This document shows positions 1-64,000 of a DNA stretch of 64,000 nt, in pieces. Location of the stretch: the NCBI GenBank assembly GCA_903905455.1, contig CAIVGN010000055.1:1-64000 (forward strand), read 5' to 3'. The position numbers were made by a program, and so were the translations under genes. This DNA is from an uncultured Archangium sp. (GTDB lineage Bacteria > Myxococcota > Myxococcia > Myxococcales > Myxococcaceae). Positions within the stretch are counted from its first letter, which is position 1, and every line of letters begins with the position of its first letter. Under the pieces are notes generated by a model, which ran no database searches, was not told the DNA's origin, and worked only from the letters and a program-made list of their open reading frames with translations.

Positions 1-184
1 CGCGAAGTCACCCCACGTGGCCTTCGACCGGGCGCAAGGGGCCGGCGGCATGGCCTCTTCGGACGCCGGGGTGTGGCTGGCCCAGCCGGGGCTGACGCTG
101 ACGGCCGACGGGTTCGTGATGGACCTCGCCGACGAGCACGCTACCTTCGAGCGGGCGAAGACCGAGTTCCAGGAGGCCCGGTGA
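1..184 (+). CDS. C-terminal end of an unidentified protein (cut by window edge)
   Basis: Only the last 60 codons are present, in the frame that ends with TGA at 182-184. The frame is clearly coding because almost every codon ends in G or C and no stop interrupts it from base 2. The tail is mixed hydrophobic and acidic, ending with a charged helix-like stretch (FERAKTEFQEAR). I do not recognise a family. It is followed after 58 bases by the small flagellar-rod-like gene on the same strand, so the two may be co-transcribed. The real start lies upstream of the window. Confidence 0.6.
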   Translation, partial: AKSPHVAFDRAQGAGGMASSDAGVWLAQPGLTLTADGFVMDLADEHATFERAKTEFQEAR

Positions 185-242
185 CCCGCTGGGTCGCCCG
201 TGCCTCGTTGCGCGACGGTGACGGGCTTGTGAGGCTTCGAGC

Positions 243-497
243 ATGAACGTCTCGGCCTTCAGCAGCGCCATCGGTGGGCTTCAGGCTGCAGAGTCCCAGG
301 TCAGCCGGGCCGCCCAGGAAACCTACGACGCGACGGTGCCCACGGACTCCATCACCCTCTCCAGCGCGCAGCCCGACCTGGTCGACGCCACCACCGACCG
401 CATCACCGGTGAGGCCATGTACCGGGCGAACATCAAGGTGCTGCAGACCGCGGACCAGATGTCGAACGTGCTGCTCGACCTGATCACCCGCGGCTGA
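243..497 (+). CDS. Small orphan protein resembling the flagellar rod/hook C-terminal domain
   Basis: This 84-residue protein starts at an ATG preceded by GAGG eight bases upstream. The N-terminus (MNVSAFSSAIGGLQAAESQV) resembles the N-terminal helix of rod and hook proteins. The C-terminus (YRANIKVLQTADQMSNVLLDL) resembles the conserved FlgB/FlgC/FlgG C-terminal helix, usually of the form Y-x-AN-x-KVIQTADQM. The usual domains between the two ends are missing, so it is a minimal two-helix version; full rod proteins exceed 130 residues. No other flagellar or type III export gene is visible nearby. It could be a repurposed rod-like protein or simply an uncharacterised small protein. The helix resemblance is what I see; any structural role is inference. 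Confidence 0.6.
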   Translation: MNVSAFSSAIGGLQAAESQVSRAAQETYDATVPTDSITLSSAQPDLVDATTDRITGEAMYRANIKVLQTADQMSNVLLDLITRG

Positions 498-575
498 CGC
501 CGACGAATGGCTGCACTCCGGGTCGGCGAGCGGGGTCAGGGGGGCGTCACCACCTTCCACTCCCCAGGGGTTCCC

Positions 576-938
576 ATGATCCGCACCGTGCTGCAGGCCG
601 TCGTGTTCGTCTCGCTGTTCGCCTTCCCCGCGGCCGCCGCCGACTACAAGTGCAGCAACGGGCGCGTCGAGAAGAGCGGCAGCACCCAGTACGCCTACAA
701 GGAATCGTCGAGCGAGATCGTGGTCGAGAAGGGCGGCTCGACCAAGGGCAAGGCCGTCAAGCGCGGCTCCAAGTGGTACGTGGAGATCGGCGGCAGCACC
801 CAGGCCACGTTCGAGAACGGGAAGATCGAGAAGGGCGGCTCGAGCTGGTCGACGGCGAGCGACGCGCAGCGCACCTACGACTGCAACGCTGACGTGGCCA
901 TGACCCTGTGGGTGCTGGCCCAGAAGGGCGCGCTCTGA
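576..938 (+). CDS. Small secreted protein of unknown function
   Basis: Translation from the ATG at 576 gives 120 residues with a classic signal peptide (MIRTVLQAVVFVSLFAFPAAA, cleavage before ADYKC). An in-frame start at 507 would put a polar extension before the signal peptide and is less likely. The mature part is Lys/Gly/Ser-rich and contains three related short repeats built on G-G-S-T or G-G-S-S (EKGGSTKG, EIGGSTQA, EKGGSSWS), suggesting a small repetitive beta-structure. Two cysteines (DYKC near the N-terminus and YDCN near the C-terminus) could form a disulfide in the periplasm or outside the cell. No known family is recognised. It stands alone between the rod-like protein and livM. 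Confidence 0.7.
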   Translation: MIRTVLQAVVFVSLFAFPAAAADYKCSNGRVEKSGSTQYAYKESSSEIVVEKGGSTKGKAVKRGSKWYVEIGGSTQATFENGKIEKGGSSWSTASDAQRTYDCNADVAMTLWVLAQKGAL

Positions 939-991
939 GAGACACGTTCGTTGAGGTGCGCCGAGGGGCGGTGTAGGAGCATCGCCCTCTC

Positions 992-1992
<1,001 letters not shown>

Positions 1993-1996
<4 letters not shown>

Positions 1997-2857
1997 GCGA
2001 GCCCCTGCTGCACGCCAGGAAGGTCTCGATTCGTTTCGGGGGGCTCAAGGCCCTCTCGGAGTTCGACCTCGAGATCCACAAGGGCGACCTGAAGGGGCTC
2101 ATCGGGCCCAACGGCGCGGGCAAGACCACCGCCTTCAACGTACTCACCGGCGTGTACCTCCCCAGCGAGGGCGAGATCTTCGTCGGCGGGCAGAAGGTCA
2201 ATGGGCGGCGGCCGCACCAGATCAACCGCCTGGGCCTGGCGCGCACCTTCCAGAACATCCGGCTCTTCAAGCAGCTCACCGTGCTCGACAACGTGCGCAT
2301 CGCGGTGCTCGCCGACCGCACGCCGCTGTTCGACCGCCCCCGGGTCGAGGCCCTGCGCCGCGGCAACGGGCCGTCGAGGGCGCTGGGTTCGGTGATGGAC
2401 GCGCTCGACAACTACCGCGACTGGTGGCGCGCCCTGCTGCGCACGCCCGCGTACCTGCGCGAGGAAGAGGGCATCGAGCAGCGCGCCCGCGAGCTGCTGG
2501 AGGTGATGGGGCTCTCGCACCGCGTCGACGAGCTGGCGAAGAACCTCCCCTACGGCGAGCAGCGGCGCCTGGAGATCTCCCGCGCGCTCGGGACCCGGCC
2601 CCGGGTGCTGCTCCTCGACGAGCCCGCGGCGGGCATGAATACCCGCGAGAAGGCCGACCTGATGGTGCTCATCCGCGAGCTGCGCAGCCGCTTCGAGCTG
2701 GGCATCCTGGTCATCGAGCACGACATGAAGCTGGTGATGGGCATCTGCGAACACCTCACGGTGCTCGACCACGGCGAGACCATCTCCCGCGGCGAGCCAG
2801 CGGCGGTGCGCGCGGATCCCAAGGTCATCGAGGCGTACCTCGGGGAGGCCCCGGCCC

Positions 2858-2865
<8 letters not shown>
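1993..2865 (+). CDS. livG: LivG, branched-chain amino acid ABC transporter ATPase
   Basis: Cytoplasmic ATPase subunit of 290 residues that powers branched-chain amino acid uptake together with LivF. Visible motifs are Walker A (GPNGAGKTT, about residue 38), the Q-loop region (ARTFQNIRLF), a signature stretch (LPYGEQRRLEISRAL), Walker B (VLLLDEPAAGMN) and the H-loop (VIEHDMKLV). The insertion between the Q-loop and signature (about residues 100-170, including a DNYRDWW segment) is longer than in E. coli LivG. LivG proteins normally carry an insertion here, and the AGMN after Walker B is also characteristic. The GTG start overlaps the livM stop and the end overlaps livF, so the three are translationally coupled. 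Confidence 0.93.
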
Positions 2866-3607
<742 letters not shown>

Positions 3608-5896
3608 TCAGGCCGGGGGCTTGAGCGCCGCCAGCAACGCGTCGCGCACCGCGTCGTTGCTGAAGGGCTTGGCGATGATGTCGGTGGCGTCCTTGAGCGC
3701 GTCGGGCTCGTTGACGAAGCCCGAGAGAATGAACACCGGCAACGTCGCCCACTTCGCGCGAATGCGGCGCAGCACCTCGTCGCCGCGCATCTCGGGCATG
3801 GAGAGGTCGACGAAGCAGGCGTCCACGTCACCCCGGGTCTCGAGCAGCGCCAGCCCTGCGGGCCCGTCCTGCGCCTCGAAGACCTCGATCCCCAGGCGCT
3901 CGAGCAGCCGCCGCAGCGAGCGCCGCACCATGGGCTCGTCGTCGACCAGCAGCACCCGCTTTCCGGTCAGTGGGCGTGCCGGGGCGGAAGGGGGCGGTGA
4001 CTCGGGCACGATTCGCTCCGTGGCAACGGTGGGCATGCAGACGGTGAAGCAGCTGCCTTCACCGAGCTTCGAGGTCCAGGTGAGCTCGCCTTCGAACTCT
4101 CGCACGATCCCCAGCGCCGCGGCGACGCCGAGGCCCGTGCCGCGGCCCGGCTCGCGGGTGGTGAAGAAGGGTTCGCCCAGGTGGCGCATGGTCTGCTCGG
4201 ACATGCCGGTGCCGGTGTCGGTGACCGCGAGGCAGGCCTTCGCACCGACGCGGGCCAGGGCGACGTGCAGCGCGGGGTAGGTGGCCTGTTCCATCGCGTC
4301 GCGCGCGTTGAGGCACAGCGTGAGCAGCACCTGCTGCAGCTCGGTGCGCCGGGCGCGCACCAGCACCGGGGTCGAGGGCAGCGAGGCGGTGATGGAGGTG
4401 CGCTTGTCGAAGGTGCGGCGGCACAGCGCGAGCACGTCGTTGACCAGGGCGGCGCCGTCGACGGTCTCGAGGGCGGTGGGGGCGTCGCGGCGCACCAGGC
4501 GGGTGAGCTGCTTGACCAGCTCGCTGGCGTTCTGGGCCGCGCGCCAGGCGTCGTCGAGGTCGCCCTTCATCGGCTCGGGGGCGTCGGTGCGCAGCCGTTC
4601 GAGGTTGGGCACGATCGCCGAGAGGATGTTGTTGAAGTTGTGGGCCACGCCCGCGGCGAGCAGGCCGAGGCTCTCTTGCCGGTGCCCCTCGCGCAGCCGC
4701 TCCGCGAGTTCGTGCTGGGCGGTCACCTCCAGCAGCAGCCCGTAGACCACCTGGCCGTCCGGTGACTGGCGCGGAGACGAGAAGCGCAGCCGGGCCCAGC
4801 GCCAGGGCCCGCCGGGGGGGCCGACGCGGAGCTCCTCGTCGAGCACGCCGCCGTCCTTCGGGCTTCGCGCGCGCACGGCCCGGACGCGGGTCAGGTCCTC
4901 GGGGTGAAAGCGGCGCCAGAAGGCCTGGGCGTCGCGCATCACCTCCGAGGCGGGCAGGCCGACGATCTCCTGGATGCCCGGGCCGACGTAGGTGAAGACC
5001 TCTTCGCCCGTGCGGCGCGTCAGCTGCTCGAAGACCACGCCGGGCACGGCCTCGGTCATCAACTGGAAGCGCGCGCGCTCGTCCTTGAGCGCCTCGATGG
5101 CGCCGCGCTCCTCGGTCACGTCGGCGAAGGTGGCCACCACGCCGCTGAGCACCCCGCCGGCCGAGAAGCGGATCGGGTCTGCGTTGACGCGCACCCACAG
5201 CTTGTGACCGGCGCGGTGCACGAGCTGAAGGAGCCGCCCGCGGCACGGTTCCCCGGTGCGCAGCGCGACGGCCGTGGGGTACGCGCTGCCAGCGAGCGGC
5301 GCGCCGTGTGCGTCGAACGATTCCCAGGGCGTGGGTTGCTCTGGCGCGGGGTGTCGCGAACGCTTGAAGTATGCGGCGCCCAGCATCGCTTCGGCAGCGT
5401 GGTTGTAGGTCAGCACCTGGCCCTCGGCGCCGAGCACCAGCACGCCTTCGGCCATCACGTTGATCACCGAGCGGTAGTTGGTGTCGCTCAGGCGCAGGGC
5501 GTGGTCGGCGGCGCTCAGCGCCTCGATGCGATCGGTGATGTCACTGAAGGTGGTGACGACCTCGCTCACCTCGCCGGTCGCCGAGAGGCGGGGCCAGGCG
5601 GTCACCTGCAGCCACACCCGCCGGTCGCTCCCGGTGCGGCGCACGCCGAGCACCATGTCGCGCACGATGCGCTTCTCGCGCAGCGCGATGGGCACCGGGT
5701 GCTGGTCACCGGGGCAGGGCGTGCCGTCGGCGCGCACGGCGTCCCACGCGGTGTCGTAGCTCGAGGTCTGGAGTGGGGCCGTGCCACCCAGGCCCAGGAG
5801 CCGCCGGGCGAAGCCGTTGGCGTAGATCATCTGCGTCGTCGCGTCCTGCACGACGATGCCCACTTCGATGCTCTCCACCACCCCCGAGAAGTCCAC
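3608..5896 (-). CDS. Hybrid sensor histidine kinase (three PAS domains, HisKA, HATPase, receiver)
   Basis: A soluble hybrid kinase of about 762 residues. Order: PAS (from residue 5), PAS (about 135-250), PAS/PAC (about 260-400, with FHPEDLTRVR), dimerisation/phosphoacceptor domain with His419 in GVAHNFNNIL, an ATP-binding domain (NARDAM, VTDTGTGMS, GRGTGLGVA, to about 622) and a receiver (647-762) with DDE at its start, phosphoacceptor Asp697 (VDLSMPEM) and the conserved Lys in IAKPF. No membrane segment is seen, so it probably senses a cytoplasmic or membrane-proximal signal through the PAS domains. The start is uncertain: I chose GTG at 5896, just after the upstream gene stops at 5919, because the frame upstream of it loses protein character. 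It is the last gene of a minus-strand run starting with nagZ. Confidence 0.85.
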   Translation of the reverse strand: MDFSGVVESIEVGIVVQDATTQMIYANGFARRLLGLGGTAPLQTSSYDTAWDAVRADGTPCPGDQHPVPIALREKRIVRDMVLGVRRTGSDRRVWLQVTAWPRLSATGEVSEVVTTFSDITDRIEALSAADHALRLSDTNYRSVINVMAEGVLVLGAEGQVLTYNHAAEAMLGAAYFKRSRHPAPEQPTPWESFDAHGAPLAGSAYPTAVALRTGEPCRGRLLQLVHRAGHKLWVRVNADPIRFSAGGVLSGVVATFADVTEERGAIEALKDERARFQLMTEAVPGVVFEQLTRRTGEEVFTYVGPGIQEIVGLPASEVMRDAQAFWRRFHPEDLTRVRAVRARSPKDGGVLDEELRVGPPGGPWRWARLRFSSPRQSPDGQVVYGLLLEVTAQHELAERLREGHRQESLGLLAAGVAHNFNNILSAIVPNLERLRTDAPEPMKGDLDDAWRAAQNASELVKQLTRLVRRDAPTALETVDGAALVNDVLALCRRTFDKRTSITASLPSTPVLVRARRTELQQVLLTLCLNARDAMEQATYPALHVALARVGAKACLAVTDTGTGMSEQTMRHLGEPFFTTREPGRGTGLGVAAALGIVREFEGELTWTSKLGEGSCFTVCMPTVATERIVPESPPPSAPARPLTGKRVLLVDDEPMVRRSLRRLLERLGIEVFEAQDGPAGLALLETRGDVDACFVDLSMPEMRGDEVLRRIRAKWATLPVFILSGFVNEPDALKDATDIIAKPFSNDAVRDALLAALKPPA

Positions 5897-5918
5897 GAGC
5901 GGCAGCGTACTGGTGCCG

Positions 5919-6347
5919 TCAGCGATCGCCAGCCGTTGTCTGTTCTGGGCTCGGCGGGGCCACCAGCACGCCCGAGTGGCGTCCGTAGGTGACGGTGTAG
6001 GTCTGCTCGGCGCAGAGCGCGGGCCAGGGGTTGTAGAGCACGTACTCGACGAAGCGACCGCTGGGCAGGCGCAGCGAATAGCCCGAGCGCCGCGACTTGA
6101 GGGGGCGGGCGCCGCGGCCCTCGAGCGCCTGGCCGCGCACCGCGTCGGCGAGGCCCAGGCCCGCGGCCCAGGCGACCGAGAGCGCGGCGATGACCAGGAA
6201 GCCGGCCCCGCTGAGCCGCGCCAGCAGGTGCCAGTGCCAGCGGCTCCACGCACCCTGGGCGAGGAAGAGGAACAGCGCCGAGAGCGAGAGGAGGAGCCCG
6301 GCCTTCGCGGCGAGCGCGAGGCGGAAGCGAGGCGCGATGCGGATCAT
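5919..6347 (-). CDS. Small membrane protein of unknown function
   Basis: A 142-residue protein with two hydrophobic helices (about residues 11-32, LALAAKAGLLLSLSALFLFL, and 43-66) followed by a soluble C-terminal part of about 70 residues rich in Arg, Tyr and Val. The start is the ATG whose last bases overlap the stop of the upstream beta-propeller gene (ATGA), which argues for translational coupling and against a longer start upstream. The next gene downstream is the hybrid kinase, so this protein could be a membrane partner of that kinase, but that is inference from position only. No family is recognised. Confidence 0.72.
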   Translation of the reverse strand: MIRIAPRFRLALAAKAGLLLSLSALFLFLAQGAWSRWHWHLLARLSGAGFLVIAALSVAWAAGLGLADAVRGQALEGRGARPLKSRRSGYSLRLPSGRFVEYVLYNPWPALCAEQTYTVTYGRHSGVLVAPPSPEQTTAGDR

Positions 6348-7252
6348 GGCAGCGGGAGGTGGACCCACTGGGCCGGGTCCTGGCCCCGGTCGAAGACCAC
6401 CACCAGTTGCTTGCCATCGGGGCTCAGGCTCAGGCCCTCAGGCTTGAGGCCCAGGAAGCGGTGCAGGAGCACGGGCTTGCCGTCGGGCGCGTCGAGGCGC
6501 CACACCGCGCCGCCGCCGTCGGGCTTGCCGGACTTGGGCGCGTTGGCCGCCAAGACCAGCCGGCCGTCGGGGAGGAAGAGGAGATCGGTCACCCCCTCGG
6601 GCACGGACACCTGGTCGGGCCCCGGCACCTCGAGCTTCGGCCTCGACCACACCACCGGGGCCGCGGGGGCGCCCTTGAAGACCGCGGCGATGTCGGGGAT
6701 GCGCACGATGGCTGCGCGCCCGGTGTCGTCGAGCGGCGCCTTGAGGCCCACGAAGAGCGCGCCTTCGCGAAAGGCGAGCGCCTCGACGTCGAGCTCGTCG
6801 TCGTGGCCGGTGACCAGGGTGTCGAGGGGCAGGGTCGAGAGATCGAAGCGCCCCTTCACCGAGAGCCGCTCGCCGTCCAGCGCCAGCCACAACAACTGCC
6901 GGCGCGCGGGCTTCGACTTCCCGTTGCGGGAACGGGAATGGGAGGTGGTGAGGAAGAACGTGCCCGGCGGCCCGGGGGTGATGCTCTCGCCGTCATCGAG
7001 CGACTCGAGGCCCTCGAGCACCCTCGGCGCGGGGTCGAAGTGGCCCTCGGCGTCGAAGGTGTAGAGCCACGGCGCGTGCCAGCTGGGCGTGTCGAGCAGC
7101 CCGGTGTCGTCGCTCACCGTGAGGTACCTCGAGAGTGACGGCACCCAGGTCAGGCCGCTCAACTCGGGGGGGCACGACTTCGCGGTCAGCGCCCCGGGCA
7201 CGCTCAGCTCGACGGGGGTCGCGGCCAACAGGGTGAGCGCCAGGAGCCACAT
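6344..7252 (-). CDS. Secreted beta-propeller protein (DUF3616 / phytase-esterase-like)
   Basis: A 302-residue protein with a short signal peptide (MWLLALTLLAATPVEL). The rest shows repeated four-strand blade patterns with recurring motifs such as GLTWVPSLSRYLTVSDD, DDELDVEALAFREGALFVGL, GVTDLLFLPDGRLVLAAN and GLKPEGLSLSPDGKQLVV. These 'E-A-L-A / G-L-S-x-D-G' features are typical of the DUF3616 and esterase-like-phytase propeller families. No catalytic activity can be assigned. It probably acts in the periplasm or outside. The ATG lies two bases after the nagZ stop with GAGG upstream, so it is in an operon with nagZ; its own stop overlaps the next start. Confidence 0.75.
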   Translation of the reverse strand: MWLLALTLLAATPVELSVPGALTAKSCPPELSGLTWVPSLSRYLTVSDDTGLLDTPSWHAPWLYTFDAEGHFDPAPRVLEGLESLDDGESITPGPPGTFFLTTSHSRSRNGKSKPARRQLLWLALDGERLSVKGRFDLSTLPLDTLVTGHDDELDVEALAFREGALFVGLKAPLDDTGRAAIVRIPDIAAVFKGAPAAPVVWSRPKLEVPGPDQVSVPEGVTDLLFLPDGRLVLAANAPKSGKPDGGGAVWRLDAPDGKPVLLHRFLGLKPEGLSLSPDGKQLVVVFDRGQDPAQWVHLPLP

Positions 7253-7254
7253 GC

Positions 7255-8340
7255 TCAGACCTCCGTGGGGTCGCGGCCGACGAAGGTGTCGAGGCTCAAG
7301 CCCTGGGCCAGCGCGGCGTGGGCGGGCGTGCCCAGCGTACCGAGCAGGTCTTCGGGGCCGTGCACGAAGCGGCGGGCGAGAGCGGCCATGCGGGCCTTCG
7401 CCTCGTCGAGGCGCGCGCGAGAGACCCGGCCCGACTCCACCGCGGCGACCAGCGCCCCGATGGCGCGGCGCTGCACGCCGGGGTGGTGGCACACGAGGAA
7501 GCAGTCGACGCCGGCGATGACGCCGTCGACCACCGCGCGCTCCACCGAGAAGTGCTCGCTGATGGCCTTCATCTCCAGATCGTCGCTGACCACCACGCCC
7601 TGGAAGCCGAGCTCCTTTCGCAAGAGGCCGTCCATCACCGGGGTGCTCATGGTGGCGGGCACGCCGGGATCGAGGGCGTCGAAGATGACGTGCGCGGTCA
7701 TCACCGAGGCGAGGCCGGCCTTCGCGTAGGCGGCGAAGGGCAGCAGCTCGACCCGGCGCAGGCGCTCGAGCGCGTGGGGCAACGAGGGCAGCTGGAGGTG
7801 CGAGTCCTGCGAGGTGTCGCCGTGCCCGGGGAAGTGCTTGGCGCACGAGCCCACGCCGCCGGCCTCGAGCCCGCGCGCCAGGGCCACGCCGAGCCGCGCC
7901 ACCTCGGCCGGGTCGCGGTGGAACGAGCGATCGCCGATGACCGGGTTCGCGGGGTTGGTGTCCACGTCGAGCACCGGGGCGAAGTCGACGTCGAAGCCGA
8001 GCGCGCGCACCTCGAGGGCGAGCAGGCGGCCGGCGCGCTCCACCAGGGCGGCGTCACCGGTCAGGCCCAGCTGGCGCATCGGGGGCAGCGAGGTGAAGGG
8101 CGCGCCCCGCAGCCTCGCCACGCGCCCGCCTTCCTGGTCGATCGACGCCAGCAGCGGTCGCGCGGCGTGGGCCTTGAGCGAGCGCACCAGCTGGGCGACC
8201 TGGGCCGCCGACTCGACGTTGCGCTTGAAGAGGATGACGCCGCCCACGCCCTCGTCGATGAGCTGCAGGACCTCGCGATCGGGGACGGTACCGGGGAAGC
8301 CGATGACGAAGAGGCTGGCGCACTCACGAAAGAGACTCAT
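7255..8340 (-). CDS. nagZ: Beta-N-acetylhexosaminidase NagZ (glycoside hydrolase family 3)
   Basis: Cytosolic GH3 enzyme that removes N-acetylglucosamine from muropeptides during peptidoglycan recycling. Visible hallmarks are the substrate-binding IDQEGGRVARL, the loop carrying the conserved acid/base His (KHFPGHGDT) and the nucleophile segment VVSDDLEMKAI. The length (361 residues from the ATG at 8340) agrees with the family. An in-frame ATG at 8373 would add 11 residues and overlap the promoter of the divergent methyltransferase gene, so I prefer 8340. It is the first gene of a minus-strand operon with the propeller protein, the small membrane protein and probably the hybrid kinase. In other bacteria NagZ products can signal cell-wall stress; a link with the downstream kinase is speculation. 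Confidence 0.9.
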   Translation of the reverse strand: MSLFRECASLFVIGFPGTVPDREVLQLIDEGVGGVILFKRNVESAAQVAQLVRSLKAHAARPLLASIDQEGGRVARLRGAPFTSLPPMRQLGLTGDAALVERAGRLLALEVRALGFDVDFAPVLDVDTNPANPVIGDRSFHRDPAEVARLGVALARGLEAGGVGSCAKHFPGHGDTSQDSHLQLPSLPHALERLRRVELLPFAAYAKAGLASVMTAHVIFDALDPGVPATMSTPVMDGLLRKELGFQGVVVSDDLEMKAISEHFSVERAVVDGVIAGVDCFLVCHHPGVQRRAIGALVAAVESGRVSRARLDEAKARMAALARRFVHGPEDLLGTLGTPAHAALAQGLSLDTFVGRDPTEV

Positions 8341-8378
8341 GGAGCGGGGGTTGTACGGCTGCGTTATGAGCACGGCAA

Positions 8379-9011
8379 ATGATGCGCTCGTTGCTGGTCG
8401 TTTCGTTGCTCCTCGTCGGCTGCCCGACCCCCCATCACGCGCAGCACGGCTTCGATGACGCCGACGCCTGGGCGGCCCGCTTCGAAGACCCCAACCGTGA
8501 CGCCTGGCAGAAGCCCGAGGAGGTGCTCTCGACGTTGGCGCTGACGCCCGACGCGACGGTGGCCGACATCGGCTCGGCGACGGGCTACTTCCCGGTGCGC
8601 TTCGCCAAGGCGGTGCCCCGGGGCCACGTGTACGGCATGGACATCGAGAGCTCGATGGTCGAGTTCCTCAACAAGCGCGCCGACCGCGAAGCGCTGACCA
8701 ACTTGAGCTCGCACCTCGCCGAGTTCGCCGACGCGAAGATCCCCGCGCCGGTGGACCTCATCGTGATGGTCAACACGTACCACCACATCGAGCAGCGCCC
8801 GGCGTACTTCACCAGGCTGGCGGGCTCGCTCAAGCCCGGGGGGCGGTTGGCGATCATCGACTTCACCACGGCCTCGAAGATGGGCCCCGTCGCCGAGGCG
8901 AAGGTGTCCCAGGCGCAGGTCGAGGCCGAGCTCAAGGAAGCGGGCTACACGCTGGCCAGCTCCCCCTCGTTTCTGCCCGAGCAGTTCTTCCTCGTCTTCA
9001 CCCGCCCGTGA
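8379..9011 (+). CDS. Class I SAM-dependent methyltransferase with a lipoprotein signal
   Basis: A 210-residue protein. The first 15 residues form a lipoprotein signal (SLLVVSLLLVGC, lipobox LVGC) and the remainder is a seven-strand methyltransferase fold. The AdoMet-binding motif I is VADIGSATGYFPVRFA, the acidic strand-2 end is MDIESSMVEFL, and the post-motif segments are DLIVMVNTYHHIE and LKPGGRLAIIDF. The HHIE and KPGGR motifs resemble methyltransferases of the UbiE/Methyltransf_11 type. Such lipoprotein-tagged methyltransferases are odd because AdoMet is cytoplasmic. Either the N-terminus is not processed or an internal start is used, although no good one is seen before motif I. Its stop overlaps the start of the next gene (GTGA). 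Confidence 0.8.
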   Translation: MMRSLLVVSLLLVGCPTPHHAQHGFDDADAWAARFEDPNRDAWQKPEEVLSTLALTPDATVADIGSATGYFPVRFAKAVPRGHVYGMDIESSMVEFLNKRADREALTNLSSHLAEFADAKIPAPVDLIVMVNTYHHIEQRPAYFTRLAGSLKPGGRLAIIDFTTASKMGPVAEAKVSQAQVEAELKEAGYTLASSPSFLPEQFFLVFTRP

Positions 9012-9937
9012 GCATGGAGAGCCAGTGGTCGCTGGGCGATGCCGAGGCGACGCACCGCGAGTTCCCGCGCACCTTCTCGATCCCCCGAGGGGCCGTGCGC
9101 CGGGCGTTGCCCGCGGGGTGCCGGGTGAAGCTCGTCTTCCGCTTGAAGAAGCCGGTCCCTGGAGGCCCCCGGGCCGAGCGGCTGTGGTGCCGCGTGCTGG
9201 AGCAGCAGGGCGAGACCTACGTGGGCGAACTGCTCGACCGGCCCGAGTCACTCACCGATCTCGCTCCGGGCTCGCGGGTGCGCTTCGAGGCGCGGCACGT
9301 CGCCGCGGTCACCTGGGCCGAAGCGCGCCCCATGCGCCCGCTGGTGGGCGCGGACCTGGGCGTACTGCGCGATGGGCTGCAGCCCGCGTGGCTGGCGCGC
9401 GTGGATCCGGTCGATGGCCAGGACAGCGGGTGGCGCGTGTTCTCCGCGCCCGTTCCCGGGGCGCGGGTGCGCGCGGTGACGGCGACGCGCTTGTTCGAGG
9501 CCTGGCCGCCGCTGGACACGGTGCTCGACGGCGCGACCTCCGGCGTGTGGAGCTGGAGCGAGGACGCGCTCGAGTTCGTCACCGCGCCCGCGCTCCCCGA
9601 AGCGCTGCAGCAGGCGCTCTCAGGTGGGCTGGGGCGACTGCACCGCGAGCCCGCACCGCCCGAGCACCAGGCGGTCGTCTCCCGCGCCGTGCTCGATCGC
9701 TTCCCCTTGCGCGCCGAGCGCCTGCCGCCCTCGAAGGCGCGCGAGGCAGACAGCGGCTGGTGCTTCTTCGTGGGCGATGAGACCGCCGCGCAGCTCGACG
9801 ACGCGAACACCTTCACCGCCGTCGCGCTGGGCCGCTTGATGGTGCTCTACCCGGTCCTCGAGCGACTCACCGGCGAGCCTGGGGAATACGCCTGGGAATG
9901 GGACGACGCGCTGGGGGACTACCGCCGCTCGGAGTGA
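9008..9937 (+). CDS. DUF2314 plus two DUF2185 (Imm33-like) domain fusion protein
   Basis: A soluble protein of about 309 residues without signal or membrane segments. Residues about 10-110 look like DUF2314 ([43 protein letters not shown]). Two segments then resemble DUF2185/Imm33: one around [11 protein letters not shown] to [13 protein letters not shown] (about 145-205), and a better match at the C-terminus around [11 protein letters not shown] to [11 protein letters not shown] (about 250-305). Both families occur in polymorphic-toxin immunity contexts, but no toxin gene is next to it. The GTG start overlaps the methyltransferase stop; ATG at 9014 is equally possible. Coupling with the methyltransferase suggests a shared function that cannot be named. 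Confidence 0.65.
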
Positions 9938-9983
9938 GGCGCAGGGGTGGGGGCGAGCCTCACGAGTCGCCGAATACCCCGGA

Positions 9984-10004
9984 GGGTGGGACTTTTTCTC
10001 ACCC
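9984..10004 (+). promoter_or_regulatory. Hairpin in the leader of the lipoprotein operon
   Basis: An inverted repeat GGGTGGGA / TCTCACCC (eight pairs including one G-T) closes a five-base T-rich loop. It lies 46 bases before the ATG at 10050, in a short AT-richer gap. It has no T-run after it, so it is unlikely to be a simple terminator. It could be a leader structure or an operator. Confidence 0.3.
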
Positions 10005-10049
10005 ATTTCGTGTTTCATCCGGCCGGGGCTCCTGAAGCACAATGCCCGG

Positions 10050-13000
10050 ATGCCCTCACGCTTGTTCGTCTCCAAACTGCTCCTCGCGGCGTGCTCTTTG
10101 TTGGTGTTGGCCGGTTGTACGAAGGAGCGCCCGGCGTGGCCCGCGGGACAGGCGGAGGTCGACACCATCAAGGTGAAGGAGGGCGTCGTCACGGTGCCCG
10201 CGGCCCTCACCAACGCGGCGAAGGTGGCGAAGAACCAGCTCTCGTTCCCCGCGTCGATGGCGAGCGACGTGATGGCGAAGTGGCCGACCGGCGCGGTGAT
10301 GGTGGGCCAGCCCGCGGCTGACGTCGAAGGCCGGCGCACCAACCCCTTCGGCTTCCTGCGCAAGGTGACGGGCGTGCGCGTGGAGGGCGACGCAGTCATC
10401 GTCGATACCGAGCCGGCGCTCCTCGAAGATGCGGTGACCGGCGACTACCACCACGAATTCGACGTGGCCTCGACGCAGCCGCTGGTGCTGCCCGACGACA
10501 TCGACCTCTCGGCCTACGACGTGCCGGTGACGCTGACGGAAGGCACGGCCTTCCCCGCGGGGCTGGGGGCGGGCGTGACGCAGCAGCCGCTCGAGGTGCC
10601 CAGCACGGGGCTGACGCTGTTTGGCAAGCAGCGGCAGGGACTGACGGCGGGCGGCCCGACGCTGGCCATCCCGGAGATTCCGATTGCGTTGATGTCCTAC
10701 AACAAGAAGTGGAACACCCCGGAGAACCGGCCCGGCGTGGGCATCAACCTCTCGGGCTCGGTGAAGGTCACGCCGCTGGTGTCGATGAGCCCGCGCCTCA
10801 CCCTCGACGTGAGCGTGGGCATCCGGGGGCTCAGCCACTTCGAATTCTCGGTAGGCGGAGACCTGAAGGTGGGGGCGCGGTACGACATCAACTACGCGGC
10901 GGTGCCGGAGCCGGCGACGAGCCTCGTCGAGGCGGCCAGCATCAACGAACTGCTGGCGCGCTCGCCCATCAAGCTCAACGCGCCGCCGGTGGAGCTGGGG
11001 AAGCCCACGGAGACGGTGGTGGGCAGCATCGGGCCGGTGCCGGTGGTGCAGAAGACGGGCGCGTACCTGGTGTGCGAGCTCAACTTCAAGGGCGCGGTGC
11101 ACGTGAAGGGTGAAGTCAGCGCGCGCATCAGCCCGCGCATGGGCGTGCAGTACGACCGCGACGACGGGTGGACGCCCATCGCGGAGTTTCCGCTCGTGAC
11201 GCCGACGGTGACGGGAGACGTCATCAGCGGTCGAGGGGGCCTGGAGCTCGACTGCGGGGTGGTGGTGCGCGTGGACTTGCTCGTCGCGGACGCGGCCGGG
11301 CCGTACGCGCAAATCCGCCGGGACGTCGTGGCGCACGCCGAGTACGCGGAGGTGTGCCCGGCGCTCTCGACCGACAGGGCGCTGAAGAGCCACGTGGGCG
11401 ACTCGAAGCTGACGATGGGCCTCAAGAGTTACGACGCGCTGCAGGTGGGCGTGGAGCTGGACATCGCCCACGTCATCTCGATTGGGAAGGGGCCGTACGA
11501 CGTGCTGCGGCGCAACTACCCGGCCGATGGCTCGGACCTCATGTCGAAGACGCGGACGGGCGTGCGCGAGGGTAATGGCCGGCTGGGCGTGGGGGTGTGG
11601 TGCGTGGTGCCGTGCGACGACAGGGTGAAGGGCGGCTCCGAGTCGGACGTGGACTGCGGCGGGATCTGCGGCAAGTGCAGCGGCGGGAAGACGTGCGGAG
11701 TGCCGGCGGACTGTCTCTCGGGGGCCTGCGACGCGGACGGCACTTGCGCCGCTTCGCGCTGCGAGGACCACCTGAAGAATGACGAGGAGACGGACATCGA
11801 CTGCGGCGGGCCCACCTGCCGCGCGTGTCCCTACTACCTGCCGGCCGTCGACGGTTCGCTGCGCCCGGTCACGTGCGCGCTCGACCGCGATTGCGAGCTG
11901 GGTTTCTGCAGCGCCGACGCGGTGACGCCGAAGACGTGCACCGTCAACCTCTGCCGCGACGGCAAGGTGAGCGGGAGCGAGCCCTCCATCGACTGCGGCG
12001 CCTCCGACGGGTGCACCAGCCTGTGCAGCACCGGCTCTCGCTGCAACACGGCGGCGGACTGCTCGAGCCACGCGTGCAACATCATGTCGGGACTGTGCGT
12101 GGCCACCACCTGCCTTGACGGCGTCAGGAATGGCGACGAAGGCGACGTGGACTGCGGCGGGAGTTGCCCCACCAAGTGCGCCACCGGCCAGCTGTGTGGC
12201 TACAACCAGCGCGGCGACGCCGACTGCGCCAGCGGGGTGTGCCGCACGCCGCCCTTGAGCAGCGCCGACGGCCTGTGCGTGGCCACGACGTGTGAGGACC
12301 GCCGCGTCGACGGCAACGAGGTGGGCCTGGACTGCGGTGGCTCCTGTGCCGCGCGCTGCCCCATCGGCGAGACGTGCAGCGCCACCCCGGACTGCGTGGC
12401 CGGCGCGCTGTGCAACGTGAAGTCGCGCCGCTGCGCGCTCCCGGGCTGCGACGACAACGTCAAGAATGGCCAGGAATCGAGCGTCGACTGCGGAGGCCCC
12501 TCCTGTCTCAAGTGCGCCATCTCCAAGGCGTGCAACGCCAACGCGGACTGCGTCACCAACACCTGCAGCAACGGCAAGTGCGTGGGCGGCCCCTGTGAGA
12601 ATGGCGTCAAGGACACCGGCGAGGCCGACGTGGACTGCGGCGGCTCCTGCACCTTGCCGTGCGCCACGGGCCTTGCGTGCGCGGTGGCGCGCGACTGCGC
12701 CTCCAACCTCTGCGTGGGCAACACGTGCATCTCCGACGCCTGCCGAGACCGCGTGCGCAACGGCGGTGAGACGGACGCCGACTGCGGCGGCACCACCTGC
12801 ATCGCGCGCTGTACGGCGGGGCAGACGTGCAGCGTCAACGCCGACTGCAGCTCGAGCCTGTGCAACACCACCACGCGCACCTGCGTGGCCGATGCCTGCC
12901 ACGACGGCCTGCTGACGGCGGCCACCGAGTCGGACATCGACTGCGGCGGTTCCTGCGCGACGAAGTGCGAGGTCAACCGGGTGTGCACGGCGGGCGGCGA

Positions 13001-14945
13001 CTGCGTCAGCGGCGTGTGCAACGCCACCACCGGCCGCTGCGTGCCCAACGGGTGCTTCGACGGTGTGAAGAATGGCAGCGAGACGGACCTCGACTGCGGC
13101 GGCAACTGCGACCCGAAGTGCGCCGTCAACAAGACGTGCGCGGCGGGCACCGACTGCCAGAGCGGCGCGTGCATCGCGATGACCAGCACCTGCGCGGCGG
13201 ACCAGTGCAGCGACGGGCGCATCAACGGCAACGAGACGGCGGTGGACTGCGGTGGCCAGTGCGCGACGAAGTGCGCGGTGGGCGGCGGCTGCCTCAGTGG
13301 GGCCGACTGCGCCAACCCGCAGGGCATGGTGGGGCTGCCGGGCTTCTGCAGCGTCTCCACCCGCACCTGCGCGGCGATCTCCTGCGCCGACGGCACGAAG
13401 GACGGCGATGAGACGGGCGTCGACTGCGGCGGCAGCTGCGGCAAGTGCGCGGTGGGCGGCGGTTGCGCTACGGGCACCGACTGCACCAGCACCTTCTGCA
13501 ACGTCACCACCCACGTCTGCGCGGCGGACCAGTGCGGCGACGGCTTGAAGAACGGCACGGAGACGGACATCGACTGCGGCGGCGACACCTGCGGCGGGTG
13601 CGCGGACAACAAGGCCTGCGTCAATCCGTGGGACTGTGGCAGCGGCTACTGCGGCACCACCAACCTCTGCATCCCCGCGTACCCGCGCAGTTGCGCAGAG
13701 CTGTACCTGGTCCAGTACCTGCGCACGGACGGGGTCTACATCATCGATCCCGACGGCCCCCGCACCCGCGTGACGGGCGCCGACAAGGGCGCCAATCCCC
13801 CGATGGCGACGTACTGCAAGATGGCCGACGACCCCAACGGGACGCCGGGCGGGTGGACGCCGGTCTATTACGCCAACACGCAGGGCAACGTGACCGCCCC
13901 GTACCTGACCCTCACGCGCCGCAACAACGCGAGCCCCTGGGATCGCACCTGTGCCGTGGGGAGCACCTGCCCCGGGGCAGGTGACAGTTGCCGTGAAGAC
14001 AATGGCGGCGGCGCGTGCACTACCGGCGCCTGCCACTGTGTCGGCGCCTCGGTGGCTGACCCCTTCGTGGCTCCGGGCCTGCGCGGCAATCCCATCAACT
14101 ACTCGGTGCAGACGGGTGACGCGCGCGACGCGGAGTCGTTCAGCTACCGCCTCGCAAGCTCGAGTACGCCGACCATCGGTTACCGCGGCTACGGCTCGCC
14201 CTCCTCGGTGTCGCAGCTGCGGGTGACCGCGTACCGCAACGGGGTGCAGGTCTTCGACAGCCAGCTCCAGACCACCCTGGGTCCGTCGACGGGCTGGGAC
14301 GGGTATGGGCAGGTCGTGGTGGAGAACCTCAGCGTCAACAACACGTTTGACCTGGTCAGCAACGTGGGCTGGTGCCAGCTCCCGGTCAACGGCTCGGGTC
14401 TCAACCCCGAGGCCATCCCCTGGGGGTGGCCGAACGTGCCGGCGTACCCCTACAACGACGATGTCACGCCCTCGGTCCGCGGCGCCGAGGGCGGGTGCCG
14501 GCGCTTCGGAAAGAACCTCTCGACCAGCGTCGGCCTGGGAGGGGGCCTGCCGACGGGCGTCACGGTCGACTGGGCCCACCGCTGGATCCCCGGGGGCGTC
14601 AACGGTGGCACGGCCGCGGCGACTCCCTACGTGGGGTTGTGGCTCGCCCGCTACGGTACGGACAACTCGTCGTACACGTGGCCGGCGTACCCCATTCCGC
14701 CCAAGTACGGCGCCTTCCGGGGAGAGATGGGATACATCGGCATCTGCAACGGCATGACGTCGACGACCGACGTCACCGCCCGTCGGACGCAGTGCAGCCC
14801 GTACCAGCACCCGTTCTACAACTCCGCCGGCCAGTACCAGCCCATCACGTTCGGCACCGGCGAGCTGACCGGCGACGTCACGAAGGGCTCCAACTTCGGC
14901 AGCTGGCAGCCCGGCATGGTCATCGTCATCTGGGCTCGTTACTGA
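10050..14945 (+). CDS. Giant Cys-rich repeat lipoprotein with fibrinogen-like start of C-terminal domain
   Basis: A 1631-residue lipoprotein: Arg/Lys-poor signal with lipobox VLAGC (residues about 8-23), predicted to be surface or outer-membrane anchored. Residues about 25-515 form a mixed region of unknown fold. Residues about 520-1205 contain 13 tandem repeats of about 45-55 residues, each centred on a D-x-DCGG motif with six or more cysteines (for example ESDVDCGG or ETDIDCGG, then C-x2-C, then DC-x-S-x-x-C). Residues about 1211-1631 start with [19 protein letters not shown] and then YCKM and GGWTP, which resembles the first part of fibrinogen-related domains. The stop overlaps the next ATG (TGATG). 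The ATG lies 112 bases after the previous gene. Adhesion or matrix binding is a plausible role, but that is inference. Confidence 0.85.
11609..13674 (+). repeat. Thirteen tandem 'DxDCGG' coding repeats
   Basis: Within the giant lipoprotein gene, 13 units of roughly 140-190 bases each encode a C-x-D-x-x-x-NG-x-E-(T/S)-x-x-DCGG-x-C core and a following C-x(4-6)-DC-x(3)-C stretch. The DNA copies diverge clearly while the cysteine spacing is kept, so they are old repeats under protein-level selection rather than recent DNA duplication. Unit 3 has DCGA instead of DCGG and units 2 and 4 carry short insertions. Confidence 0.85.
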
Positions 14946-16144
14946 TGCGCGCGCTCCTGGGTTGGACGTCGATGCTGGTGTTGCTGTGCGGCTGTTCGCA
15001 GTTCTCGAAGGACGGCGCGAGCTGCCCTGACACCGCGTGCTCGTCGCACGGGGTGTGCACCTACCAGGACACGTACCCGAGCTGCGCGTGCGCGGAGGGC
15101 TACGACGGCGTGGTGTGCTCGCGCTGCGCCCAGGGGTTTCATCGCGCGACCGACGACAGTTGCGTGGCCGACGAGGTCTGCACGCCGGGCGCGTGTGGTG
15201 CCAACGGCGCCTGCCAGGTGGAAGAGGGCCGCGTGGTGTGCGCGTGCACGCTGGGCTTCACCGGGGCCACCTGCACCGAGTGTCGCGCCGGCTACCACCG
15301 CACGACGGAAGGCAGCTGCGAGCTGGACCTCACCTGCCTGCCGTCGTCGTGTGCCGACGCGGGCGCGTGCAGCGAGGACGCGGGCCGGGTGACGTGTCAG
15401 TGCCCGGCGGACCGCACCGGCGCGTACTGCGAGCAGCGCATCGGCTCCTGCGCCATGGGGGACCCGTGCAGCGCCCATGGCCGCTGCGTCGACACCTCGG
15501 GCCTGGTGCGTTGCGTGTGCCAGCCGGGCTACGGCGGTCCGACCTGCGAGACCTGCTACCCGGGCTACGCGGCCACCGACGCGGGCTGCGTGGCGGGCGA
15601 GGCGTGCACCGCCTCCACCTGTTCCTTCGTAGGCACGTGTACCGCCGACGGAGGCCTCACCGACTGCGCCTGCAACGCCGGCTACACCGGCGGGCACTGC
15701 GAGCGCTGCACCACGGGCTTCCACCGCAGCAGCGACTTCCGCTGCGTGGCCGATGAAGACTGCACGGCCCACAACCGCTGCTCCTCGGGCGGCACCTGCC
15801 GGGTCGAAGCGGGCGCCACCGTGTGCGACTGTCTTCCGGGCTTCGCTGGCGTGACGTGCAGCGAGTGCTACCCGGGATACCACGCGCAAGTGGGCGCCGA
15901 TGGGGGGGCCGACTGTGCGCTGGACACCACCTGCCGCGCCGATACCTGCCGCTTCCACGGGCAGTGCAGCGACGACGCGGGCGTGGCGCAGTGCCAGTGC
16001 GCGACGGGCTTCAGCGGCTCGAATTGCCAGACCAACATCGATGACTGCGTCAACTCGGCCTGCAACGGCCGCCAGTGCATCGACCTCATCAACTCCAATG
16101 TCTGCCTGTGTGACGGCGGCGTTTACGCCCAGGTGTGTCCATGA
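14945..16144 (+). CDS. EGF-like repeat lipoprotein
   Basis: A 399-residue lipoprotein with signal [17 protein letters not shown] (lipobox LCGC). The mature part is almost entirely EGF-like modules: seven units of the pattern C-x(3-5)-C-x(2)-HGxC or NGAC, then C-x-C-x(2)-G-(F/Y)-x-G-x-x-C, each followed by C-x(2)-G-(F/Y)-H-(R/x). The last, shorter module contains NIDDCVNSAC, typical of a calcium-binding EGF start. The gene starts inside the stop of the giant lipoprotein and its own stop overlaps the next ATG (ATGA), so the three genes form one translationally coupled unit. Likely surface exposed with many disulfides. Binding partner unknown. Confidence 0.87.
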   Translation: MRALLGWTSMLVLLCGCSQFSKDGASCPDTACSSHGVCTYQDTYPSCACAEGYDGVVCSRCAQGFHRATDDSCVADEVCTPGACGANGACQVEEGRVVCACTLGFTGATCTECRAGYHRTTEGSCELDLTCLPSSCADAGACSEDAGRVTCQCPADRTGAYCEQRIGSCAMGDPCSAHGRCVDTSGLVRCVCQPGYGGPTCETCYPGYAATDAGCVAGEACTASTCSFVGTCTADGGLTDCACNAGYTGGHCERCTTGFHRSSDFRCVADEDCTAHNRCSSGGTCRVEAGATVCDCLPGFAGVTCSECYPGYHAQVGADGGADCALDTTCRADTCRFHGQCSDDAGVAQCQCATGFSGSNCQTNIDDCVNSACNGRQCIDLINSNVCLCDGGVYAQVCP

Positions 16145-18465
16145 AGCGCGTCGTGAAGTTGGCTGCAGGCGTGGTGGTGTGGCTCGCGTCGTGCGCGGCC
16201 CCACCGAGTTCCACCGCGTGCCCCGTGGGGTACTGCGCGAGCCACGGCGCGTGCACCGAAGTCAACGCCTTGCCCTCGTGTGCCTGTGACGTCGGGTATG
16301 ACGGCCTCAACTGCTCCACCTGCGTCAGCGGCTTTCATCGCATCGGGCTGGCCACCTGCGCTCCCGACGAGACGTGTGAAGCGACGACGTGTGGCGCGCA
16401 TGGCACCTGCAACACGGTGGCTGGCGTGGTGCAGTGCGAGTGTGCGCAGGGCTACGACGGGCCGCGCTGCGACGTCTGCTACGGCGCCTTCCTCGACGTG
16501 AGCGACGCGGGACTCATCGCGAGTGACGCAGGCCTGGTGCGCGCGGGCCCGGCGGAGTGCATCGCCCCGGCGCGCTGCACGGGCGGCACCTGCCCCCTCA
16601 ACTTCACGTGTGATGACAGCACCGGCACCGTCTCGTGCGCGTGCACCTCGGCGGACTGCACCGCGTGCACTCCCACCACCTGCGGAGGCCACGGGACGTG
16701 TGACGAGCCCAACGGTCGCACGCGCTGCACCTGCGCCCCCGGCTACCAGGGCGCGGCGTGTGACACCTGCTACTTCGGGTACCACGACGATGGCGCGGGG
16801 AGCTGCGTGCAGAATGAGCGCTGCACTGCGACGAGCTGCGGCCAGGGTGGCGCGTGCGCCGTCGTCGCCGGGGTCGCCGCGTGCACCTGCGCCGCGGGCT
16901 TCGAGGGCACCCACTGCGAGGCGTGCTCCACGGGGTACCACCGCACCAGCACGGGGAGCTGCGACGTCGACCAGGCGTGCGCTTCGAACTCGTGCCCGAC
17001 GAGCGCGAGCTGCGTCATCTCCGGAGGCGTCGTGACGTGTCCCTGTCGCACGGGCTACGCGGGCTCGGGCTGCGGCCAGTGCTACCCCGGCTTCCACTCC
17101 GTCGACGCGGGCGTGGGCGGTGATTCGTGCCTCTTCGACCAGCACTGCGAGCCCACCAGTTGCGGACGCGGCACCTGCGAGGACGCGACGGGGACGGTGG
17201 TGTGCACCAACTGCCCCACGGGCTTCACCGGCGCGCACTGCGAGGTGAACATCGACGACTGCGGCACGGCGTGCGCGCAGGGCCAGTGCGTCGACCTCGT
17301 CGCCAGCCGCATCTGCCTGTGCTCCGACGGCACCTACGGGCAGAGCTGTTTGCAGGGCCCCGGACTCACCAGCATCGTGCCGGCTTTCGGCCCGCGCGCC
17401 GGCGGCAACAGCATCACCCTCAATGGCACCGGCTTCGTCTCGGGCCTGACGGTCACCATCGGCGGCGTGTCGGCGAGCGTGACGGGCTTCACCGCGACGA
17501 CGGTGACGCTCGTCGTGCCGGCCTCGATGACGCTGGGTCCCACCGAGGTGGTGGTGCGCGCCCCCAACGGGCAGCTCGCGCGCGGTACCTATGCCTACGC
17601 GCCGCAAGCCTTCCTCTACACGGGCGTGATGCAGAGCTTCACCGTTCCGGCGGGCGTCACGTCCCTCAACGTCTCGGTGTGGGGTGCCGCGGGAGGGGCA
17701 GGCGACTCGACGGCGGTGCTGGGTGGTGCGGGTGGCTACAGCACCGGCACGCTCTCCGTCGATGCGGGCCAGGTGCTCTCGATTCTCGTCGGGCAGGGTG
17801 GCGCGCGTTTCGTTTCGGCCGCTGATGCCGGCGCCGGTGCGGGGGGCGGCTTGTCGGGCATCTTCCTCCCCAGTGCTGATGGTGGCGTGTCGCAGGCCGC
17901 GGCGCTGATTCTCGCGGGCGGCGGCGGCGGTGGTGGGCTGTACGCCAGCGTGGCGACGGGCTCGTCCGGCGGCAATGGCGGTGGCCTGTTTGGCGGCGAC
18001 GGCGCGGCCACGGGCACCACCTCCTTCGCGGCGCGAGGCCTGGGTGGCAGCGTGCAGGGCGGCGGCATCGGCGGCTGCTCGACGGCGGGCACCATGGCCC
18101 AGTGCGGCCAGACGGGGCTCGCGCTGCAGGGGGGCGGCGGCGGCGTGGCGATGCTCACCGACGCGCGCGTGGGGGCGACCTTCGGCGGCGGTGGTGGCGT
18201 GGGTCCGTCCTCGACGTCGATGGCCGGTGGCGGAGGTGGCGGCTACTTCGGCGGTGGTGGCGGCGCCAACGAGACGCCCCAGGGCGGCGGTGGCGGCGCT
18301 GGGTTTCTCGCGGCCGGCGTCATCAATGGAGCCACGGCACGCGCCTCGTCGCCCGGTGTCCCGCAGGGGCAGGGCGCGCTGGGCTACGTGAGTGGCGTGG
18401 GCGTCGGAGGCAACGTGACGGCCAGTACCTCGGGCGGCCCGGGACTGGTGCTCATCGGCTGGTGA
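16141..18465 (+). CDS. EGF-like / IPT / glycine-rich domain lipoprotein
   Basis: A 774-residue lipoprotein (signal MKRVVKLAAGVVVWLASC, lipobox LASC). Residues about 25-405 are EGF-like modules closely parallel to the preceding protein, including the same terminal module (NIDDCGTACAQGQCVDL). Residues about 408-485 form an IPT/TIG immunoglobulin-like domain (SIVPAFGPRAGGNSITL, GTGFVSGLTVTIGG). The last 285 residues are a glycine-rich domain (SFTVPAGVTSLNVSVWGAAG, then many GGGGG stretches), like the glycine-rich module of ALK/LTK receptors and of many bacterial secreted proteins. I start at the ATG at 16141 that overlaps the previous stop; an in-frame GTG at 16135 adds only two residues. It appears to be a duplicate of the upstream gene that gained extra C-terminal domains. 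Confidence 0.87.
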   Translation: MKRVVKLAAGVVVWLASCAAPPSSTACPVGYCASHGACTEVNALPSCACDVGYDGLNCSTCVSGFHRIGLATCAPDETCEATTCGAHGTCNTVAGVVQCECAQGYDGPRCDVCYGAFLDVSDAGLIASDAGLVRAGPAECIAPARCTGGTCPLNFTCDDSTGTVSCACTSADCTACTPTTCGGHGTCDEPNGRTRCTCAPGYQGAACDTCYFGYHDDGAGSCVQNERCTATSCGQGGACAVVAGVAACTCAAGFEGTHCEACSTGYHRTSTGSCDVDQACASNSCPTSASCVISGGVVTCPCRTGYAGSGCGQCYPGFHSVDAGVGGDSCLFDQHCEPTSCGRGTCEDATGTVVCTNCPTGFTGAHCEVNIDDCGTACAQGQCVDLVASRICLCSDGTYGQSCLQGPGLTSIVPAFGPRAGGNSITLNGTGFVSGLTVTIGGVSASVTGFTATTVTLVVPASMTLGPTEVVVRAPNGQLARGTYAYAPQAFLYTGVMQSFTVPAGVTSLNVSVWGAAGGAGDSTAVLGGAGGYSTGTLSVDAGQVLSILVGQGGARFVSAADAGAGAGGGLSGIFLPSADGGVSQAAALILAGGGGGGGLYASVATGSSGGNGGGLFGGDGAATGTTSFAARGLGGSVQGGGIGGCSTAGTMAQCGQTGLALQGGGGGVAMLTDARVGATFGGGGGVGPSSTSMAGGGGGGYFGGGGGANETPQGGGGGAGFLAAGVINGATARASSPGVPQGQGALGYVSGVGVGGNVTASTSGGPGLVLIGW

Positions 18466-18471
18466 GCGGAC

Positions 18472-18492
18472 GCCTCGCGTCGGAGGCGAGGC
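18472..18492 (+). terminator. Possible terminator hairpin after the lipoprotein operon
   Basis: A perfect seven-base inverted repeat GCCTCGC / GCGAGGC encloses a seven-base loop, starting six bases after the operon's last stop codon. It is not followed by a run of T, so intrinsic termination is doubtful; it may protect the 3' end of the transcript. Confidence 0.35.
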
Positions 18493-18684
18493 CTTCGTAG
18501 CCGGAGCAGCGGACAGACGCGGGCTGTGCCGCGCGCTCCCCCCCGAAGCCAATCGCACCGTCCCCGCTTCCCCGGGCCGTCGGGCTGAACCCAGGTCGAA
18601 CCGCGTGCCCGTGGGCGAAGCCGCGGAGGCTGTCCCTCGAGGCGGGAGAAGAGCAGGCTCGTCGCGCACCTGAGAGGGGGCCGC

Positions 18685-19872
18685 ATGACGAGTTCAGTCG
18701 CTGGGCTGGAAGTCTCGAACCAGGAGGGGCCTTCGCCCGCATCGCTCCCGATGGAGTTGGTGGAGCGCAAGGGCCTGGGCCACCCCGATTCTCTGTGTGA
18801 CGCGCTGGCCGAGAACCTGAGCCGGTCCCTGTCGCGCGCGTACCTCGAGCGCTTCGGCGTCATCCTTCACCACAACGTGGACAAGGCGCTGCTTCGCGGG
18901 GGCGCGGCGCGGGCGGCGTTCCGGGGCGGGGAAGTCCTCGAGCCCATCGAGATCTACCTCGCGGGCCGCGCCACCCTCGAGGTGAAGGGGGCGCGCATCC
19001 CGGTCGACGAGCTGGCGGTGGAGGGGAGCCGGCAGTGGCTGCGCGAGCACCTCCGCTTCCTCGACGTCGACCGGGACGTGCGGATCATCTCCCTCGTCCG
19101 GCCGACCTCGGCTGACTTGTCCTCGCTCTTCTCGAGGAAGGGCCCGGTGCCCCTGGCCAACGACACCTCGCTGGGCGTGGGCTTCGCGCCGCTCGATGAC
19201 CTGGAGCGCACGGTGCTCGCGGTGGAGCAGCGCCTCAACAGCGCAGAGACGAAGGCGCGCCAGCCGGAGATCGGCGAAGACCTCAAGGTGATGGGCGTGC
19301 GCCGCGGGGACCGCACGTCGTTGACGGTGGCCTGCGCGATGGTGGGCCGCTTCATCGACGACGCGGACGACTACCGGCGCCAGAAGGAGCAGGTGCGCCG
19401 GCTCGCCCTCGAGGCGTGCGCCGGGCCCGTGGAGGTGCACGTGAACACCGCCGACGGCGAGACGGCCGACAGCCTCTACCTCACGGTGACGGGGCTCTCG
19501 GCGGAAGCCGGAGACGATGGCCAGGTGGGGCGCGGGAACCGGGTGAACGGGTTGATCACCCCCTACCGGCCGATGACCCTCGAGGCGGCCGCGGGGAAGA
19601 ACCCCCTCACCCACGTGGGCAAGCTCTACAACCTCGTGGCGCACCGAATCGCGCGGGCGCTGGTGGCCGAGGTGCCGGGCGTGCGCGAGGCCAGCTGCTA
19701 CCTGGTCAGCCGCATCGGCAGTCCCATCACCCAGCCCGAGGTGATGGACGTGAAGGTGCGCCTCGAGGACCCCGCGCAGCTGGCGGCGCTGCGCCCTCTC
19801 ATCAGCGAAGTGGCGCGCGCGAACCTGGCGACGGTGACCACGCTGTGGCGCGAACCACAGCAGGTGTACTGA
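18685..19872 (+). CDS. mat: Archaeal-type S-adenosylmethionine synthetase
   Basis: A 395-residue enzyme that makes AdoMet from methionine and ATP. It belongs to the archaeal MAT family (PF01941), not the bacterial MetK family. Signatures seen are VERKGLGHPDSLCDALAE (archaeal ATP/Met-site motif), HHNVDKALLRGGAA, a PIEIYLAGRAT strand, PLANDTSLGVGFAPL, GEDLKVMGVRRGD, GQVGRGNRVNGLITPYRP and GKNPLTHVGKLYN near residues 295-315. The last two are highly characteristic. The length matches archaeal enzymes (about 400). The ATG is preceded by GAGAGGGGG. It stands alone, with 219 bases upstream that show no recognisable SAM riboswitch. A canonical metK probably exists elsewhere, in which case this would be a second enzyme. 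Horizontal origin is likely long past because codon use matches its neighbours. Confidence 0.93.
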   Translation: MTSSVAGLEVSNQEGPSPASLPMELVERKGLGHPDSLCDALAENLSRSLSRAYLERFGVILHHNVDKALLRGGAARAAFRGGEVLEPIEIYLAGRATLEVKGARIPVDELAVEGSRQWLREHLRFLDVDRDVRIISLVRPTSADLSSLFSRKGPVPLANDTSLGVGFAPLDDLERTVLAVEQRLNSAETKARQPEIGEDLKVMGVRRGDRTSLTVACAMVGRFIDDADDYRRQKEQVRRLALEACAGPVEVHVNTADGETADSLYLTVTGLSAEAGDDGQVGRGNRVNGLITPYRPMTLEAAAGKNPLTHVGKLYNLVAHRIARALVAEVPGVREASCYLVSRIGSPITQPEVMDVKVRLEDPAQLAALRPLISEVARANLATVTTLWREPQQVY

Positions 19873-19887
19873 CGGTCGGGTGGTGCT

Positions 19888-20829
19888 TCAGGGCCCGAAG
19901 TGGCGCGTGGTGCCCAGTTCGCCGCTCAGGTAGCCGAAGAGGTACTCGCGGCCCGAGTCGGTGGCGCGGTCGCTGACGTGCGCGGTCTGCGCGCCGGCCT
20001 CGAGCTTCGCCGAGAGGGTCTTGTCGCGGTTGATGGTGATGTCCGAGCCGCTGCCGGCGTACTTCTCGGCGAGCTCCAGCACGTTCGAGCCGCTCATGCG
20101 CAGGCAGCCGTGCGACGCCGCGTGGCCGAGGTCCGCCTCTTCGGAGGCGGGGATGCCGTGGATGTACTGGGAGTACGCGCCCAGGGAGAGCTTGGTGAGG
20201 CCCATGGGGTTGTCGATGCCCGGGGGAATGGGCTTGGCGTTCGCCGCCCAGCCGCTGTTCGGCGGGTTCCACGGCTTGCGGGTCATCACGTCGGTGACCT
20301 TGAACTTGCTGCCCTGGGTGGGGAACTCGGCGCGGCCCGGCGAGGTGAGGTAGCGCGCGGTGACCTCGTCGTTCTTGCCCAGCACGTAGAGGCGCGTCTT
20401 CTTCGGGTCGGAGATGTCGGCCACGATGTGGAACGCCCCGCGCTTCGAGTCGTCACCGACGGTCTGCGCCTTGAGCCCGGCGATCTGCGTCGCGCAGGCC
20501 TTGTCGAGGGCCTTCAGCGTCGCCGCGTCCAGGGTGCCCGAGGCCACCACGCCAGACTTGGTCTGAAACGCCTTGAGGGCCCCTTCTGTGCCAGGGCCAA
20601 AGTTGCCGTCGATGCCGCCGCGCTTGGCGATGAAGCCCAGCGAGAAGAGCGCCGCCTGGGCCGTCTTCATCGCCTCGCTCTTGGTGCCCTTGGCGATGGC
20701 CGGCAGCGCGCCCGTGGCCACCTTGCTCAGGGTGGGATCGTTCTTGAACGCCGTGCAGCCCAGCGGGCCGGTCGCGCCGGTGGTCGAAGGGGTGACGGGG
20801 CCTACGGGTCGGGTCGTGACGGAGGGCAT
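19888..20829 (-). CDS. L,D-transpeptidase with peptidoglycan-binding domain
   Basis: A 313-residue protein. The N-terminal third holds a peptidoglycan-binding domain 1 (KTAQAALFSLGF then GGIDGNFGPGTEGALKAFQ, about residues 55-100). The C-terminal part is a YkuD-type L,D-transpeptidase with the catalytic block HGIPASEEADLGHAASHGCL, with the His and Cys in SHGCLRM. Such enzymes form 3-3 cross-links or attach proteins to peptidoglycan. No hydrophobic signal peptide is visible at the N-terminus, which is Thr/Pro/Gly-rich (MPSVTTRPVGPVTPSTTG), so export is unexplained; a start further upstream is blocked by lack of a coding-like frame. It lies 48 bases downstream of a related peptidoglycan-binding gene on the same strand. 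Confidence 0.85.
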   Translation of the reverse strand: MPSVTTRPVGPVTPSTTGATGPLGCTAFKNDPTLSKVATGALPAIAKGTKSEAMKTAQAALFSLGFIAKRGGIDGNFGPGTEGALKAFQTKSGVVASGTLDAATLKALDKACATQIAGLKAQTVGDDSKRGAFHIVADISDPKKTRLYVLGKNDEVTARYLTSPGRAEFPTQGSKFKVTDVMTRKPWNPPNSGWAANAKPIPPGIDNPMGLTKLSLGAYSQYIHGIPASEEADLGHAASHGCLRMSGSNVLELAEKYAGSGSDITINRDKTLSAKLEAGAQTAHVSDRATDSGREYLFGYLSGELGTTRHFGP

Positions 20830-20877
20830 GGCGGGGCACTCTAGGGGAGTGCACGGGGCCCGATCAATTCGCCCCCT

Positions 20878-21843
20878 TCAGTAAGGCTGGCCGAAGCCGA
20901 GCACCGAGCTGAGGCTGCGGGTGCGGCGCCAGACGCCTTCCTGGCCCGTCTGCGGGTTGGTGGTGTTGCCCTCGATGGTGCCGATGCTGCCGTCGGCGTT
21001 GACCCTCTCGACGATGCCGATGTGGTCGGCCGTGCGGTCGCCATCCCAATCGAAGAGCACGAGGTCGCCGGGCTGGGGGTTCGACTTGCCCTTCCAGTTG
21101 CCGTCGGCCTTGAGCTGGTTGACGACGCTGGGGCAGTAGGGGTCGTTCATCGAGCCGCCGGCCTGCTGCGTCACCCAGCTGGTGAAGTCGGCGCACCAGG
21201 CCTCGGCGCCGCGGCCGAAGGCGTTGGGGTACTTGAGGGCCTCGCCGCGGTTGTCGCCTGACTCGGTGGTGCCGATCTCGCCGCGGGCGGCGTCGAGCAC
21301 GCGGGCGCGGAGATCGCCGTTGCTCGGAGGGGCCGGGGGCGCGACGACGGCGCCTTCCAGGGCGCGCCAGGTGCCGGCCCCGACCACGCCGTCGGCCTGC
21401 AGGCCCTTGGCGCGCTGAAAGCGGACGACGGCGGCGCGGGTGTTGGCGCCGAAGCTCCCGTCGACCCCGCCGACGTCGAAGCCGTGGCGCACCAGGGCGT
21501 TCTGCAGCTTCTCGACGTCGGCGCCGAAGTCACCGGTGCGCAGCTCGGGCGCGGCGCCCGCGGGGGTCGGGGCCGGGGCGTTCGCGCGCAGGGCCTGCCA
21601 GGTGCTGGGGCCGACCACGCCGTCGACGCCCAGGCCACGCGAGGCCTGGAAGCGCCGGACCGCCGCGGTGGTCATCGGGCCGAAGTCGCCGTCGATGGGG
21701 CCGGTGGGCACGCCCGCGCGCTTGAGGAGGTTCTGCAACTCGGTCACCGAGGCCCCGAAGTCACCGTTCGAGAGCTGCGGCGAGGCGGAAGCGGTGGTGG
21801 CGAGGCGGGGGGTTCCAGTCAGGCGGGCGGCGGAGATGGGCAT
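20878..21843 (-). CDS. CHAP-like amidase with two peptidoglycan-binding domains
   Basis: A 321-residue protein with two peptidoglycan-binding-1 units (about 22-85, with PIDGDFGPMTTAAVRRFQ; about 95-165, with VDGSFGANTRAAVVRFQ) and a C-terminal NlpC/P60-CHAP type domain. The likely catalytic Cys is in EAWCADFTSWVTQQ and the His in DHIGIVERV, with PGDLVLFDWDGD between them. These enzymes cut peptide bonds in peptidoglycan. As with the neighbour, there is no signal peptide (MPISAARLTGTPRLATTASA), so it might be released by lysis, exported by a non-Sec route, or work as an effector. The closely spaced transpeptidase suggests the two act together on the same wall substrate. Confidence 0.83.
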   Translation of the reverse strand: MPISAARLTGTPRLATTASASPQLSNGDFGASVTELQNLLKRAGVPTGPIDGDFGPMTTAAVRRFQASRGLGVDGVVGPSTWQALRANAPAPTPAGAAPELRTGDFGADVEKLQNALVRHGFDVGGVDGSFGANTRAAVVRFQRAKGLQADGVVGAGTWRALEGAVVAPPAPPSNGDLRARVLDAARGEIGTTESGDNRGEALKYPNAFGRGAEAWCADFTSWVTQQAGGSMNDPYCPSVVNQLKADGNWKGKSNPQPGDLVLFDWDGDRTADHIGIVERVNADGSIGTIEGNTTNPQTGQEGVWRRTRSLSSVLGFGQPY

Positions 21844-21924
21844 GGGGTCCTCCAGGGGGGCCTACGAGTTCATTGTCGGATTTTGCAATTCCCGAGTTTC
21901 TTCAAGAGGTTAGATGTAGTGTTT

Positions 21925-21947
21925 TTGACAGTGCCCACATTGTGGGT
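21925..21947 (+). promoter_or_regulatory. Possible promoter/operator in the divergent intergenic region
   Basis: A TTGACA hexamer is followed by a CCCAC-ATT-GTGGG inverted repeat (21934-21946) in an AT-richer stretch between the minus-strand peptidoglycan gene and the plus-strand metallophosphoesterase. No good -10 box is seen at the expected spacing, so this is weak. Confidence 0.3.
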
Positions 21948-22030
21948 CTGGACTGCCGGCGCACCGGTTTTGTGGAGAAGTGTTGGTGCAGGGGCGCTCC
22001 AGGCGGGGGCCCATTACGTTGCCGCGGTTC

Positions 22031-23221
22031 ATGAGCGACGAGCGCGCAGCCACCGAAGCCAGTTTCCGCGACATCCCCGTGCTGCTCTTCGCGCGAGGGG
22101 TGGCGCTGTTGTCGGTGATGACGAGCCTCATCGTCGGCCTGCACTGGTACCTGGGTGACCGGCTGATCCGCGACGCGCTGGTGCCCGAGCCCTTCGCCAC
22201 GGTGCTGTGGGTGGTGCTGTGGGCGGCCTTCGCGTCGATCTTCGGAGGCTTCCTGGGCGGGCGCCTGTTGCCCCGTCCGGCGGCGCGGGTGCTGCAGTGG
22301 CTGGGCTTCGTGTGGATGGGCTCGTTCGGCCTGCTGCTGGTGGGCACCGCGGTGACCGACCTCGCGCTCTTCGTCGCCGGCAAGGTGACGGTGCTCGATG
22401 CGGGCTGGCCGACGTGGCGCGCGCTGGGCGTGTTCGGCGTGGTGGTGCCGGCGCTGCTCTACGGGTTCTCGGTCTCGCGGCGGCCGGAGACCCGGCGCAT
22501 CACCGTGGACATCCCCGGCCTCGACCCGTCACTCGACGGCTTTCGCATCGCGCAGATCAGCGACGTGCACATCGGCGAGACGCTGGGCCGGGACTTCGCG
22601 CAGAAGGTGGCGGACCAGGTCAACGCGCTCAAGCCGGATCTCGTGGCGGTGACGGGCGATCTCATCGACGGCTCGGTGGCGAAGCTGCACGAGGAGGTCG
22701 CGCCGCTGGGCACCATGCGGGCGAAGCACGGCGTGTTCTACGTGACGGGAAACCACGAGTACTACCACGGTGGTTCCGCGTGGGAGGCCGAGGGCCGGCG
22801 CCTGGGCTGGACGGTGCTGCACAACGAGCACCGCGTGGTGGGCGAGGGGAAGTTGGTCATCGGCGGCGTGACCGACGTGGAGGGCGCGCGGTTCTCCGAA
22901 GCCCATGCGCCCCGCGTCGACCTCGCGTTCGCGCAGGCGCCGGAAGGCATCCCCCGCGTGCTGCTCTCGCACCAGCCGAAGTTCGCCCGCGTGGCGAAGG
23001 ACTCGAAGGTGTCGTTGATGCTCTCGGGGCACACCCACGGCGGGCAGATCTTCCCCTTCATGTTCTTCGTGAAGCTGCAGCAGCCGGTCATCGGCGGCTT
23101 CGCGACGATCCACGGCGTGCCGACGTACACCAGCAACGGGACCGGCTACTGGGGGCCCCCGTTCCGCATCGGGCCGCGCGGCGAGGTGACCGAGATCACC
23201 CTGCGGCGCGCACATCCCTGA
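22031..23221 (+). CDS. Membrane-anchored metallophosphoesterase (YkuE/YaeI type)
   Basis: A 396-residue protein with four N-terminal membrane helices (to about residue 145) and a calcineurin-like phosphoesterase domain (about 165-390). The metal-ligand motifs are all present: ISDVHIGE, GDLIDG, GNHEYYHGG, LLSHQP and SGHTHGGQIFP. Family members such as YaeI hydrolyse phosphodiesters or act on UDP-diacylglucosamine-like lipids; the exact substrate cannot be told. I start at the ATG at 22031 because the in-frame residues upstream are polar and arginine-rich. It is followed by convergent genes, so it is probably a single-gene unit. The helices likely keep the catalytic domain at the inner membrane. 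Confidence 0.83.
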   Translation: MSDERAATEASFRDIPVLLFARGVALLSVMTSLIVGLHWYLGDRLIRDALVPEPFATVLWVVLWAAFASIFGGFLGGRLLPRPAARVLQWLGFVWMGSFGLLLVGTAVTDLALFVAGKVTVLDAGWPTWRALGVFGVVVPALLYGFSVSRRPETRRITVDIPGLDPSLDGFRIAQISDVHIGETLGRDFAQKVADQVNALKPDLVAVTGDLIDGSVAKLHEEVAPLGTMRAKHGVFYVTGNHEYYHGGSAWEAEGRRLGWTVLHNEHRVVGEGKLVIGGVTDVEGARFSEAHAPRVDLAFAQAPEGIPRVLLSHQPKFARVAKDSKVSLMLSGHTHGGQIFPFMFFVKLQQPVIGGFATIHGVPTYTSNGTGYWGPPFRIGPRGEVTEITLRRAHP

Positions 23222-23228
23222 ACTCGGG

Positions 23229-23702
23229 CTACCGCTGACAGGCGTAGTGGGCCTGGCAGACCCCGGACGGGCAATCCATGTCCACCGTGCAGCTCAATTC
23301 GCAGGTGTACGCGTCGCCGCAGTGCTGGCCGCTGGGACAATTGTCGATGCCGTCGGGCGCCAGCGTCTGCGGCAGGCAGGCCGCGCAGTGGGAGTCCCAG
23401 AGGTGGGTCCCATGAACGCAGCGCGGGGTGGCGCCTGAGCACTGCGCATCGCTGCCGCAGGCGCCGGGGCAGCGCTCGGGTTTCGAGCAGTCCAGCACGC
23501 AGAAGTTGTCCTGGCAGGTCGTGAAGTCGGGGCAGTGCGCGTCAACGGCGCAGGCCACGCACCGGCCCTGGGGGGCACACTTCGGGGCCGCGGCGTTCGT
23601 GCAGTCCTGATCGGTCGAACACCCGGTGCTCGGCGCCGCGGTGCTGCAGGCCCACAGCAAGGAACTCAACACCACCACGACCACCCCGCCCGTTGTCCGC
23701 AT
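23229..23702 (-). CDS. Cys-rich lipoprotein
   Basis: A 157-residue lipoprotein with signal MRTTGGVVVVVLSSLLWAC (lipobox LWAC). The mature part carries about 22 cysteines in a loose repeat of the type C-x(2-5)-D-x-DC-x-N or C-x(4)-H-CP, similar to the 'tandem DxDC' proteins common in myxobacterial surface proteomes. The ATG at 23702 has AGG upstream; ATG at 23714 is also possible. It converges with the metallophosphoesterase gene and lies 32 bases downstream of cdsA on the same strand. Function is unknown. Compare the related composition of 36138-36647. Confidence 0.75.
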   Translation of the reverse strand: MRTTGGVVVVVLSSLLWACSTAAPSTGCSTDQDCTNAAAPKCAPQGRCVACAVDAHCPDFTTCQDNFCVLDCSKPERCPGACGSDAQCSGATPRCVHGTHLWDSHCAACLPQTLAPDGIDNCPSGQHCGDAYTCELSCTVDMDCPSGVCQAHYACQR

Positions 23703-23734
23703 GTGCGACCTCATGCGCTGCAGGACCTGGGGTG

Positions 23735-24556
23735 TCAATCCGGGCGCAGCCACGTGAGCCACACCCAGACCGCCGGCGCGTTCACCACCAGCGCGTCGAT
23801 GCGGTCGAGCACGCCACCGTGGCCGGGGAGCAGCTGGCCCGCGTCCTTCACCTGCCGCGAGCGCTTGAGCAGCGACTTCATCAGGTCGCCCAGGGGGCCG
23901 AGCGTCGCGGTGACGAGGGCGATGACGGCCACGTCGCGCCAGGTGAAGACCTCCGGCCACACCAAGCGCGCGGCGATCGAGAACCCCACCGAGCCCAGCA
24001 CCCCGGAGAAGAGCCCTTCCCACGTCTTGCCCGGGCTGACCTTCGGGGCGAGCTTGTGCCGGCCCAGCGCCTTGCCTCCGAAGAAGGCCATGACGTCGTT
24101 GCCGAAGGTCGCGGCGACCACGGTCAGCACCCACGCCGCGCCACCCGGCGCCTCGCGCAGCGACGCCAACGCGAAGGGCCCCAGCGCGCAGAACACCACG
24201 CCCTGCACGATCATCGGCGCCCGCATCGCGCCGCCCTCGACGTCTCCGTCGAGCACGTGCGAGCTCCACGCCCACGCCGAGGTCGCCACCAGCGACGCGA
24301 GCGCCAGCCCCGTCGCGGAGCTCGGCGCTCCGTGCGGCAACAGCGGCAGCGTGGCGGCCACCACCAGCGGCAGGGTGGTGTGCAGCGAGAGGGGACCCAC
24401 GGACAGCCGGTAGAACTCGAAGGTCGCCAGGCCGGTGGCGGCCGAGAAGAGCAGGGCGCAGGGCCACCCACCGGTGAGCAGCACCCCGATGACCGGGGGC
24501 AACAGCACCACGGCCGTCACCACCCGCTGCAGGAGGTTCTTCGCTCCGGGGCTCAC
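23735..24556 (-). CDS. cdsA: Phosphatidate cytidylyltransferase CdsA
   Basis: Integral membrane enzyme (273 residues, about eight helices) that makes CDP-diacylglycerol from phosphatidic acid and CTP, the branch point of phospholipid synthesis. The C-terminal CDP-diglyceride synthetase signature is intact: SLLKRSRQVKDAGQLLPGHG followed by GVLDRID (residues about 225-252). The GTG start (GTG-AGC) gives a typical N-terminus (MSPGAKNLLQRVVTAVVLLP). Usually cdsA sits beside uppS, dxr and rseP; here those neighbours are absent, so it may be a second copy or relocated. A small Cys-rich lipoprotein follows it. Confidence 0.9.
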   Translation of the reverse strand: MSPGAKNLLQRVVTAVVLLPPVIGVLLTGGWPCALLFSAATGLATFEFYRLSVGPLSLHTTLPLVVAATLPLLPHGAPSSATGLALASLVATSAWAWSSHVLDGDVEGGAMRAPMIVQGVVFCALGPFALASLREAPGGAAWVLTVVAATFGNDVMAFFGGKALGRHKLAPKVSPGKTWEGLFSGVLGSVGFSIAARLVWPEVFTWRDVAVIALVTATLGPLGDLMKSLLKRSRQVKDAGQLLPGHGGVLDRIDALVVNAPAVWVWLTWLRPD

Positions 24557-24606
24557 GTGGCTACGCTACTCCTCGCCACGACAGCCGACACGGGGATGCC
24601 GAGAAC

Positions 24607-25092
24607 TCAGTCCACGAGCAGCTTGCAGCCGCGCATGTCCTTGATGATCTCCGTCGCGATGCGCTGGCCGAGCGACTGCCCGTCGATGGTGAAGTTGAGG
24701 TCGAAGGAGTCGCCCTTCTGGCCCTGGACGTGGATGCCGTCATCGAGGGTGAGCACGCCCTTCTTCACGTCGGCGCGATCGGCGACCTTCACCTTGCCGC
24801 CCACCACCATCACCGCGCCCTGCACCGTCGCGCCCTGCTCGATGGTCACCGTGCCATTGGTGACGAAGACCGTCTTCACCACCGCGCCCTTCTTCACCGT
24901 GACGTTGCCGTCGACCACCAGCACGTCCTTCACTTTCTTCCCGGGTTCCACGGTGAGGTCCTTGCCGCGGGCGACGAGGTCGTCCGGGTCGTGCTGCTCG
25001 AGGGTGCAATCCACGCGGGGCTTCGAGGCGGAACCACCATCGCCCGCGAAGGCCGGGAACGAGAGAGCAACGATCATCAGGGCTGCGCGCAT
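24607..25092 (-). CDS. Small exported protein, possible bactofilin-like beta-helix
   Basis: A 161-residue protein with signal peptide MRAALMIVALSFPAFA. I start at the ATG at 25092, although 13 further residues are possible upstream. The mature region contains short repeated strands of about 12 residues (DVLVVDGNVTVKKGAVVK, TVFVTNGTVTIEQGATVQ, AVMVVGGKVKVADRADVK). This register is typical of left-handed beta-helix or bactofilin-like proteins. The C-terminal 40 residues end with CKLLVD and share one Cys with an N-terminal partner (VDCTLEQ). It lies 50 bases upstream of cdsA on the same strand. Function unknown; an envelope structural role is plausible. Confidence 0.7.
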   Translation of the reverse strand: MRAALMIVALSFPAFAGDGGSASKPRVDCTLEQHDPDDLVARGKDLTVEPGKKVKDVLVVDGNVTVKKGAVVKTVFVTNGTVTIEQGATVQGAVMVVGGKVKVADRADVKKGVLTLDDGIHVQGQKGDSFDLNFTIDGQSLGQRIATEIIKDMRGCKLLVD

Positions 25093-25163
25093 GGACCCCA
25101 GCACGAAGCGCCGGCGATTCGATTGCGCCACCCCGTGCCGGGACCGAATAGCGTCGGTGCCTC

Positions 25164-26090
25164 GTGTCCTCCGCGCTCGACGATGCCTGGGAACTCGCGC
25201 TCAGCGCGCCGCGCCGCGAGCTGGGCCCGTGGCGGGTGCTCGCCGACATGCTGCTGGGCGAAGGTGACCCCCGCGGGGAGTGGATGCAGCTCGAGCTCGA
25301 CGCCGAGCAGGCTCCGTTGAAGGGGCTGGCGCGCGGGCGGCTGGTCCGGCTGCGCGAGGAGCTGCTGCCGCAACTGCTCCCGCTGGGCGTCGTGCCCACC
25401 AAGGTCGAGGTGCACCGGGGCGTGCTCGTGGGCTGCGTGGTGATCGCCAGCCAGGCCCGCACCCCCAACGATGTTCGCTGGCAGACGGTGCGCCGGCTCG
25501 CCTTCTCGCCCGAGCGCCAGCCCCCGTCGATCCAGTCGTGGCAGCGGACCCCGCTGGGCGGCCCCCACCTGCGGCGCCTCGTGTCCCTGGTCGACATCGA
25601 GCAGGAAGCCATGGAGGTGCTCGCCTCTGGCCCCGCGATTCCGTCGCTGGAGTCCCTGGGCCTGCTCGGCCACGTGGGGCGTCCACCGGGTGGGGGCCCT
25701 GCGCCGTGGGCGCGCTGGTGGAGCCTCGTCCTGCCCCGGCACCCGAAGCTGCGCGAGGTGCACCTCGGGTGGAGCGGCCTGCAGTCGGTGACGGAGGCGC
25801 GCCTGGAGGGGGTGCGCACCGCGGCCCTCACGCGCGTGCTCGTCTCGGCGGGGCCCGACGATCTCCGTGGCCTCCATACCTGGGCCGTCGCCGCGCGGCC
25901 CGACTGGGAGTTCGTCGCGGAGTTCCGTGACCCTCGCCTCGCGGGCGCGTCGGTGGTGCTCGGGCAGTCCGTGCTCGTGCTGCGCTGCAGTCCCGCGCAG
26001 GCCGAGCGCGCCGAGGAGCAAATCCGCTCGAGCTGGCGGGGGCGGGTGGATGTGCCGGAGCTGCGACACGAGCCGCTCGCCGCCCCGTGA
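25164..26090 (+). CDS. TIGR02996-domain protein of unknown function
   Basis: A 308-residue soluble protein from a GTG start. The first 45 residues match the TIGR02996 'repeat-companion' module (DDAWELALSAP, then WRVLADMLLGEGDPRGEWMQ), a domain common in myxobacteria and planctomycetes and usually fused to LRR-like or other repeats. Here the remaining 260 residues contain LRR-like segments (PHLRRLVSLVD, IPSLESLGLLG, HPKLREVHLGWSGL), consistent with such a repeat region. No enzymatic motif is visible. It is divergent from the small beta-helix protein and convergent with the DUF6524-like gene. Confidence 0.75.
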   Translation: MSSALDDAWELALSAPRRELGPWRVLADMLLGEGDPRGEWMQLELDAEQAPLKGLARGRLVRLREELLPQLLPLGVVPTKVEVHRGVLVGCVVIASQARTPNDVRWQTVRRLAFSPERQPPSIQSWQRTPLGGPHLRRLVSLVDIEQEAMEVLASGPAIPSLESLGLLGHVGRPPGGGPAPWARWWSLVLPRHPKLREVHLGWSGLQSVTEARLEGVRTAALTRVLVSAGPDDLRGLHTWAVAARPDWEFVAEFRDPRLAGASVVLGQSVLVLRCSPAQAERAEEQIRSSWRGRVDVPELRHEPLAAP

Positions 26091-26107
26091 TGAACGCGCC
26101 GCCTTGA

Positions 26108-26518
26108 TCAGCCGCTGGGGTTCTCGAGCGCAGGTGCTGGGGTGGCCGGCTTGCGCCGCAGCGCGCCCCACGACAAGCCCACGGTCAGCACCACGGTGAT
26201 CACCCCCAGCGCGGCCCAGGTGCGCGTGGGGCCGTCCTGCAGGCTCCACCAGCCGGCATCGGCGCCGACCCACACCAGCGCTGCCAGCAGCAGGGACATC
26301 AGGACCACGCCGAGGCTGCCGAGTGTCTTGAAGGTGGCCCGCAAGAGCACCACCCACGCGATGAGCAGCAGCACGCTCACCAGCGCGAACAGCCCATCGA
26401 CCGACGAGGGCAGTCGCAGCTTCGCGTAGTGAAAGTACGAGTACCCCGTCGGGTTGAAGCTCGTGAGCACCAGCAGCGCCGGGAGCACCAGGCGCACCAC
26501 CACCCCGGGCGCGCCCAT
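26108..26518 (-). CDS. Small membrane protein, DUF6524-like
   Basis: A 136-residue protein with four predicted membrane helices. The segment TSFNPTGYSYFHYAK near residues 20-35 resembles the conserved 'NPTGYSY' motif of DUF6524 proteins (recognition by eye). The start is the ATG at 26518, one base after the stop of the preceding Gly-rich gene (26520-26993), so both are probably translated from one message. It ends with a Pro-rich cytoplasmic tail (KPATPAPALENPSG). No function is known for the family. Confidence 0.65.
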   Translation of the reverse strand: MGAPGVVVRLVLPALLVLTSFNPTGYSYFHYAKLRLPSSVDGLFALVSVLLLIAWVVLLRATFKTLGSLGVVLMSLLLAALVWVGADAGWWSLQDGPTRTWAALGVITVVLTVGLSWGALRRKPATPAPALENPSG

Positions 26519-26519
26519 G

Positions 26520-26993
26520 TCAGCGGAGGAGGTTCGAGAACACCGACTCGATGGTGCTCGCCGCGGGGGCCGCCGCCTCACCCGCCACCGGCGCGGCCGC
26601 GGCGCCGCCGAAGAGCGACATCACTTTGGGCAGCACCGTCGAGACCACCATCTGCGCCATGGGCAGCGCGAGGCCGGTCTTCTGCGCGACGAATTGCGAC
26701 ACCGGGCCCACCAGCCCCGCCATCGGGTTCGCCGGGGCCGCGCCCGCCGCAGGGGCGCCTCCACCGAACGCCCCGAGCATCGCGCCCAGGCCGCCACCGC
26801 CACCACCGAGCAGGCCGCCCGCGAGGCTCGCGAGATCGAGACCGCCCGCATTCCCGTGCTCCGCGGCCCCTTCCGCGGTCGCCGTCACCGCGTGCGTCGC
26901 CTGCTGTTCCGTCAGCCCCTTCGCCTGCAGTTGCTGCAGCAGCGCGCCGCCATCAGACGACTTCAGGAACTGCCCAACGAGTTCGTTCAACAT
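26520..26993 (-). CDS. Gly/Ala-rich protein, DUF937/YidB-like
   Basis: A 157-residue protein with GGAGG upstream of its ATG (plus-strand 27002-27006). It begins with a helical segment (MLNELVGQFLKSSDGGALLQ, then GLTEQQATHAVTATAEG), which resembles the DUF937/YidB pattern of helices followed by a Gly-rich loop (LGGGGGGLGAMLG). The second half alternates Ala/Pro/Gly linkers with hydrophobic helices and ends in SIESVFSNLLR-like sequence. No signal peptide or membrane anchor is clear. It is co-transcribed with the downstream DUF6524-like gene. Function unknown. Confidence 0.6.
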   Translation of the reverse strand: MLNELVGQFLKSSDGGALLQQLQAKGLTEQQATHAVTATAEGAAEHGNAGGLDLASLAGGLLGGGGGGLGAMLGAFGGGAPAAGAAPANPMAGLVGPVSQFVAQKTGLALPMAQMVVSTVLPKVMSLFGGAAAAPVAGEAAAPAASTIESVFSNLLR

Positions 26994-27120
26994 GGTGGCG
27001 ACCTCCAACGAGTGGGACGGCCTGGCTCCACCAAGCACACGGCAGGCCAGCGCGCGCCCTGCGAGCGTCCCCAGCACCGGTGCGTCGAACTGCGACGGGT
27101 GCCGCGTTTTGCGACGTTCT

Positions 27121-28014
27121 TCAGGGGTGCTGCGCGAGCCAGGCGACGGTGCGCTCGGCGAGGTAGGCGCCGCGATCTTCCTGCACGAAGTGGCCACCCC
27201 AGAAGCGCTCGTGAGGCTGGCCCTTCGCCCCCGGCACGTGATGCTGCAGCGGAACGTCGGCCCGTCCGAGGATGGGGTCGTTCTTCCCGAAGAGGGTGAG
27301 GAAGGGCTTGTCCCACTTCCCCAGCGCCGCCCAGGCAGCGCGGTTGGCCGGCACCGCGGGGTCGTGCGCGTCGGTCGGTACGAGGGCGGGAAAGATGCGC
27401 GCCCCGGCAAGGTATTCGCGCGAAGGAAACGGCGCGTCGTAGGCCGCGCGCTCGGCCACGCTCGGTTTGACCACGCAGCCCGAGGCGACGATGCGCCCGA
27501 TGGGGAACACCGGCGAGTACCGCGCAAACGCGCGCCACAGCCGGAACGCCCGGTTCGGCTTCGCCATGGCCGTGGGCAGGTACCCGTTGGCGATGATCAG
27601 CCTCGCGAAGCGCTCGCCTTCCTCGGCCGCCAACCGCAGGCCGACCAGCGAGCCCCAGTCCTGCGCGAAGAGCGTCAGGCCGGTGAGCCCCAGCCCGCTG
27701 ATCAGCGACCTCGCCCAGCCGACGTGCCGGGCGTAGGTGTACTCCGCGGGGTCGACCGGCTTGTCCGAGCGCCCGAAGCCGATGAGGTCCGGCGCGACGG
27801 CCCGCAGCCCGGCCTTCACCAGCACGGGGATCATCTTGCGGTACAGGTAGCTCCACGTGGGCTCGCCGTGCAGCAGCAGCACCACCGGCCCTTGGCGCGG
27901 CCCCTCGTCGAGGTAGTGCATGCGCAGGCCGTCGCCGACCTCGGCGTAGTGGGGCGCGAACGGAAAGTCGGGGAGCCCTTCGAAGCGCGAGTCAGGCGTG
28001 CGGACGAACTTCAT
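27121..28014 (-). CDS. Haloalkane dehalogenase (subfamily I, DhlA-like)
   Basis: A 297-residue alpha/beta-hydrolase that hydrolyses carbon-halogen bonds in haloalkanes. Catalytic elements are clear: [13 protein letters not shown] (oxyanion and halide region, residues 50-62), nucleophile Asp119 with the halide-binding Trp120 in [10 protein letters not shown], a catalytic acid in the strand-7 loop FGKNDPILG (Asp246) and the general base His275 in WGGHFVQED. The spacing (D119/W120, acid at 246, His at 275) follows the HLD-I (DhlA/DmbB) arrangement, and the length fits (295-310). The ATG at 28014 starts at [11 protein letters not shown]. It is a single gene, divergent from the carotenoid gene. 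The natural substrate is unknown. Confidence 0.85.
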
Positions 28015-28075
28015 GCCCCCGTCATAGCCCTCGCTTGACGCTGGGGCGCAAGGCCGGTGACGCTGCAGGCCAGCA

Positions 28076-29101
28076 ATGCAGCCCCGCTCCTCCGAGACGA
28101 CGCTTCCCCCTGGCGCGGTGGTCGATGGCCCGCTGACGGCTGCGCGCAAGGAGCTGTGGTCGCAGCTCCCCGCGTGGATGTTCTTCATCTACGGCGTGCT
28201 GCTGCTCAACACCGAGCTCACCAACTTCAGCCCCGCCCGCGGCGACCTCGCGCACACCGTCGTCTTCCCGCTCTCGGCCTTCGCGCTGTACCAGGTGGTG
28301 CGCTTCACCTCGGGCCACGCCACGCGGCGCACGTTGATGACCAGCCTCGTGCTGGCCCTGGGGTTCCCCACCGTCGTGTTCTTCTGGCACACGCCCTCGC
28401 CGCTCGCGCACGACACGCTCTTGCGCATCTACGAGTGGTCGAACTTCGCCTGGGCCGCGCTGCTCATCTGGCACCTCTGGGCCCACGACAGCACCCACGT
28501 CGCGCTCTTCTTCGGCGTCGGCCTCTTCTACGGCGCGGTGCTCGAGAAGGGCGGCATCCTGCTGGGCTTCTTCCACGAGACGAACCTCACCGACACCATG
28601 GTCCGGCCCTTCGTGGCCCCGGTCGCCACGATGATCGGCTGGAGCGTGGTGCTGGCCATGGCCACCTTCGTCACCTGGGGCCTGCGCAAGCGCGTGTCCT
28701 GGCTGCGCCGCTCGGCCCTGCTCTCGGCCCTCGCCGTGGGCACGCTGGCCACGTTGCTCGACCTGCAGATCGACCCCATCGCCACCGCCGTGGGCTGCTG
28801 GGTGTGGCACGAGACCTTGCCGGGCTGGTTTCACGGCGTGCCCCAGGTCAACTTCATCGCGTGGATGTGCGCGTTGGTGCCGTTCGGCTACGTGATGTTC
28901 CGCGTGCAGGAGCTCCGCGGCCTCGACGACGGCGCGCGCTGGGCGCGGCGGGACCTGCTCAGCTTGCTCGCCTGGACCCCCGCGGGGCTGCTGCTCGCCG
29001 CGCTCGCCTTCATCGGCGTGACCCTGGGCTTCGAGGGCGTGCAGGGCCCGAGCTGGACCCTGCTCAACCACTTCACCGCGCGCGTGCTCGCAGCGCTCTG
29101 A
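28076..29101 (+). CDS. CruF-like carotenoid biosynthesis membrane protein (DUF422)
   Basis: A 341-residue integral membrane protein with eight or more helices. Two conserved blocks of the CruF/DUF422 family are seen: the [16 protein letters not shown] region and [16 protein letters not shown] followed by [11 protein letters not shown]. CruF is a carotenoid 1',2'-hydratase. Family members also include C-1',2'-hydratase-like proteins with unclear substrates. The ATG lies in a short divergent gap from the haloalkane dehalogenase. No crt genes lie beside it, so it may act on carotenoid precursors made elsewhere. The nearby His-box hydroxylase (37219-37821) could be in the same general area of metabolism, but it is 8 kb away. 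Confidence 0.72.
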
Positions 29102-29202
29102 GTCGTTCACACGGTGTGCACCGGCCTGCACAGCCGCGACTACACCGGTCGTCGTGAATCAAGGGGTTGGCGCTGCGCCCTGGGCTTGCACAGCAGGTTC
29201 GC

Positions 29203-30051
29203 ATGCTCACGAACCGCCCCGATGGAACCCTCGTCAAGAACCTCTCGGCCACCCGCGCGATCATGCCGCTGCTCATGGAGCGCCGGAACGAGTCGACGGT
29301 CTTCTTCGAGCAGGAGCTCGACGTCACCCAGACCATGCGCTTCGTCGAGCGCTACAACGCCGACCGCCCGGCCGGGGCGCGCATCACGCTCTTCCACGTC
29401 TTCATGTGGGCCGTGGGCAACGTGCTGCACGAGCGCCCGCGGCTCAACCGCTTCACCTCGGGCGGCCGCATCTACCAGCGCAAGGGGGTGCACCTCTCGT
29501 TCGCCGCGAAGAAGAAGAAGCTCGACGACGAGGCCTCGCTGGTCACCATCAAGCGCGAGGTGCAGGCCGGCGCGACGCTGGGCGAGGTCGCGGCGCTGTT
29601 GCAGGCCGACATCCGCAGCGGGCGCAGCGAGGCCCCGCGCCCGGAAGACCGCGAGCTGTCCCTGGCGAACTCCCTGCCCACCTTCCTGGTGAAGCTCGCC
29701 CTGCGCGCCATGCAGTGGGCCGACCGCTGGAACCTGCTGCCGGGCTCGGTCATCGCCCACGACCCGCTCTACACCAGCATGTTCGTCGCCAACCTCGGCA
29801 GCCTCGGCCTCGAGGCCGCGTTCCATCACCTGTACGAGTGGGGCAACTGCCCGTTCTTCGCCGCCCTCGGCCGCACGCGCACCGTCACCACGGAGCAGGG
29901 GGCGCGGCTGGTGTGCGTGGTGCGCTACTCGTTCGACGAGCGCATCGACGACGGCTTGTCGTGCGCGCGCTCGCTGGAGTTGGTGCAGCAGCGCGTCGAG
30001 CACCCGGACCGGTTCCAGGCGGCGCCCGAGGCGCTCGCGCTGGCCGCGTAG
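29203..30051 (+). CDS. 2-oxoacid dehydrogenase acyltransferase-like protein (E2 catalytic domain only)
   Basis: A 282-residue protein that resembles the E2 acyltransferase catalytic domain (CAT-like fold) but has no lipoyl or subunit-binding domain. It starts at the ATG at 29203; in-frame upstream residues are less convincing. Features include STVFFEQELDVTQTM, the ITLFHVFMWAVGNVLHERPR helix, RLNRF, SMFVANLGSLGLEAAFHHLY and FFAALGRTRTV. The motif that normally reads DHRxxDG near the C-terminus appears as FDERIDDG, so the catalytic His is replaced by Glu while the Asp-Gly is kept. It might be a non-catalytic or altered acyltransferase. The substrate is unknown. Confidence 0.72.
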   Translation: MLTNRPDGTLVKNLSATRAIMPLLMERRNESTVFFEQELDVTQTMRFVERYNADRPAGARITLFHVFMWAVGNVLHERPRLNRFTSGGRIYQRKGVHLSFAAKKKKLDDEASLVTIKREVQAGATLGEVAALLQADIRSGRSEAPRPEDRELSLANSLPTFLVKLALRAMQWADRWNLLPGSVIAHDPLYTSMFVANLGSLGLEAAFHHLYEWGNCPFFAALGRTRTVTTEQGARLVCVVRYSFDERIDDGLSCARSLELVQQRVEHPDRFQAAPEALALAA

Positions 30052-30069
30052 TCCCCGAGGGGGGAGGCT

Positions 30070-32208
30070 TCAGCTCCGCGAGGCGCGGCGGCGCAGGCGG
30101 GCGAGCAGGCCCAGCGCGAGGAGCGGCAGCGCGCCGGCGTCGAAGGTGGAGCAGTTGCAGCCCGCGCCCACGCCGCCCACGCGGCTCGGGCCATCGGCGG
30201 TGGTGCTGCTGCCCGAGGAGTTGGTGCCCGCGTCGGTGCCGCCGCTGCCGTTGCCGCCGCCGGTCCCCGTCCCGCCGCCCGTGCCGCCCCCGGTGCCGCC
30301 GCCCACGCCGCCGTCCTGCTCGGTGATGGGGAAGCAGAAGCGACCCTCGGCGACGCCGGTGCAGATCTCCCCGGCCGGGCACATCTCGAACTCGTCCTTG
30401 GTGCACAGCGAGCGGCACGTGCCGGTCACGCACTGCTGGTCGACGCCGCAGGCCGTCTCGTCGCGCCACACGAAGCAGCCCGAGGGGCCGCGCTGGCACG
30501 ACTGCGGGGCGCCGGCGCTGCACTGGGCCGCGCCCTCGGTGCAGGTGTCCTGGCAGGGGGGAATGCACACCCCGGTGTCGCACCGCTCACCGGCGCCGAG
30601 GTCGCACTGGCCGGTCTGGGTCCACGCGGTGCAGCCCATGGCGTTGAGCTGGCAGACCTCGGTGCCGCCGGTCGCGCCGCAGCGCTTCGTGCCCTGGGTG
30701 CAGGTCGTTGCGCACGCGTTGCACAGGCCGCCGTTGCAGTAGTTGTTCGGCGCGCACTGCTGCTGGGGGCCCCAGGCCGGGCAGTTGTTCACGTCGATGC
30801 CGCAGGTCTCGACGCCGGCGCCCTGGCAGCGCGTCTGGCCGGTGGTGCAGTTGGTGCCGCAGGTACCGCAGGCGCCGCCGCTGCAGAAGTTGGTGCAGGT
30901 CTGGCCGCCCTGCCACGTGGTGCAGCCCGAGGCATCGGCCACGCAGGTCTCGACGGTCTTGTTCGCGCAGCGCTTCGCGCCGGCGGTGCAGGTGCCGTTG
31001 CAACTGGCGCAGCTGCCGCCCTGGCAAACGCTGCCCACGGCGCAGGCCTGGGCGCGCCACTGGGTGCAGCCGGAGAGCACGCTCCACTCGCAGGTCTCGG
31101 CGCCGGTGGCGGTGCAGCGCGAGCCGCCGATGGTGCAGCCCTGGCACGAGTTGCAGCTTCCGGCGGCGCAGGTCTCGCCGTAGGCGCAGGTCTGGGCGGT
31201 CTGCCACGAGGTGCAACCCTGGGCGTTGGGCACGCACTGCTCGGCGTTGCCGTTGGCGCAGCGCACCGCGCCGGCCGTGCACGCGTTGCTGCAGGCCTGG
31301 CAGCTGCCGTTGCTGCAGGTCGAGCCGGCGCTGCACGCCTGCGTCACCCAGGTGGTGCAGCCGAGGCTCGCGTCCAGCTGGCAGGTCTGGCGCAGGCCCG
31401 CGCCGTTGCACACCGAGGCGCCCACGCTGCAGATGTCCTTGCAGCAGGTGGTGGTGTTCACCGCGATGGTGTTGAGCGCCGACTGGAGCTGCGCCTGGTT
31501 CGAGGCGACGTAGGCGCTGCCCGTGCCGCCGGCCGAGGCGATGGCGTCGAGCACGGCCTTGTTGTTGCCCGCGGTCAGCGTGCTGTCGAAGCCGACGACG
31601 AAGACCTTGATGCCCGAGGCGAGGAGCTGCTGGGCCGCGGTGACGGTGGCGCTCGAGTCGAGGCAGTCCTTGGAACCCAGCGCGCAGGTGCTGGCCGCCG
31701 GCGTGGGGCCACAACCCGGGGTGGTGGGCGCGCAGGAGTTGGCGTCGAGGGCGGTGTTGCAGTTGGGCAGGCCGTCGGTGATCAACAGCACGTAGGCGGG
31801 CGTCGCCAGGCCCTGGGCGAGCAGATGCGAGCGCACCGCCTGGAGCGAGGCGGCCGTCGGGGTGCCGCCGCCGGGGACCAGGGTGTTGTAGGCGCTGGTG
31901 ATGCCGGTGGTGGTGTCGGCGATGGGCGTGACGATGGTGCCCGCGGTGCAGTTGAACTGGGTGGTGTCCCGGGGGAACATCGCCGCGCCGAAACGGAAGC
32001 GGTTGCTGAAGGAGGTGGCGAGGGACGGGACGACCTGCTGCGCGATGCTCCACTTCGACGGGTTGCCCGCGCCGGCCGTCGATCCATCGGGGGCCTTGGC
32101 CATCGAGCCCGACTTGTCCTGCACGATGAAGAGGACCGGGAGCTCGCTACAAGGCGCCGCGGCGGCAACGGAAGCGGCGAGGACGAGGCTGGCGATCAGG
32201 CTGCGCAT
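30070..32208 (-). CDS. Secreted VWA-domain protein with Cys-rich repeats and MYXO-CTERM tail
   Basis: A 712-residue surface protein. It has a signal peptide (residues 1-18, ending AAAA), a von Willebrand factor A domain with MIDAS motif DKSGSM at the start (about 25-235), then about seven Cys-rich units (about 240-620) of the type C-x-x-C-x(2)-G-x-x-(R/K)C followed by GC-x-x-W and C. A Gly/Thr/Ser-rich linker follows (GGGTGGGTGG and similar). The last 30 residues fit the MYXO-CTERM signal (GAGCNCST, then a hydrophobic helix LPLLALGLLARL and RRR). In Myxococcota such a tail directs processing by a myxosortase (rhomboid-like/CAAX-type) and cell-surface display. Ligand is unknown; matrix or adhesion roles are common for such architectures. 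Confidence 0.87.
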   Translation of the reverse strand: MRSLIASLVLAASVAAAAPCSELPVLFIVQDKSGSMAKAPDGSTAGAGNPSKWSIAQQVVPSLATSFSNRFRFGAAMFPRDTTQFNCTAGTIVTPIADTTTGITSAYNTLVPGGGTPTAASLQAVRSHLLAQGLATPAYVLLITDGLPNCNTALDANSCAPTTPGCGPTPAASTCALGSKDCLDSSATVTAAQQLLASGIKVFVVGFDSTLTAGNNKAVLDAIASAGGTGSAYVASNQAQLQSALNTIAVNTTTCCKDICSVGASVCNGAGLRQTCQLDASLGCTTWVTQACSAGSTCSNGSCQACSNACTAGAVRCANGNAEQCVPNAQGCTSWQTAQTCAYGETCAAGSCNSCQGCTIGGSRCTATGAETCEWSVLSGCTQWRAQACAVGSVCQGGSCASCNGTCTAGAKRCANKTVETCVADASGCTTWQGGQTCTNFCSGGACGTCGTNCTTGQTRCQGAGVETCGIDVNNCPAWGPQQQCAPNNYCNGGLCNACATTCTQGTKRCGATGGTEVCQLNAMGCTAWTQTGQCDLGAGERCDTGVCIPPCQDTCTEGAAQCSAGAPQSCQRGPSGCFVWRDETACGVDQQCVTGTCRSLCTKDEFEMCPAGEICTGVAEGRFCFPITEQDGGVGGGTGGGTGGGTGTGGGNGSGGTDAGTNSSGSSTTADGPSRVGGVGAGCNCSTFDAGALPLLALGLLARLRRRASRS

Positions 32209-32242
32209 GACCTGATTATCGCCGGGGCACCGCTCGAGGTTT

Positions 32243-32276
32243 CGTAAATACGCGGTTTTCGGGTAATTTTCTTACG
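32243..32276 (+). promoter_or_regulatory. AT-rich inverted repeat upstream of the GAF histidine kinase
   Basis: CGTAA at 32243-32247 and TTACG at 32272-32276 form an inverted repeat with a 24-base spacer in a conspicuously AT-rich stretch 37 bases before the kinase start. The gap serves the divergent VWA gene too. It could be a promoter/operator region; no clear -35/-10 pair is identified. Confidence 0.3.
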
Positions 32277-32312
32277 GTCTGAGAGCAGATCGAGGCACTT
32301 CGGGGAGCGTCG

Positions 32313-34148
32313 ATGTCTGAATCGAAAGCGCTTTTACACGGCGATGGGCTGCTACGGGCCCTGACGGAGACGGCGCTCGAGGTGCAGCGGGCCCGCTTCG
32401 TCGATGAGCTGCTGTCCGCGGCGGGCGCGGGGCTCGAGAAGCTGGGCCTCGAGGTGGCGATCGTCTCGATGGACGAGAGCGGCTACGGGCTGCGCTACCT
32501 GACGAACCAGCCGCCGCTCCAGGCCCTGCGCAAGGCGGTGATTTCCGGCCCCCGCGAGGTGTTCGGCGGCCCCGAGTTCAAGGCGGTGACCGCCTCCGAG
32601 GAGCCCGTGCTGCTCACGGACCTGCGCGCGAGCATCGCCGGGTTCCTCGCGCAGAAGGGGAGCGCCGTCTCGCTGCTGGAGCTGCTGGTGAAGGTGCCCA
32701 ACGTCGGGGCGGTGGCGCCGTTGCACGTGCGGCGCTCGCAGTGGGGGGCGCTGGTGCTGATGCACGACGAGCTGCGCGAAGACGACCTGGCGATCATCCG
32801 CCTCTTCGCGCTGCAGCTGGGCTCGGCCATCGAGGTCTCCGACGGCTTCGAGCGGCTCGAGCGCCGCACCGCCGAGCTCGACCTGGTGCACGAGCTGGCG
32901 GTGGCCGGCCCGCGGGCCGACTCCCGGGCCATCTGTCGCCGCGCGCTGGAGACGGTGTGCCGCACCTCCGAGAGCGACAGCGGCATCCTCCACCGCTTCG
33001 ACGTCGAGTCGGGCGAGTACGTGATGGTGGGCGACGCCTTCGGGTACCACGGCAAGCTGGTCGACGCGTTCCGTCGGTTTCGGCTCGACCCGGCGCACCC
33101 GCTGTCGCGCGCCCCGTTGGCGATGGCGGCCCGCGATCTCCCCAATGGCGCCGAGCTGGTGATGGCCGAGGGCATCTCGCACATGGCGATGGTGCCGCTG
33201 GCCATCGAAGGCAAGCCGGTGGGGTTGCTCTCGTTGGCCCGCAACCACGACGTCGCCTACAACGAGAACGACGTCCGCTCGGCGGAGATCCTCGGGGTGC
33301 AGATGGCCTCGCTGCTCGAGCGCGCGCGCCTCTACGACGAGGCGAACCGGCTCTACGGCGACCTGAAGACCTCCTACGACGAGCTGGCCCGCACGCAGCA
33401 GGAGTTGGTGCGGCACGAGCGCCTCGCGGCCCTGGGCGAGCTGGCCGCGGTGATGGCCCACGAGGTGCGCAACCCGCTGGGCGTGATCTTCAACTCGTTG
33501 ACCACCTTGAAGCGGCTGCTGCGGCCCACCGGCGACGCCGAGATGTTGCTCAACATGGTGGGCGAGGAGGCCGACCGGCTCAACCGCATCGTCGGGGACC
33601 TGCTGGACTTCGTGCGGCCCTACGAGCTGGTGAAGAAGCCCATGGCCGTGGAGCCGATCATCGCCAGCGCCGTCGACGCCGTCTCGCAGTCGACGCTCAA
33701 CTCCAACGTGCGCGTCTTGACCGAGTTCCCGAAGGAGCTCCCCGCGTTCCCGCTCGACGCGCACCTGCTCAAGCAGGCGCTGGTGAACCTCATCGTCAAC
33801 GCGGCGCAGGCCATGCCCAAGGGCGGCACGGTGACGGTGCGCGCCACCGTGGAGCCGATGGGCGGCGTGCCGTGGCTCACGGTGCAGGTGCACGACGAGG
33901 GCGTGGGCCTGACGCAGCGGGCGACGGCGAAGATGTTCCAGCCCTTCTTCACCACCAAGGCCACGGGCACGGGCCTGGGCCTCGCGGTGGTCAAGCGCAT
34001 CGTCGACGCGCACCTGGGCGAGGTGACGGCCAAGGCCAACGACGACGGCGAGGGCACCACCTTCACCGTGCGGTTCCCCCCCACCACCGAGACGCGCAGC
34101 GGGGCGTTGACCCCTCCGCGGCCCTCGCCGGCGATCCGCCGCGGCTGA
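32313..34148 (+). CDS. GAF-domain sensor histidine kinase
   Basis: A soluble 611-residue kinase. The first 350 residues hold two GAF-like domains (the first ending around VAPLHVRRSQWGALVLMHDE; the second around GILHRF to VPLAIEGKPVGLLSLAR). A short helical linker leads to the HisKA domain with phosphoacceptor His383 in MAHEVRNPLG, and the HATPase domain carries LVNLIVNAAQAMP, HDEGVGL, FFTTKATGTGLGLAVV and GTTFTVRFPP. No receiver domain is attached and no response regulator lies next to it, so the partner must be elsewhere. GGGGAG precedes the ATG. It is separated from the convergent cyclase gene by only four bases. Confidence 0.85.
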   Translation: MSESKALLHGDGLLRALTETALEVQRARFVDELLSAAGAGLEKLGLEVAIVSMDESGYGLRYLTNQPPLQALRKAVISGPREVFGGPEFKAVTASEEPVLLTDLRASIAGFLAQKGSAVSLLELLVKVPNVGAVAPLHVRRSQWGALVLMHDELREDDLAIIRLFALQLGSAIEVSDGFERLERRTAELDLVHELAVAGPRADSRAICRRALETVCRTSESDSGILHRFDVESGEYVMVGDAFGYHGKLVDAFRRFRLDPAHPLSRAPLAMAARDLPNGAELVMAEGISHMAMVPLAIEGKPVGLLSLARNHDVAYNENDVRSAEILGVQMASLLERARLYDEANRLYGDLKTSYDELARTQQELVRHERLAALGELAAVMAHEVRNPLGVIFNSLTTLKRLLRPTGDAEMLLNMVGEEADRLNRIVGDLLDFVRPYELVKKPMAVEPIIASAVDAVSQSTLNSNVRVLTEFPKELPAFPLDAHLLKQALVNLIVNAAQAMPKGGTVTVRATVEPMGGVPWLTVQVHDEGVGLTQRATAKMFQPFFTTKATGTGLGLAVVKRIVDAHLGEVTAKANDDGEGTTFTVRFPPTTETRSGALTPPRPSPAIRRG

Positions 34149-34152
34149 GGGT

Positions 34153-36135
34153 CTATTTCTCCGAGAGGCGGACGATGGGGTCGCCCGTGTCGAGGGCGGC
34201 CAGGCGCAGCCGGTAGCCCGTCTCGCGGGGCGTCGCCTTCGCGTACGCCTGGGCGGTCTGCAGCGCGGTGCGCGCGGCCCTCAGGTCACCCGCGTCGGCG
34301 GACTTCACCGCGTCGGCCGAGGCCACCAGCTCGGCCTGCAGCGCGTCGGTCAGCGACGCGTCGCGGGCCTCGCCCATGACGTCGAAGCACTCGAGTGGGA
34401 TCGCCGCGCCCTTGGGGGCGTAGCGGCCCAGGGCCCGGAGCACGAAGTCACCGGGGTCGAGGTGCTGCACGACTTCTCCACTGATCAGCACCGAGGCGCC
34501 CAGCGGCTTGGTCATGCCTTCCATGCGCGAGGCCAGGTTCACGGTGCCGCCCAGCGCGGTGTAGCTGCGGTGCTGCGCGCTGCCGATGAGCCCGAGCACC
34601 GCGGGGCCGAAGTGCACCCCCACGCCCAGCCTGAGCTCGCCGAGCTTGCCTTCGTGGCGGTTGAGGCGCTCGAGCTCGGCGTGCATCAACAGCGCGGAGC
34701 GCACCGCGGCGCGGGCGGCCTGCCGGGGCGTGGTCTCGGTGCCGAAGAGGGCCATCACCGCGTCGCCGACGAACTTGTCGACCAGCCCGCCCATGGTCTC
34801 CACGCACGCGGCCATGCGCGAGAGCACCTGGTTGAGTGCGTCGACCAGCTCGACCGGGGTCAGCCCTTCGGCCGCCGAGGTGAAGCCGCGCAGGTCGGCG
34901 AAGAGCACCGCGAGCTCCACGCGTTGCCCACGGAAGCCGGCCTGGCCCGCCTCGCGCATCGCCAGTTCGACGGCGCTGCGTCCGAGGAACCGGCTGACGA
35001 CGTGCAGCGTCCACGCGTCGTTGCTGGCGCGGCGCAGCTCGTTCTCGACGTCGGCGCGCAGGGCCGTCGCCGAGGTGCCGTCGAGCAGCCGGAGCGCGCG
35101 CTGGAGGTATTCGACGTTGCGCCCGCCGTCGAAGAAGTCGGTCTGGAAGCGCGCCGCCGCCCGGGCGATGAGGGCGTGCTCGATGGGGTTGACCAGCGTC
35201 GAGCGCTCCACCGCGTCGAGCGCGCGCACGAAGGCGGCTTCGGCGTCGAGGGTGCGCTTCTCCATCACCGCGTGCTCGGCCTTCGTCACCTCGAGCAGCG
35301 CCAGCAACGTGGGCCGCTGCGCGGTGGGCACCTGGGCCAGGGTGTCGTCGATGGCGGCGAGCACTCCGGGGACCGCGGCGGGACGCAGGTGCACCAGCTC
35401 GCGGGCCTGCTCCACGGTGGCCACCGCGTGGCCGAAGACGTCGCCGGCCTGCTGGGCGGTCTGCCGCGCGCGCTCGAAGTACGAGAGGGCACCCTTGTGG
35501 TTGCCCAGGCCCCGCTCGCACTCGCCGAGGTGGGTGAGCAGTTGCGCGCGCAGGCGCAGGGAGCCGGGGCTCTTGCGCAGCACGATGTCGTGGTCTTTCT
35601 GGAACGCCTCGCGCGCCGCCAGCCAGTTGCCGTTCTCGAGCTCCAGGCGGGCGAGGTTGCCGAAGGTCAGCGCCGCGCCTTCTTCGTCACCGGCGGCTTC
35701 GCGCGTGGCCAGCGCCGTGCGGTACTCGATGCGCGCCTCTTCGACGAGGCCCTGGGACTGCAGCAGCCGCCCGAAGGAGTCGTGCACGCGGGGCCGGTAG
35801 CCGGGCGCGGCGAGGGTGAGCGCGTGGTTCATGGCGACCGTCGCTCGCAGGAAGTCACGCTCGCGGGCCGCCGAGACGCCGCGCAGGTGCCAGGTGCGCC
35901 CCTGCTCGGGCGGGGCGAGCTCGGGGAGCCGCGTGGCCAGCCAGGTGAGGCAGTGGCCGAGCACCTCGGTGAGGGCCGGCGTCGCGGCGCTCACCGTGGC
36001 CAGGGCGAGCACCTGCTGGGCCTCGGTGCCGGCGAACTCCGCGGGGTCGATGAGCGAAGGCGGCGGGTGCGCGAGGAGGGCCTCGACGGCCGCGCGGTGC
36101 GCTGGCGGGACCAGGGCTTCGAGGGTGGCGTGCAC
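34153..36135 (-). CDS. Class III adenylate/guanylate cyclase with TPR-like helical repeats
   Basis: A 660-residue protein. The first 400 residues are helical, TPR-like (for example GNLARLELENGNWLAAREAF, GECERGLGNHKGALSYFERA). The catalytic domain (about 408-580) has the two metal-binding Asp motifs FADLRGFT and VGDAVMALFG. The sequence YTALGGTVNLASRM holds Gly where most adenylate cyclases have an adenine-contacting Asp (GDTVN), so nucleotide specificity is uncertain. The start is GTG at 36135, two bases after the stop of the preceding lipoprotein gene, so coupling is likely. The 80-residue tail is helical. No signal or membrane segment is seen. The downstream signal (cAMP or cGMP) cannot be assigned. 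Confidence 0.8.
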   Translation of the reverse strand: MHATLEALVPPAHRAAVEALLAHPPPSLIDPAEFAGTEAQQVLALATVSAATPALTEVLGHCLTWLATRLPELAPPEQGRTWHLRGVSAARERDFLRATVAMNHALTLAAPGYRPRVHDSFGRLLQSQGLVEEARIEYRTALATREAAGDEEGAALTFGNLARLELENGNWLAAREAFQKDHDIVLRKSPGSLRLRAQLLTHLGECERGLGNHKGALSYFERARQTAQQAGDVFGHAVATVEQARELVHLRPAAVPGVLAAIDDTLAQVPTAQRPTLLALLEVTKAEHAVMEKRTLDAEAAFVRALDAVERSTLVNPIEHALIARAAARFQTDFFDGGRNVEYLQRALRLLDGTSATALRADVENELRRASNDAWTLHVVSRFLGRSAVELAMREAGQAGFRGQRVELAVLFADLRGFTSAAEGLTPVELVDALNQVLSRMAACVETMGGLVDKFVGDAVMALFGTETTPRQAARAAVRSALLMHAELERLNRHEGKLGELRLGVGVHFGPAVLGLIGSAQHRSYTALGGTVNLASRMEGMTKPLGASVLISGEVVQHLDPGDFVLRALGRYAPKGAAIPLECFDVMGEARDASLTDALQAELVASADAVKSADAGDLRAARTALQTAQAYAKATPRETGYRLRLAALDTGDPIVRLSEK

Positions 36136-36137
36136 CT

Positions 36138-36647
36138 TCAGGGCTCCACGCAGACGGTGCCGGTGCAGGTCAGCGGGGCAGGGCAACCGCCCGCGCACGC
36201 GGGGCGCTGGCAGAGGCCGGACCCGGTGGCGCTGCTGCAGACGTAGGGGGCGGGGCAGGCGGTGGTGGGGCTGCAGGTGCGGATCGCGCAGAGCCCCGCC
36301 GTGGTGCAGCGCCGCGCGCCGCCGCAGTCGGGGTCGGTGGTGCAGGAGAGTACGCAGGCGGCGAAGGAGCCGCAGTCGGTCGCGCCGGGGCAGTCGGCGG
36401 AAGAGCCGCAGCCGTTGCAGACGCCGCCGGGGGCGGTGGTGGTGCAGGTGGATTGGCCGGGGCAGTCGGCGTTGGTGCGGCACTGCACGGTGGCGAGCGG
36501 GCTGGTGGTGCCGCCGCCTCCGCCGGTCGAGGTGCCTCCGCCTCCTCCCGTCGAGGTGCCTCCGCCGGCGTCGAGGTCGGTCGGCGAGGTCATGGTTCCG
36601 CAAGAGAAGGCGAGAGCGACGAGCACGAGCAGGAGGCGGTGAGTCAT
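36138..36647 (-). CDS. Cys-rich lipoprotein
   Basis: A 169-residue lipoprotein with signal MTHRLLLVLVALAFSC (lipobox AFSC). A Gly/Thr-rich linker (GGGTSTGGGGGTSTGGGGGT) follows the anchor. The rest contains about 20 cysteines in units such as C-x-TNADCP and C-x-x-D-x-DC-x-G, in the style of the window's other Cys-rich lipoproteins. The ATG at 36647 is chosen because residues upstream are polar and arginine-rich. Its stop is two bases before the cyclase start, so both belong to one operon; a surface sensor feeding a cyclase is possible but unproven. Confidence 0.78.
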   Translation of the reverse strand: MTHRLLLVLVALAFSCGTMTSPTDLDAGGGTSTGGGGGTSTGGGGGTTSPLATVQCRTNADCPGQSTCTTTAPGGVCNGCGSSADCPGATDCGSFAACVLSCTTDPDCGGARRCTTAGLCAIRTCSPTTACPAPYVCSSATGSGLCQRPACAGGCPAPLTCTGTVCVEP

Positions 36648-36674
36648 GCGCGCGCGACCGTAGCGCAGACTCGC

Positions 36675-36754
36675 CCCCTCACCCTGGCCTGCGGGCGATG
36701 GTGCCAAGCTCGGCCCCTCACCCCAGCCCTCTCCCCGCTCGCGCAGGGAGAGGG
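36675..36754. repeat. Dispersed REP-like repeat, partial copies
   Basis: A 15-base stretch at 36675-36689 matches, in reverse complement, 55878-55892. A second stretch at 36711-36739 matches 55867-55895 in reverse complement at 27 of 29 positions. The 36727-36754 part also forms a nine-pair hairpin (CCCTCTCCC / GGGAGAGGG, ten-base loop). The copies lie between the divergent lipoprotein and DUF2378 genes. It resembles the GC-rich 'CCCTCTCC...GGAGAGGG' dispersed repeats found in many bacteria. Confidence 0.6.
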
Positions 36755-36775
36755 AGTCCCGGGTAGGTTGCTGGG

Positions 36776-37162
36776 ATGACCGGGCGGATCGTGTTCACGC
36801 AGTCGATGGAGGCGCTCTACCGCGCCCTGCAGCCGCCCACGCCGCCAGAGCACGCTGCATTCCTCGCCGACGGCGTCACCGGCGCCCGCTTCGCCGCCGG
36901 CTACCCCGTGGCGCAGCACATCGCGATCCTCGACGCGTGCGCCCAGAGCCGCTTCGCCCACCTCCCCGAGCTCGAGCGCTACACCGAGGTCGGCAAGCTG
37001 TTCTTCGAGGGCTTCTCGAAGACCCTCATGGGGTCCGCGCTGATGGCCATGCTCAAGCTGCTCCAGTCGGGCTGCCGCGTCGCCGGGGCCACAGAGCTCA
37101 CCGTCACGGTCATCGAAACCAAGGACCTCGCCACCACCTTCGAAGTGAAGTGGGCCCCTTGA
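36776..37162 (+). CDS. Truncated DUF2378 (TIGR02265) family protein
   Basis: A 128-residue protein that resembles the Myxococcales-restricted DUF2378 family. The characteristic core is present (FAHLPELERYTEVGKLFFEG, FSKTLMGSALMAMLKLL) but the family usually runs to about 185-200 residues, so the C-terminal third is missing. The reading frame ends at an unambiguous TGA and no continuation is seen in other frames before the next gene, so it may be a natural short form or a remnant. It stands just downstream of the dispersed repeat. Function of the family is unknown. The short protein may not be functional. Confidence 0.65.
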   Translation: MTGRIVFTQSMEALYRALQPPTPPEHAAFLADGVTGARFAAGYPVAQHIAILDACAQSRFAHLPELERYTEVGKLFFEGFSKTLMGSALMAMLKLLQSGCRVAGATELTVTVIETKDLATTFEVKWAP

Positions 37163-37169
37163 AATGAAG

Positions 37170-37183
37170 TGACTGTTCGGTCA
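37170..37183. promoter_or_regulatory. TetR-type operator-like palindrome
   Basis: TGACTGTTCGGTCA is an imperfect palindrome (10 of 14 positions symmetric) with outer TGAC/GTCA arms. It lies 36 bases before the hydroxylase ATG, where a repressor would block transcription. No TetR gene is in the neighbourhood. Form and position suggest an operator, but no experiment is implied. Confidence 0.35.
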
Positions 37184-37206
37184 TGTATGTGCGCGTTCAA
37201 CCGAAA

Positions 37207-37211
37207 GGGAG
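37207..37211 (+). promoter_or_regulatory. Ribosome binding site that decides the hydroxylase start
   Basis: GGGAG lies seven bases before the ATG at 37219, favouring this start over the earlier in-frame ATG at 37183, which overlaps the palindrome. Confidence 0.6.
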
Positions 37212-37218
37212 CACGCAC

Positions 37219-37821
37219 ATGCTGGGGATTCCGCTGGGTCTCGCCGCTTCGAACGCCGGGGAGTGGTTCATCCACAAGTACTGGCTGCACGGGCTGGGGA
37301 AGAACAAGAAGAGCTTCTGGGCCTTCCACTGGCATGAGCACCACCGGGAGGCCTTCAAGCACGACATGATCGACGCGCAGTACCAGCGGCCGATCTTCAC
37401 CTGGTCACCGCAAGGCAAGGAGGCGCTGGCCCTGGTCGTCGGCGCCGCAGTGATGGCGCCGGTCTTCCCGGTCGCGCCCTTCTTCACCGGCACCGTCTGG
37501 TACCGGATGTGGCGGTACTACGAGATTCACAAGAAGAGCCACCTCGACCCGGCGTGGGCGCGCGAGCAGCTCCCCTGGCACGTCGATCACCACCTGGGCC
37601 GCGACCAGAACGCGAACTGGTGCGTGACCCACCCGTGGTTCGACTACGTGATGCAGACGCGCAAGCCGTACTCGGAGGACCCGACCGGCGCGCTGCCCGA
37701 GGCCGCGAAGGGCGGCTTGCTGTCACGCATGTGGGGCGGCCTCATGGAAGGCCGTAAGGCCCGGCAGCGCGCAGGGGTCAAGGCGAAGACCGCCGAGCCC
37801 ACGCTGCGCGCCGCGAGCTGA
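37219..37821 (+). CDS. Fatty acid hydroxylase / sterol desaturase-like membrane enzyme
   Basis: A 200-residue protein of the His-box di-iron family (fatty acid hydroxylase/carotene hydroxylase group, PF04116-like). The histidine motifs are HKYWLHG, FHWHEHHR, EIHKKSHLD and WHVDHHLG, with a further His in CVTHPWFDY; together they can bind two iron ions. One or two hydrophobic helices (about residues 58-88) anchor it in the membrane. Such enzymes hydroxylate fatty acyl chains, sterols or carotenoids; the substrate is not evident. It is a single gene with a palindromic operator-like site upstream, so expression may be repressor controlled. The C-terminal 40 residues are polar and variable. Confidence 0.75.
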   Translation: MLGIPLGLAASNAGEWFIHKYWLHGLGKNKKSFWAFHWHEHHREAFKHDMIDAQYQRPIFTWSPQGKEALALVVGAAVMAPVFPVAPFFTGTVWYRMWRYYEIHKKSHLDPAWAREQLPWHVDHHLGRDQNANWCVTHPWFDYVMQTRKPYSEDPTGALPEAAKGGLLSRMWGGLMEGRKARQRAGVKAKTAEPTLRAAS

Positions 37822-37828
37822 AAGCCCC

Positions 37829-38788
37829 TTAGAACGCGGCTTCGATGCCGACGGTCAGCGCGACGTCGGTCGGCTTGCGGGTGCTGCCGTCCGCGCCCAC
37901 GGGCGGCAGCGAGTCGAAGTTCAGCGTCAGGGCGGTGGTCAGCGCGAGGTTCTCGGTGAGGCGCGCGTTGAGCTTGGTGATGTTGTTGATCAGCAAGCGG
38001 CCCGAGGTCGGCGCGAGGAGGAAGGGGATGAACTCCAGGTCTTCCGAGACGCGCACGTCCTTCGAGAAGGCCCAGCGGAAGGCGACGGCGACGCGGGGCG
38101 CGAGGATGACGATGCCGTAGTTCTCCACCGGCAGCAGGTAGGGGAAGTACTGCATGCGCGTCTCGAAGCCCGAGCGCAGCGCGAGGTCGAGGCGCAGGAA
38201 GAGCTTCTCGAGGTCGCCCTGCTTCTGGTTGAAGAAGGTCAGGCCCGCACCGGCCTCGCCGATGCTGCGCGATTCGATGTTCTTCATGTGGTCGAACTCG
38301 CTGCCGGCCAGCACGAAGATGGCCGCGAAGCTCTCGCCGAAGGTGCGGTCACCACGCACCGTGCCCGAGGCGCGGCGGGCGGTCACGGCGCTCGAGTTGC
38401 CGGAGGCGTTGGTGTCGGGGTTGGCCAGGCCGTAGGCGCCGCTCAGGCGGATGCCCATGGCCCAGGCGTCCCACTTGCGGTCGACGGCGGCGTTGCCGGT
38501 CATGGTCAGCGTCTGGCTGTTGCCGGTGATGTAACTCAGACCCAGGCCCACGGTCCCGCGCCAGTGCTCTTCCTTCGGGGCGGCGGCGGGCGCGCCCACC
38601 ACGGGCTTCGGCGCGATGACGTCGGCGATGCGCATCGCGGCTTCGGCGGCCATCTGCGCGGCCTCGGCGGCCTTCTGCGCGGCGTTGGCGGCCTTGTCGG
38701 CGGCGCTCAACTCGGCGGTGGGAACGGTGGTGAGGGCAGCGGCGTCTGCTTGTGCGAGAACTGCCGACAGCGCGAGGGCGAGCATCAT
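37829..38788 (-). CDS. DUF481-type outer-membrane beta-barrel protein
   Basis: A 319-residue protein with a signal peptide (MMLALALSAVLAQA). A short coiled-coil of alanine-rich heptads (AADKAANAAQKAAEAAQMAA) at about 28-58 precedes a beta-rich domain. The DUF481 features are clear: a YITGNSQTLTMTGNAAVDR strand near residue 85-105, alternating hydrophobic strands and a C-terminal Phe (GIEAAF), typical of outer-membrane barrels inserted by BamA. DUF481 proteins are found in many Gram-negatives; their function is unknown. The coiled coil would place the N-terminal part in the periplasm as a possible spacer. It is divergent from the PEGA gene. Confidence 0.82.
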   Translation of the reverse strand: MMLALALSAVLAQADAAALTTVPTAELSAADKAANAAQKAAEAAQMAAEAAMRIADVIAPKPVVGAPAAAPKEEHWRGTVGLGLSYITGNSQTLTMTGNAAVDRKWDAWAMGIRLSGAYGLANPDTNASGNSSAVTARRASGTVRGDRTFGESFAAIFVLAGSEFDHMKNIESRSIGEAGAGLTFFNQKQGDLEKLFLRLDLALRSGFETRMQYFPYLLPVENYGIVILAPRVAVAFRWAFSKDVRVSEDLEFIPFLLAPTSGRLLINNITKLNARLTENLALTTALTLNFDSLPPVGADGSTRKPTDVALTVGIEAAF

Positions 38789-38859
38789 GGTGTATTCCTC
38801 CCGGGTAGTTGAAGCGCGGCGCCTATAGCCCGGCCGTGAGAAGTCGCCAGTGGTTCTGC

Positions 38860-38865
38860 AGGAGG
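38860..38865 (+). promoter_or_regulatory. Strong ribosome binding site for the PEGA protein
   Basis: AGGAGG lies six bases before GTG at 38872 and fixes the start there, rather than at the TTG 63 bases upstream. Confidence 0.7.
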
Positions 38866-38871
38866 TACTCC

Positions 38872-39501
38872 GTGGCTGCTGTGAAATGGATCTTCGTCGC
38901 GCTGTTCTCGCTGGGTGGCCTGGGCGCCCTGGCCATGGGGTTTGCCGAGGGCGGGGCGAACCGCAAGCCGGTGCTGGTGCACGCGCCGGACATCGCGCTG
39001 CGCGCCTTCCCCGCGGGGTCGGTGGCGATCGCCGGGGCCGCTGTCGCGCCGACGCCCGCGCCGGTGGCCGCCGCCGAGCCCACGAAGACGCCGGAGCCGA
39101 CGAAGGTCGCCGCGCCGACCAAGACGCCCGAGCCCGCGAAGACCGCGGAACCGGTGAAGGTCGCCGCGCCCGCGAAGACCCCCGAGCCGGCGAAGACGCC
39201 GGAGCCGGTGAAGGTCGCCGAGCCCGCGAAGACCCCCGAGCCCGCGAAGGTACCCGTCGTCGCCGCGCCTCCGCCCGAGGGCATGCTCAACCTGCGCGCC
39301 ACGGACACCGCCGACGTGTACCTCGACGGCAAGAAGCTCGGCGGCTCGCCGCTGCTGGGCGTCAAGGCCCGGGTGGGCGGTCACAAGGTCCGCTTCGATT
39401 GTTACGACGGCGCGGGCAACACGCTGACCGGCGCGGCCCAGTCGGTGACCGTCAAGGCCGAAGGCGAGACCGACGTCGAGTTCACCTGTCCGACGGAGTG
39501 A
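38872..39501 (+). CDS. PEGA-domain envelope protein with Pro-rich repeats
   Basis: A 209-residue protein starting with GTG. A single hydrophobic helix (about 5-24, WIFVALFSLGGLGALAMG) anchors it. Residues about 65-130 are tandem Pro/Lys/Glu repeats (TPEPAK, TPEPVK, VAEPAK), an extended linker able to span much of the periplasm. The last 70 residues are a PEGA domain (NLRATDTADVYLDGKKLG, then HKVRFDCYDGAG and TDVEFTCP) with two cysteines that could pair. PEGA modules are common in surface and kinase-associated proteins. The 3' end overlaps by 20 bases the convergent SOUL gene. Function unknown. Confidence 0.8.
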   Translation: MAAVKWIFVALFSLGGLGALAMGFAEGGANRKPVLVHAPDIALRAFPAGSVAIAGAAVAPTPAPVAAAEPTKTPEPTKVAAPTKTPEPAKTAEPVKVAAPAKTPEPAKTPEPVKVAEPAKTPEPAKVPVVAAPPPEGMLNLRATDTADVYLDGKKLGGSPLLGVKARVGGHKVRFDCYDGAGNTLTGAAQSVTVKAEGETDVEFTCPTE

Positions 39502-40093
39502 GTTCCACGAGGATCTCGTTGGTCCTCAGGAACCACGGGGTCCACGGAGCGTCGTAGCGCGCCCACACCGGCGCGCCCACGCCCACCAGGCCCTGCTTGG
39601 CCATGGCCGCGGTGAGCACGGCGAGGTGCTCGTCGTAGTTCGCCTGGGACCAGGTGCCTGAGTAGCGCACCGCCGCGACCCTGCGGGCCGGCACCTCGAG
39701 GAGCTTCACCCGCGCATCGTTCGGCCTGGGCAGCGTCTCGAGCGTCCACCCGGCAGGCATCGTGAACTGCACCCGCCAGGTGCCGGCGTCACCGGCCAGC
39801 TGCGTGACGGGGGAGGTCATCGCCAGCGCTTCGCCGCGCACCTGCGTCACCGGGGCGGTCATGGCGATCTTCCGGGAGCCGCCGTTGCCTCCGAAGATGT
39901 AGCCGGCGAGCACGCCAAAGGCGGTGCTTCCGGCCTTGGCCTGGTCCCCTGCGACCACCGTCTCGGCCACCAGGTACGCCGGGTAGTCGCGCACCTCGAT
40001 GCCGTCCGCGCGCGAGACGAGGACGAACGAGGTCTGTTCCGTGGCCATGGCGGTGGTCCCCACAATCGACAGCAGCATGATCAGTGACTTCAC
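39482..40093 (-). CDS. SOUL-type heme-binding protein, exported
   Basis: A 203-residue protein of the SOUL/HBP family, which binds heme or tetrapyrroles. Start GTG at 40093 gives a signal peptide (VKSLIMLLSIVGTTAMA, ending near TEQT), while ATG at 40078 would shorten its n-region. The family core is visible: VLVSRADGIEVRDYPAYLVA, GYIFGGNGGSRKIAMTAPV, MTSPVTQ and VRYSGTWSQANY. As in other SOUL proteins, the heme ligand is not sure from sequence. The C-terminus ends close to the PEGA gene and the two overlap tail to tail. The role may be tetrapyrrole handling in the periplasm. Confidence 0.82.
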   Translation of the reverse strand: MKSLIMLLSIVGTTAMATEQTSFVLVSRADGIEVRDYPAYLVAETVVAGDQAKAGSTAFGVLAGYIFGGNGGSRKIAMTAPVTQVRGEALAMTSPVTQLAGDAGTWRVQFTMPAGWTLETLPRPNDARVKLLEVPARRVAAVRYSGTWSQANYDEHLAVLTAAMAKQGLVGVGAPVWARYDAPWTPWFLRTNEILVELTPSDR

Positions 40094-40183
40094 CTGCGGC
40101 GAGTAACGGCCCCGGTCGGGGGATGCCGCGGCGTGATGTGGAGACGAGGCGTTTGGCCGGGTGCGTGCCAGACTGCGACCCGC

Positions 40184-42901
<2,718 letters not shown>

Positions 42902-42904
42902 GCG

Positions 42905-43771
42905 TCAGCGGGCGATCTCGCCCATGCGGCCGGCGCGGAAGTCGTCGGCGGCCTGCTGCAGCTCCGCGGCCTCGTTCATCACGAAGGGCCCCCAGCGCAC
43001 CATCGGCTCGTTGAGGGGCACGCCGGCCAGCAGCAGCAGCTCGGTCTTCACCTTCGCCGCGAGCTTCACCACGTCACCCGCGCCGAGCATGCCCATCATG
43101 CCGTCCGCCACCGCGCGGCCGTCGGGACCCACCAGCGCCTCGCCCTCGAACACGAAGACGAAGCCGTTGAACTCGGGCGGCAGGGGCTGCTCGACCGAGG
43201 CGCCGGGCTGCAGCGACCAGTGTTGGTAGACGATGGGGGTGCGGGTCTCGATGGAGGCCTTCTTTCCCAGGGCCTCGCCGGCGACGACCTTCACCCGCGC
43301 CAGGCCGTCTTCGCTGGTGCCGGTGGGCATCGTGGCCGACTTGATCTCCTGGTACCGGGGGGCGATGAACTTGTCGCGCCGGGGCAGGTTCACCCAGATC
43401 TGGAAGCCGTGCATGCGGCCGCCGCTCTTCATCAGGCGGCTCGAGGGCATCTCGGCGTGCACCACGCCGCGGCCGGCCGTCATCCACTGCACGTCGCCCG
43501 CGCCGAGGAACCCCCGGTGGCCCGCCGAATCTTCGTGCTGGGTCTCGCCCTCGAGCACGTAGGTCACGGTCTCGAAGCCGCGGTGCGGGTGGTCGGGGGC
43601 GCCGATGGCCTCGCCGGGCGGGTAGTCGATGGGGCCCATCTCATCGACGAGGAGGAAGGGGTCGACCTGCTGCAAGCCGGGCACGGGGAAGGGGCGGCGG
43701 ATGATGAAGCCACCTCCCTCGGTCTGGCGGTGACTGGCGACGAGCCTGACGACTTCGCGTGCGTTCTTCAT
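42905..43771 (-). CDS. Pirin family protein
   Basis: A 288-residue bicupin of the pirin family. The N-terminal cupin has the metal ligand motif HPHRGFETVTYVLEGE followed by QHEDS, i.e. two His, then His and Glu. The second part shows MTAGRGVVHAEMPS and PGASVEQPLPPEF. Pirins are nuclear cofactors in eukaryotes and act as quercetinase-like or redox-sensing proteins in bacteria; the role here is not known. The ATG at 43771 is chosen because residues upstream are not coding-like. It lies convergent to the kinase fusion with a three-base gap. The intergenic region upstream (248 bases) holds nothing I can recognise, apart from a short CCACGCGTGG palindrome (43939-43948). Confidence 0.85.
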   Translation of the reverse strand: MKNAREVVRLVASHRQTEGGGFIIRRPFPVPGLQQVDPFLLVDEMGPIDYPPGEAIGAPDHPHRGFETVTYVLEGETQHEDSAGHRGFLGAGDVQWMTAGRGVVHAEMPSSRLMKSGGRMHGFQIWVNLPRRDKFIAPRYQEIKSATMPTGTSEDGLARVKVVAGEALGKKASIETRTPIVYQHWSLQPGASVEQPLPPEFNGFVFVFEGEALVGPDGRAVADGMMGMLGAGDVVKLAAKVKTELLLLAGVPLNEPMVRWGPFVMNEAAELQQAADDFRAGRMGEIAR

Positions 43772-44019
43772 GGCGGGCACTCTCACCACCCGCGGGCTCC
43801 GGTGCAACGCAACGCTCTGTCCTGCACGTGGGACAGCGCGCGGGAGTGATCGTTTCTGGGCCGGACCTGACACAGAGGGGGTGAAGCCGACGCGGGATCC
43901 CCCTCCTCCTCGCGTCGGATCTTCGGAGTCGTCTTGTCCCACGCGTGGTTCGCCGCGCGTCGCCTGCCAGCTTCACGCGGTGGGCCGCAAGGGAGCCTGG
44001 ACGTCCTCCTCGCGGGAGA

Positions 44020-45252
44020 TCAGGGGGCGCGCATCTGGCCGCGGAAGAACTCGCGGATCTCGTCTCGCCGCGCGTTGGCGTCGCGCCGGCCCAGGGCGAT
44101 GAGCGTCTCGGCCCAGCCGCCGTCGAACAGCAGGTAGCTGGCGAGGTCGCTCTCCCAGGTGGCGCTCTTCGCGGCGGCCTTGCCCAGCATCCAGTCGTAG
44201 AAGCGGCCCAGGTCCCACTCGTGGTGGTGGGCCGCGAGGTACTGGCCGGCGAGCAGCGAGATGTTCTCCGAGGGCTCGAAGGCGAGGGTGGGGATGCGGC
44301 GGTAGGCCGAGCCGCGCGACTCGACGAGCACCTGGTCGAAGCGGGTGCGCTCTTCGGGCGAGAGCGTCTCGTCGAGCACGCCCATCACCCGGTTGAGGCC
44401 GTCGAGCACCTGGAGGTCGTAGCTGACGGGGTCGAGCAGCAGCGCGTTGAACAGCTTGCCCACGAGGAACAGCGGGTCGGGGTACTGCTCTTCACCGGCC
44501 ACCGCCTCGAGGTCCGGCACGGCGAAGGCCTCGTGCTTGAGCGAGATGACCACCACCTTCTCGGCCCCAGCGCGAATGACGGGGGCGATGGGGGTGTTGA
44601 AGCGCAGGCTCCCGTCGACGAAGTGCGAGCGCCCGATGCGCCGCGCGGGGAAGAGCGCGGGGATGGCGGCCGAGGCGAGCACGTGATCCGCGGTGATGCG
44701 TTCCTTGCGCGAGAGCCGCCGGGGGTGCCGGGTGGGGGCGAGGGCGACGCCGGGCGCCAACTCGGTGAAGAGCGTGGTGACCCCGGTGCCCACGTGGAGC
44801 GCGGCGACGATGAACGCGCGCACCGCGCCGCTGTCGACGTTGCGGTACAGCGAGGGGAAGGGAATGGCCCGCTGCACCAGTTCCTCGATGCCCACGGGGT
44901 TGAGCACCGAGCGCCCCAGCGGCTCGGGTTCTTGCTGGGCCTTCTTGCGCAACCAGCGCAGCGGGCTCGACCAGCCGAGCATGCCCGCGAGATCCACCCG
45001 CAGGTGTTCGCGCAGCGAGAGCTCGTTCCAGATGCGCGCCAGCGCCTCGAAGTCGTGATCGCCGCGGTGCGCGTGGGCCACGGTCCACGCGCCGTTGATC
45101 GCGCCGACCGAGGTACCCGCGACGACGCGGAAGAGGGGGGCGCCGGTCTCCTTCGCGCCCATCGCCTGCGCGATGCCTGCGAGCACGCCGACCTCGTAGG
45201 CGCCGCGCGCTCCACCGCCCGACAACACCAGCCCGACGATCGGGTCGCTCAT
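44020..45252 (-). CDS. Patatin-like phospholipase
   Basis: A 410-residue enzyme of the bacterial patatin family (lipid acyl hydrolase). The oxyanion motif is SGGGARGAYEVGVLAGI (from residue 11), the nucleophile Ser48 is in AGTSVGAINGAW, and the catalytic Asp lies in SHFVDGSLRFNTPI (DGS instead of the common DGG, as in several patatins). No signal peptide is seen, so it is probably cytoplasmic or membrane peripheral. The C-terminal 150 residues, rich in aromatic residues, are typical of larger members. It shares a 121-base divergent gap with the PilZ-AMIN gene. Substrate unknown. Confidence 0.87.
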   Translation of the reverse strand: MSDPIVGLVLSGGGARGAYEVGVLAGIAQAMGAKETGAPLFRVVAGTSVGAINGAWTVAHAHRGDHDFEALARIWNELSLREHLRVDLAGMLGWSSPLRWLRKKAQQEPEPLGRSVLNPVGIEELVQRAIPFPSLYRNVDSGAVRAFIVAALHVGTGVTTLFTELAPGVALAPTRHPRRLSRKERITADHVLASAAIPALFPARRIGRSHFVDGSLRFNTPIAPVIRAGAEKVVVISLKHEAFAVPDLEAVAGEEQYPDPLFLVGKLFNALLLDPVSYDLQVLDGLNRVMGVLDETLSPEERTRFDQVLVESRGSAYRRIPTLAFEPSENISLLAGQYLAAHHHEWDLGRFYDWMLGKAAAKSATWESDLASYLLFDGGWAETLIALGRRDANARRDEIREFFRGQMRAP

Positions 45253-45373
45253 GGCCCCGAAGGTTAGACCGCCTGGGTTCCAGCAGGAGCGGAGCGCGAC
45301 GTCGAAAACTTGCGGGCTGTCGCGCTCGCCACACACTTGTAGCACTCGACGCTCCACCCCCGAGGCTTCCCCC

Positions 45374-46336
45374 ATGCACCACGTCGCTCCCACCGAGTCT
45401 CTTCCGGATCGTTCCTCGCGTGCGCCGTTCAAGTACCCCGTGCGCGTCACCATCGCCGGGTCGCGCGTGGTGCGCGTGCTCTCGGGAGACCTGTCGCTCA
45501 GCGGCATGTTCCTGGTGATGCCCGAGCCGCCCGAGTCGGGCACGGTGGTGACGTTGGCCTTCGAGGCGGGTGGCCGGGTGTTGCCCTTCGCCGAGGGCGA
45601 GGTGGCGTGGCGTCGCAGCGCGGAGACCCGCGGTGGCTTCGGGGTGCGCTTCACGCGGTTCCTCCACCCGCGCGCCGGGGCGCTCATCGACTTCCTCTGC
45701 GAGAACGTGGAGTCGGGCTCCTCGCTCAAGCCCCAGCCGCCTCCGCGGAACTCGCCCCGCCGCTGGTCGGGCCTCGCGGCGCTCGCGGCCGTGGCCACCT
45801 TCTTGGTCACCACCGGCAGCGCGCCGCCCCAGCCGCAGCCCGTCACGCTCGACCCCTCGTTGGTCTGCCGTGCCGACGCCACCGCGTGCCCCGAGGCCGT
45901 CGCCGCCGCGCCGAAGAAGGCGGTGGCGAAGAAGCCGGTGCTCGCCCGGCTCCCCGAGGCCCCGCGCCCGGCGCCGGTGGTGACCCGCACCCTGTTCACC
46001 GCGGCGAAGCCGGCGAGCCTGAGCAGCACGGCCATTCCTTCCGGCGCGGCGCGCCTGGTGACGGTGTCGCGGGTGAGCGGTTCGATGCGCGTGGCCGTCG
46101 ACCCCGTGGCCGGTGGCCTGGTGACGCAGGTGCGGGCGTTGCAGAACCCGCCGCGGCTGGTCATCGACGTCAGCGGCATCGCGCCCGTCGCCGACCACCT
46201 GGTCCGGGTGTCGGACCCGGAGTTGCTGCGCATCGTGGCCCGCAAGAACGGCAAGGGCACGCGGCTGACGCTCGACCTGGCGCGCCAGCCCTCGAAGGTC
46301 ATCCAGCAGGGCGACACGGCGCTGATCAGCTACTGA
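45374..46336 (+). CDS. PilZ - transmembrane - AMIN domain fusion protein
   Basis: A 320-residue protein with an unusual layout. Residues about 15-110 are a PilZ domain: SSRAPFKYPVRVTIAG (Arg side of the c-di-GMP site), then GDLSLSGMFLVMPEPP (the D-x-S-x-x-G motif), then VTLAFEAGG and WRRSAETRGGFGVRF. A single membrane helix (about 132-150, WSGLAALAAVATFLVTT) follows. The distal part (about 245-315) has the AMIN pattern (MRVAVDPVAGGLVTQVRAL, PRLVIDVSG, TRLTLDLAR), which in other proteins binds peptidoglycan or secretin-associated partners. The design would link cytoplasmic c-di-GMP to the periplasmic wall. The start is the ATG at 45374 because the region upstream is polar and low complexity. 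Confidence 0.78.
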   Translation: MHHVAPTESLPDRSSRAPFKYPVRVTIAGSRVVRVLSGDLSLSGMFLVMPEPPESGTVVTLAFEAGGRVLPFAEGEVAWRRSAETRGGFGVRFTRFLHPRAGALIDFLCENVESGSSLKPQPPPRNSPRRWSGLAALAAVATFLVTTGSAPPQPQPVTLDPSLVCRADATACPEAVAAAPKKAVAKKPVLARLPEAPRPAPVVTRTLFTAAKPASLSSTAIPSGAARLVTVSRVSGSMRVAVDPVAGGLVTQVRALQNPPRLVIDVSGIAPVADHLVRVSDPELLRIVARKNGKGTRLTLDLARQPSKVIQQGDTALISY

Positions 46337-46420
46337 GCGGCGCGCGCCGACCGCGAAATCGCCGGCGGACCTCCCTGATGATCCGAAGCGCGAGGCAGGC
46401 CGTGGCGGTATTGAGGCGCG

Positions 46421-48253
46421 ATGGCCCGCCCCGAGAGACCTGAGCGCAAGCTCTCCACCCGCGAGCTGTTGCAGCAGCTGCCGCGCGCCCTCTCGCTGGT
46501 GTGGGAGGCCGACAGCCGCAACGCGGTGCTGCTCTCGGTGCTCACCGTGGTGCAGGCCGGGCTCCCGGCGGCGATGGCCTGGGTGGGCAAGCTGATCATC
46601 GACGCGGTGGTGCAGGCCTCGGCGCTGAAGCCGGTCACCGAGGCCGCCCAGGCGCTGGTGTGGCGCTACGTGGGCTGGGAGCTGGGGCTCGCCCTGGTGG
46701 CCCTGCTGCTGGGCCGGTTCCTCGGGCTGTCGAAGGAGTTGCTGCGCGTCAGCCTCGGCAACCTGCTCAACGAGCGCATCCTCGAGAAGTCGCTGACCCT
46801 CGAGCTGCGTCACTACGAAGACAGCGAGACCTACGACATCATGCAGAACGCGCGGCGCGAGGCGTCGTCGCGGCCGCTGGCCCTGGCGATGGACGCGGTG
46901 ACCGTGGTGCGCAACCTGCTCACCCTGACCACCTTCGCGGTGCTGCTGTGGAACGTGGCCTGGTGGAGCGTGGCGGTGCTGCTGCTGGCCGCCATCCCCT
47001 CGTTCCTCGCGGAGACGAAGCTCTCGGGGGAGGCCTTCCGGCTCTACTCGTGGCGCGCGCCCGAGGGCCGCAAGCTCAACTACCTGGAGTGGATCCTCAC
47101 CCGCGACTCCACGGTCAAGGAGGTCAAGCTCTTCGGCCTGGGCCCGCTGATCCTCGGGCGGTACCGCGCGCTCTTCGCCCGGTTCCTCGCCGAGGATCGC
47201 CAGCTGGCGCGCAAGCGGCTGGTCTACGGCACCTTGCTGGGCGCCTTCTCGCTGGGGGCCTTCTACCTCTGCTACCTCTGGGTCGCCGGGCGCGCGTCGT
47301 CGGGGGCGATCAGCGTGGGCGACCTCGTGCTCTCGCTGGCCGTCTTCCGCCAGGGCCAGTCGGCCTTCGAGGCGGTGCTCGGCGCGGTGGCCGGCATGTA
47401 CGAAGACGCGCTCTTCCTCTCGAACCTCCAGCGCTTCTTCGAGCTGCCGACCACAGCCGAGGCCTCGCGGGTGGTGCCGCCGAAGACGCTGCCGCCGGGG
47501 CCCCACACCCTCGAGTTCGACCACGTCAGCTTCCGCTACCAGGGCCGCACCGACTGGGCGCTGCGCGACGTGACCTTGCGCCTCGAGCCGGGTGAGAAGC
47601 TGGCGCTGGTGGGGGAGAACGGGGCCGGCAAGTCGACGCTCATCAAGCTGCTCCTGCGGCTCTACGAGCCCACCGAGGGGGCCATCCGCTACGGGGGCGT
47701 CGACCTGCGCGACCTCGCGGTGGACGACCTGCGCGGGCGCGTGGGCGCGGTGTTCCAGGACTTCGTGCGCTACCAGTTCACCGCGGCCGAGAACATCGGG
47801 CTGGGGCAACCCTCGAAGGTCGAAGACCGCGGGGCCATCGAACTGGCCGCCGAGGCGGGCGGGGCGCGCAGCGTCATCGAGGCGCTGCCGAAGCAGTACG
47901 ACACCATGCTCGGGGGCTGGTTCGAGAAGGGCCACGAGCTGTCGGGGGGCCAGTGGCAGAAGCTGGCCATCGCGCGCGCCTTCATGCGCGACGCGGAGAT
48001 CCTCATCCTCGACGAGCCCACCGCGGCCATCGACGCCGAGGCCGAGGTGGCGCTCTTCGAGCGGTTTCGCGCGCTGTCCAAGGACCGCACCGCGATCATC
48101 ATCAGCCACCGCTTCAGCACCGTGCGCATGGCCGACCGCATCGCGGTGCTCGAGGGTGGCCAGCTGACCGAGCTGGGCAGCCACGACGCGCTGCTGGCCC
48201 AGGGCGGGCGCTACGCCAAGCTCTTCACCCTGCAGGCCCAGGGCTACCGGTGA
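46421..48253 (+). CDS. ABC transporter, fused permease and ATPase
   Basis: A 610-residue half-transporter with six membrane helices (about 30-320) and an ATPase domain (about 355-605). Motifs are Walker A (GENGAGKST), signature (ELSGGQWQKLAIARAF), Walker B (ILILDEPTAAID) and H-loop (ISHRFSTVRMADR). It belongs to the MsbA/MdlB-like type I exporters and would work as a homodimer or with an unlinked partner. Substrate unknown: drugs, lipids or peptides are all common. The last third of the permease shows VGDLVLSLAVFRQGQ and 'YLCYLW'. The ATG lies 84 bases after the PilZ-AMIN stop; the gene is followed after 61 bases by the two-component pair. Confidence 0.88.
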   Translation: MARPERPERKLSTRELLQQLPRALSLVWEADSRNAVLLSVLTVVQAGLPAAMAWVGKLIIDAVVQASALKPVTEAAQALVWRYVGWELGLALVALLLGRFLGLSKELLRVSLGNLLNERILEKSLTLELRHYEDSETYDIMQNARREASSRPLALAMDAVTVVRNLLTLTTFAVLLWNVAWWSVAVLLLAAIPSFLAETKLSGEAFRLYSWRAPEGRKLNYLEWILTRDSTVKEVKLFGLGPLILGRYRALFARFLAEDRQLARKRLVYGTLLGAFSLGAFYLCYLWVAGRASSGAISVGDLVLSLAVFRQGQSAFEAVLGAVAGMYEDALFLSNLQRFFELPTTAEASRVVPPKTLPPGPHTLEFDHVSFRYQGRTDWALRDVTLRLEPGEKLALVGENGAGKSTLIKLLLRLYEPTEGAIRYGGVDLRDLAVDDLRGRVGAVFQDFVRYQFTAAENIGLGQPSKVEDRGAIELAAEAGGARSVIEALPKQYDTMLGGWFEKGHELSGGQWQKLAIARAFMRDAEILILDEPTAAIDAEAEVALFERFRALSKDRTAIIISHRFSTVRMADRIAVLEGGQLTELGSHDALLAQGGRYAKLFTLQAQGYR

Positions 48254-48314
48254 GCCTCGCCGCCGACAAAGCGGGCACCGGGCGCCGCCGGGGGCAGTAG
48301 CGTCCCCGCCGCCG

Positions 48315-49931
48315 ATGCCCGAGGCCGAAGAACAGCTGCGCAGCCGCGCCTCGTTGACCACCGTGCGCTCGGTGCTCGGGGCGCTCATTCTCGTGGCGCT
48401 GCTCGGGTCCATCGCCTCGGTCATCTCGTACCGCGCCGACGTCACCGAGGCCCGCCGCCAGGTCCGCGCGCGGGTGGCCCAGCAGGGGCGGCTCTACGCC
48501 GACTCGCTGGGGCTCCACTTCGACGTGCTGCGCTCCGAGCTGCAACGGCTGGCCGACCGGGGCTACCCCGCGCTCGCCCGCCGCGACGCCAGCGTGCTCG
48601 ACAGCATTCGCGAAGACCGCACCTTGTTCGGTGAAGGCGTGGTGCTCTTCGATCTCACCGGCCGGGTGGAATGGAGCGAGCCCGCGCTCTCGCTGCCGCC
48701 CGAGATGCAGAGCCAGCCCTGGTTCCAGCAGGTGCTGGCGCTCGAGCACCCCACGGTCGACGAGCTGCTCAACGACGAGACCTCGCGGCTGGCCGTGGCG
48801 CTGCCGGTGCGCGACGCGGGCAAGCTGGTGGGGGTGCTGGTCGGCGTGGTCGGCGGCAGCGACCGCCTGCTCTACGGCGTCGAGGGCCCGGGCGAACAGC
48901 TGCTGCTGTTGTCCTCCCGCGAGCGGGTGGTGCTGCCCCTCTCGGAGCCTTCCTGGAGCCACGCCCCCGACTTCGATGGCCGGGTGGAGGCCCTGCGCGC
49001 CTCGGGCGGGGACGCCACCTGGACGCTGGAGGGCCACGAGGTGATGGCCGAGGCCTTCCCGGTGAAGAACACCGGGCTGCAGGTGCTGGCCCTGGAGAGC
49101 GAAGAGACCTCGGTGACGCCCATTCGCCGGCGGCTCAACTTCCAGCTCGCGTTCCTGCTGGTGGTGCAGTTGGTCGCCCTGGGCGGCTTCGTGCTCTTCC
49201 TGCGGCGCACCTGGCGGGTGTTCCTCGAGGCGGAGAAGCGCTTCGCCCGGCAGGAGAAGATGGCCGCCCTGGGCACCGCCGCCAGCCTCATCGCCCACGA
49301 GGTGAAGAACTCGCTCAACGGGCTCAAGGCCGCGACTTCGCTGCTCGAGAGCGGCGGTGACCCGGGCCTCGTCTCGCGCACCGTCAAGGGCCAGGTCGAG
49401 CGGCTCAGCCACCTCGCGCGCTCGTTGCTCTCGTTCTCCAAGCCCAGCGACCTGCGCCGGGTGCCGGTGCAGCTCGACGCCCTGGCGGCCGAGACGGTGC
49501 AGGCGCTCGACTCGTTGCCCGAGTGGCCCGAGGCCGAGGTGGTGACGGACCTGGCGCCGCAGGTGACGCTCGAGAGCGACCCGCTGCTGTTGACCACCGC
49601 CATCGACAACCTGGTGCGCAACGCCATCGAGGCCGCGGTGGCCGCCAAGGACCTGGGGCGCGTCACCCAGCCGAAGGTGACGGTGCAGGTGCTGCGCGAC
49701 GGGCCCCACGCGGTGCTGCGCGTGGACGACAACGCGGGCGGCGCCCCGGCCGAGCTCGACTCGCGCCTGGGCGAGCCCTTCTTCACCACCAAGCCGCGCG
49801 GCATCGGCCTGGGCCTGTCGATGACGCTGCGGGCGGTGGAGCAGCTCGGCGGGACCTTGCGCTTCGAGCGCCTCGCCTCGGGCAGCCGCTTCGAGCTGCG
49901 CCTGCCCTTGAACCCGGAAAGTGGGGCCTGA
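48315..49931 (+). CDS. Membrane sensor histidine kinase (NtrB-like)
   Basis: A 538-residue kinase with two membrane helices (about 18-38 and 278-298) enclosing a large periplasmic sensor of about 230 residues (single-Cache-like pattern). The HisKA phosphoacceptor is His328 (SLIAHEVKNSLNGL). The ATPase domain has NLVRNAIEAAV, DNAGGAPAELD, EPFFTTKPRGIGLGLSM and LRLPLNPE. It is followed three bases later by an NtrC-family regulator, so the two are a cognate pair. The stimulus is unknown. The upstream ABC exporter may be a target or part of the same unit. The start is the ATG at 48315, in a 61-base gap. Confidence 0.87.
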   Translation: MPEAEEQLRSRASLTTVRSVLGALILVALLGSIASVISYRADVTEARRQVRARVAQQGRLYADSLGLHFDVLRSELQRLADRGYPALARRDASVLDSIREDRTLFGEGVVLFDLTGRVEWSEPALSLPPEMQSQPWFQQVLALEHPTVDELLNDETSRLAVALPVRDAGKLVGVLVGVVGGSDRLLYGVEGPGEQLLLLSSRERVVLPLSEPSWSHAPDFDGRVEALRASGGDATWTLEGHEVMAEAFPVKNTGLQVLALESEETSVTPIRRRLNFQLAFLLVVQLVALGGFVLFLRRTWRVFLEAEKRFARQEKMAALGTAASLIAHEVKNSLNGLKAATSLLESGGDPGLVSRTVKGQVERLSHLARSLLSFSKPSDLRRVPVQLDALAAETVQALDSLPEWPEAEVVTDLAPQVTLESDPLLLTTAIDNLVRNAIEAAVAAKDLGRVTQPKVTVQVLRDGPHAVLRVDDNAGGAPAELDSRLGEPFFTTKPRGIGLGLSMTLRAVEQLGGTLRFERLASGSRFELRLPLNPESGA

Positions 49932-49934
49932 CCC

Positions 49935-51275
49935 ATGTTGACCACGCTGCTCGTCGATGATGACCGCGCCTTCTCTGCCGTCGCCGCGGCCACGCTCCAG
50001 CGCGAGGGGCTGCCGGTGACGGTGGCGCACTCGCTCCACGAGGCGCGCAACCTCATCGCCCAGAAGAGCTTCGACCTCATCATCCTCGACCGCCGCCTGC
50101 CCGACGGGGACGGGCTCGAGGCGCTGCCCGAGGTGCGCGCGGCGCTGCCTGGCGCGGTGGTGGTCATGGTGACGGCCCACGGGGACATCGCCAGCGCGGT
50201 GGAGGCCATTCGCCTGGGCGCCGCCGACTACCTCGCCAAGCCCATCGAGCTGACCGACCTGCTCTTCAAGGCGCGGCGCGCGGCCGACGAGATCCGCCTG
50301 CGCGATCGCCTGCAGCACGCGGAGGGCGCGCTCTCGACGCGGCGCGGGCTCATCACCCCGGTGTCGCCGCCGATGAAGGCGGTGGTCGACACCATCGAGC
50401 GCATCGCGCTCTCGAGCCCGCGCAGCCCGGTGTTGCTGCTGGGCGAGACGGGCTGCGGCAAGGAGGCGCTCGCCTGGCACCTGCACCAGCGCAGCTTCGG
50501 CGCGGCCATGCCCTTCATCCAGCTCAACTGCGCGGCGCTCCCCGAGTCGATGGCCGAGAGCGAGCTCTTCGGGCACGAGAAGGGCGCCTTCACCGACGCC
50601 CGGGCCACGCGGCGCGGCCTGGTGGAGCTGGCGGCCCGCGGCACGCTCTTCCTCGACGAGGTGGGCGAGCTCTCGGCGCCGCTGCAGGCCAAGCTACTCA
50701 CCTTCCTCGACGGGGGGCGCTTCCGGCGCCTGGGCGGCTCGACGGAGCTGAGCTCGTCGGCCCGGGTGGTGGCGGCGACCAACCGCGACCTCGAGCGCAA
50801 CGTGAAGGAAGGGCGCTTTCGCGAAGACCTGTGGTTCCGGTTGTCGGTGTTCCGCATCGAGGTGCCGCCGTTGCGCGCGCGCAAGGAAGACATCGCGCGG
50901 CTGGCCGAGGGGCTGTTGCCGCGGGTGGCCGGCGAGCAGGGGCGCCGCGACGTGCCGCGGCTCTCGGCGAGCGCCCTGGCCAGGCTGGAGCGCTACCGCT
51001 TCCCGGGCAACGTGCGCGAGCTGCGCAACATCCTCGAGCGGGCCCTGGCCCTCGAGTCGGGCGCGGAGCTCTCGTTGGACTGGTTGGTGACGCCCGACGC
51101 CGGCGCGAGCGCCCCGGCCTCGGGGTTCGTCTCGCGGGAGGTGGAGACGCTCGACGCGCTGGAGCGGCGCTACGCGCGCTGGGCGCTGGAGCAGAACGAG
51201 GGGCGCCGGCTGGAGACCGCGAAGGCCCTGGGCATCTCGCACCCCACGTTCAACAAGCTGGTGAGGGAAGAGTGA
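49935..51275 (+). CDS. NtrC-family sigma-54 response regulator
   Basis: A 446-residue three-domain regulator. The receiver (1-115) has DDD at 8-10 and phosphoacceptor Asp52 (IILDRRLPDGDG), with the Lys at LAKPIE. The AAA+ domain (about 140-375) has Walker A GETGCGKE, Walker B-type LFLDEVGEL and the arginine-finger region FREDLWFRLSVF. The sigma-54-contact loop reads EKGAFTDA rather than the canonical GAFTGA. A Fis-type helix-turn-helix ends the protein (LETAKALGISHPTFNKLV). Regulated promoters are likely of the -24/-12 type, but none is obvious within the window. The start is ATG three bases after the kinase stop. Confidence 0.9.
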   Translation: MLTTLLVDDDRAFSAVAAATLQREGLPVTVAHSLHEARNLIAQKSFDLIILDRRLPDGDGLEALPEVRAALPGAVVVMVTAHGDIASAVEAIRLGAADYLAKPIELTDLLFKARRAADEIRLRDRLQHAEGALSTRRGLITPVSPPMKAVVDTIERIALSSPRSPVLLLGETGCGKEALAWHLHQRSFGAAMPFIQLNCAALPESMAESELFGHEKGAFTDARATRRGLVELAARGTLFLDEVGELSAPLQAKLLTFLDGGRFRRLGGSTELSSSARVVAATNRDLERNVKEGRFREDLWFRLSVFRIEVPPLRARKEDIARLAEGLLPRVAGEQGRRDVPRLSASALARLERYRFPGNVRELRNILERALALESGAELSLDWLVTPDAGASAPASGFVSREVETLDALERRYARWALEQNEGRRLETAKALGISHPTFNKLVREE

Positions 51276-51296
51276 GCTCCCCCGCCCACGACTGCT

Positions 51297-54200
51297 TCAG
51301 GGCACGTTGACCACGGTGTTGTTCGCGGTGAACACGCAGGGCACGCCGGTCTGGAAGCGCACGGTGCCCACCACCCACATGTCCTTGACCACGCTCATGG
51401 TGCGGGTCTGGGTCGTCACCAGCTGGCCACCGCAGTACAGCTTGAGCGTGGAGGTCACCGGGGCCGCCGCGGCGTACGAGTAGACGTGCACGCCGATGGT
51501 GTAGTTGAGGTTCTGCACCGGGGTGTTGATGCGCGTGTTCTCCGGGCCCTGGCCGGTGATGTCGTCGCGATCGAGGCTGGGGTCTGACTGCAGGCCGGCC
51601 GTCCAGTTGGGGTTGGTGTTGACGTAGTCACAGTCCCACGTGGTGTTGAACCAGCTGGTGGAGCTGCTCGCCGGGCCCGCGTTGGGGTGCAGCAGGTGCA
51701 GGTCCATGTCGTTGGGGCGGTTCCAGGTCAGCTCGATCCACAGGTCGCCGTTGGCGGTCACGGTGATGGGCGTGGTGCACTGCGAGGTGCCGCCCAGGCC
51801 GTCGGAGACGTTGAACGAGACCACGTGCGTACCCACCACGTCGGCGAAGTAGTTGGTGCTGGTGCAGCTGGTGGGGGCCGAGAAGGTGCCGTTGGAGGTC
51901 GTGGGGCGCATGGAGGCGCTCCACGCGCAGGTCACCGCGCCGGGCGCCATGATGGTGGGCGCGAGGGTCACCGTGGAGTTCGCGTTGACCGTCATCGGGG
52001 GCGGGCACACCGCGGTCACGCCGCAGGTGGCCATGGTGCGGGGGATGCCGTTGGCGTTGAGGGGGATGTTGTACGGCACCGTCTGCGTGCCCTGCTGCAT
52101 GGTGATGGTGAGCACGCCGCTCGCCGCGCCGCTGACGTAGGGGCGGAAGCGCACCAGTACCGTGCGCGACGCGCCGGGGAGGATCGCGCCGCCGGGGGGC
52201 GCCGAGGTCAGGGCGAACTGCGGGCAGCCGGCGGCCGTGGTGCACGAGCCCGAGCCGGTGGGCGCGACGGCCGCGTCGGTGAGCACCGTGGAGTTGAGGG
52301 TCACCGAGGTGGAGCAGGTGTTGGTGATCACCAGCGGGCGCTCCGGCGATCCGCACTCGAGCTGCGTGTCGTTGAACACCATCGGCTGGGGGGTGATGGT
52401 GACGCAGGCGGGCACCAGGGTGGCCGTGAGCTGCACCTGGGCCTGGGGCGCGCCGGGGGTCGACACGTTGAAGGTGACCGCGCCGCTGACCGTGGGAGCG
52501 CCACCCGAGGGCTGCGTGGTCGGCTGGGCGCGCACGGTGATGGTCGTGGACTGGCCGGCGGCGAGCGTGAGGTCGATGGGGTTCGAGACGATGCTGAAGA
52601 TGGCGTCGCTGCCCGGCGCGAGGTCGATGCCGTTGAAGTAGCAGAGCTCGCTGGGCTGGGTGCCGAGGTTGGTCAGGGTGAACGAGAGGTCCTTCACTTC
52701 GGGCACGGTCATCAGGCCGAAGGGCAGGTTGGTGGGGCTGACGGTGTAGTTGCACGGGGGCGCCACGATGGCCTCGGCGGTGATGCGCACCTTCACCTCG
52801 GGGGTGACGATGTCGTTGGAGAAGATGGTGATCTCCCATTCCTTGAGGCCGGCCGTCGCGGGGATCACGCGCACCGGCAGCTGCAGCGCCGCGGTGACCG
52901 AGGCCTCGATGCCGATGGCCGGGTTGTAGAGCGTGGGGCTCAGGGTGTGCGGGCAGCTCGCGGTGGCCGCGTCCCAGTCGCCCACGCACAGCTCGTCGTC
53001 GGTGCCGTTGATCGCGCGCACTTCGTAATAGGTGGTGCCCGTACCCAGGGCGCCCAGCTTCAAGTTGGTCCGCGGGTCAGGAGTGGCGGGGCGGTTGCCG
53101 ACGTTGGCCACGCGCAGGTTGCGCTGCGCGGAAGTGCCGGGCATCGAGCCGGGGCTGAAGCCGATGCGGCCGATGGCGAAGACGGGCGAGGGACGCACCT
53201 CGATGCGCGGCCCGCCGCCGAAGCCCTTGAGCGAGACGGCGACGCCCGGCTGCGACGAGAGCGAGGTCGAGGCCTGGAGCTGGCCGAGGCGGGGCCCGAG
53301 CACCACCGGGCGGAACTCGAGCTCCGTGGTCGCGGTGCCGTTGGTCCACGTGCCGGCGGGGTCGCGCGTCGCGGCGGGCACCACGAGGGTGGTGAGGTCG
53401 CCGGGCTGGGCCGCGGTGATCACGAAGACCGGGTCGCTGGTGCGCAGCCCCGAGAGCTCGGCGGCGATGCTGCACGAGTTCGAGAAGACCACGCGGCCGG
53501 TGCCCACGGCCGAGGGGGCCACCGAGCCGAAGTGCAGCCCGAGGCCCATGGCGTCGTCGGGGGGCTCGGCCTTCCAGGTGAGACAGGAGTTCACGCCGCG
53601 GCCCTTGAGCTGCACGACGCGCTCGGGGCACGACTCGCCCCGCTTGACGTTCATCTGGCCGTTGAAGTCGCCCGACTCGGAAGGCTGGAAGGTGATGGTG
53701 AGCTTCGCCTCGCTGTTGGCGGCCACGGTCAGCGCGTTGCCCATCTGGAGCCCGCTCACGGTGAAGATGCCGACCGGCGCGCCGGTCACGCCGCTGGCGG
53801 TGACGCGCACCGCGGCCGCGCTGTCGTTGCGCACGTCGACGTCGGAGCTGAGCGTGGAGCGCAGCGGCACCGAGCCGAAGTCGATGACCGCGGGAACGTC
53901 GCACTGGCCGGCGATGGCCTTGCCCCGCAGCGTGAGCGGCGCCGCGGCCGCGCCCTGGGGCCGCAGCTCGAGGTCCGACTCGTAGTCGACGCTGCCCATG
54001 CCCTCGGTCAGCGGCGGCGTGAAGCTCACCACGACCTGGGTGCGCTCGGTGGGGCTGAGCGTCACCGTCGGGTCCCAGTGCACCTCGAAGGCCGCGCTCG
54101 GCTCGACGGTGAGGTTGAGCGTGGTGGCCGCGCCCATCAGCTTGGCGAAGTCCGTCATGGTGAAGGCCGCGCGCCCGACGTTGCGCACGAAGAGCGTCTC

Positions 54201-54386
54201 GTCGCGCCGGGCGCCCATGGTGGTGCCGGGGAAGTCGACGAAGGCCTTGGTGTCGCCCTGCGTGCCCGCCGCCGTCTCCCACTCCCACAACACTTCGCCG
54301 GAGATGCCGAAGGTGTTGGGCCGCTGGCATTCACAGCCGGCGATGATCAGGGAAGCAAACAGAACGAGCAGGCGCTGGTTTCGCAC
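51297..54386 (-). CDS. Giant lipoprotein with ASH/immunoglobulin-like repeats and DUF2135-like end
   Basis: A 1029-residue lipoprotein with a GTG start fixed by GGAGG (plus-strand 54393-54397). The signal has lipobox IAGC (RLLVLFASLIIAGCEC). The mature protein is a succession of beta-sandwich repeats of about 110 residues with conserved features such as FVRNVGRAAFTMTDF, CDVPAVIDFGSVPL, FQPSESGDF and VVFSNSC, which resemble the ASH (ASPM/SPD-2/Hydin) and choice-of-anchor families. The last 140 residues resemble the YfaP/DUF2135 module (WIELTWNRPNDMDLHLLHP, then YSYAAAAPVTSTLKLYCGGQ). It probably works at the outer membrane. It shares a 181-base divergent region with the RND efflux operon, and a link between the two is only positional. 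Confidence 0.83.
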   Translation of the reverse strand: MRNQRLLVLFASLIIAGCECQRPNTFGISGEVLWEWETAAGTQGDTKAFVDFPGTTMGARRDETLFVRNVGRAAFTMTDFAKLMGAATTLNLTVEPSAAFEVHWDPTVTLSPTERTQVVVSFTPPLTEGMGSVDYESDLELRPQGAAAAPLTLRGKAIAGQCDVPAVIDFGSVPLRSTLSSDVDVRNDSAAAVRVTASGVTGAPVGIFTVSGLQMGNALTVAANSEAKLTITFQPSESGDFNGQMNVKRGESCPERVVQLKGRGVNSCLTWKAEPPDDAMGLGLHFGSVAPSAVGTGRVVFSNSCSIAAELSGLRTSDPVFVITAAQPGDLTTLVVPAATRDPAGTWTNGTATTELEFRPVVLGPRLGQLQASTSLSSQPGVAVSLKGFGGGPRIEVRPSPVFAIGRIGFSPGSMPGTSAQRNLRVANVGNRPATPDPRTNLKLGALGTGTTYYEVRAINGTDDELCVGDWDAATASCPHTLSPTLYNPAIGIEASVTAALQLPVRVIPATAGLKEWEITIFSNDIVTPEVKVRITAEAIVAPPCNYTVSPTNLPFGLMTVPEVKDLSFTLTNLGTQPSELCYFNGIDLAPGSDAIFSIVSNPIDLTLAAGQSTTITVRAQPTTQPSGGAPTVSGAVTFNVSTPGAPQAQVQLTATLVPACVTITPQPMVFNDTQLECGSPERPLVITNTCSTSVTLNSTVLTDAAVAPTGSGSCTTAAGCPQFALTSAPPGGAILPGASRTVLVRFRPYVSGAASGVLTITMQQGTQTVPYNIPLNANGIPRTMATCGVTAVCPPPMTVNANSTVTLAPTIMAPGAVTCAWSASMRPTTSNGTFSAPTSCTSTNYFADVVGTHVVSFNVSDGLGGTSQCTTPITVTANGDLWIELTWNRPNDMDLHLLHPNAGPASSSTSWFNTTWDCDYVNTNPNWTAGLQSDPSLDRDDITGQGPENTRINTPVQNLNYTIGVHVYSYAAAAPVTSTLKLYCGGQLVTTQTRTMSVVKDMWVVGTVRFQTGVPCVFTANNTVVNVP

Positions 54387-54392
54387 CCGTGT

Positions 54393-54397
54393 CCTCC
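54393..54397 (-). promoter_or_regulatory. Ribosome binding site of the giant ASH lipoprotein
   Basis: GGAGG (minus strand) lies six to seven bases before GTG at 54386. It favours this start over longer in-frame alternatives that have no lipoprotein signal. Confidence 0.7.
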
Positions 54398-54442
54398 TAC
54401 CACGCCCCCCCCGATCTCCGGAAACCGGGCCCCCGCACGGTT

Positions 54443-54459
54443 TTCTCAGCAGGTGAGAA
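54443..54459. promoter_or_regulatory. Hairpin/operator-like inverted repeat in the divergent gap
   Basis: TTCTCA and TGAGAA form a six-pair inverted repeat with a five-base spacer. A second, shorter one (TTCAG/CTGAA) lies 27 bases on. Both are in the region between the giant lipoprotein and the efflux operon and could be regulatory sites; no metal-responsive regulator gene is adjacent. Confidence 0.3.
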
Positions 54460-54567
54460 CGAAACTTCCTTTCAGCCCCCACTGAAGAGTTCTTTCACCG
54501 GCGCTGCGGCGGTCGTGTTGATCCGCGCGGTTGGCGCTGGCCCGCGGCGTGGAGAGTGCGCTGACCC

Positions 54568-55836
54568 ATGTGGTGCGCAACGACGTTGGCAGTGGTGATG
54601 GGAGCGGTGGCGCCGCTGGAGCTCGCGACCCTGGGCGATGGAGCCACGCTGCCCGAGCTCGTGTGGCGGCAGGCGCCGGAGCTCCAGGCCGCGCGGATCA
54701 AGGTGGCCCAGGCCGAGGCCGAGCGACGCAAGGCGTTGCGGCTGCCCAACCCGGGCCTCGATCTCTCGGTCAACACGTTGCCCATCGGGCCGCTCAACCC
54801 GGGTGATCTCAAGGACCCCTTTCTCAACGTGCCCAACGTGTCGGTGGGCCTGTCGGTGCTGCTCGAGCTGGGCAAGCGCGGGCCGAGGCAGGAGGCGACG
54901 GCCGAAGCGGCGCGCGCCGCGGCCCTCGACGCGCTCGACCAGGTGCGCCGCAAGGTGCTCGAGCTGGAGGACGTCATCGGCGACGTGGCGGCCGCGCAGG
55001 TGCGGGTCGACGCGTTGGCGGCGCTGGGGGAGGACGCGCAGCGGTTGACCTCGCTGCAGCAGGCCCGCGCCGACAAGGGCGACGCCTCGGAGCTCGACGC
55101 GGATCGGGCGCGCCTCGAGCTCGAGAGCACGCTGACCACCCTGGGCGAAGCGCGCGAGCTGCTCGCCGCGACGCTGCGCGTGTGCGCGGACACGGTGTCC
55201 ACGCCGTGCGTGCCTTTCGCCGAAGTGACCCAGGCCCAGGCGTGGCTCGGGCGCCGCTTCGAGCAGTCCGGCGCGGGGCTGGTGGGCCGCCCCGACCTGA
55301 AGGCCCTCGAGGCGGCCATGCGCTCGGCCCGGGCGGCCCAGACCCTCGCGGCGCGCGGGTGGTTGCCCGACCCCACGGTGCGCCTGGGCTACGTGCGCGA
55401 CCAGTTCGTCATCTCCGGCAACCAGCAGAACAGCCTCTTCGTGGGCCTCTCGATGCCGCTGCCCATCTTCGAGCACGGGCAGGACGACGCGCAGGCCGCG
55501 GGCGTGGCGGCGACGAGCGCCGAGCGCGCGCGCGAGCAGCTGTTGGCCAGCGCCGGCGCGCAGCTCACCCAGCTGGGCGCCGAGGTGAAGGGCGTCGAGA
55601 CCCGGCAGCTGCGCCTGCGCGAGCAGTCGTTGCCCCTGGCCCGCAGCGTGGTGCAGCGCCTCGACGCCGCCGTCTCGCGCGGGGCCGCGCCGCTGCAGGA
55701 GCTCCTGCTTTCCCGGCGCCTGTTGGCCGAGCTGTTGCTGACCGCGACCGAGCTCGACCGCACCGTCTTTCACCTGCACGTCGCGCGCGCGCGGCTGGGC
55801 ACCTCACTCGATTCGATCTCGGAGCTGACACCATGA
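54568..55836 (+). CDS. TolC-like outer-membrane efflux channel of the RND operon
   Basis: A 422-residue protein of the outer-membrane factor family (CzcC/CusC-like). It has a short signal (MWCATTLAVVMGAVAPLEL) and two long helical repeats typical of TolC-like barrels (RIKVAQAEAERRKALRLPNP, DALDQVRRKVLELEDVI, LTSLQQARADKGDASELDAD), with a strand region LPDPTVRLGYVRDQFVISG and a helical C-terminal half. It forms the exit channel for metal ions pumped by the partner. The ATG lies in the divergent gap. Its stop overlaps the adaptor start (ATGA), so it is the first gene of a coupled three-gene operon. No lipoprotein cysteine is present at the N-terminus, in contrast to CusC. Confidence 0.87.
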   Translation: MWCATTLAVVMGAVAPLELATLGDGATLPELVWRQAPELQAARIKVAQAEAERRKALRLPNPGLDLSVNTLPIGPLNPGDLKDPFLNVPNVSVGLSVLLELGKRGPRQEATAEAARAAALDALDQVRRKVLELEDVIGDVAAAQVRVDALAALGEDAQRLTSLQQARADKGDASELDADRARLELESTLTTLGEARELLAATLRVCADTVSTPCVPFAEVTQAQAWLGRRFEQSGAGLVGRPDLKALEAAMRSARAAQTLAARGWLPDPTVRLGYVRDQFVISGNQQNSLFVGLSMPLPIFEHGQDDAQAAGVAATSAERAREQLLASAGAQLTQLGAEVKGVETRQLRLREQSLPLARSVVQRLDAAVSRGAAPLQELLLSRRLLAELLLTATELDRTVFHLHVARARLGTSLDSISELTP

Positions 55837-57011
55837 AGACCCCGTCCAATTCCCTCGCCCCGCACCAGCGGGGAGAGGGCCAGGGTGAGGGGCCGTCGCT
55901 CCTCGCGACCCTCTTCCTCGCCACCCTCGCGCTGGCCGGCTGCAAGAAGCCCGCGGCGCCGGTCGACGCGGCGGCGCTGATCAAGGCCGACGCCACGGGC
56001 GTCACCCTCGCGGCCGACGCGCCGCAGTGGAAGTACGTCGAGCTCTCGGTGGCCACGCTGGGGCCCGCGCTCTCGCCGCTGCCGGTGCCCGGTCACGTGG
56101 ATCTCGACCCCAAGCGCACCGCGGCGGTCGGCGTGCCGTTGCCCGGTCGCGTGGAGGCGGTGCTGGTGCGCCTGGGCAGCCGGGTGAAGCAGGGCGAGAA
56201 GCTCTTCTCGGTGCGCAGCGGCGCCTTCGCCGATCTCGATCGCGAGACCGAGGCGGCGCGCGCGCAGGTGGCGGTGCGGCTGCGGTTGCTGGAGCGCGCC
56301 AGGGAGCTGTACGAGCTCAAGGCTGCCCCGCAGAAGGACGTGCTGGCCTCGGAGGCGGAGCTCAAGGAAGCCGAGCTGACCTTGAAGGCCGCGGAGTCGA
56401 AGCAGCGCAGCCTCTCGGTGGCCGCCGAGGGTGACAACCTCTTCTGGGTGCGCGCCGCGCGCGTGGGCACGGTGGTGGAACTGGACCTGTTCCCCGGCCA
56501 GGAAGTGGGCCCGGACCGCGAGAAGCCGCTGCTCAAGCTCTCGGATCTCGACGAGGTGCTGGTGATCGCCGACGTGCCCGAGAGCGACGTGCGCGACGTG
56601 CACCTCGGCGAGGCGGTCTCGATTCAGCCCCAGGGCTCCGACGTGCGCCAGGGCGTGGTGGAGTACATCAGCGAGGTGGTCGAGCCGCGCCGCCGCACCG
56701 TCGAGGTGTGGGTGCGCGCGAAGAACCCCGATCGCCAGCTGCGCCCCAACGGCTTCGTGGAGGTGGTGATCAAGCCCGACTCCACGGCGGAGGTGGTGAA
56801 GGTGCCGGACATCGCGGTGGTCACCCAGGGCACGCGCTCGGTGGTCTTCGTGGCCACGTCGCCCGGCCGGCTCGAGCCGCGCCCCGTCAAGCCGGGCCGG
56901 CGTCGCGACGGCATGACCGAGATCCGGTCGGGCCTCGAGCCGGGGACGCGCTTCGTCTCGCACGGCGCGCTGCTCCTGCTCAACCAGGTCGATCTCTCGT
57001 CGGACACCTGA
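55833..57011 (+). CDS. RND efflux periplasmic adaptor (CzcB/CusB-like), lipoprotein
   Basis: A 392-residue membrane-fusion protein. The lipobox (LALAGCKK) lies unusually late, at about residue 36, because the first 20 residues (MKTPSNSLAPHQRGEGQGEG) come from a dispersed repeat. Domains: a lipoyl/barrel-sandwich part (GVPLPGRVEAVLVRLGSRVK), an alpha hairpin (about 120-185), and beta-barrel (VLVIADVPESDVRDVHLG) and membrane-proximal regions (KPGRRRDGMTEIRSGLEPG). It connects the inner-membrane pump and outer-membrane channel. No Cys or Met-rich metal-binding N-terminal extension, as known in CusB, is visible. The ATG overlaps the previous stop (ATGA); the pump gene begins six bases after this gene. 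Confidence 0.87.
   Translation: MKTPSNSLAPHQRGEGQGEGPSLLATLFLATLALAGCKKPAAPVDAAALIKADATGVTLAADAPQWKYVELSVATLGPALSPLPVPGHVDLDPKRTAAVGVPLPGRVEAVLVRLGSRVKQGEKLFSVRSGAFADLDRETEAARAQVAVRLRLLERARELYELKAAPQKDVLASEAELKEAELTLKAAESKQRSLSVAAEGDNLFWVRAARVGTVVELDLFPGQEVGPDREKPLLKLSDLDEVLVIADVPESDVRDVHLGEAVSIQPQGSDVRQGVVEYISEVVEPRRRTVEVWVRAKNPDRQLRPNGFVEVVIKPDSTAEVVKVPDIAVVTQGTRSVVFVATSPGRLEPRPVKPGRRRDGMTEIRSGLEPGTRFVSHGALLLLNQVDLSSDT
55852..55895. repeat. Dispersed REP-like repeat inside the adaptor coding sequence
   Basis: The first bases of the adaptor gene contain a perfect hairpin CCCCGC-ACCA-GCGGGG (55858-55873) followed by a stretch (55867-55895) matching 36711-36739 in reverse complement at 27 of 29 positions. 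It is translated as 'LAPHQRGEGQGEGPS', low-complexity residues ahead of the hydrophobic lipoprotein signal. Confidence 0.6.
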
Positions 57012-57017
57012 GCCGTC

Positions 57018-60000
57018 ATGTTCGAACGCATCGTCAGTTACAGCGTGCAGAACCGCGTGGCCGTCGTGTTCTTCGCGATCGTCATCCTCGTGATGGGCGT
57101 CGTCAGCTTCCGGGGCCTCACCATCGAGGCCTTCCCCGACCCCACCGACACCCAGGTCAACGTCATCACCCTCTTCGACGGGCAACCGACCGAAGAGGTC
57201 GAGCGGCAGATCGGCCTCCCGCTCGAGCGCGCGCTCAACGGCACGCCGAACATGACGCGCCTGCGCAACCTCTCGATGTTCGGCTTGTCGATGGTGACCC
57301 TCACCTTCCGTGACGGCACCGACGGCCTGTGGGCGCGGCAGCAGGTGCTCGAGCGGCTGCGCGAGGCCGAGCTGCCGGAGGGTGCGCGGCCCGAGCTGGG
57401 GCCGTACGCGACGCCCATCGGCGAGGTGTACCGCTACACGCTCAAGGGCGCGAAGGGCGACCCGATGAAGCTGCGCACCTTGCAGGACTGGGTGGTGCGC
57501 CCGAGCATCATGCGGGTCAACGGCATCGCCGACGTGGTGAGCTACGGCGGGTTGCAGAAGGTCATCCAGGTCGAGCCGAGGCCGCAGTCGCTCGCCGGCC
57601 TGGGGCTCACGTTGCAGGACCTCGAAGAAGCGGTGCAGCGCGGTTCGCAGAACGCGTCGGGCGGCGTGCTGGAGCGCGGCAGCGAGCAGTTCGTCATTCG
57701 CAGCGAGGGCCTCTTCAAGTCCATGGACGACATCCGCAACGTGGGCGTCGCCGAGCGCGACGGCACGCCGCTGTTCGTCAAGGACGTGGCCACGGTGACC
57801 GAGGGCTGGGCGCCGCGGCAGGGCGTGGTGAGCGAGGGCAAGAACGGCGACGTGGTCGAGGGCATCGTGCTCATGCGCCGCGGAGAGAACCCGTCGGTGG
57901 TGCTGGAGCGGCTCAAGGAGCAGTTGGTGGCGATCAACGCCCGCCTCGCGGAGGACGGCGCCGAGGTGGTGGCCTTCTACGACCGCAGCGAGCTGGTGGA
58001 CGCCACGCTGGAGACCGTGGGGCACAACCTCATCGAGGGCGCCATCCTGGTGCTCATCGTGCTCTTCGTGTTCCTGCTCGACCTGCGGGCGGCGGTGATC
58101 GTCTGCTCGTTGATCCCCCTCTCGCTGGCGGTGGCCTTCATCTACCTCAAGCAGCGGGGCATGTCGGCGAACCTGCTGTCGATGGGCGCGGTGGACTTCG
58201 GGGTCATCGTCGACGGTGGCGTGGTGATCATCGAGGCCATCCTCGCGGCCCTGGTGATCCGCGATCACAGCCCGATGTCGCAGCAGGAGCGCATCCGCAA
58301 GTCGGCGGCGGCGGTGGTGCGGCCCACGGTGTTCGCGCTGCTGATCATCATCGCGGCCTACGTGCCCATCTTCATGCTCGAGCGCGTCGAGGGCCGCATC
58401 TTCTCCCCCATGGCCAACACCGTGGCCGCGGCGCTGATGGGCGCGCTGCTGTTCTCGGTGACCCTGGTGCCGGCGCTGGCCTCGTTTGCCTACAACAAGC
58501 CGGTGCACCACAAGGAATCGCCGGTGCTCACGCTGGCCTCGAAGCTGTACCTCCCGACGCTACGCTTTTCGCTGAAGCGGCCGTGGCTGGTGCTGGGCCT
58601 GGCGACCGCGCTGCTGGGCGTCACCGGGGTGATCGGGTCACGGCTGGGCAGCGAGTTCCTGCCCGAGCTCAACGAGGGCGCGCTGTACATGACCTTCACG
58701 CTGCCCTCGAACGTGTCGCTCTCGGAAGGCCGGCGCCTGGCGCCGAAGCTGACCGCGCTCATCTCGGCGCAGCCGCAGGTCGAGTCCATCTTGAGCCAGC
58801 TGGGCCGCCCCGAAGACGGCACCGACGCCACGCTCACCAGCAACCTGGAGTTCTTCGTCAAGCTCAAGCCCGCGGCGGACTGGCCGAAGGAGACGCCGGA
58901 GCTGGGCGACGTCATCGCCGTGCTGCGCGACAGCATCGACGAGGTGCCGGGCCTCGAGGTGAACTTCAGCCAGCCCATTCGCGACAACGTCAACGAGAGC
59001 ATCAGCGGTCAGTTCGGGCAGATCGCCGTGAAGCTCTACGGCGACGACCTGGTGAAGCTGCAGCAGCAGGCCGAGCGCGTGAAGACGGTGATCAGCACCG
59101 TCAAGGGCGTGGCCGACCTGGGCATCGTGAAGAGCGGCGAGGTGCCGCAGCTGCAGGTGGAGCCGGACCGCGTGGCCCTGGCCCGCTACGGCATGACCCT
59201 GGGCGAGTTCCAGCACGTGTTCCAGACCTCGGTCGGTGGGCGACCGGTCGACGAGTTCTGGGAAGGCGAGCGGCGCTTCGACGTGGTGCTGCGCTTGCCG
59301 GCCAGCGAGCGCGACGACGTGGAGAAGCTGCGCAAGCTGCGGGTGGCCGTGCAGGGCGGGGCTACCGTGCCCATGGAGAACCTGGCGCACATCACCACCG
59401 GCACCGGCCGCGCGTCGATCAACCGCGAGAACGGGCGCCGCTACATCGGCATCCGCATGAACGTGCGCGACCGCGACCTGGGCGGCTTCGTCGACGACGC
59501 GCGCACCCGCGTGGAGAAGGAGGCCCCGCTGCAGGTGGGGCAACGCATCGAGTGGGGTGGCGAGTTCGAGAACAAGGAGCGGGCCATGAACCGGCTGATG
59601 CAGGTGGTGCCGGTGGCGCTGCTGTTGACCCTGCTGCTGCTCTTCTGGGCCTTCGACAGCTTCCCCCGCGCGGTGCTCACGCTGCTCAACGTGCCCTTCG
59701 CGCTGACCGGCGGGGTGTTCGGGTTGTGGCTGGCGGACATGCCGTTGTCGGTGGCCGCGGCCGTCGGCTTCATCGCGCTCATCGGCCAGGCCTCGCTCAA
59801 CGGGGTGCTGGTGGCCTCGGCCATCGCCGAGAAGCTGCGCGAGGGCATGCTGCTGGACCACGCCATCATCGAGGGCGCGCGGGACCGGCTGCGCCCGGTG
59901 TTGATGACCGCCGCGCTCGCCGCCCTGGGCCTGGTGCCCGCGGCCATGAGCCACGCCATGGGCAGCGAGACCCAGCGCCCGTTGGCCGTGGTCATCGTCT

Positions 60001-60095
60001 TCGGCACCCTGTCGGCCTGCGCGCTGACCCTGGTGCTGTTGCCGGTGATGTACCGCGAGTACGCCCGGCGCTTCGAGAAGCGGGCGGTGGCCTGA
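57018..60095 (+). CDS. Heavy-metal RND efflux pump (CzcA/CusA family)
   Basis: A 1025-residue proton-driven antiporter of the inner membrane, with twelve helices and two large periplasmic loops, as in CzcA/CusA. The N-terminus MFERIVSYSVQNRVAVVFFA and ending EYARRFEKRAVA fit. The helix-4 motif reads DFGVIVDGGVVIIEA: it keeps the Asp, Asp and Glu at the positions that carry protons in CzcA-like divalent-cation pumps (consensus DFG-x3-DGA-x3-VEN), while CusA-type pumps lack the first Asp. This supports a divalent metal such as Co, Zn, Cd or Ni, but A and N of the consensus are altered, so specificity is not certain. It completes the operon 54568-60095. Confidence 0.92.
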   Translation: MFERIVSYSVQNRVAVVFFAIVILVMGVVSFRGLTIEAFPDPTDTQVNVITLFDGQPTEEVERQIGLPLERALNGTPNMTRLRNLSMFGLSMVTLTFRDGTDGLWARQQVLERLREAELPEGARPELGPYATPIGEVYRYTLKGAKGDPMKLRTLQDWVVRPSIMRVNGIADVVSYGGLQKVIQVEPRPQSLAGLGLTLQDLEEAVQRGSQNASGGVLERGSEQFVIRSEGLFKSMDDIRNVGVAERDGTPLFVKDVATVTEGWAPRQGVVSEGKNGDVVEGIVLMRRGENPSVVLERLKEQLVAINARLAEDGAEVVAFYDRSELVDATLETVGHNLIEGAILVLIVLFVFLLDLRAAVIVCSLIPLSLAVAFIYLKQRGMSANLLSMGAVDFGVIVDGGVVIIEAILAALVIRDHSPMSQQERIRKSAAAVVRPTVFALLIIIAAYVPIFMLERVEGRIFSPMANTVAAALMGALLFSVTLVPALASFAYNKPVHHKESPVLTLASKLYLPTLRFSLKRPWLVLGLATALLGVTGVIGSRLGSEFLPELNEGALYMTFTLPSNVSLSEGRRLAPKLTALISAQPQVESILSQLGRPEDGTDATLTSNLEFFVKLKPAADWPKETPELGDVIAVLRDSIDEVPGLEVNFSQPIRDNVNESISGQFGQIAVKLYGDDLVKLQQQAERVKTVISTVKGVADLGIVKSGEVPQLQVEPDRVALARYGMTLGEFQHVFQTSVGGRPVDEFWEGERRFDVVLRLPASERDDVEKLRKLRVAVQGGATVPMENLAHITTGTGRASINRENGRRYIGIRMNVRDRDLGGFVDDARTRVEKEAPLQVGQRIEWGGEFENKERAMNRLMQVVPVALLLTLLLLFWAFDSFPRAVLTLLNVPFALTGGVFGLWLADMPLSVAAAVGFIALIGQASLNGVLVASAIAEKLREGMLLDHAIIEGARDRLRPVLMTAALAALGLVPAAMSHAMGSETQRPLAVVIVFGTLSACALTLVLLPVMYREYARRFEKRAVA

Positions 60096-60226
60096 GCGTC
60101 TCGGCGGCCTGCGTGAAATCGGCGCGGAGCGAGCCGCGCTTCGGGCGGCGATGGCGTGCGACGTCGCCATCCCGAGAGGCTAGGGTCGCGCCCTTGACCC
60201 CCCATCTCCCCGATTCGACACAGCTG

Positions 60227-60967
60227 ATGCAGCGGTTGTCCCAACTCGAAGAAGAGCTTCGGGCCCTGAATCAGCCTCGGCGCGTGCGCGCGCGGTTCGC
60301 CGTGGCGGCGCTCGGGCTCCTGGCCGCGGCGACGGTGGGCACGGCGATGGCGGCCAACGGCAACTGTCCCAACGGGATGCCGTTCTGTTTCGCCCCCAAT
60401 CAGCCTGCGGTCGCCACCCAGGTGAACCACAACTTCGCCCAGCTCAAGGAATGGCTCGAAGCGAAGGTCGGGCCCGTCGGGTCGGCGGTGAGCGTTGCCG
60501 CCCCTTCGGCCTTCACCGGCAACGTGAGCGTCACCGGCGCGGGGACCTTCTCGTCGACGGTCAGCGCGCCGACCTTGTCCGCGACCGGCACCGCGAGCGT
60601 CGGTGGGCTGCTCACCGCCGGGAGCATCACCGTGGGTGGCTCCGTCATCCAGTCCGGGTACCAGTCCTCGTGCGTTCACGGCTCCGCGGGGAACTCGTTC
60701 CCGGCGTGCTGCCGGATCAACGTCCGCAACGGGCAGACCTCGTGTCGCATCGCGACCAGCTTCACTTCCGCCGGGTGGGTGACCACCGGCACCGTCGACC
60801 CGTTCAGCGCGACGACCGAGGGCACCTACTCGCTGAGCTGCTTCGATGGCGTGTCGGGCGAGAACTTCCCGACCTGCTGTCGCACGGACAGCGCGGGCTC
60901 GGTGAGCTGCCGGGCTTCGCTCAACTGGCAGCTCAGTTCCTGGGGGGCGGTCGGCGCTGCGTTCTGA
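60227..60967 (+). CDS. Membrane-anchored repetitive protein of unknown function
   Basis: A protein of about 246 residues. It starts with a coiled-coil helix (MQRLSQLEEELRALNQ) and a hydrophobic anchor (about 20-40, FAVAALGLLAAATVGTAMAA). A short Cys-rich patch NCPNGMPFCFAPNQP and the segment QVNHNFAQLKEWLEAKVG resemble the leader of many myxobacterial tail-fibre-like proteins. Residues about 90-150 are short beta repeats (NVSVTGAGTFSSTVSA, then SVGGLLTAGSITVGG), followed by a domain with about eight cysteines in SxxACC and FPTCC pairs. A TTG start at 60194 with an AGGG-like signal is possible. The gene follows the efflux operon by 131 bases and is probably separate from it. Confidence 0.7.
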   Translation: MQRLSQLEEELRALNQPRRVRARFAVAALGLLAAATVGTAMAANGNCPNGMPFCFAPNQPAVATQVNHNFAQLKEWLEAKVGPVGSAVSVAAPSAFTGNVSVTGAGTFSSTVSAPTLSATGTASVGGLLTAGSITVGGSVIQSGYQSSCVHGSAGNSFPACCRINVRNGQTSCRIATSFTSAGWVTTGTVDPFSATTEGTYSLSCFDGVSGENFPTCCRTDSAGSVSCRASLNWQLSSWGAVGAAF

Positions 60968-60988
60968 GCGCCTTCGGGCTGCGCGGCT

Positions 60989-61141
60989 TCAGTACGGCAC
61001 GGAGCCCGACCACGAGACGGTGGGGTTGCGGAGGGCGTCGGCGCTCACGCCACACAACGTCTCGCCTTCCCGGATGAAGAGCCGACCGTCGAAGGAGCGC
61101 TTGGCAGGCCTGACCCGTGGCCCCCGCCTGATAGGTCGGCC
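60989..61141 (-). pseudogene. Likely gene remnant (C-terminal fragment)
   Basis: On the minus strand, a frame open for 50 codons ends at TGA (60989-60991). Its last 37 codons, from KRSFDGRLFIREGE onward to VSWSGSVPY, have G or C at nearly every third position, while the alternative frame does not. The frame is closed upstream by TGA at 61142-61144 and has no obvious start. It looks like the relic of a degraded gene whose 5' part has been lost. No family is recognised. Confidence 0.4.
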
Positions 61142-61195
61142 TCAATCGCCCGGAACGTCGCCACGCGCGGGGCCAGACCGCGTAGGGTGCGCGGC

Positions 61196-61537
61196 ATGAG
61201 TGAGAAGGTCCGCTATTCGCGTTCGCAGAAGTTCCGCCTGTCAGAGAAGGGCGCGGAGGCCGTGCGGGCCTACGAAGTGACGATCGCCGAGGCGCGGACC
61301 GGGCACGGGCGCGCGGAGTTCGAGGCGGCGCGCAACGCCTGGGGCACACCCCGGGGGCTCACCGCTGACGACGCGACCTTCCTCGTGGAGTTCGGGCTCA
61401 AGGGCCGCACCCTCAAGGAGACCGCCGAGTCCCTGGCCGACTGTGGCACCACGCCCAAGCAGGTGAAGGACGCCGCCGATCGACTCCTGGGCCTGTCGAT
61501 GATCGAAGCAGTCCCCGGCGAGGTCGAGGTTCGTTAG
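61196..61537 (+). CDS. Small basic protein, possible winged-helix fold
   Basis: A 113-residue cytosolic protein (ATG at 61196, AGGG upstream). It begins with MSEKVRYSRSQKFRLSEKG and has helical segments including DATFLVEFGLKGRTLKETAE and TPKQVKDAADRLLGLSMIEA, which together could make a helix-turn-helix or winged-helix-like unit. This is only a shape argument. It overlaps the convergent small gene by four bases. Function unknown. Confidence 0.6.
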   Translation: MSEKVRYSRSQKFRLSEKGAEAVRAYEVTIAEARTGHGRAEFEAARNAWGTPRGLTADDATFLVEFGLKGRTLKETAESLADCGTTPKQVKDAADRLLGLSMIEAVPGEVEVR

Positions 61538-61749
61538 CCCTCCGCGCGGTTCAAGGTGCGCGTCTCTTCGAGCGTGCGCCGGGCGATGGCCAGCTTGTCG
61601 AAGGCCGCTTGCACCACGAGGCTGACCATCTGCTTGTCCGAGCGCTCCCCGCCGTGGAGCGCCTGGATCGCGAGGTGGAGCTCCTTCTCGGCGATCTCCA
61701 GCAGGGCGAGGGCGGTGGAGAGCTTCTCGTCGGCGAGGGCGCTGTTCAT
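61534..61749 (-). CDS. Small helical protein of unknown function
   Basis: A 71-residue, entirely helical protein (MNSALADEKLSTALALLEIA, EKELHLAIQALHGGER, DKLAIARRTLEETRTL). No membrane segment, no cysteine. It lies downstream of the nitroreductase gene by 25 bases on the same strand, so the pair may be co-transcribed, and it converges with the preceding small gene with a four-base overlap. The codon usage is coding-like. No family recognised. Confidence 0.55.
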   Translation of the reverse strand: MNSALADEKLSTALALLEIAEKELHLAIQALHGGERSDKQMVSLVVQAAFDKLAIARRTLEETRTLNRAEG

Positions 61750-61774
61750 GCCCCCACCATGGCAGCCTTCGGTC

Positions 61775-62368
<594 letters not shown>

Positions 62369-62431
62369 GGAACTCCCAAGTGCGTGAGCGCGCCCCCTAT
62401 CGCAATTGCGCACCGCGGTGTGCCTAACCAG

Positions 62432-63127
62432 TCAGCGGGGGAGGTGCGAGGGGCACTCGGTGGCCAGGGAGACCAGCAAGGCCAGGCGCTGGGGGGTGAA
62501 GTACCCCTGCTTCGTGGACTCGGCGTCGAGAATGCCCACCACCTTGCCGTTGGCGTCGAGCACCGGGAGGCAGACCTCCGAGCGCACCTTGGGGTCGCAC
62601 TCGTAATAGGCGCCGCCGCTGGCCCGGTGCGCCGCGACGTCCTGGAGCACGCGGGCCTGGCCGGAGAGCCCGACGGCGGCGTTGTTGGAGCGCTGGGCGA
62701 AGGCCTCGGTGAGGGGGAACTCGGGCCGGCTCTCGGCGCCCCGGTAGGCGAGCTTCACCAGCGTGGGCCCCGAGGGGAGCGCGCGCACCTGGTACAGCCC
62801 CAGCCAGTCGGCGCCGGTCTGCGCCTGCACCGACTCCACCAGCGCGTCGAGGGTGAGCAGGGCGAAGGAGGTCTGCACCGAGCGGCCCCCGAGCACCTTG
62901 CCCAGGTCGTAGGGCGTGGGGTCGAGGTCCTGGTGCAGCGAGCAGGTGCCGTCGGGCGAGAGCTTCGGCACCTTGTACTGGTACAGCCCGTTGAGGGCCG
63001 TGGGCGTCGCCGGGAGGCTGGCCTTCTTCGCCTCGTCGAGCAGCCCCCACAGCACCTGCTGGGCTTCGCGCACGGCAGACACGTCGACGGTGAGGCCGGT
63101 CTTCGTCAGGTACGAGCGGGCGTCCAT
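62432..63127 (-). CDS. GAF-domain protein resembling free Met-(R)-sulfoxide reductase
   Basis: A 231-residue protein. The C-terminal 110 residues are a GAF domain like that of fRMsr (free methionine-R-sulfoxide reductase): DWLGLYQVRALPSGPTLVK, YYECDPKVRSEVCLPVLD and VVGILDAES. The Cys of the ECD segment fits the catalytic Cys of fRMsr, but the two resolving cysteines of the enzyme seem absent (the equivalent segment reads RPEFPLTEAFA). The N-terminal 110 residues are an extra region not found in fRMsr (about 165 residues). So it may be a ligand-binding GAF sensor rather than an enzyme. It is 63 bases upstream of the nitroreductase and 30 bases downstream of the zinc-ribbon protein. Confidence 0.7.
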   Translation of the reverse strand: MDARSYLTKTGLTVDVSAVREAQQVLWGLLDEAKKASLPATPTALNGLYQYKVPKLSPDGTCSLHQDLDPTPYDLGKVLGGRSVQTSFALLTLDALVESVQAQTGADWLGLYQVRALPSGPTLVKLAYRGAESRPEFPLTEAFAQRSNNAAVGLSGQARVLQDVAAHRASGGAYYECDPKVRSEVCLPVLDANGKVVGILDAESTKQGYFTPQRLALLVSLATECPSHLPR

Positions 63128-63157
63128 GGTCGGCGCACTGTAGCCATGGACGCGCGC

Positions 63158-63892
63158 CTACTGGTGGGTGGCCTTGGGGCTCGTGGGCGCTGCGCTGCAG
63201 TCGTCGTCGCCGCGCACCTGCTTGACCGACCAGCGTGACTTGAGCTGGAGGCACGAGAACACCTCGGTGCGTTGGCCGCCCTTGGTGAAGCGCGTGTCGG
63301 AGAGCACCGCGGTACGGCCGTCGATGGCGAGGTCGCCGGTCTTCTCGCACTCGAAGTCGTCCAGGCTGGTGAAGCCCTGGTAGCGGGCGCTGATCAGCTC
63401 CAGCTCCGTCAAGGCGCAGGCGCTCTTCAGGTCGAGGGTCTCGCCGGGGGGCAGCTGCGCCTCGAGCGCGCGCTTGTGGCGCTGCTCCTGGATGGACACG
63501 GCGGCCACGCCCACCCACATGAACAGGGCCAGGGTCACGCCCAGCATGCCCAGCGCGAGGCCCAGCGTGCCCTGCGCCGGGTAGGGGAGCCCGTGCTGCT
63601 GCGCCAGCCTGCGCGCGCGCAGCCCGAACACGATGCCCAAGACCGGCCCGATGGGCAGCAGGCAGCACACCACCGTGCCGATGCTCGACGAGAGCACGGC
63701 CCACTTGCCGGCCTTCTGGATCTCCGGCTGGGCGAGCGCGAGGCCCCTGGCGCGGGCGCTCGCCGCGTCGTTGACCTGCGCGGCTTCACGGCTCCGCTTC
63801 GCCGCGGCGCCGCGATCGGTGGTCGACCCACAGAACTTGCACTGCTCGAGGTCGTCGCCGAGCGGGGCGCTGCAGTTGGGGCATTTCTGCAT
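63158..63892 (-). CDS. Zinc-ribbon membrane protein (DUF4190-like)
   Basis: A 244-residue protein. The N-terminus is a zinc ribbon with two CxxC pairs (MQKCPNCSAPL, then CKFCGSTTD). Two membrane helices follow (about 68-92, GTVVCCLLPIGPVLGIVFGL; and 108-130, LGLALGMLGVTLALFMWVGV), with a positive loop between, in the manner of DUF4190 proteins. The C-terminal 105 residues form a soluble domain with four cysteines (SACALTEL, DFECEKTG, FSCLQL, DDDCSA). Function unknown. The stop of the upstream fumarase ends seven bases before this ATG, so the two are probably co-transcribed. Confidence 0.75.
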   Translation of the reverse strand: MQKCPNCSAPLGDDLEQCKFCGSTTDRGAAAKRSREAAQVNDAASARARGLALAQPEIQKAGKWAVLSSSIGTVVCCLLPIGPVLGIVFGLRARRLAQQHGLPYPAQGTLGLALGMLGVTLALFMWVGVAAVSIQEQRHKRALEAQLPPGETLDLKSACALTELELISARYQGFTSLDDFECEKTGDLAIDGRTAVLSDTRFTKGGQRTEVFSCLQLKSRWSVKQVRGDDDCSAAPTSPKATHQ

Positions 63893-63898
63893 GACGCC

Positions 63899-64000
63899 TC
63901 AGGCCTTGGTGCCGGCCGGCATCAGGCCCGAGAAGAAGTCGTTGCCCTTGTCATCGACCACGATGAACGCGGGGAAGTCGACGACCTCGATGCGCCACAC
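63899..64000 (-). CDS. fumA: Class I fumarate hydratase, C-terminal end (cut by window edge)
   Basis: Only the last 33 codons and the stop lie in the window. The peptide [20 protein letters not shown] continues with DFFSG and ends at GTKA. It matches the end of class I (iron-sulfur) fumarases such as E. coli FumA/FumB, where the sequence IEVEDFPAFILVDDKGND is found near the C-terminus. The enzyme interconverts fumarate and malate in the TCA cycle. The rest is outside the window. Confidence 0.75.

Follow-up and report, generated by a model that had tools for sequence, protein, structure and literature searches.

TraA and TraB of Myxococcus form an outer-membrane exchange receptor (PMC3325183, PMC12045341). 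The variable domain of TraA decides partner choice, and its Cys-rich region is thought to be the stalk that presents this domain (PMC12045341). Here, we describe three adjacent genes (P1, P2 and P3) from an uncultured Archangium sp., found in a 64,000-nucleotide stretch of DNA that we refer to as the window. The trio resembles TraAB in several respects: these are predicted myxobacterial surface proteins, their genes overlap, and P1 appears to carry a variable globular head on a Cys-rich repeat stalk. In two of the trio operons only, the likeness extends to a partner with a beta-barrel, thrombospondin type-3 (TSP3) repeats, and an OmpA domain. In contrast to TraAB, the trio consists of three proteins, has N-terminal lipoprotein anchors rather than MYXO-CTERM, uses other repeats, and lacks PA14. 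Pfam searches returned no PA14 match in P1–P3, and among NCBIfam models neither the TIGR04201 Cys-rich repeats nor MYXO-CTERM matched P1 or P2, while P3 matched only a TIG-type domain. The trio is thus like TraAB in organisation, but it is not TraAB. We infer that it constitutes one operon for a cell-surface contact assembly in which P1 would present an exchangeable head, a reading towards which we lean slightly. The features of the locus are as follows.

10050..14945, + strand: P1, a 1631-aa lipoprotein with base domain, 13-repeat stalk and C-terminal head; lipobox LAGC (Cys23)
10119..11600, + strand: P1 N-terminal base domain (about aa 24-517), without Pfam, NCBIfam or PDB match
11601..13670, + strand: P1 stalk (aa 518-1207), 13 eight-Cys 'DGxKNGxETDxDCGG' repeats
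13695..14942, + strand: head at the C-terminus of P1 (about aa 1216-1631), which evolves fast
14943..14947, + strand: P1/P2 stop/start overlap TGATG, read from the sequence
14945..16144, + strand: P2, a lipoprotein (399 aa) built from eight EGF-type units and paralogous along its full length to P3 aa 1-403
16141..16144, + strand: P2/P3 overlap ATGA, read from the sequence and kept in relatives
16141..18465, + strand: P3, a 774-aa lipoprotein with EGF units, IPT/TIG domain and glycine-rich domain
17359..17580, + strand: P3 IPT/TIG domain (aa 407-480); PF01833 1.6e-10, NF058597 2e-7
17605..18462, + strand: P3 glycine-rich domain of the ALK/LTK GRD type (aa 489-774); PF21722, PF12810

The preliminary description of this DNA had the coordinates, the lengths, both overlaps, the 13 repeats, and the lipoprotein signals exactly right. 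Gene starts were picked by inspection, which also identified a signal peptide and lipobox in all three proteins (LAGC23 in P1, LCGC17 in P2, and LASC18 in P3). Signal peptide, lipobox, and invariant Cys recur in every orthologue with an intact start. Judged by their sequences, P1, P2, and P3 are outer-membrane lipoproteins, with this location being a prediction. Upstream, an Imm33/DUF2314-type gene stops 112 nt before P1; downstream, an AdoMet synthetase gene (PF01941) starts 219 nt after P3. This spacing suggests that the operon in the window is probably the trio alone. A hairpin 3′ of P3 (~18466-18498) lacks a T run and has a weak shuffle z (-1.2), and we claim no terminator there. A check for plasmid origin found no match to P3 in PLSDB. 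The AdoMet synthetase directly downstream (window 18685-19872) belongs to PF01941, a family generally taken to be of the archaeal type. Beyond it, on the minus strand (19888-21843), two neighbouring genes encode an L,D-transpeptidase (YkuD) and a CHAP amidase, both of them peptidoglycan-binding enzymes.

P1 contains 122 cysteines, mostly within the repeat stretch, where each unit of ~50 aa holds eight. No Pfam or NCBIfam model matches the P1 repeats. The eight-Cys DCGG repeat is widespread across the order and Myxococcota, yet it is without a Pfam or NCBIfam model. The head begins with a DPDG...YC...GGWT pattern, and its match to the bacterial fibrinogen-like GGGWT domain lies below threshold (NF040941; E 1.9e-4, 21.4 bits, curated cut-off 30); two of six P1 head members match this model weakly. 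The first ~57 residues of the head are probably fibrinogen-like on the strength of this pattern, while the remaining 350 residues match nothing. PDB profile searches with the base and with the head gave no match. A low-confidence structure model of the base (pLDDT 55) is all-beta with long strands, and Foldseek found no match to it at E < 0.001 (query TM < 0.15). The head model reached a pLDDT of 32.

P2 is made up almost entirely of eight EGF-type units, five with 8 cysteines and three with 6. P2 matches the Pfam EGF model PF00008 (3.3e-16; 59.6 bits, cut-off 21.5), and P3 matches PF00053 (24.7 bits, cut-off 21), so that both proteins belong to the EGF-like families. Similarly, residues 409-480 of P3 are an IPT/TIG domain (PF01833; 41.3 bits, cut-off 20.9). 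The C-terminal 285 aa of P3 match the PF12810/PF21722 models: PF21722 (Gly_rich_2) is found in all four P3 orthologues and PF12810 (ALK/LTK) in three of the four, at best with 3e-6. Searched alone, the glycine-rich domain of the window's P3 scores 26.0 bits against PF21722 (cut-off 24.3) but does not match PF12810 even with an E limit of 1. ALK chains in the PDB align over ~235 residues, at E 5e-4 with the whole-P3 profile and ~0.04 with the domain alone; given these weak values, kinship of the P3 glycine-rich end with the ALK/LTK domain is likely, but not strong. Unlike ALK/LTK, P3 is a bacterial lipoprotein with no kinase, and its neighbouring domains are ordered differently.

We find that P2 aligns over its whole length with residues 1-403 of P3 at ~40% identity, while P2 orthologues are 53-64% identical to one another. 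This difference indicates that the duplication is older than the species divergence. All P3 copies cluster together, separately from those of P2. Duplicated pairs kept side by side are a common origin of hetero-oligomers, as may be the case for P2 and P3.

P1 has diverged unevenly. Among seven P1 copies, mean pairwise identity is 61% in the stalk (range 55-74%), 39% in the base, and 34% in the head (range 26-51%), the last with 16% gaps. The parts also differ in their history. In the base tree, the genome G006 pairs with G030, and the window pairs with G018, while in the head tree G006 pairs with G018; the base and head data each reject the grouping favoured by the other (AU p 1e-4 and 8e-5). 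This conflict suggests that segments of P1 have probably been swapped among lineages. G006 and G018, paired by the head, are also the two genomes whose operons carry an OmpA gene.

Independent support for the exchange of parts comes from distant proteins of Myxococcus-type genomes (L094, L095, L096, and L098). These resemble P1 in having DCGG repeats, a single C-terminal head, and a weak match to the P1 base that always falls in the same segments (columns 24-146 and 228-466). They differ from P1 in being stand-alone genes of ~1000-1100 aa, without P2 or P3, and in their heads: a GON domain (PF08685) in L095 and L096, and an unrelated Cys-containing domain in L094 and L098. The C-termini of L094 and L098 also contain a repeated-looking motif, 'CGEDEVAVGIHGRAGEWLDALGMRC', and that of L098 has no Pfam match. 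With a well-conserved stalk and a tip that changes fast and can be exchanged, P1 would look like a receptor or adhesin, as TraA does, and it is this combination that favours a surface contact assembly. Alternatively, the fast change of the head could reflect relaxed constraint instead of recognition.

We searched 145 genomes of the order with the P1 base (A1), the P1 head (A2), and P2 (A3, E < 1e-40). Full-length matches to the three queries occur in an identical set of five genomes: the window's genome, G006, G018, G030, and G143. The preliminary description had proposed comparing gene order among relatives, and this comparison finds P1, P2, and P3 side by side, in the same order, in all six operon copies of the five genomes. 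The sixth copy is a second complete, paralogous operon in the window's genome (contig C72; about 43-54% identity). It groups with the G143 copy, which suggests two old operon lineages. The carriers are draft metagenome-assembled genomes (MAGs): the P1 start of G030 and the P3 ends of G006 and G143 are cut at contig ends, P1 of G018 is split over two contigs, and P2 of G143 has a frame break. A P2 scan of 84,980 species returned four named carriers, all uncultured Myxococcota MAGs (CAIWFK010000522, JAACJQ010000385, JALHOS010000108, and JALOQF010000382, with the content of G018, G030, G006, and G143, respectively), and one contig-end chimera. In the chimera (L128 4756-4843; JAPLCS010000386, a Fimbriimonadales MAG from Lake Pavin), the last ~88 bases are identical to the window's P2 DNA, while the contig otherwise holds an aspartyl-tRNA-synthetase-like gene of another phylum. 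This assembly error hints that the window's organism was present in the same sample. A literature search with limited terms found no account of such EGF/Cys-rich operons.

Translational coupling follows from overlapping genes, and the preliminary description had read the stop/start overlaps in this way. At the 3′ boundary of P2 an overlap is kept in six of six operons, either ATGA to P3 (the window, C72, G030, and G143) or GTGA to an inserted OmpA gene. The overlap between P1 and P2 is less general: it is seen in three operons, those of the window, C72, and G143 (for C72 and G143, when the first of two candidate starts is used), and the other three have 30-51 nt between the genes.

The main alternative is that the trio encodes three surface or matrix lipoproteins that are co-regulated in one operon but share no complex, each acting independently. 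Gene overlaps are common in compact GC-rich genomes, and P1 homologues in other genera are single genes. Furthermore, G006 has a second P1 gene that nothing like P2 or P3 follows (two contig ends, C419 and C244, taken as one gene by an unproven join). Against independence, all five P2-bearing genomes have P1 and P3 beside P2, and this synteny persists at 34-63% identity. We therefore consider independent action a serious possibility, though a doubtful one. The same evidence bears on the earlier suggestion that the three proteins build one surface complex, and that unlinked carriage in relatives would speak against it. The gene order and the overlaps, conserved across genera, strengthen the idea of a functional unit and of a surface complex, and the trio is adjacent in every operon; the extra P1 of G006 is the exception that weakens it. 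Of six species in the genus of the window, just one carries the trio, which is thus dispensable. The lone P1 copy and this patchy occurrence speak against the unit being obligate.

In the contact assembly that we favour, P1 would be a three-part arm. Its acylated N-terminus and base domain would sit at the membrane, the 13 disulfide-rich repeats would form a stiff stalk, and the distal head, swapped between lineages, would make the specific contact. This order follows from the N-terminal acyl anchor, which would leave the base nearest the membrane and, if the stalk is extended, the head farthest out. P2 and P3 would be a duplicated pair of EGF rods, to which P3 adds the TIG domain and an ALK-type glycine-rich end. 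The gene overlaps would help to produce the three proteins in fixed proportion for a physical, surface-exposed complex, and in some relatives an OmpA/TSP3 protein would tie the assembly to the barrel layer and the cell wall. Its job would be contact: binding to cells, glycans, or matrix as an adhesin, or recognition of neighbours.

Instead of joining cells, the trio might capture prey, polysaccharide, or another ligand and so feed secreted hydrolases. A shared base and stalk on which the heads are interchanged, GON and probable fibrinogen-like domains among them, would suit such a device. However, genes for hydrolases, transporters, or uptake are not conserved in the neighbourhood of the trio, and we regard this explanation as unlikely.

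Two operons, those of G006 and G018, contain a further gene. It is 469 or 415 codons long and sits between P2 and P3, overlapping each of them, with GTGA at the P2 junction and ATGA or TGATG at the P3 junction. Its product has thrombospondin type-3 repeats, an OmpA peptidoglycan-binding domain, and a probable outer-membrane barrel. The gene is missing from four of six operons, including that of the window; for G006 and G018, the preliminary statement that the operon includes no further gene of known function does not hold.

OmpA/TSP3 genes of this kind are numerous, with dozens of matches in each genome. Several in the window's genome (G000) adjoin or lie near genes for Cys-rich DCGG-repeat or similar lipoproteins (L099 6927-11127 on C142; L139 2685-10347 on C158; L140 4664-8948 on C200; L142 1180-10466 on C11), and the Cys-rich neighbours on C158 include a 20-repeat protein of 1412 aa. 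A general linkage between DCGG repeats and OmpA/TSP3 genes was not supported: across nine other genomes, one of ~26 loci (G042 C73) satisfied a preset 5-kb rule, versus ~0.4 expected, and two further loci were just outside it, 5.5-5.7 kb from an OmpA/TSP3 gene.

The best NCBIfam match of the operonic OmpA/TSP3 proteins is TraB (1e-51 to 3e-54). This raises the possibility of a TraAB-like function in myxobacteria without TraAB, namely recognition on contact and, after it, fusion or exchange of outer membrane. The plan common to both systems, with overlapping genes, a Cys-rich stalk bearing a variable head and, in two operons, the barrel-TSP3-OmpA partner, is consistent with this. Moreover, true TraB (above the NF033763 cut-off) is present in 62 of the 145 genomes and absent from all five carriers. 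However, the operonic proteins score only 175-184 bits against a cut-off of 700, with the best stretch confined to TSP3 and OmpA; such proteins abound in every genome, and the window's operon has no OmpA gene. TraB would be missing from all five carriers by chance with a probability of ~0.06, a value confounded by phylogeny since the lineages are related, so that its absence is suggestive at most. Membership of TraAB itself is rejected, given the score far below cut-off, the lack of PA14, TIGR04201, and MYXO-CTERM in the trio, and the absence of true TraB. Fusion or exchange appears very unlikely. A broader proposal, that the trio is a second myxobacterial contact-recognition system, used by uncultured lineages without TraAB and made of three lipoproteins whose heads are exchanged on a shared base and stalk, with an OmpA/TSP3 anchor in some lineages, is also improbable, although less so.

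An open frame of 1584 aa runs antisense to nearly all of P1 (window 10056-14810, minus strand), but its codon-position GC (0.93/0.57/0.61) mirrors that of P1, which marks it, like the other long antisense frames, as a by-product of the GC-rich third positions. The notion that this frame raises, of spurious or wrong frames in GC-rich DNA, is refuted and can be set aside with near certainty: GC3 is 0.88-0.93 in the sense frames, and the three proteins and their gene order are conserved at six loci, in five genomes and at a second locus of the window's genome, which is not chance.

Myxobacteria serve as a model of multicellularity in bacteria, and only a few of their surface recognition proteins are known. 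In the operon, adhesion domains of animal-like kinds are inherited together as a defined set, comprising EGF, TIG, ALK-type glycine-rich, and probable fibrinogen-like domains. The mosaic, quickly diverging head of P1 leads to a specific prediction: that the head would decide the partner or ligand.

Follow-up and report, generated by a model that had tools for sequence, protein, structure and literature searches.

Does a bacterial cell possess a protein in which a cytoplasmic PilZ domain is wired through the inner membrane to a wall-binding AMIN domain and, if so, does c-di-GMP govern it? The second messenger governs the switch between moving and settling, and few routes that link it to the periplasm through the inner membrane are known (LapD and Alg44). 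The question is raised by one gene of an uncultured Archangium sp., in a 64,000-nucleotide stretch of DNA (the window) that belongs to contig 55 of an 8.6 Mb assembly of 251 contigs. The initial annotation took its product for a transmembrane c-di-GMP effector acting on the wall or on type IV pilus secretins.

Layout and predicted topology of the protein

The reading frame was verified exactly as annotated and encodes 320 aa followed by a stop (Table 1). Its ATG at 45374 agrees with the conserved N-terminus (MHHVAP...) of the orthologues, of which close ones occur in MAGs labelled Archangium sp. and Myxococcales bacterium (phylum Myxococcota); a longer ATG frame from 45251 found no support in that N-terminus and was discarded. 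Pfam and hydropathy give the order PilZ (residues 13-100), hydrophobic segment (approximately 131-150) and AMIN (232-305), and since fold comparison agrees with them, the layout of PilZ, membrane helix and AMIN originally proposed stands. A comparison with four orthologues revealed purifying selection on the gene, with constraint strongest in the PilZ domain (pN/pS 0.27-0.41), intermediate in AMIN (0.39-0.68) and weakest in the helix and linker (0.46-0.90).

Table 1. Features of the gene and its product, in window positions.
Feature	Residues	Position	Strand	Basis
Whole gene, PilZ-TM-linker-AMIN	1-320	45374..46336	+	320 aa; ORF, Pfam and relatives
PilZ domain	13-100	45410..45673	+	Pfam PF07238; PDB PilZ folds, Z up to 8.4
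Shortened arginine motif R13-S-S-R16 (RxxR for RxxxR)	13-16	45410..45421	+	Group A/B alignment
Second PilZ motif DLSLSG	39-44	45488..45505	+	Fits [DN]xSxxG
Predicted transmembrane helix	~131-150	45764..45823	+	Hydropathy and charge bias; helix 135-148 in model
Pro/Ala-rich linker, predicted periplasmic	151-222	45824..46039	+	pLDDT <50 nearly throughout; low constraint
AMIN domain	223-320 (Pfam match 232-305)	46040..46333	+	PF11741; AmiC AMIN Z 10.2

The structure was predicted with AlphaFold2 from five sequences and has a mean pLDDT of 60; in blocks of ten residues, values were mostly 64-78 in the PilZ core and 62-87 in the AMIN core. A phmmer search of the PDB with the 320-aa protein gave no match at E<=10, and TonB, the top PDB match of the family profile, was rejected because it was driven mostly by the Pro-rich linker.

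The protein has a single hydrophobic segment, with a mean hydropathy of 1.77 over residues 134-150. There are four K/R in the 15 residues before the helix and none in the 15 after it and, therefore, the positive-inside rule predicts an N-in/C-out topology. PilZ and AMIN would thus be separated by the inner membrane, as the annotation had them. The linker between helix and AMIN, 70-75 residues or so in the window protein, differs several-fold in length across the family and is much longer in some relatives. Very long, repetitive linkers with AAPV-type and AADKL-type repeats were observed in two paralogues of the longer-linker group B described below (L042:8597-10066 (+) and L055:8927-10363 (+)).

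Distribution and origin of the family

Of 60 relatives searched directly, 20 matched, some of them in PilZ alone. Of the 19 proteins in our alignment A1, six belong to group A (the group of the window gene) and 13 to group B, which has a longer linker; among the latter are a paralogue encoded on contig 46 of the same genome and a protein that comes from a different family of the order. By Pfam, AMIN was matched in all 19 (E<=0.05; best 7.9e-9) and PilZ in 18. A strong match (E <= 3.3e-28) was found in 19 of the 96 genomes of the family, covering nine of its 26 genera, although in two of the 19 (G007 and G118) the AMIN half alone was matched; the other genomes gave matches of about 1e-7 to 1e-15, mostly limited to the PilZ part. 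That 77 of the 96 lack a strong match leads to the conclusion that the gene is not generally required for this way of life. All six group A genomes also have group B, and A falls among the B rows in the PilZ tree, for which reason group A probably arose by duplication.

Does the layout extend beyond this family? When 195 genomes of the phylum were searched, one more genome of the order came to light, as did a third group, C, in family f11; the three of its proteins scanned with Pfam matched AMIN at 4e-12 to 7e-11 and PilZ at 7e-11 to 1e-9, and in further members the A1 profile matched both the PilZ and the AMIN side. A search of 384 genomes, in which at most five candidates per genome were scored so that counts are lower bounds, gave at least nine matching f11 genomes. 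One group C gene is split over two contigs (G122) and the frame of another runs off before AMIN (G124). Eight further proteins from this search were examined with Pfam: five from the same phylum have both domains (L156, L157, L158, L161 and L166), as does one from outside it (L159), and two have PilZ alone (L160 and L164). The last of these (L164; G371 contig 61, 754-1638 (+)) is a PilZ protein from outside the phylum with a hydrophobic C-terminal end and no AMIN. The same layout is, then, present elsewhere in the phylum and, by Pfam, once beyond it.

A first PilZ tree, of groups A, B and C with 29 other PilZ domains of the same genome, grouped A, B and C together (99/91). To a second tree seven more distant proteins were added, and 63 rows were kept after thinning, which removed A/B rows matching six loci, five of them in the A and B of the first tree, together with near-copies. 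In this second tree, which has few columns and whose bootstrap had not settled, A+B (96/99) and C (94/94) are separate, and two proteins from outside the phylum join another PilZ of this genome (98/90). The AMIN tree was without resolution. A single origin of A, B and C is likely but not firm. A common origin for all PilZ-TM-AMIN proteins was considered and set aside; the placement of the outside-phylum proteins in the second tree suggests a second, independent PilZ-AMIN fusion outside the phylum.

The PilZ domain and its contracted arginine motif

The PilZ assignment is clear: PF07238 scored 49.8 bits against a cut-off of 22.5 (4.7e-13), and residues 3-114 of the model superpose on PilZ chains of BcsA (Z 8.4), Alg44 (4xrn, Z 8.3; 4rt1, Z 7.8) and many others. 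The six-stranded PilZ barrel is present, with its strands within residues 23-96, at moderate model confidence. The score for TIGR02266 (gmx PilZ-like paralogues) was 35.6 bits against a cut-off of 68.7, placing the protein outside that family.

PilZ domains that bind c-di-GMP carry two signature motifs, RxxxR and [DN]xSxxG. A c-di-GMP motif region had been pointed out in the window protein (R...GDLSLSGMF), of which the DLSLSG part holds but the arginine part does not: the residues are RSSR, not RxxxR. This is no peculiarity of one sequence. All 24 sequences of groups A and B have RxxR, with both arginines invariant (three, L042, L054 and L072, carry an extra RxxxR string four residues downstream, which was left out of the count); RxxxR is found in all nine group C sequences (eight genomes of another family of the phylum); and [DN]xSxxG is found in all 33. 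Within the genome itself, the 30 of the 38 PilZ matches that were given as loci were checked, and the window protein was the only one with RxxR, all 29 others having RxxxR, although a few of these may be chance as the motif was accepted anywhere in a 20-residue stretch. The group B paralogue, which lies outside those 30, also has RxxR.

We had considered R16xxxK20 as a broken form of the motif but dropped it after alignment with group C, in which RxxxR lies directly before the VDF strand. The alignment instead points to R16 as the second arginine, with one residue lost between the two. In Alg44 the second arginine, R21, is reported to be essential for binding and the first, R17, to be needed for the dimeric ligand (PMC8461298). 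Should R16 correspond to R21 of Alg44, the contraction would affect the arginine important for the ligand dimer.

What, then, becomes of the proposed c-di-GMP effector? Because RxxR replaces RxxxR across the whole branch (24 of 24), so that one signature motif of the two is altered, the claim is weakened and, as it was worded, unsupported. Yet the invariant arginines and the intact [DN]xSxxG argue against a decayed pocket, and we consider the chances that c-di-GMP is the ligand in the RxxR branch to be evenly balanced. Two readings compete here. In the first, a sharper form of the membrane tether proposed below, the contraction is tolerated, R13, R16 and DLSLSG would bind c-di-GMP, and wall engagement would be under inside-out control. 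The invariance of both arginines and of the second motif is in keeping with this, as are the relatives that show the same layout with RxxxR and the c-di-GMP complexes of Alg44 and BcsA among the closest folds; the branch-wide change in arginine spacing is not, and the N-terminal loop is of low confidence in the model. All told, we judge this reading to fall a little short of an even chance. In the second, which we rate somewhat lower yet still as a serious contender, PilZ is a ligand-independent protein-docking module and AMIN anchors it, or its partner, at the septum or pole. The altered motif would fit such a scaffold, and there is a precedent in PlpA of Myxococcus xanthus, reported to retain the binding residues, not to bind c-di-GMP and still to function (PMC8316039), but a mere scaffold would not need both arginines and [DN]xSxxG to be conserved so strictly.

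The AMIN domain

In the window protein the AMIN profile PF11741 did match, so that this part of the initial annotation survives, although the score was marginal (21.2 bits against a cut-off of 20.5, 3.1e-4; 22.9 bits in the whole-genome search). The family profile found the AMIN domains of AmiC and PilQ in the PDB at E 0.017-0.37, which is weak taken alone. In fold comparison, residues 224-320 of the model superpose best on the AMIN domain of Escherichia coli AmiC (Z 10.2, rmsd 3.0, 93 residues), and PilQ AMIN domains follow at Z 9.4 (3jc8, a type IVa pilus model) and Z 8.7-8.9 (Neisseria meningitidis). P259, R261, D265 and R297 are invariant in both family alignments.

Could this part instead be a divergent beta-sandwich with another task, such as binding an outer-membrane or periplasmic protein and not the wall? 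Small heat-shock proteins match it at Z 5.7-6.7, so the margin over unrelated sandwiches is about 3, and the marginal Pfam score and the poor resolution of the AMIN tree also speak for this reading. Against this, AMIN was matched in every aligned protein and down to E 4e-12 in group C, and AmiC is the top fold match; we thus regard the divergent sandwich as improbable. An AMIN domain is naturally read as acting on the wall, and such action is supported as a prediction. AMIN fragments of Pseudomonas aeruginosa PilQ are reported to be recovered with peptidoglycan in pull-downs (PMC5285504), and in M. xanthus AMIN domains are reported to be required to place PilQ at the septum and poles (PMC10653833).

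Gene neighborhoods and the pilus

The Pfam families beside the window gene are a patatin, an ABC transporter, a histidine kinase and a sigma-54 response regulator, and among the neighbors scanned there were no wall-synthesis, division or pilus genes. This neighborhood is hardly kept in the orthologues, although conservation was under-counted because gene calls merged the place of the window gene with an antisense patatin frame. The surroundings of group B are conserved and comprise a MoxR-type ATPase, a VWA/CoxE protein, a 2OG oxygenase, TauE and an ATP-grasp protein; the ATPase, which with a CoxE-like VWA protein occupies L042:5002-7004 (-), recurs at 13 of the 16 other loci of that set. Group C genes adjoin a VKOR-DsbA fusion and two proteins without a Pfam match (one conserved, ~150 aa; the other ~245 aa), and these three, seen at L099, L100, L102 and L106, are possible functional partners of group C. 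As the neighborhoods of A, B and C name no partner, gene context was abandoned as a functional clue and we claim no operon.

Two other genes deserve mention in their own right: a 922-aa Ser/Thr kinase with GAF and a weak PDZ match in its N-terminal part, encoded in the window at 40133-42898 (+), and, on another contig of the source genome, a 653-aa frame next to an LptD-like gene (L147; G000 contig 103, 3244-5202 (-)), in which Pfam at E<=1e-4 gives two AMIN domains and nothing else.

The suggested action on pilus secretins fared worst. A partnership in which AMIN meets the AMIN of PilQ or the pilus machine while PilZ reports c-di-GMP can draw on the pilM gene and the three-AMIN secretin that contig 33 of this genome carries and on the reported influence of c-di-GMP and PilZ proteins on pilus-dependent motility in M. 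xanthus (PMC8316039), but no pil gene lies beside A, B or C among the neighbors scanned, so that a link to the secretin is possible but unsupported and, of the readings weighed here, the least probable.

Comparison with known systems

The closest known design is that of Alg44, the alginate co-polymerase of Pseudomonas, which is described as having an N-terminal PilZ domain, a single-pass helix and a C-terminal periplasmic domain (PMC8461298), an order that the window protein shares. The resemblance ends beyond the membrane, where Alg44 has a membrane-fusion (HlyD-like) domain and the window protein AMIN; no HlyD family matched the latter by Pfam at E<=1. Alg44 partners the Alg8 glycosyltransferase, which has no counterpart among the scanned neighbors of the window gene, and its RxxxR is intact whereas the window protein has RxxR.

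PilQ of M. xanthus and P. aeruginosa shares the AMIN fold, with the wall binding and polar/septal targeting cited above (PMC5285504, PMC10653833). Pfam finds no secretin domain in the window protein, unlike in the PilQ of the same genome, which in turn has no PilZ match, and the window protein is predicted to reside in the inner and not the outer membrane. AmiC is soluble in the periplasm, and no amidase domain such as it carries was found by Pfam in the window protein.

The domains of LapD, degenerate GGDEF/EAL and a periplasmic PAS, are unrelated to those studied here. As a transmembrane c-di-GMP receptor with inside-out signaling, it is nevertheless a precedent for how such a protein may work across the inner membrane (PMC3032545, PMC5231407). 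For M. xanthus, 24 PilZ proteins are described, some with extra domains, and the combinations named in the portion of that account available to us are single-domain, signaling, kinase, acetyltransferase and DnaK/DnaJ, with no AMIN one among them (PMC8316039); judged from that portion, M. xanthus appears to lack the gene. In the open-licence literature, a scope that makes this a weak negative, we found no description of PilZ and AMIN in one protein, and domain-architecture databases may already list it. A PilZ-TM-periplasmic design (Alg44) and AMIN targeting are each already known separately.

A proposed tether from PilZ to the wall

We lean, by a modest degree, toward the protein being a single-pass inner-membrane tether that joins PilZ to a wall-binding AMIN. 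Its cytoplasmic PilZ domain would be connected via one helix and the flexible Pro/Ala-rich linker to the terminal AMIN, which would bind peptidoglycan, probably the denuded glycan of the septum and new poles. Wall binding would then set PilZ, or whatever docks on PilZ, at these sites; in the reverse direction, the state of PilZ (c-di-GMP bound or not, or partner bound) may alter clustering or wall engagement. By analogy, the protein can be read as a PilQ-type AMIN address label on a cytoplasmic regulatory domain. Several observations weigh against the tether: the marginal AMIN score of the window protein, an arginine motif that is not the canonical one, the absence of a strong match from most genomes of the family, and the lack of an adjoining wall-synthesis, division or pilus gene among the neighbors scanned, in a neighborhood hardly kept among orthologues. 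In addition, AMIN-like folds may serve other contacts, as the flagellar protein PflA, also among the fold matches of this part (Z 7.3), illustrates.

A bolder proposal, which we consider doubtful, is that PilZ-TM-AMIN proteins form a widespread undescribed receptor class, assembled at least twice, that relays the state of c-di-GMP directly to peptidoglycan at the septum and poles. The myxobacterial branch would then have retuned its pocket, from RxxxR to RxxR with both arginines kept, perhaps for one c-di-GMP rather than the usual intercalated pair, or for another nucleotide.

If a PilZ domain is indeed wired through the membrane to AMIN, these proteins would provide a direct route for c-di-GMP to the septum and poles, in a layout shared by several families of the phylum and, by Pfam, seen once outside it. 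The RxxR branch is, moreover, a natural experiment in PilZ motif spacing, with canonical and contracted forms occurring in otherwise similar proteins.
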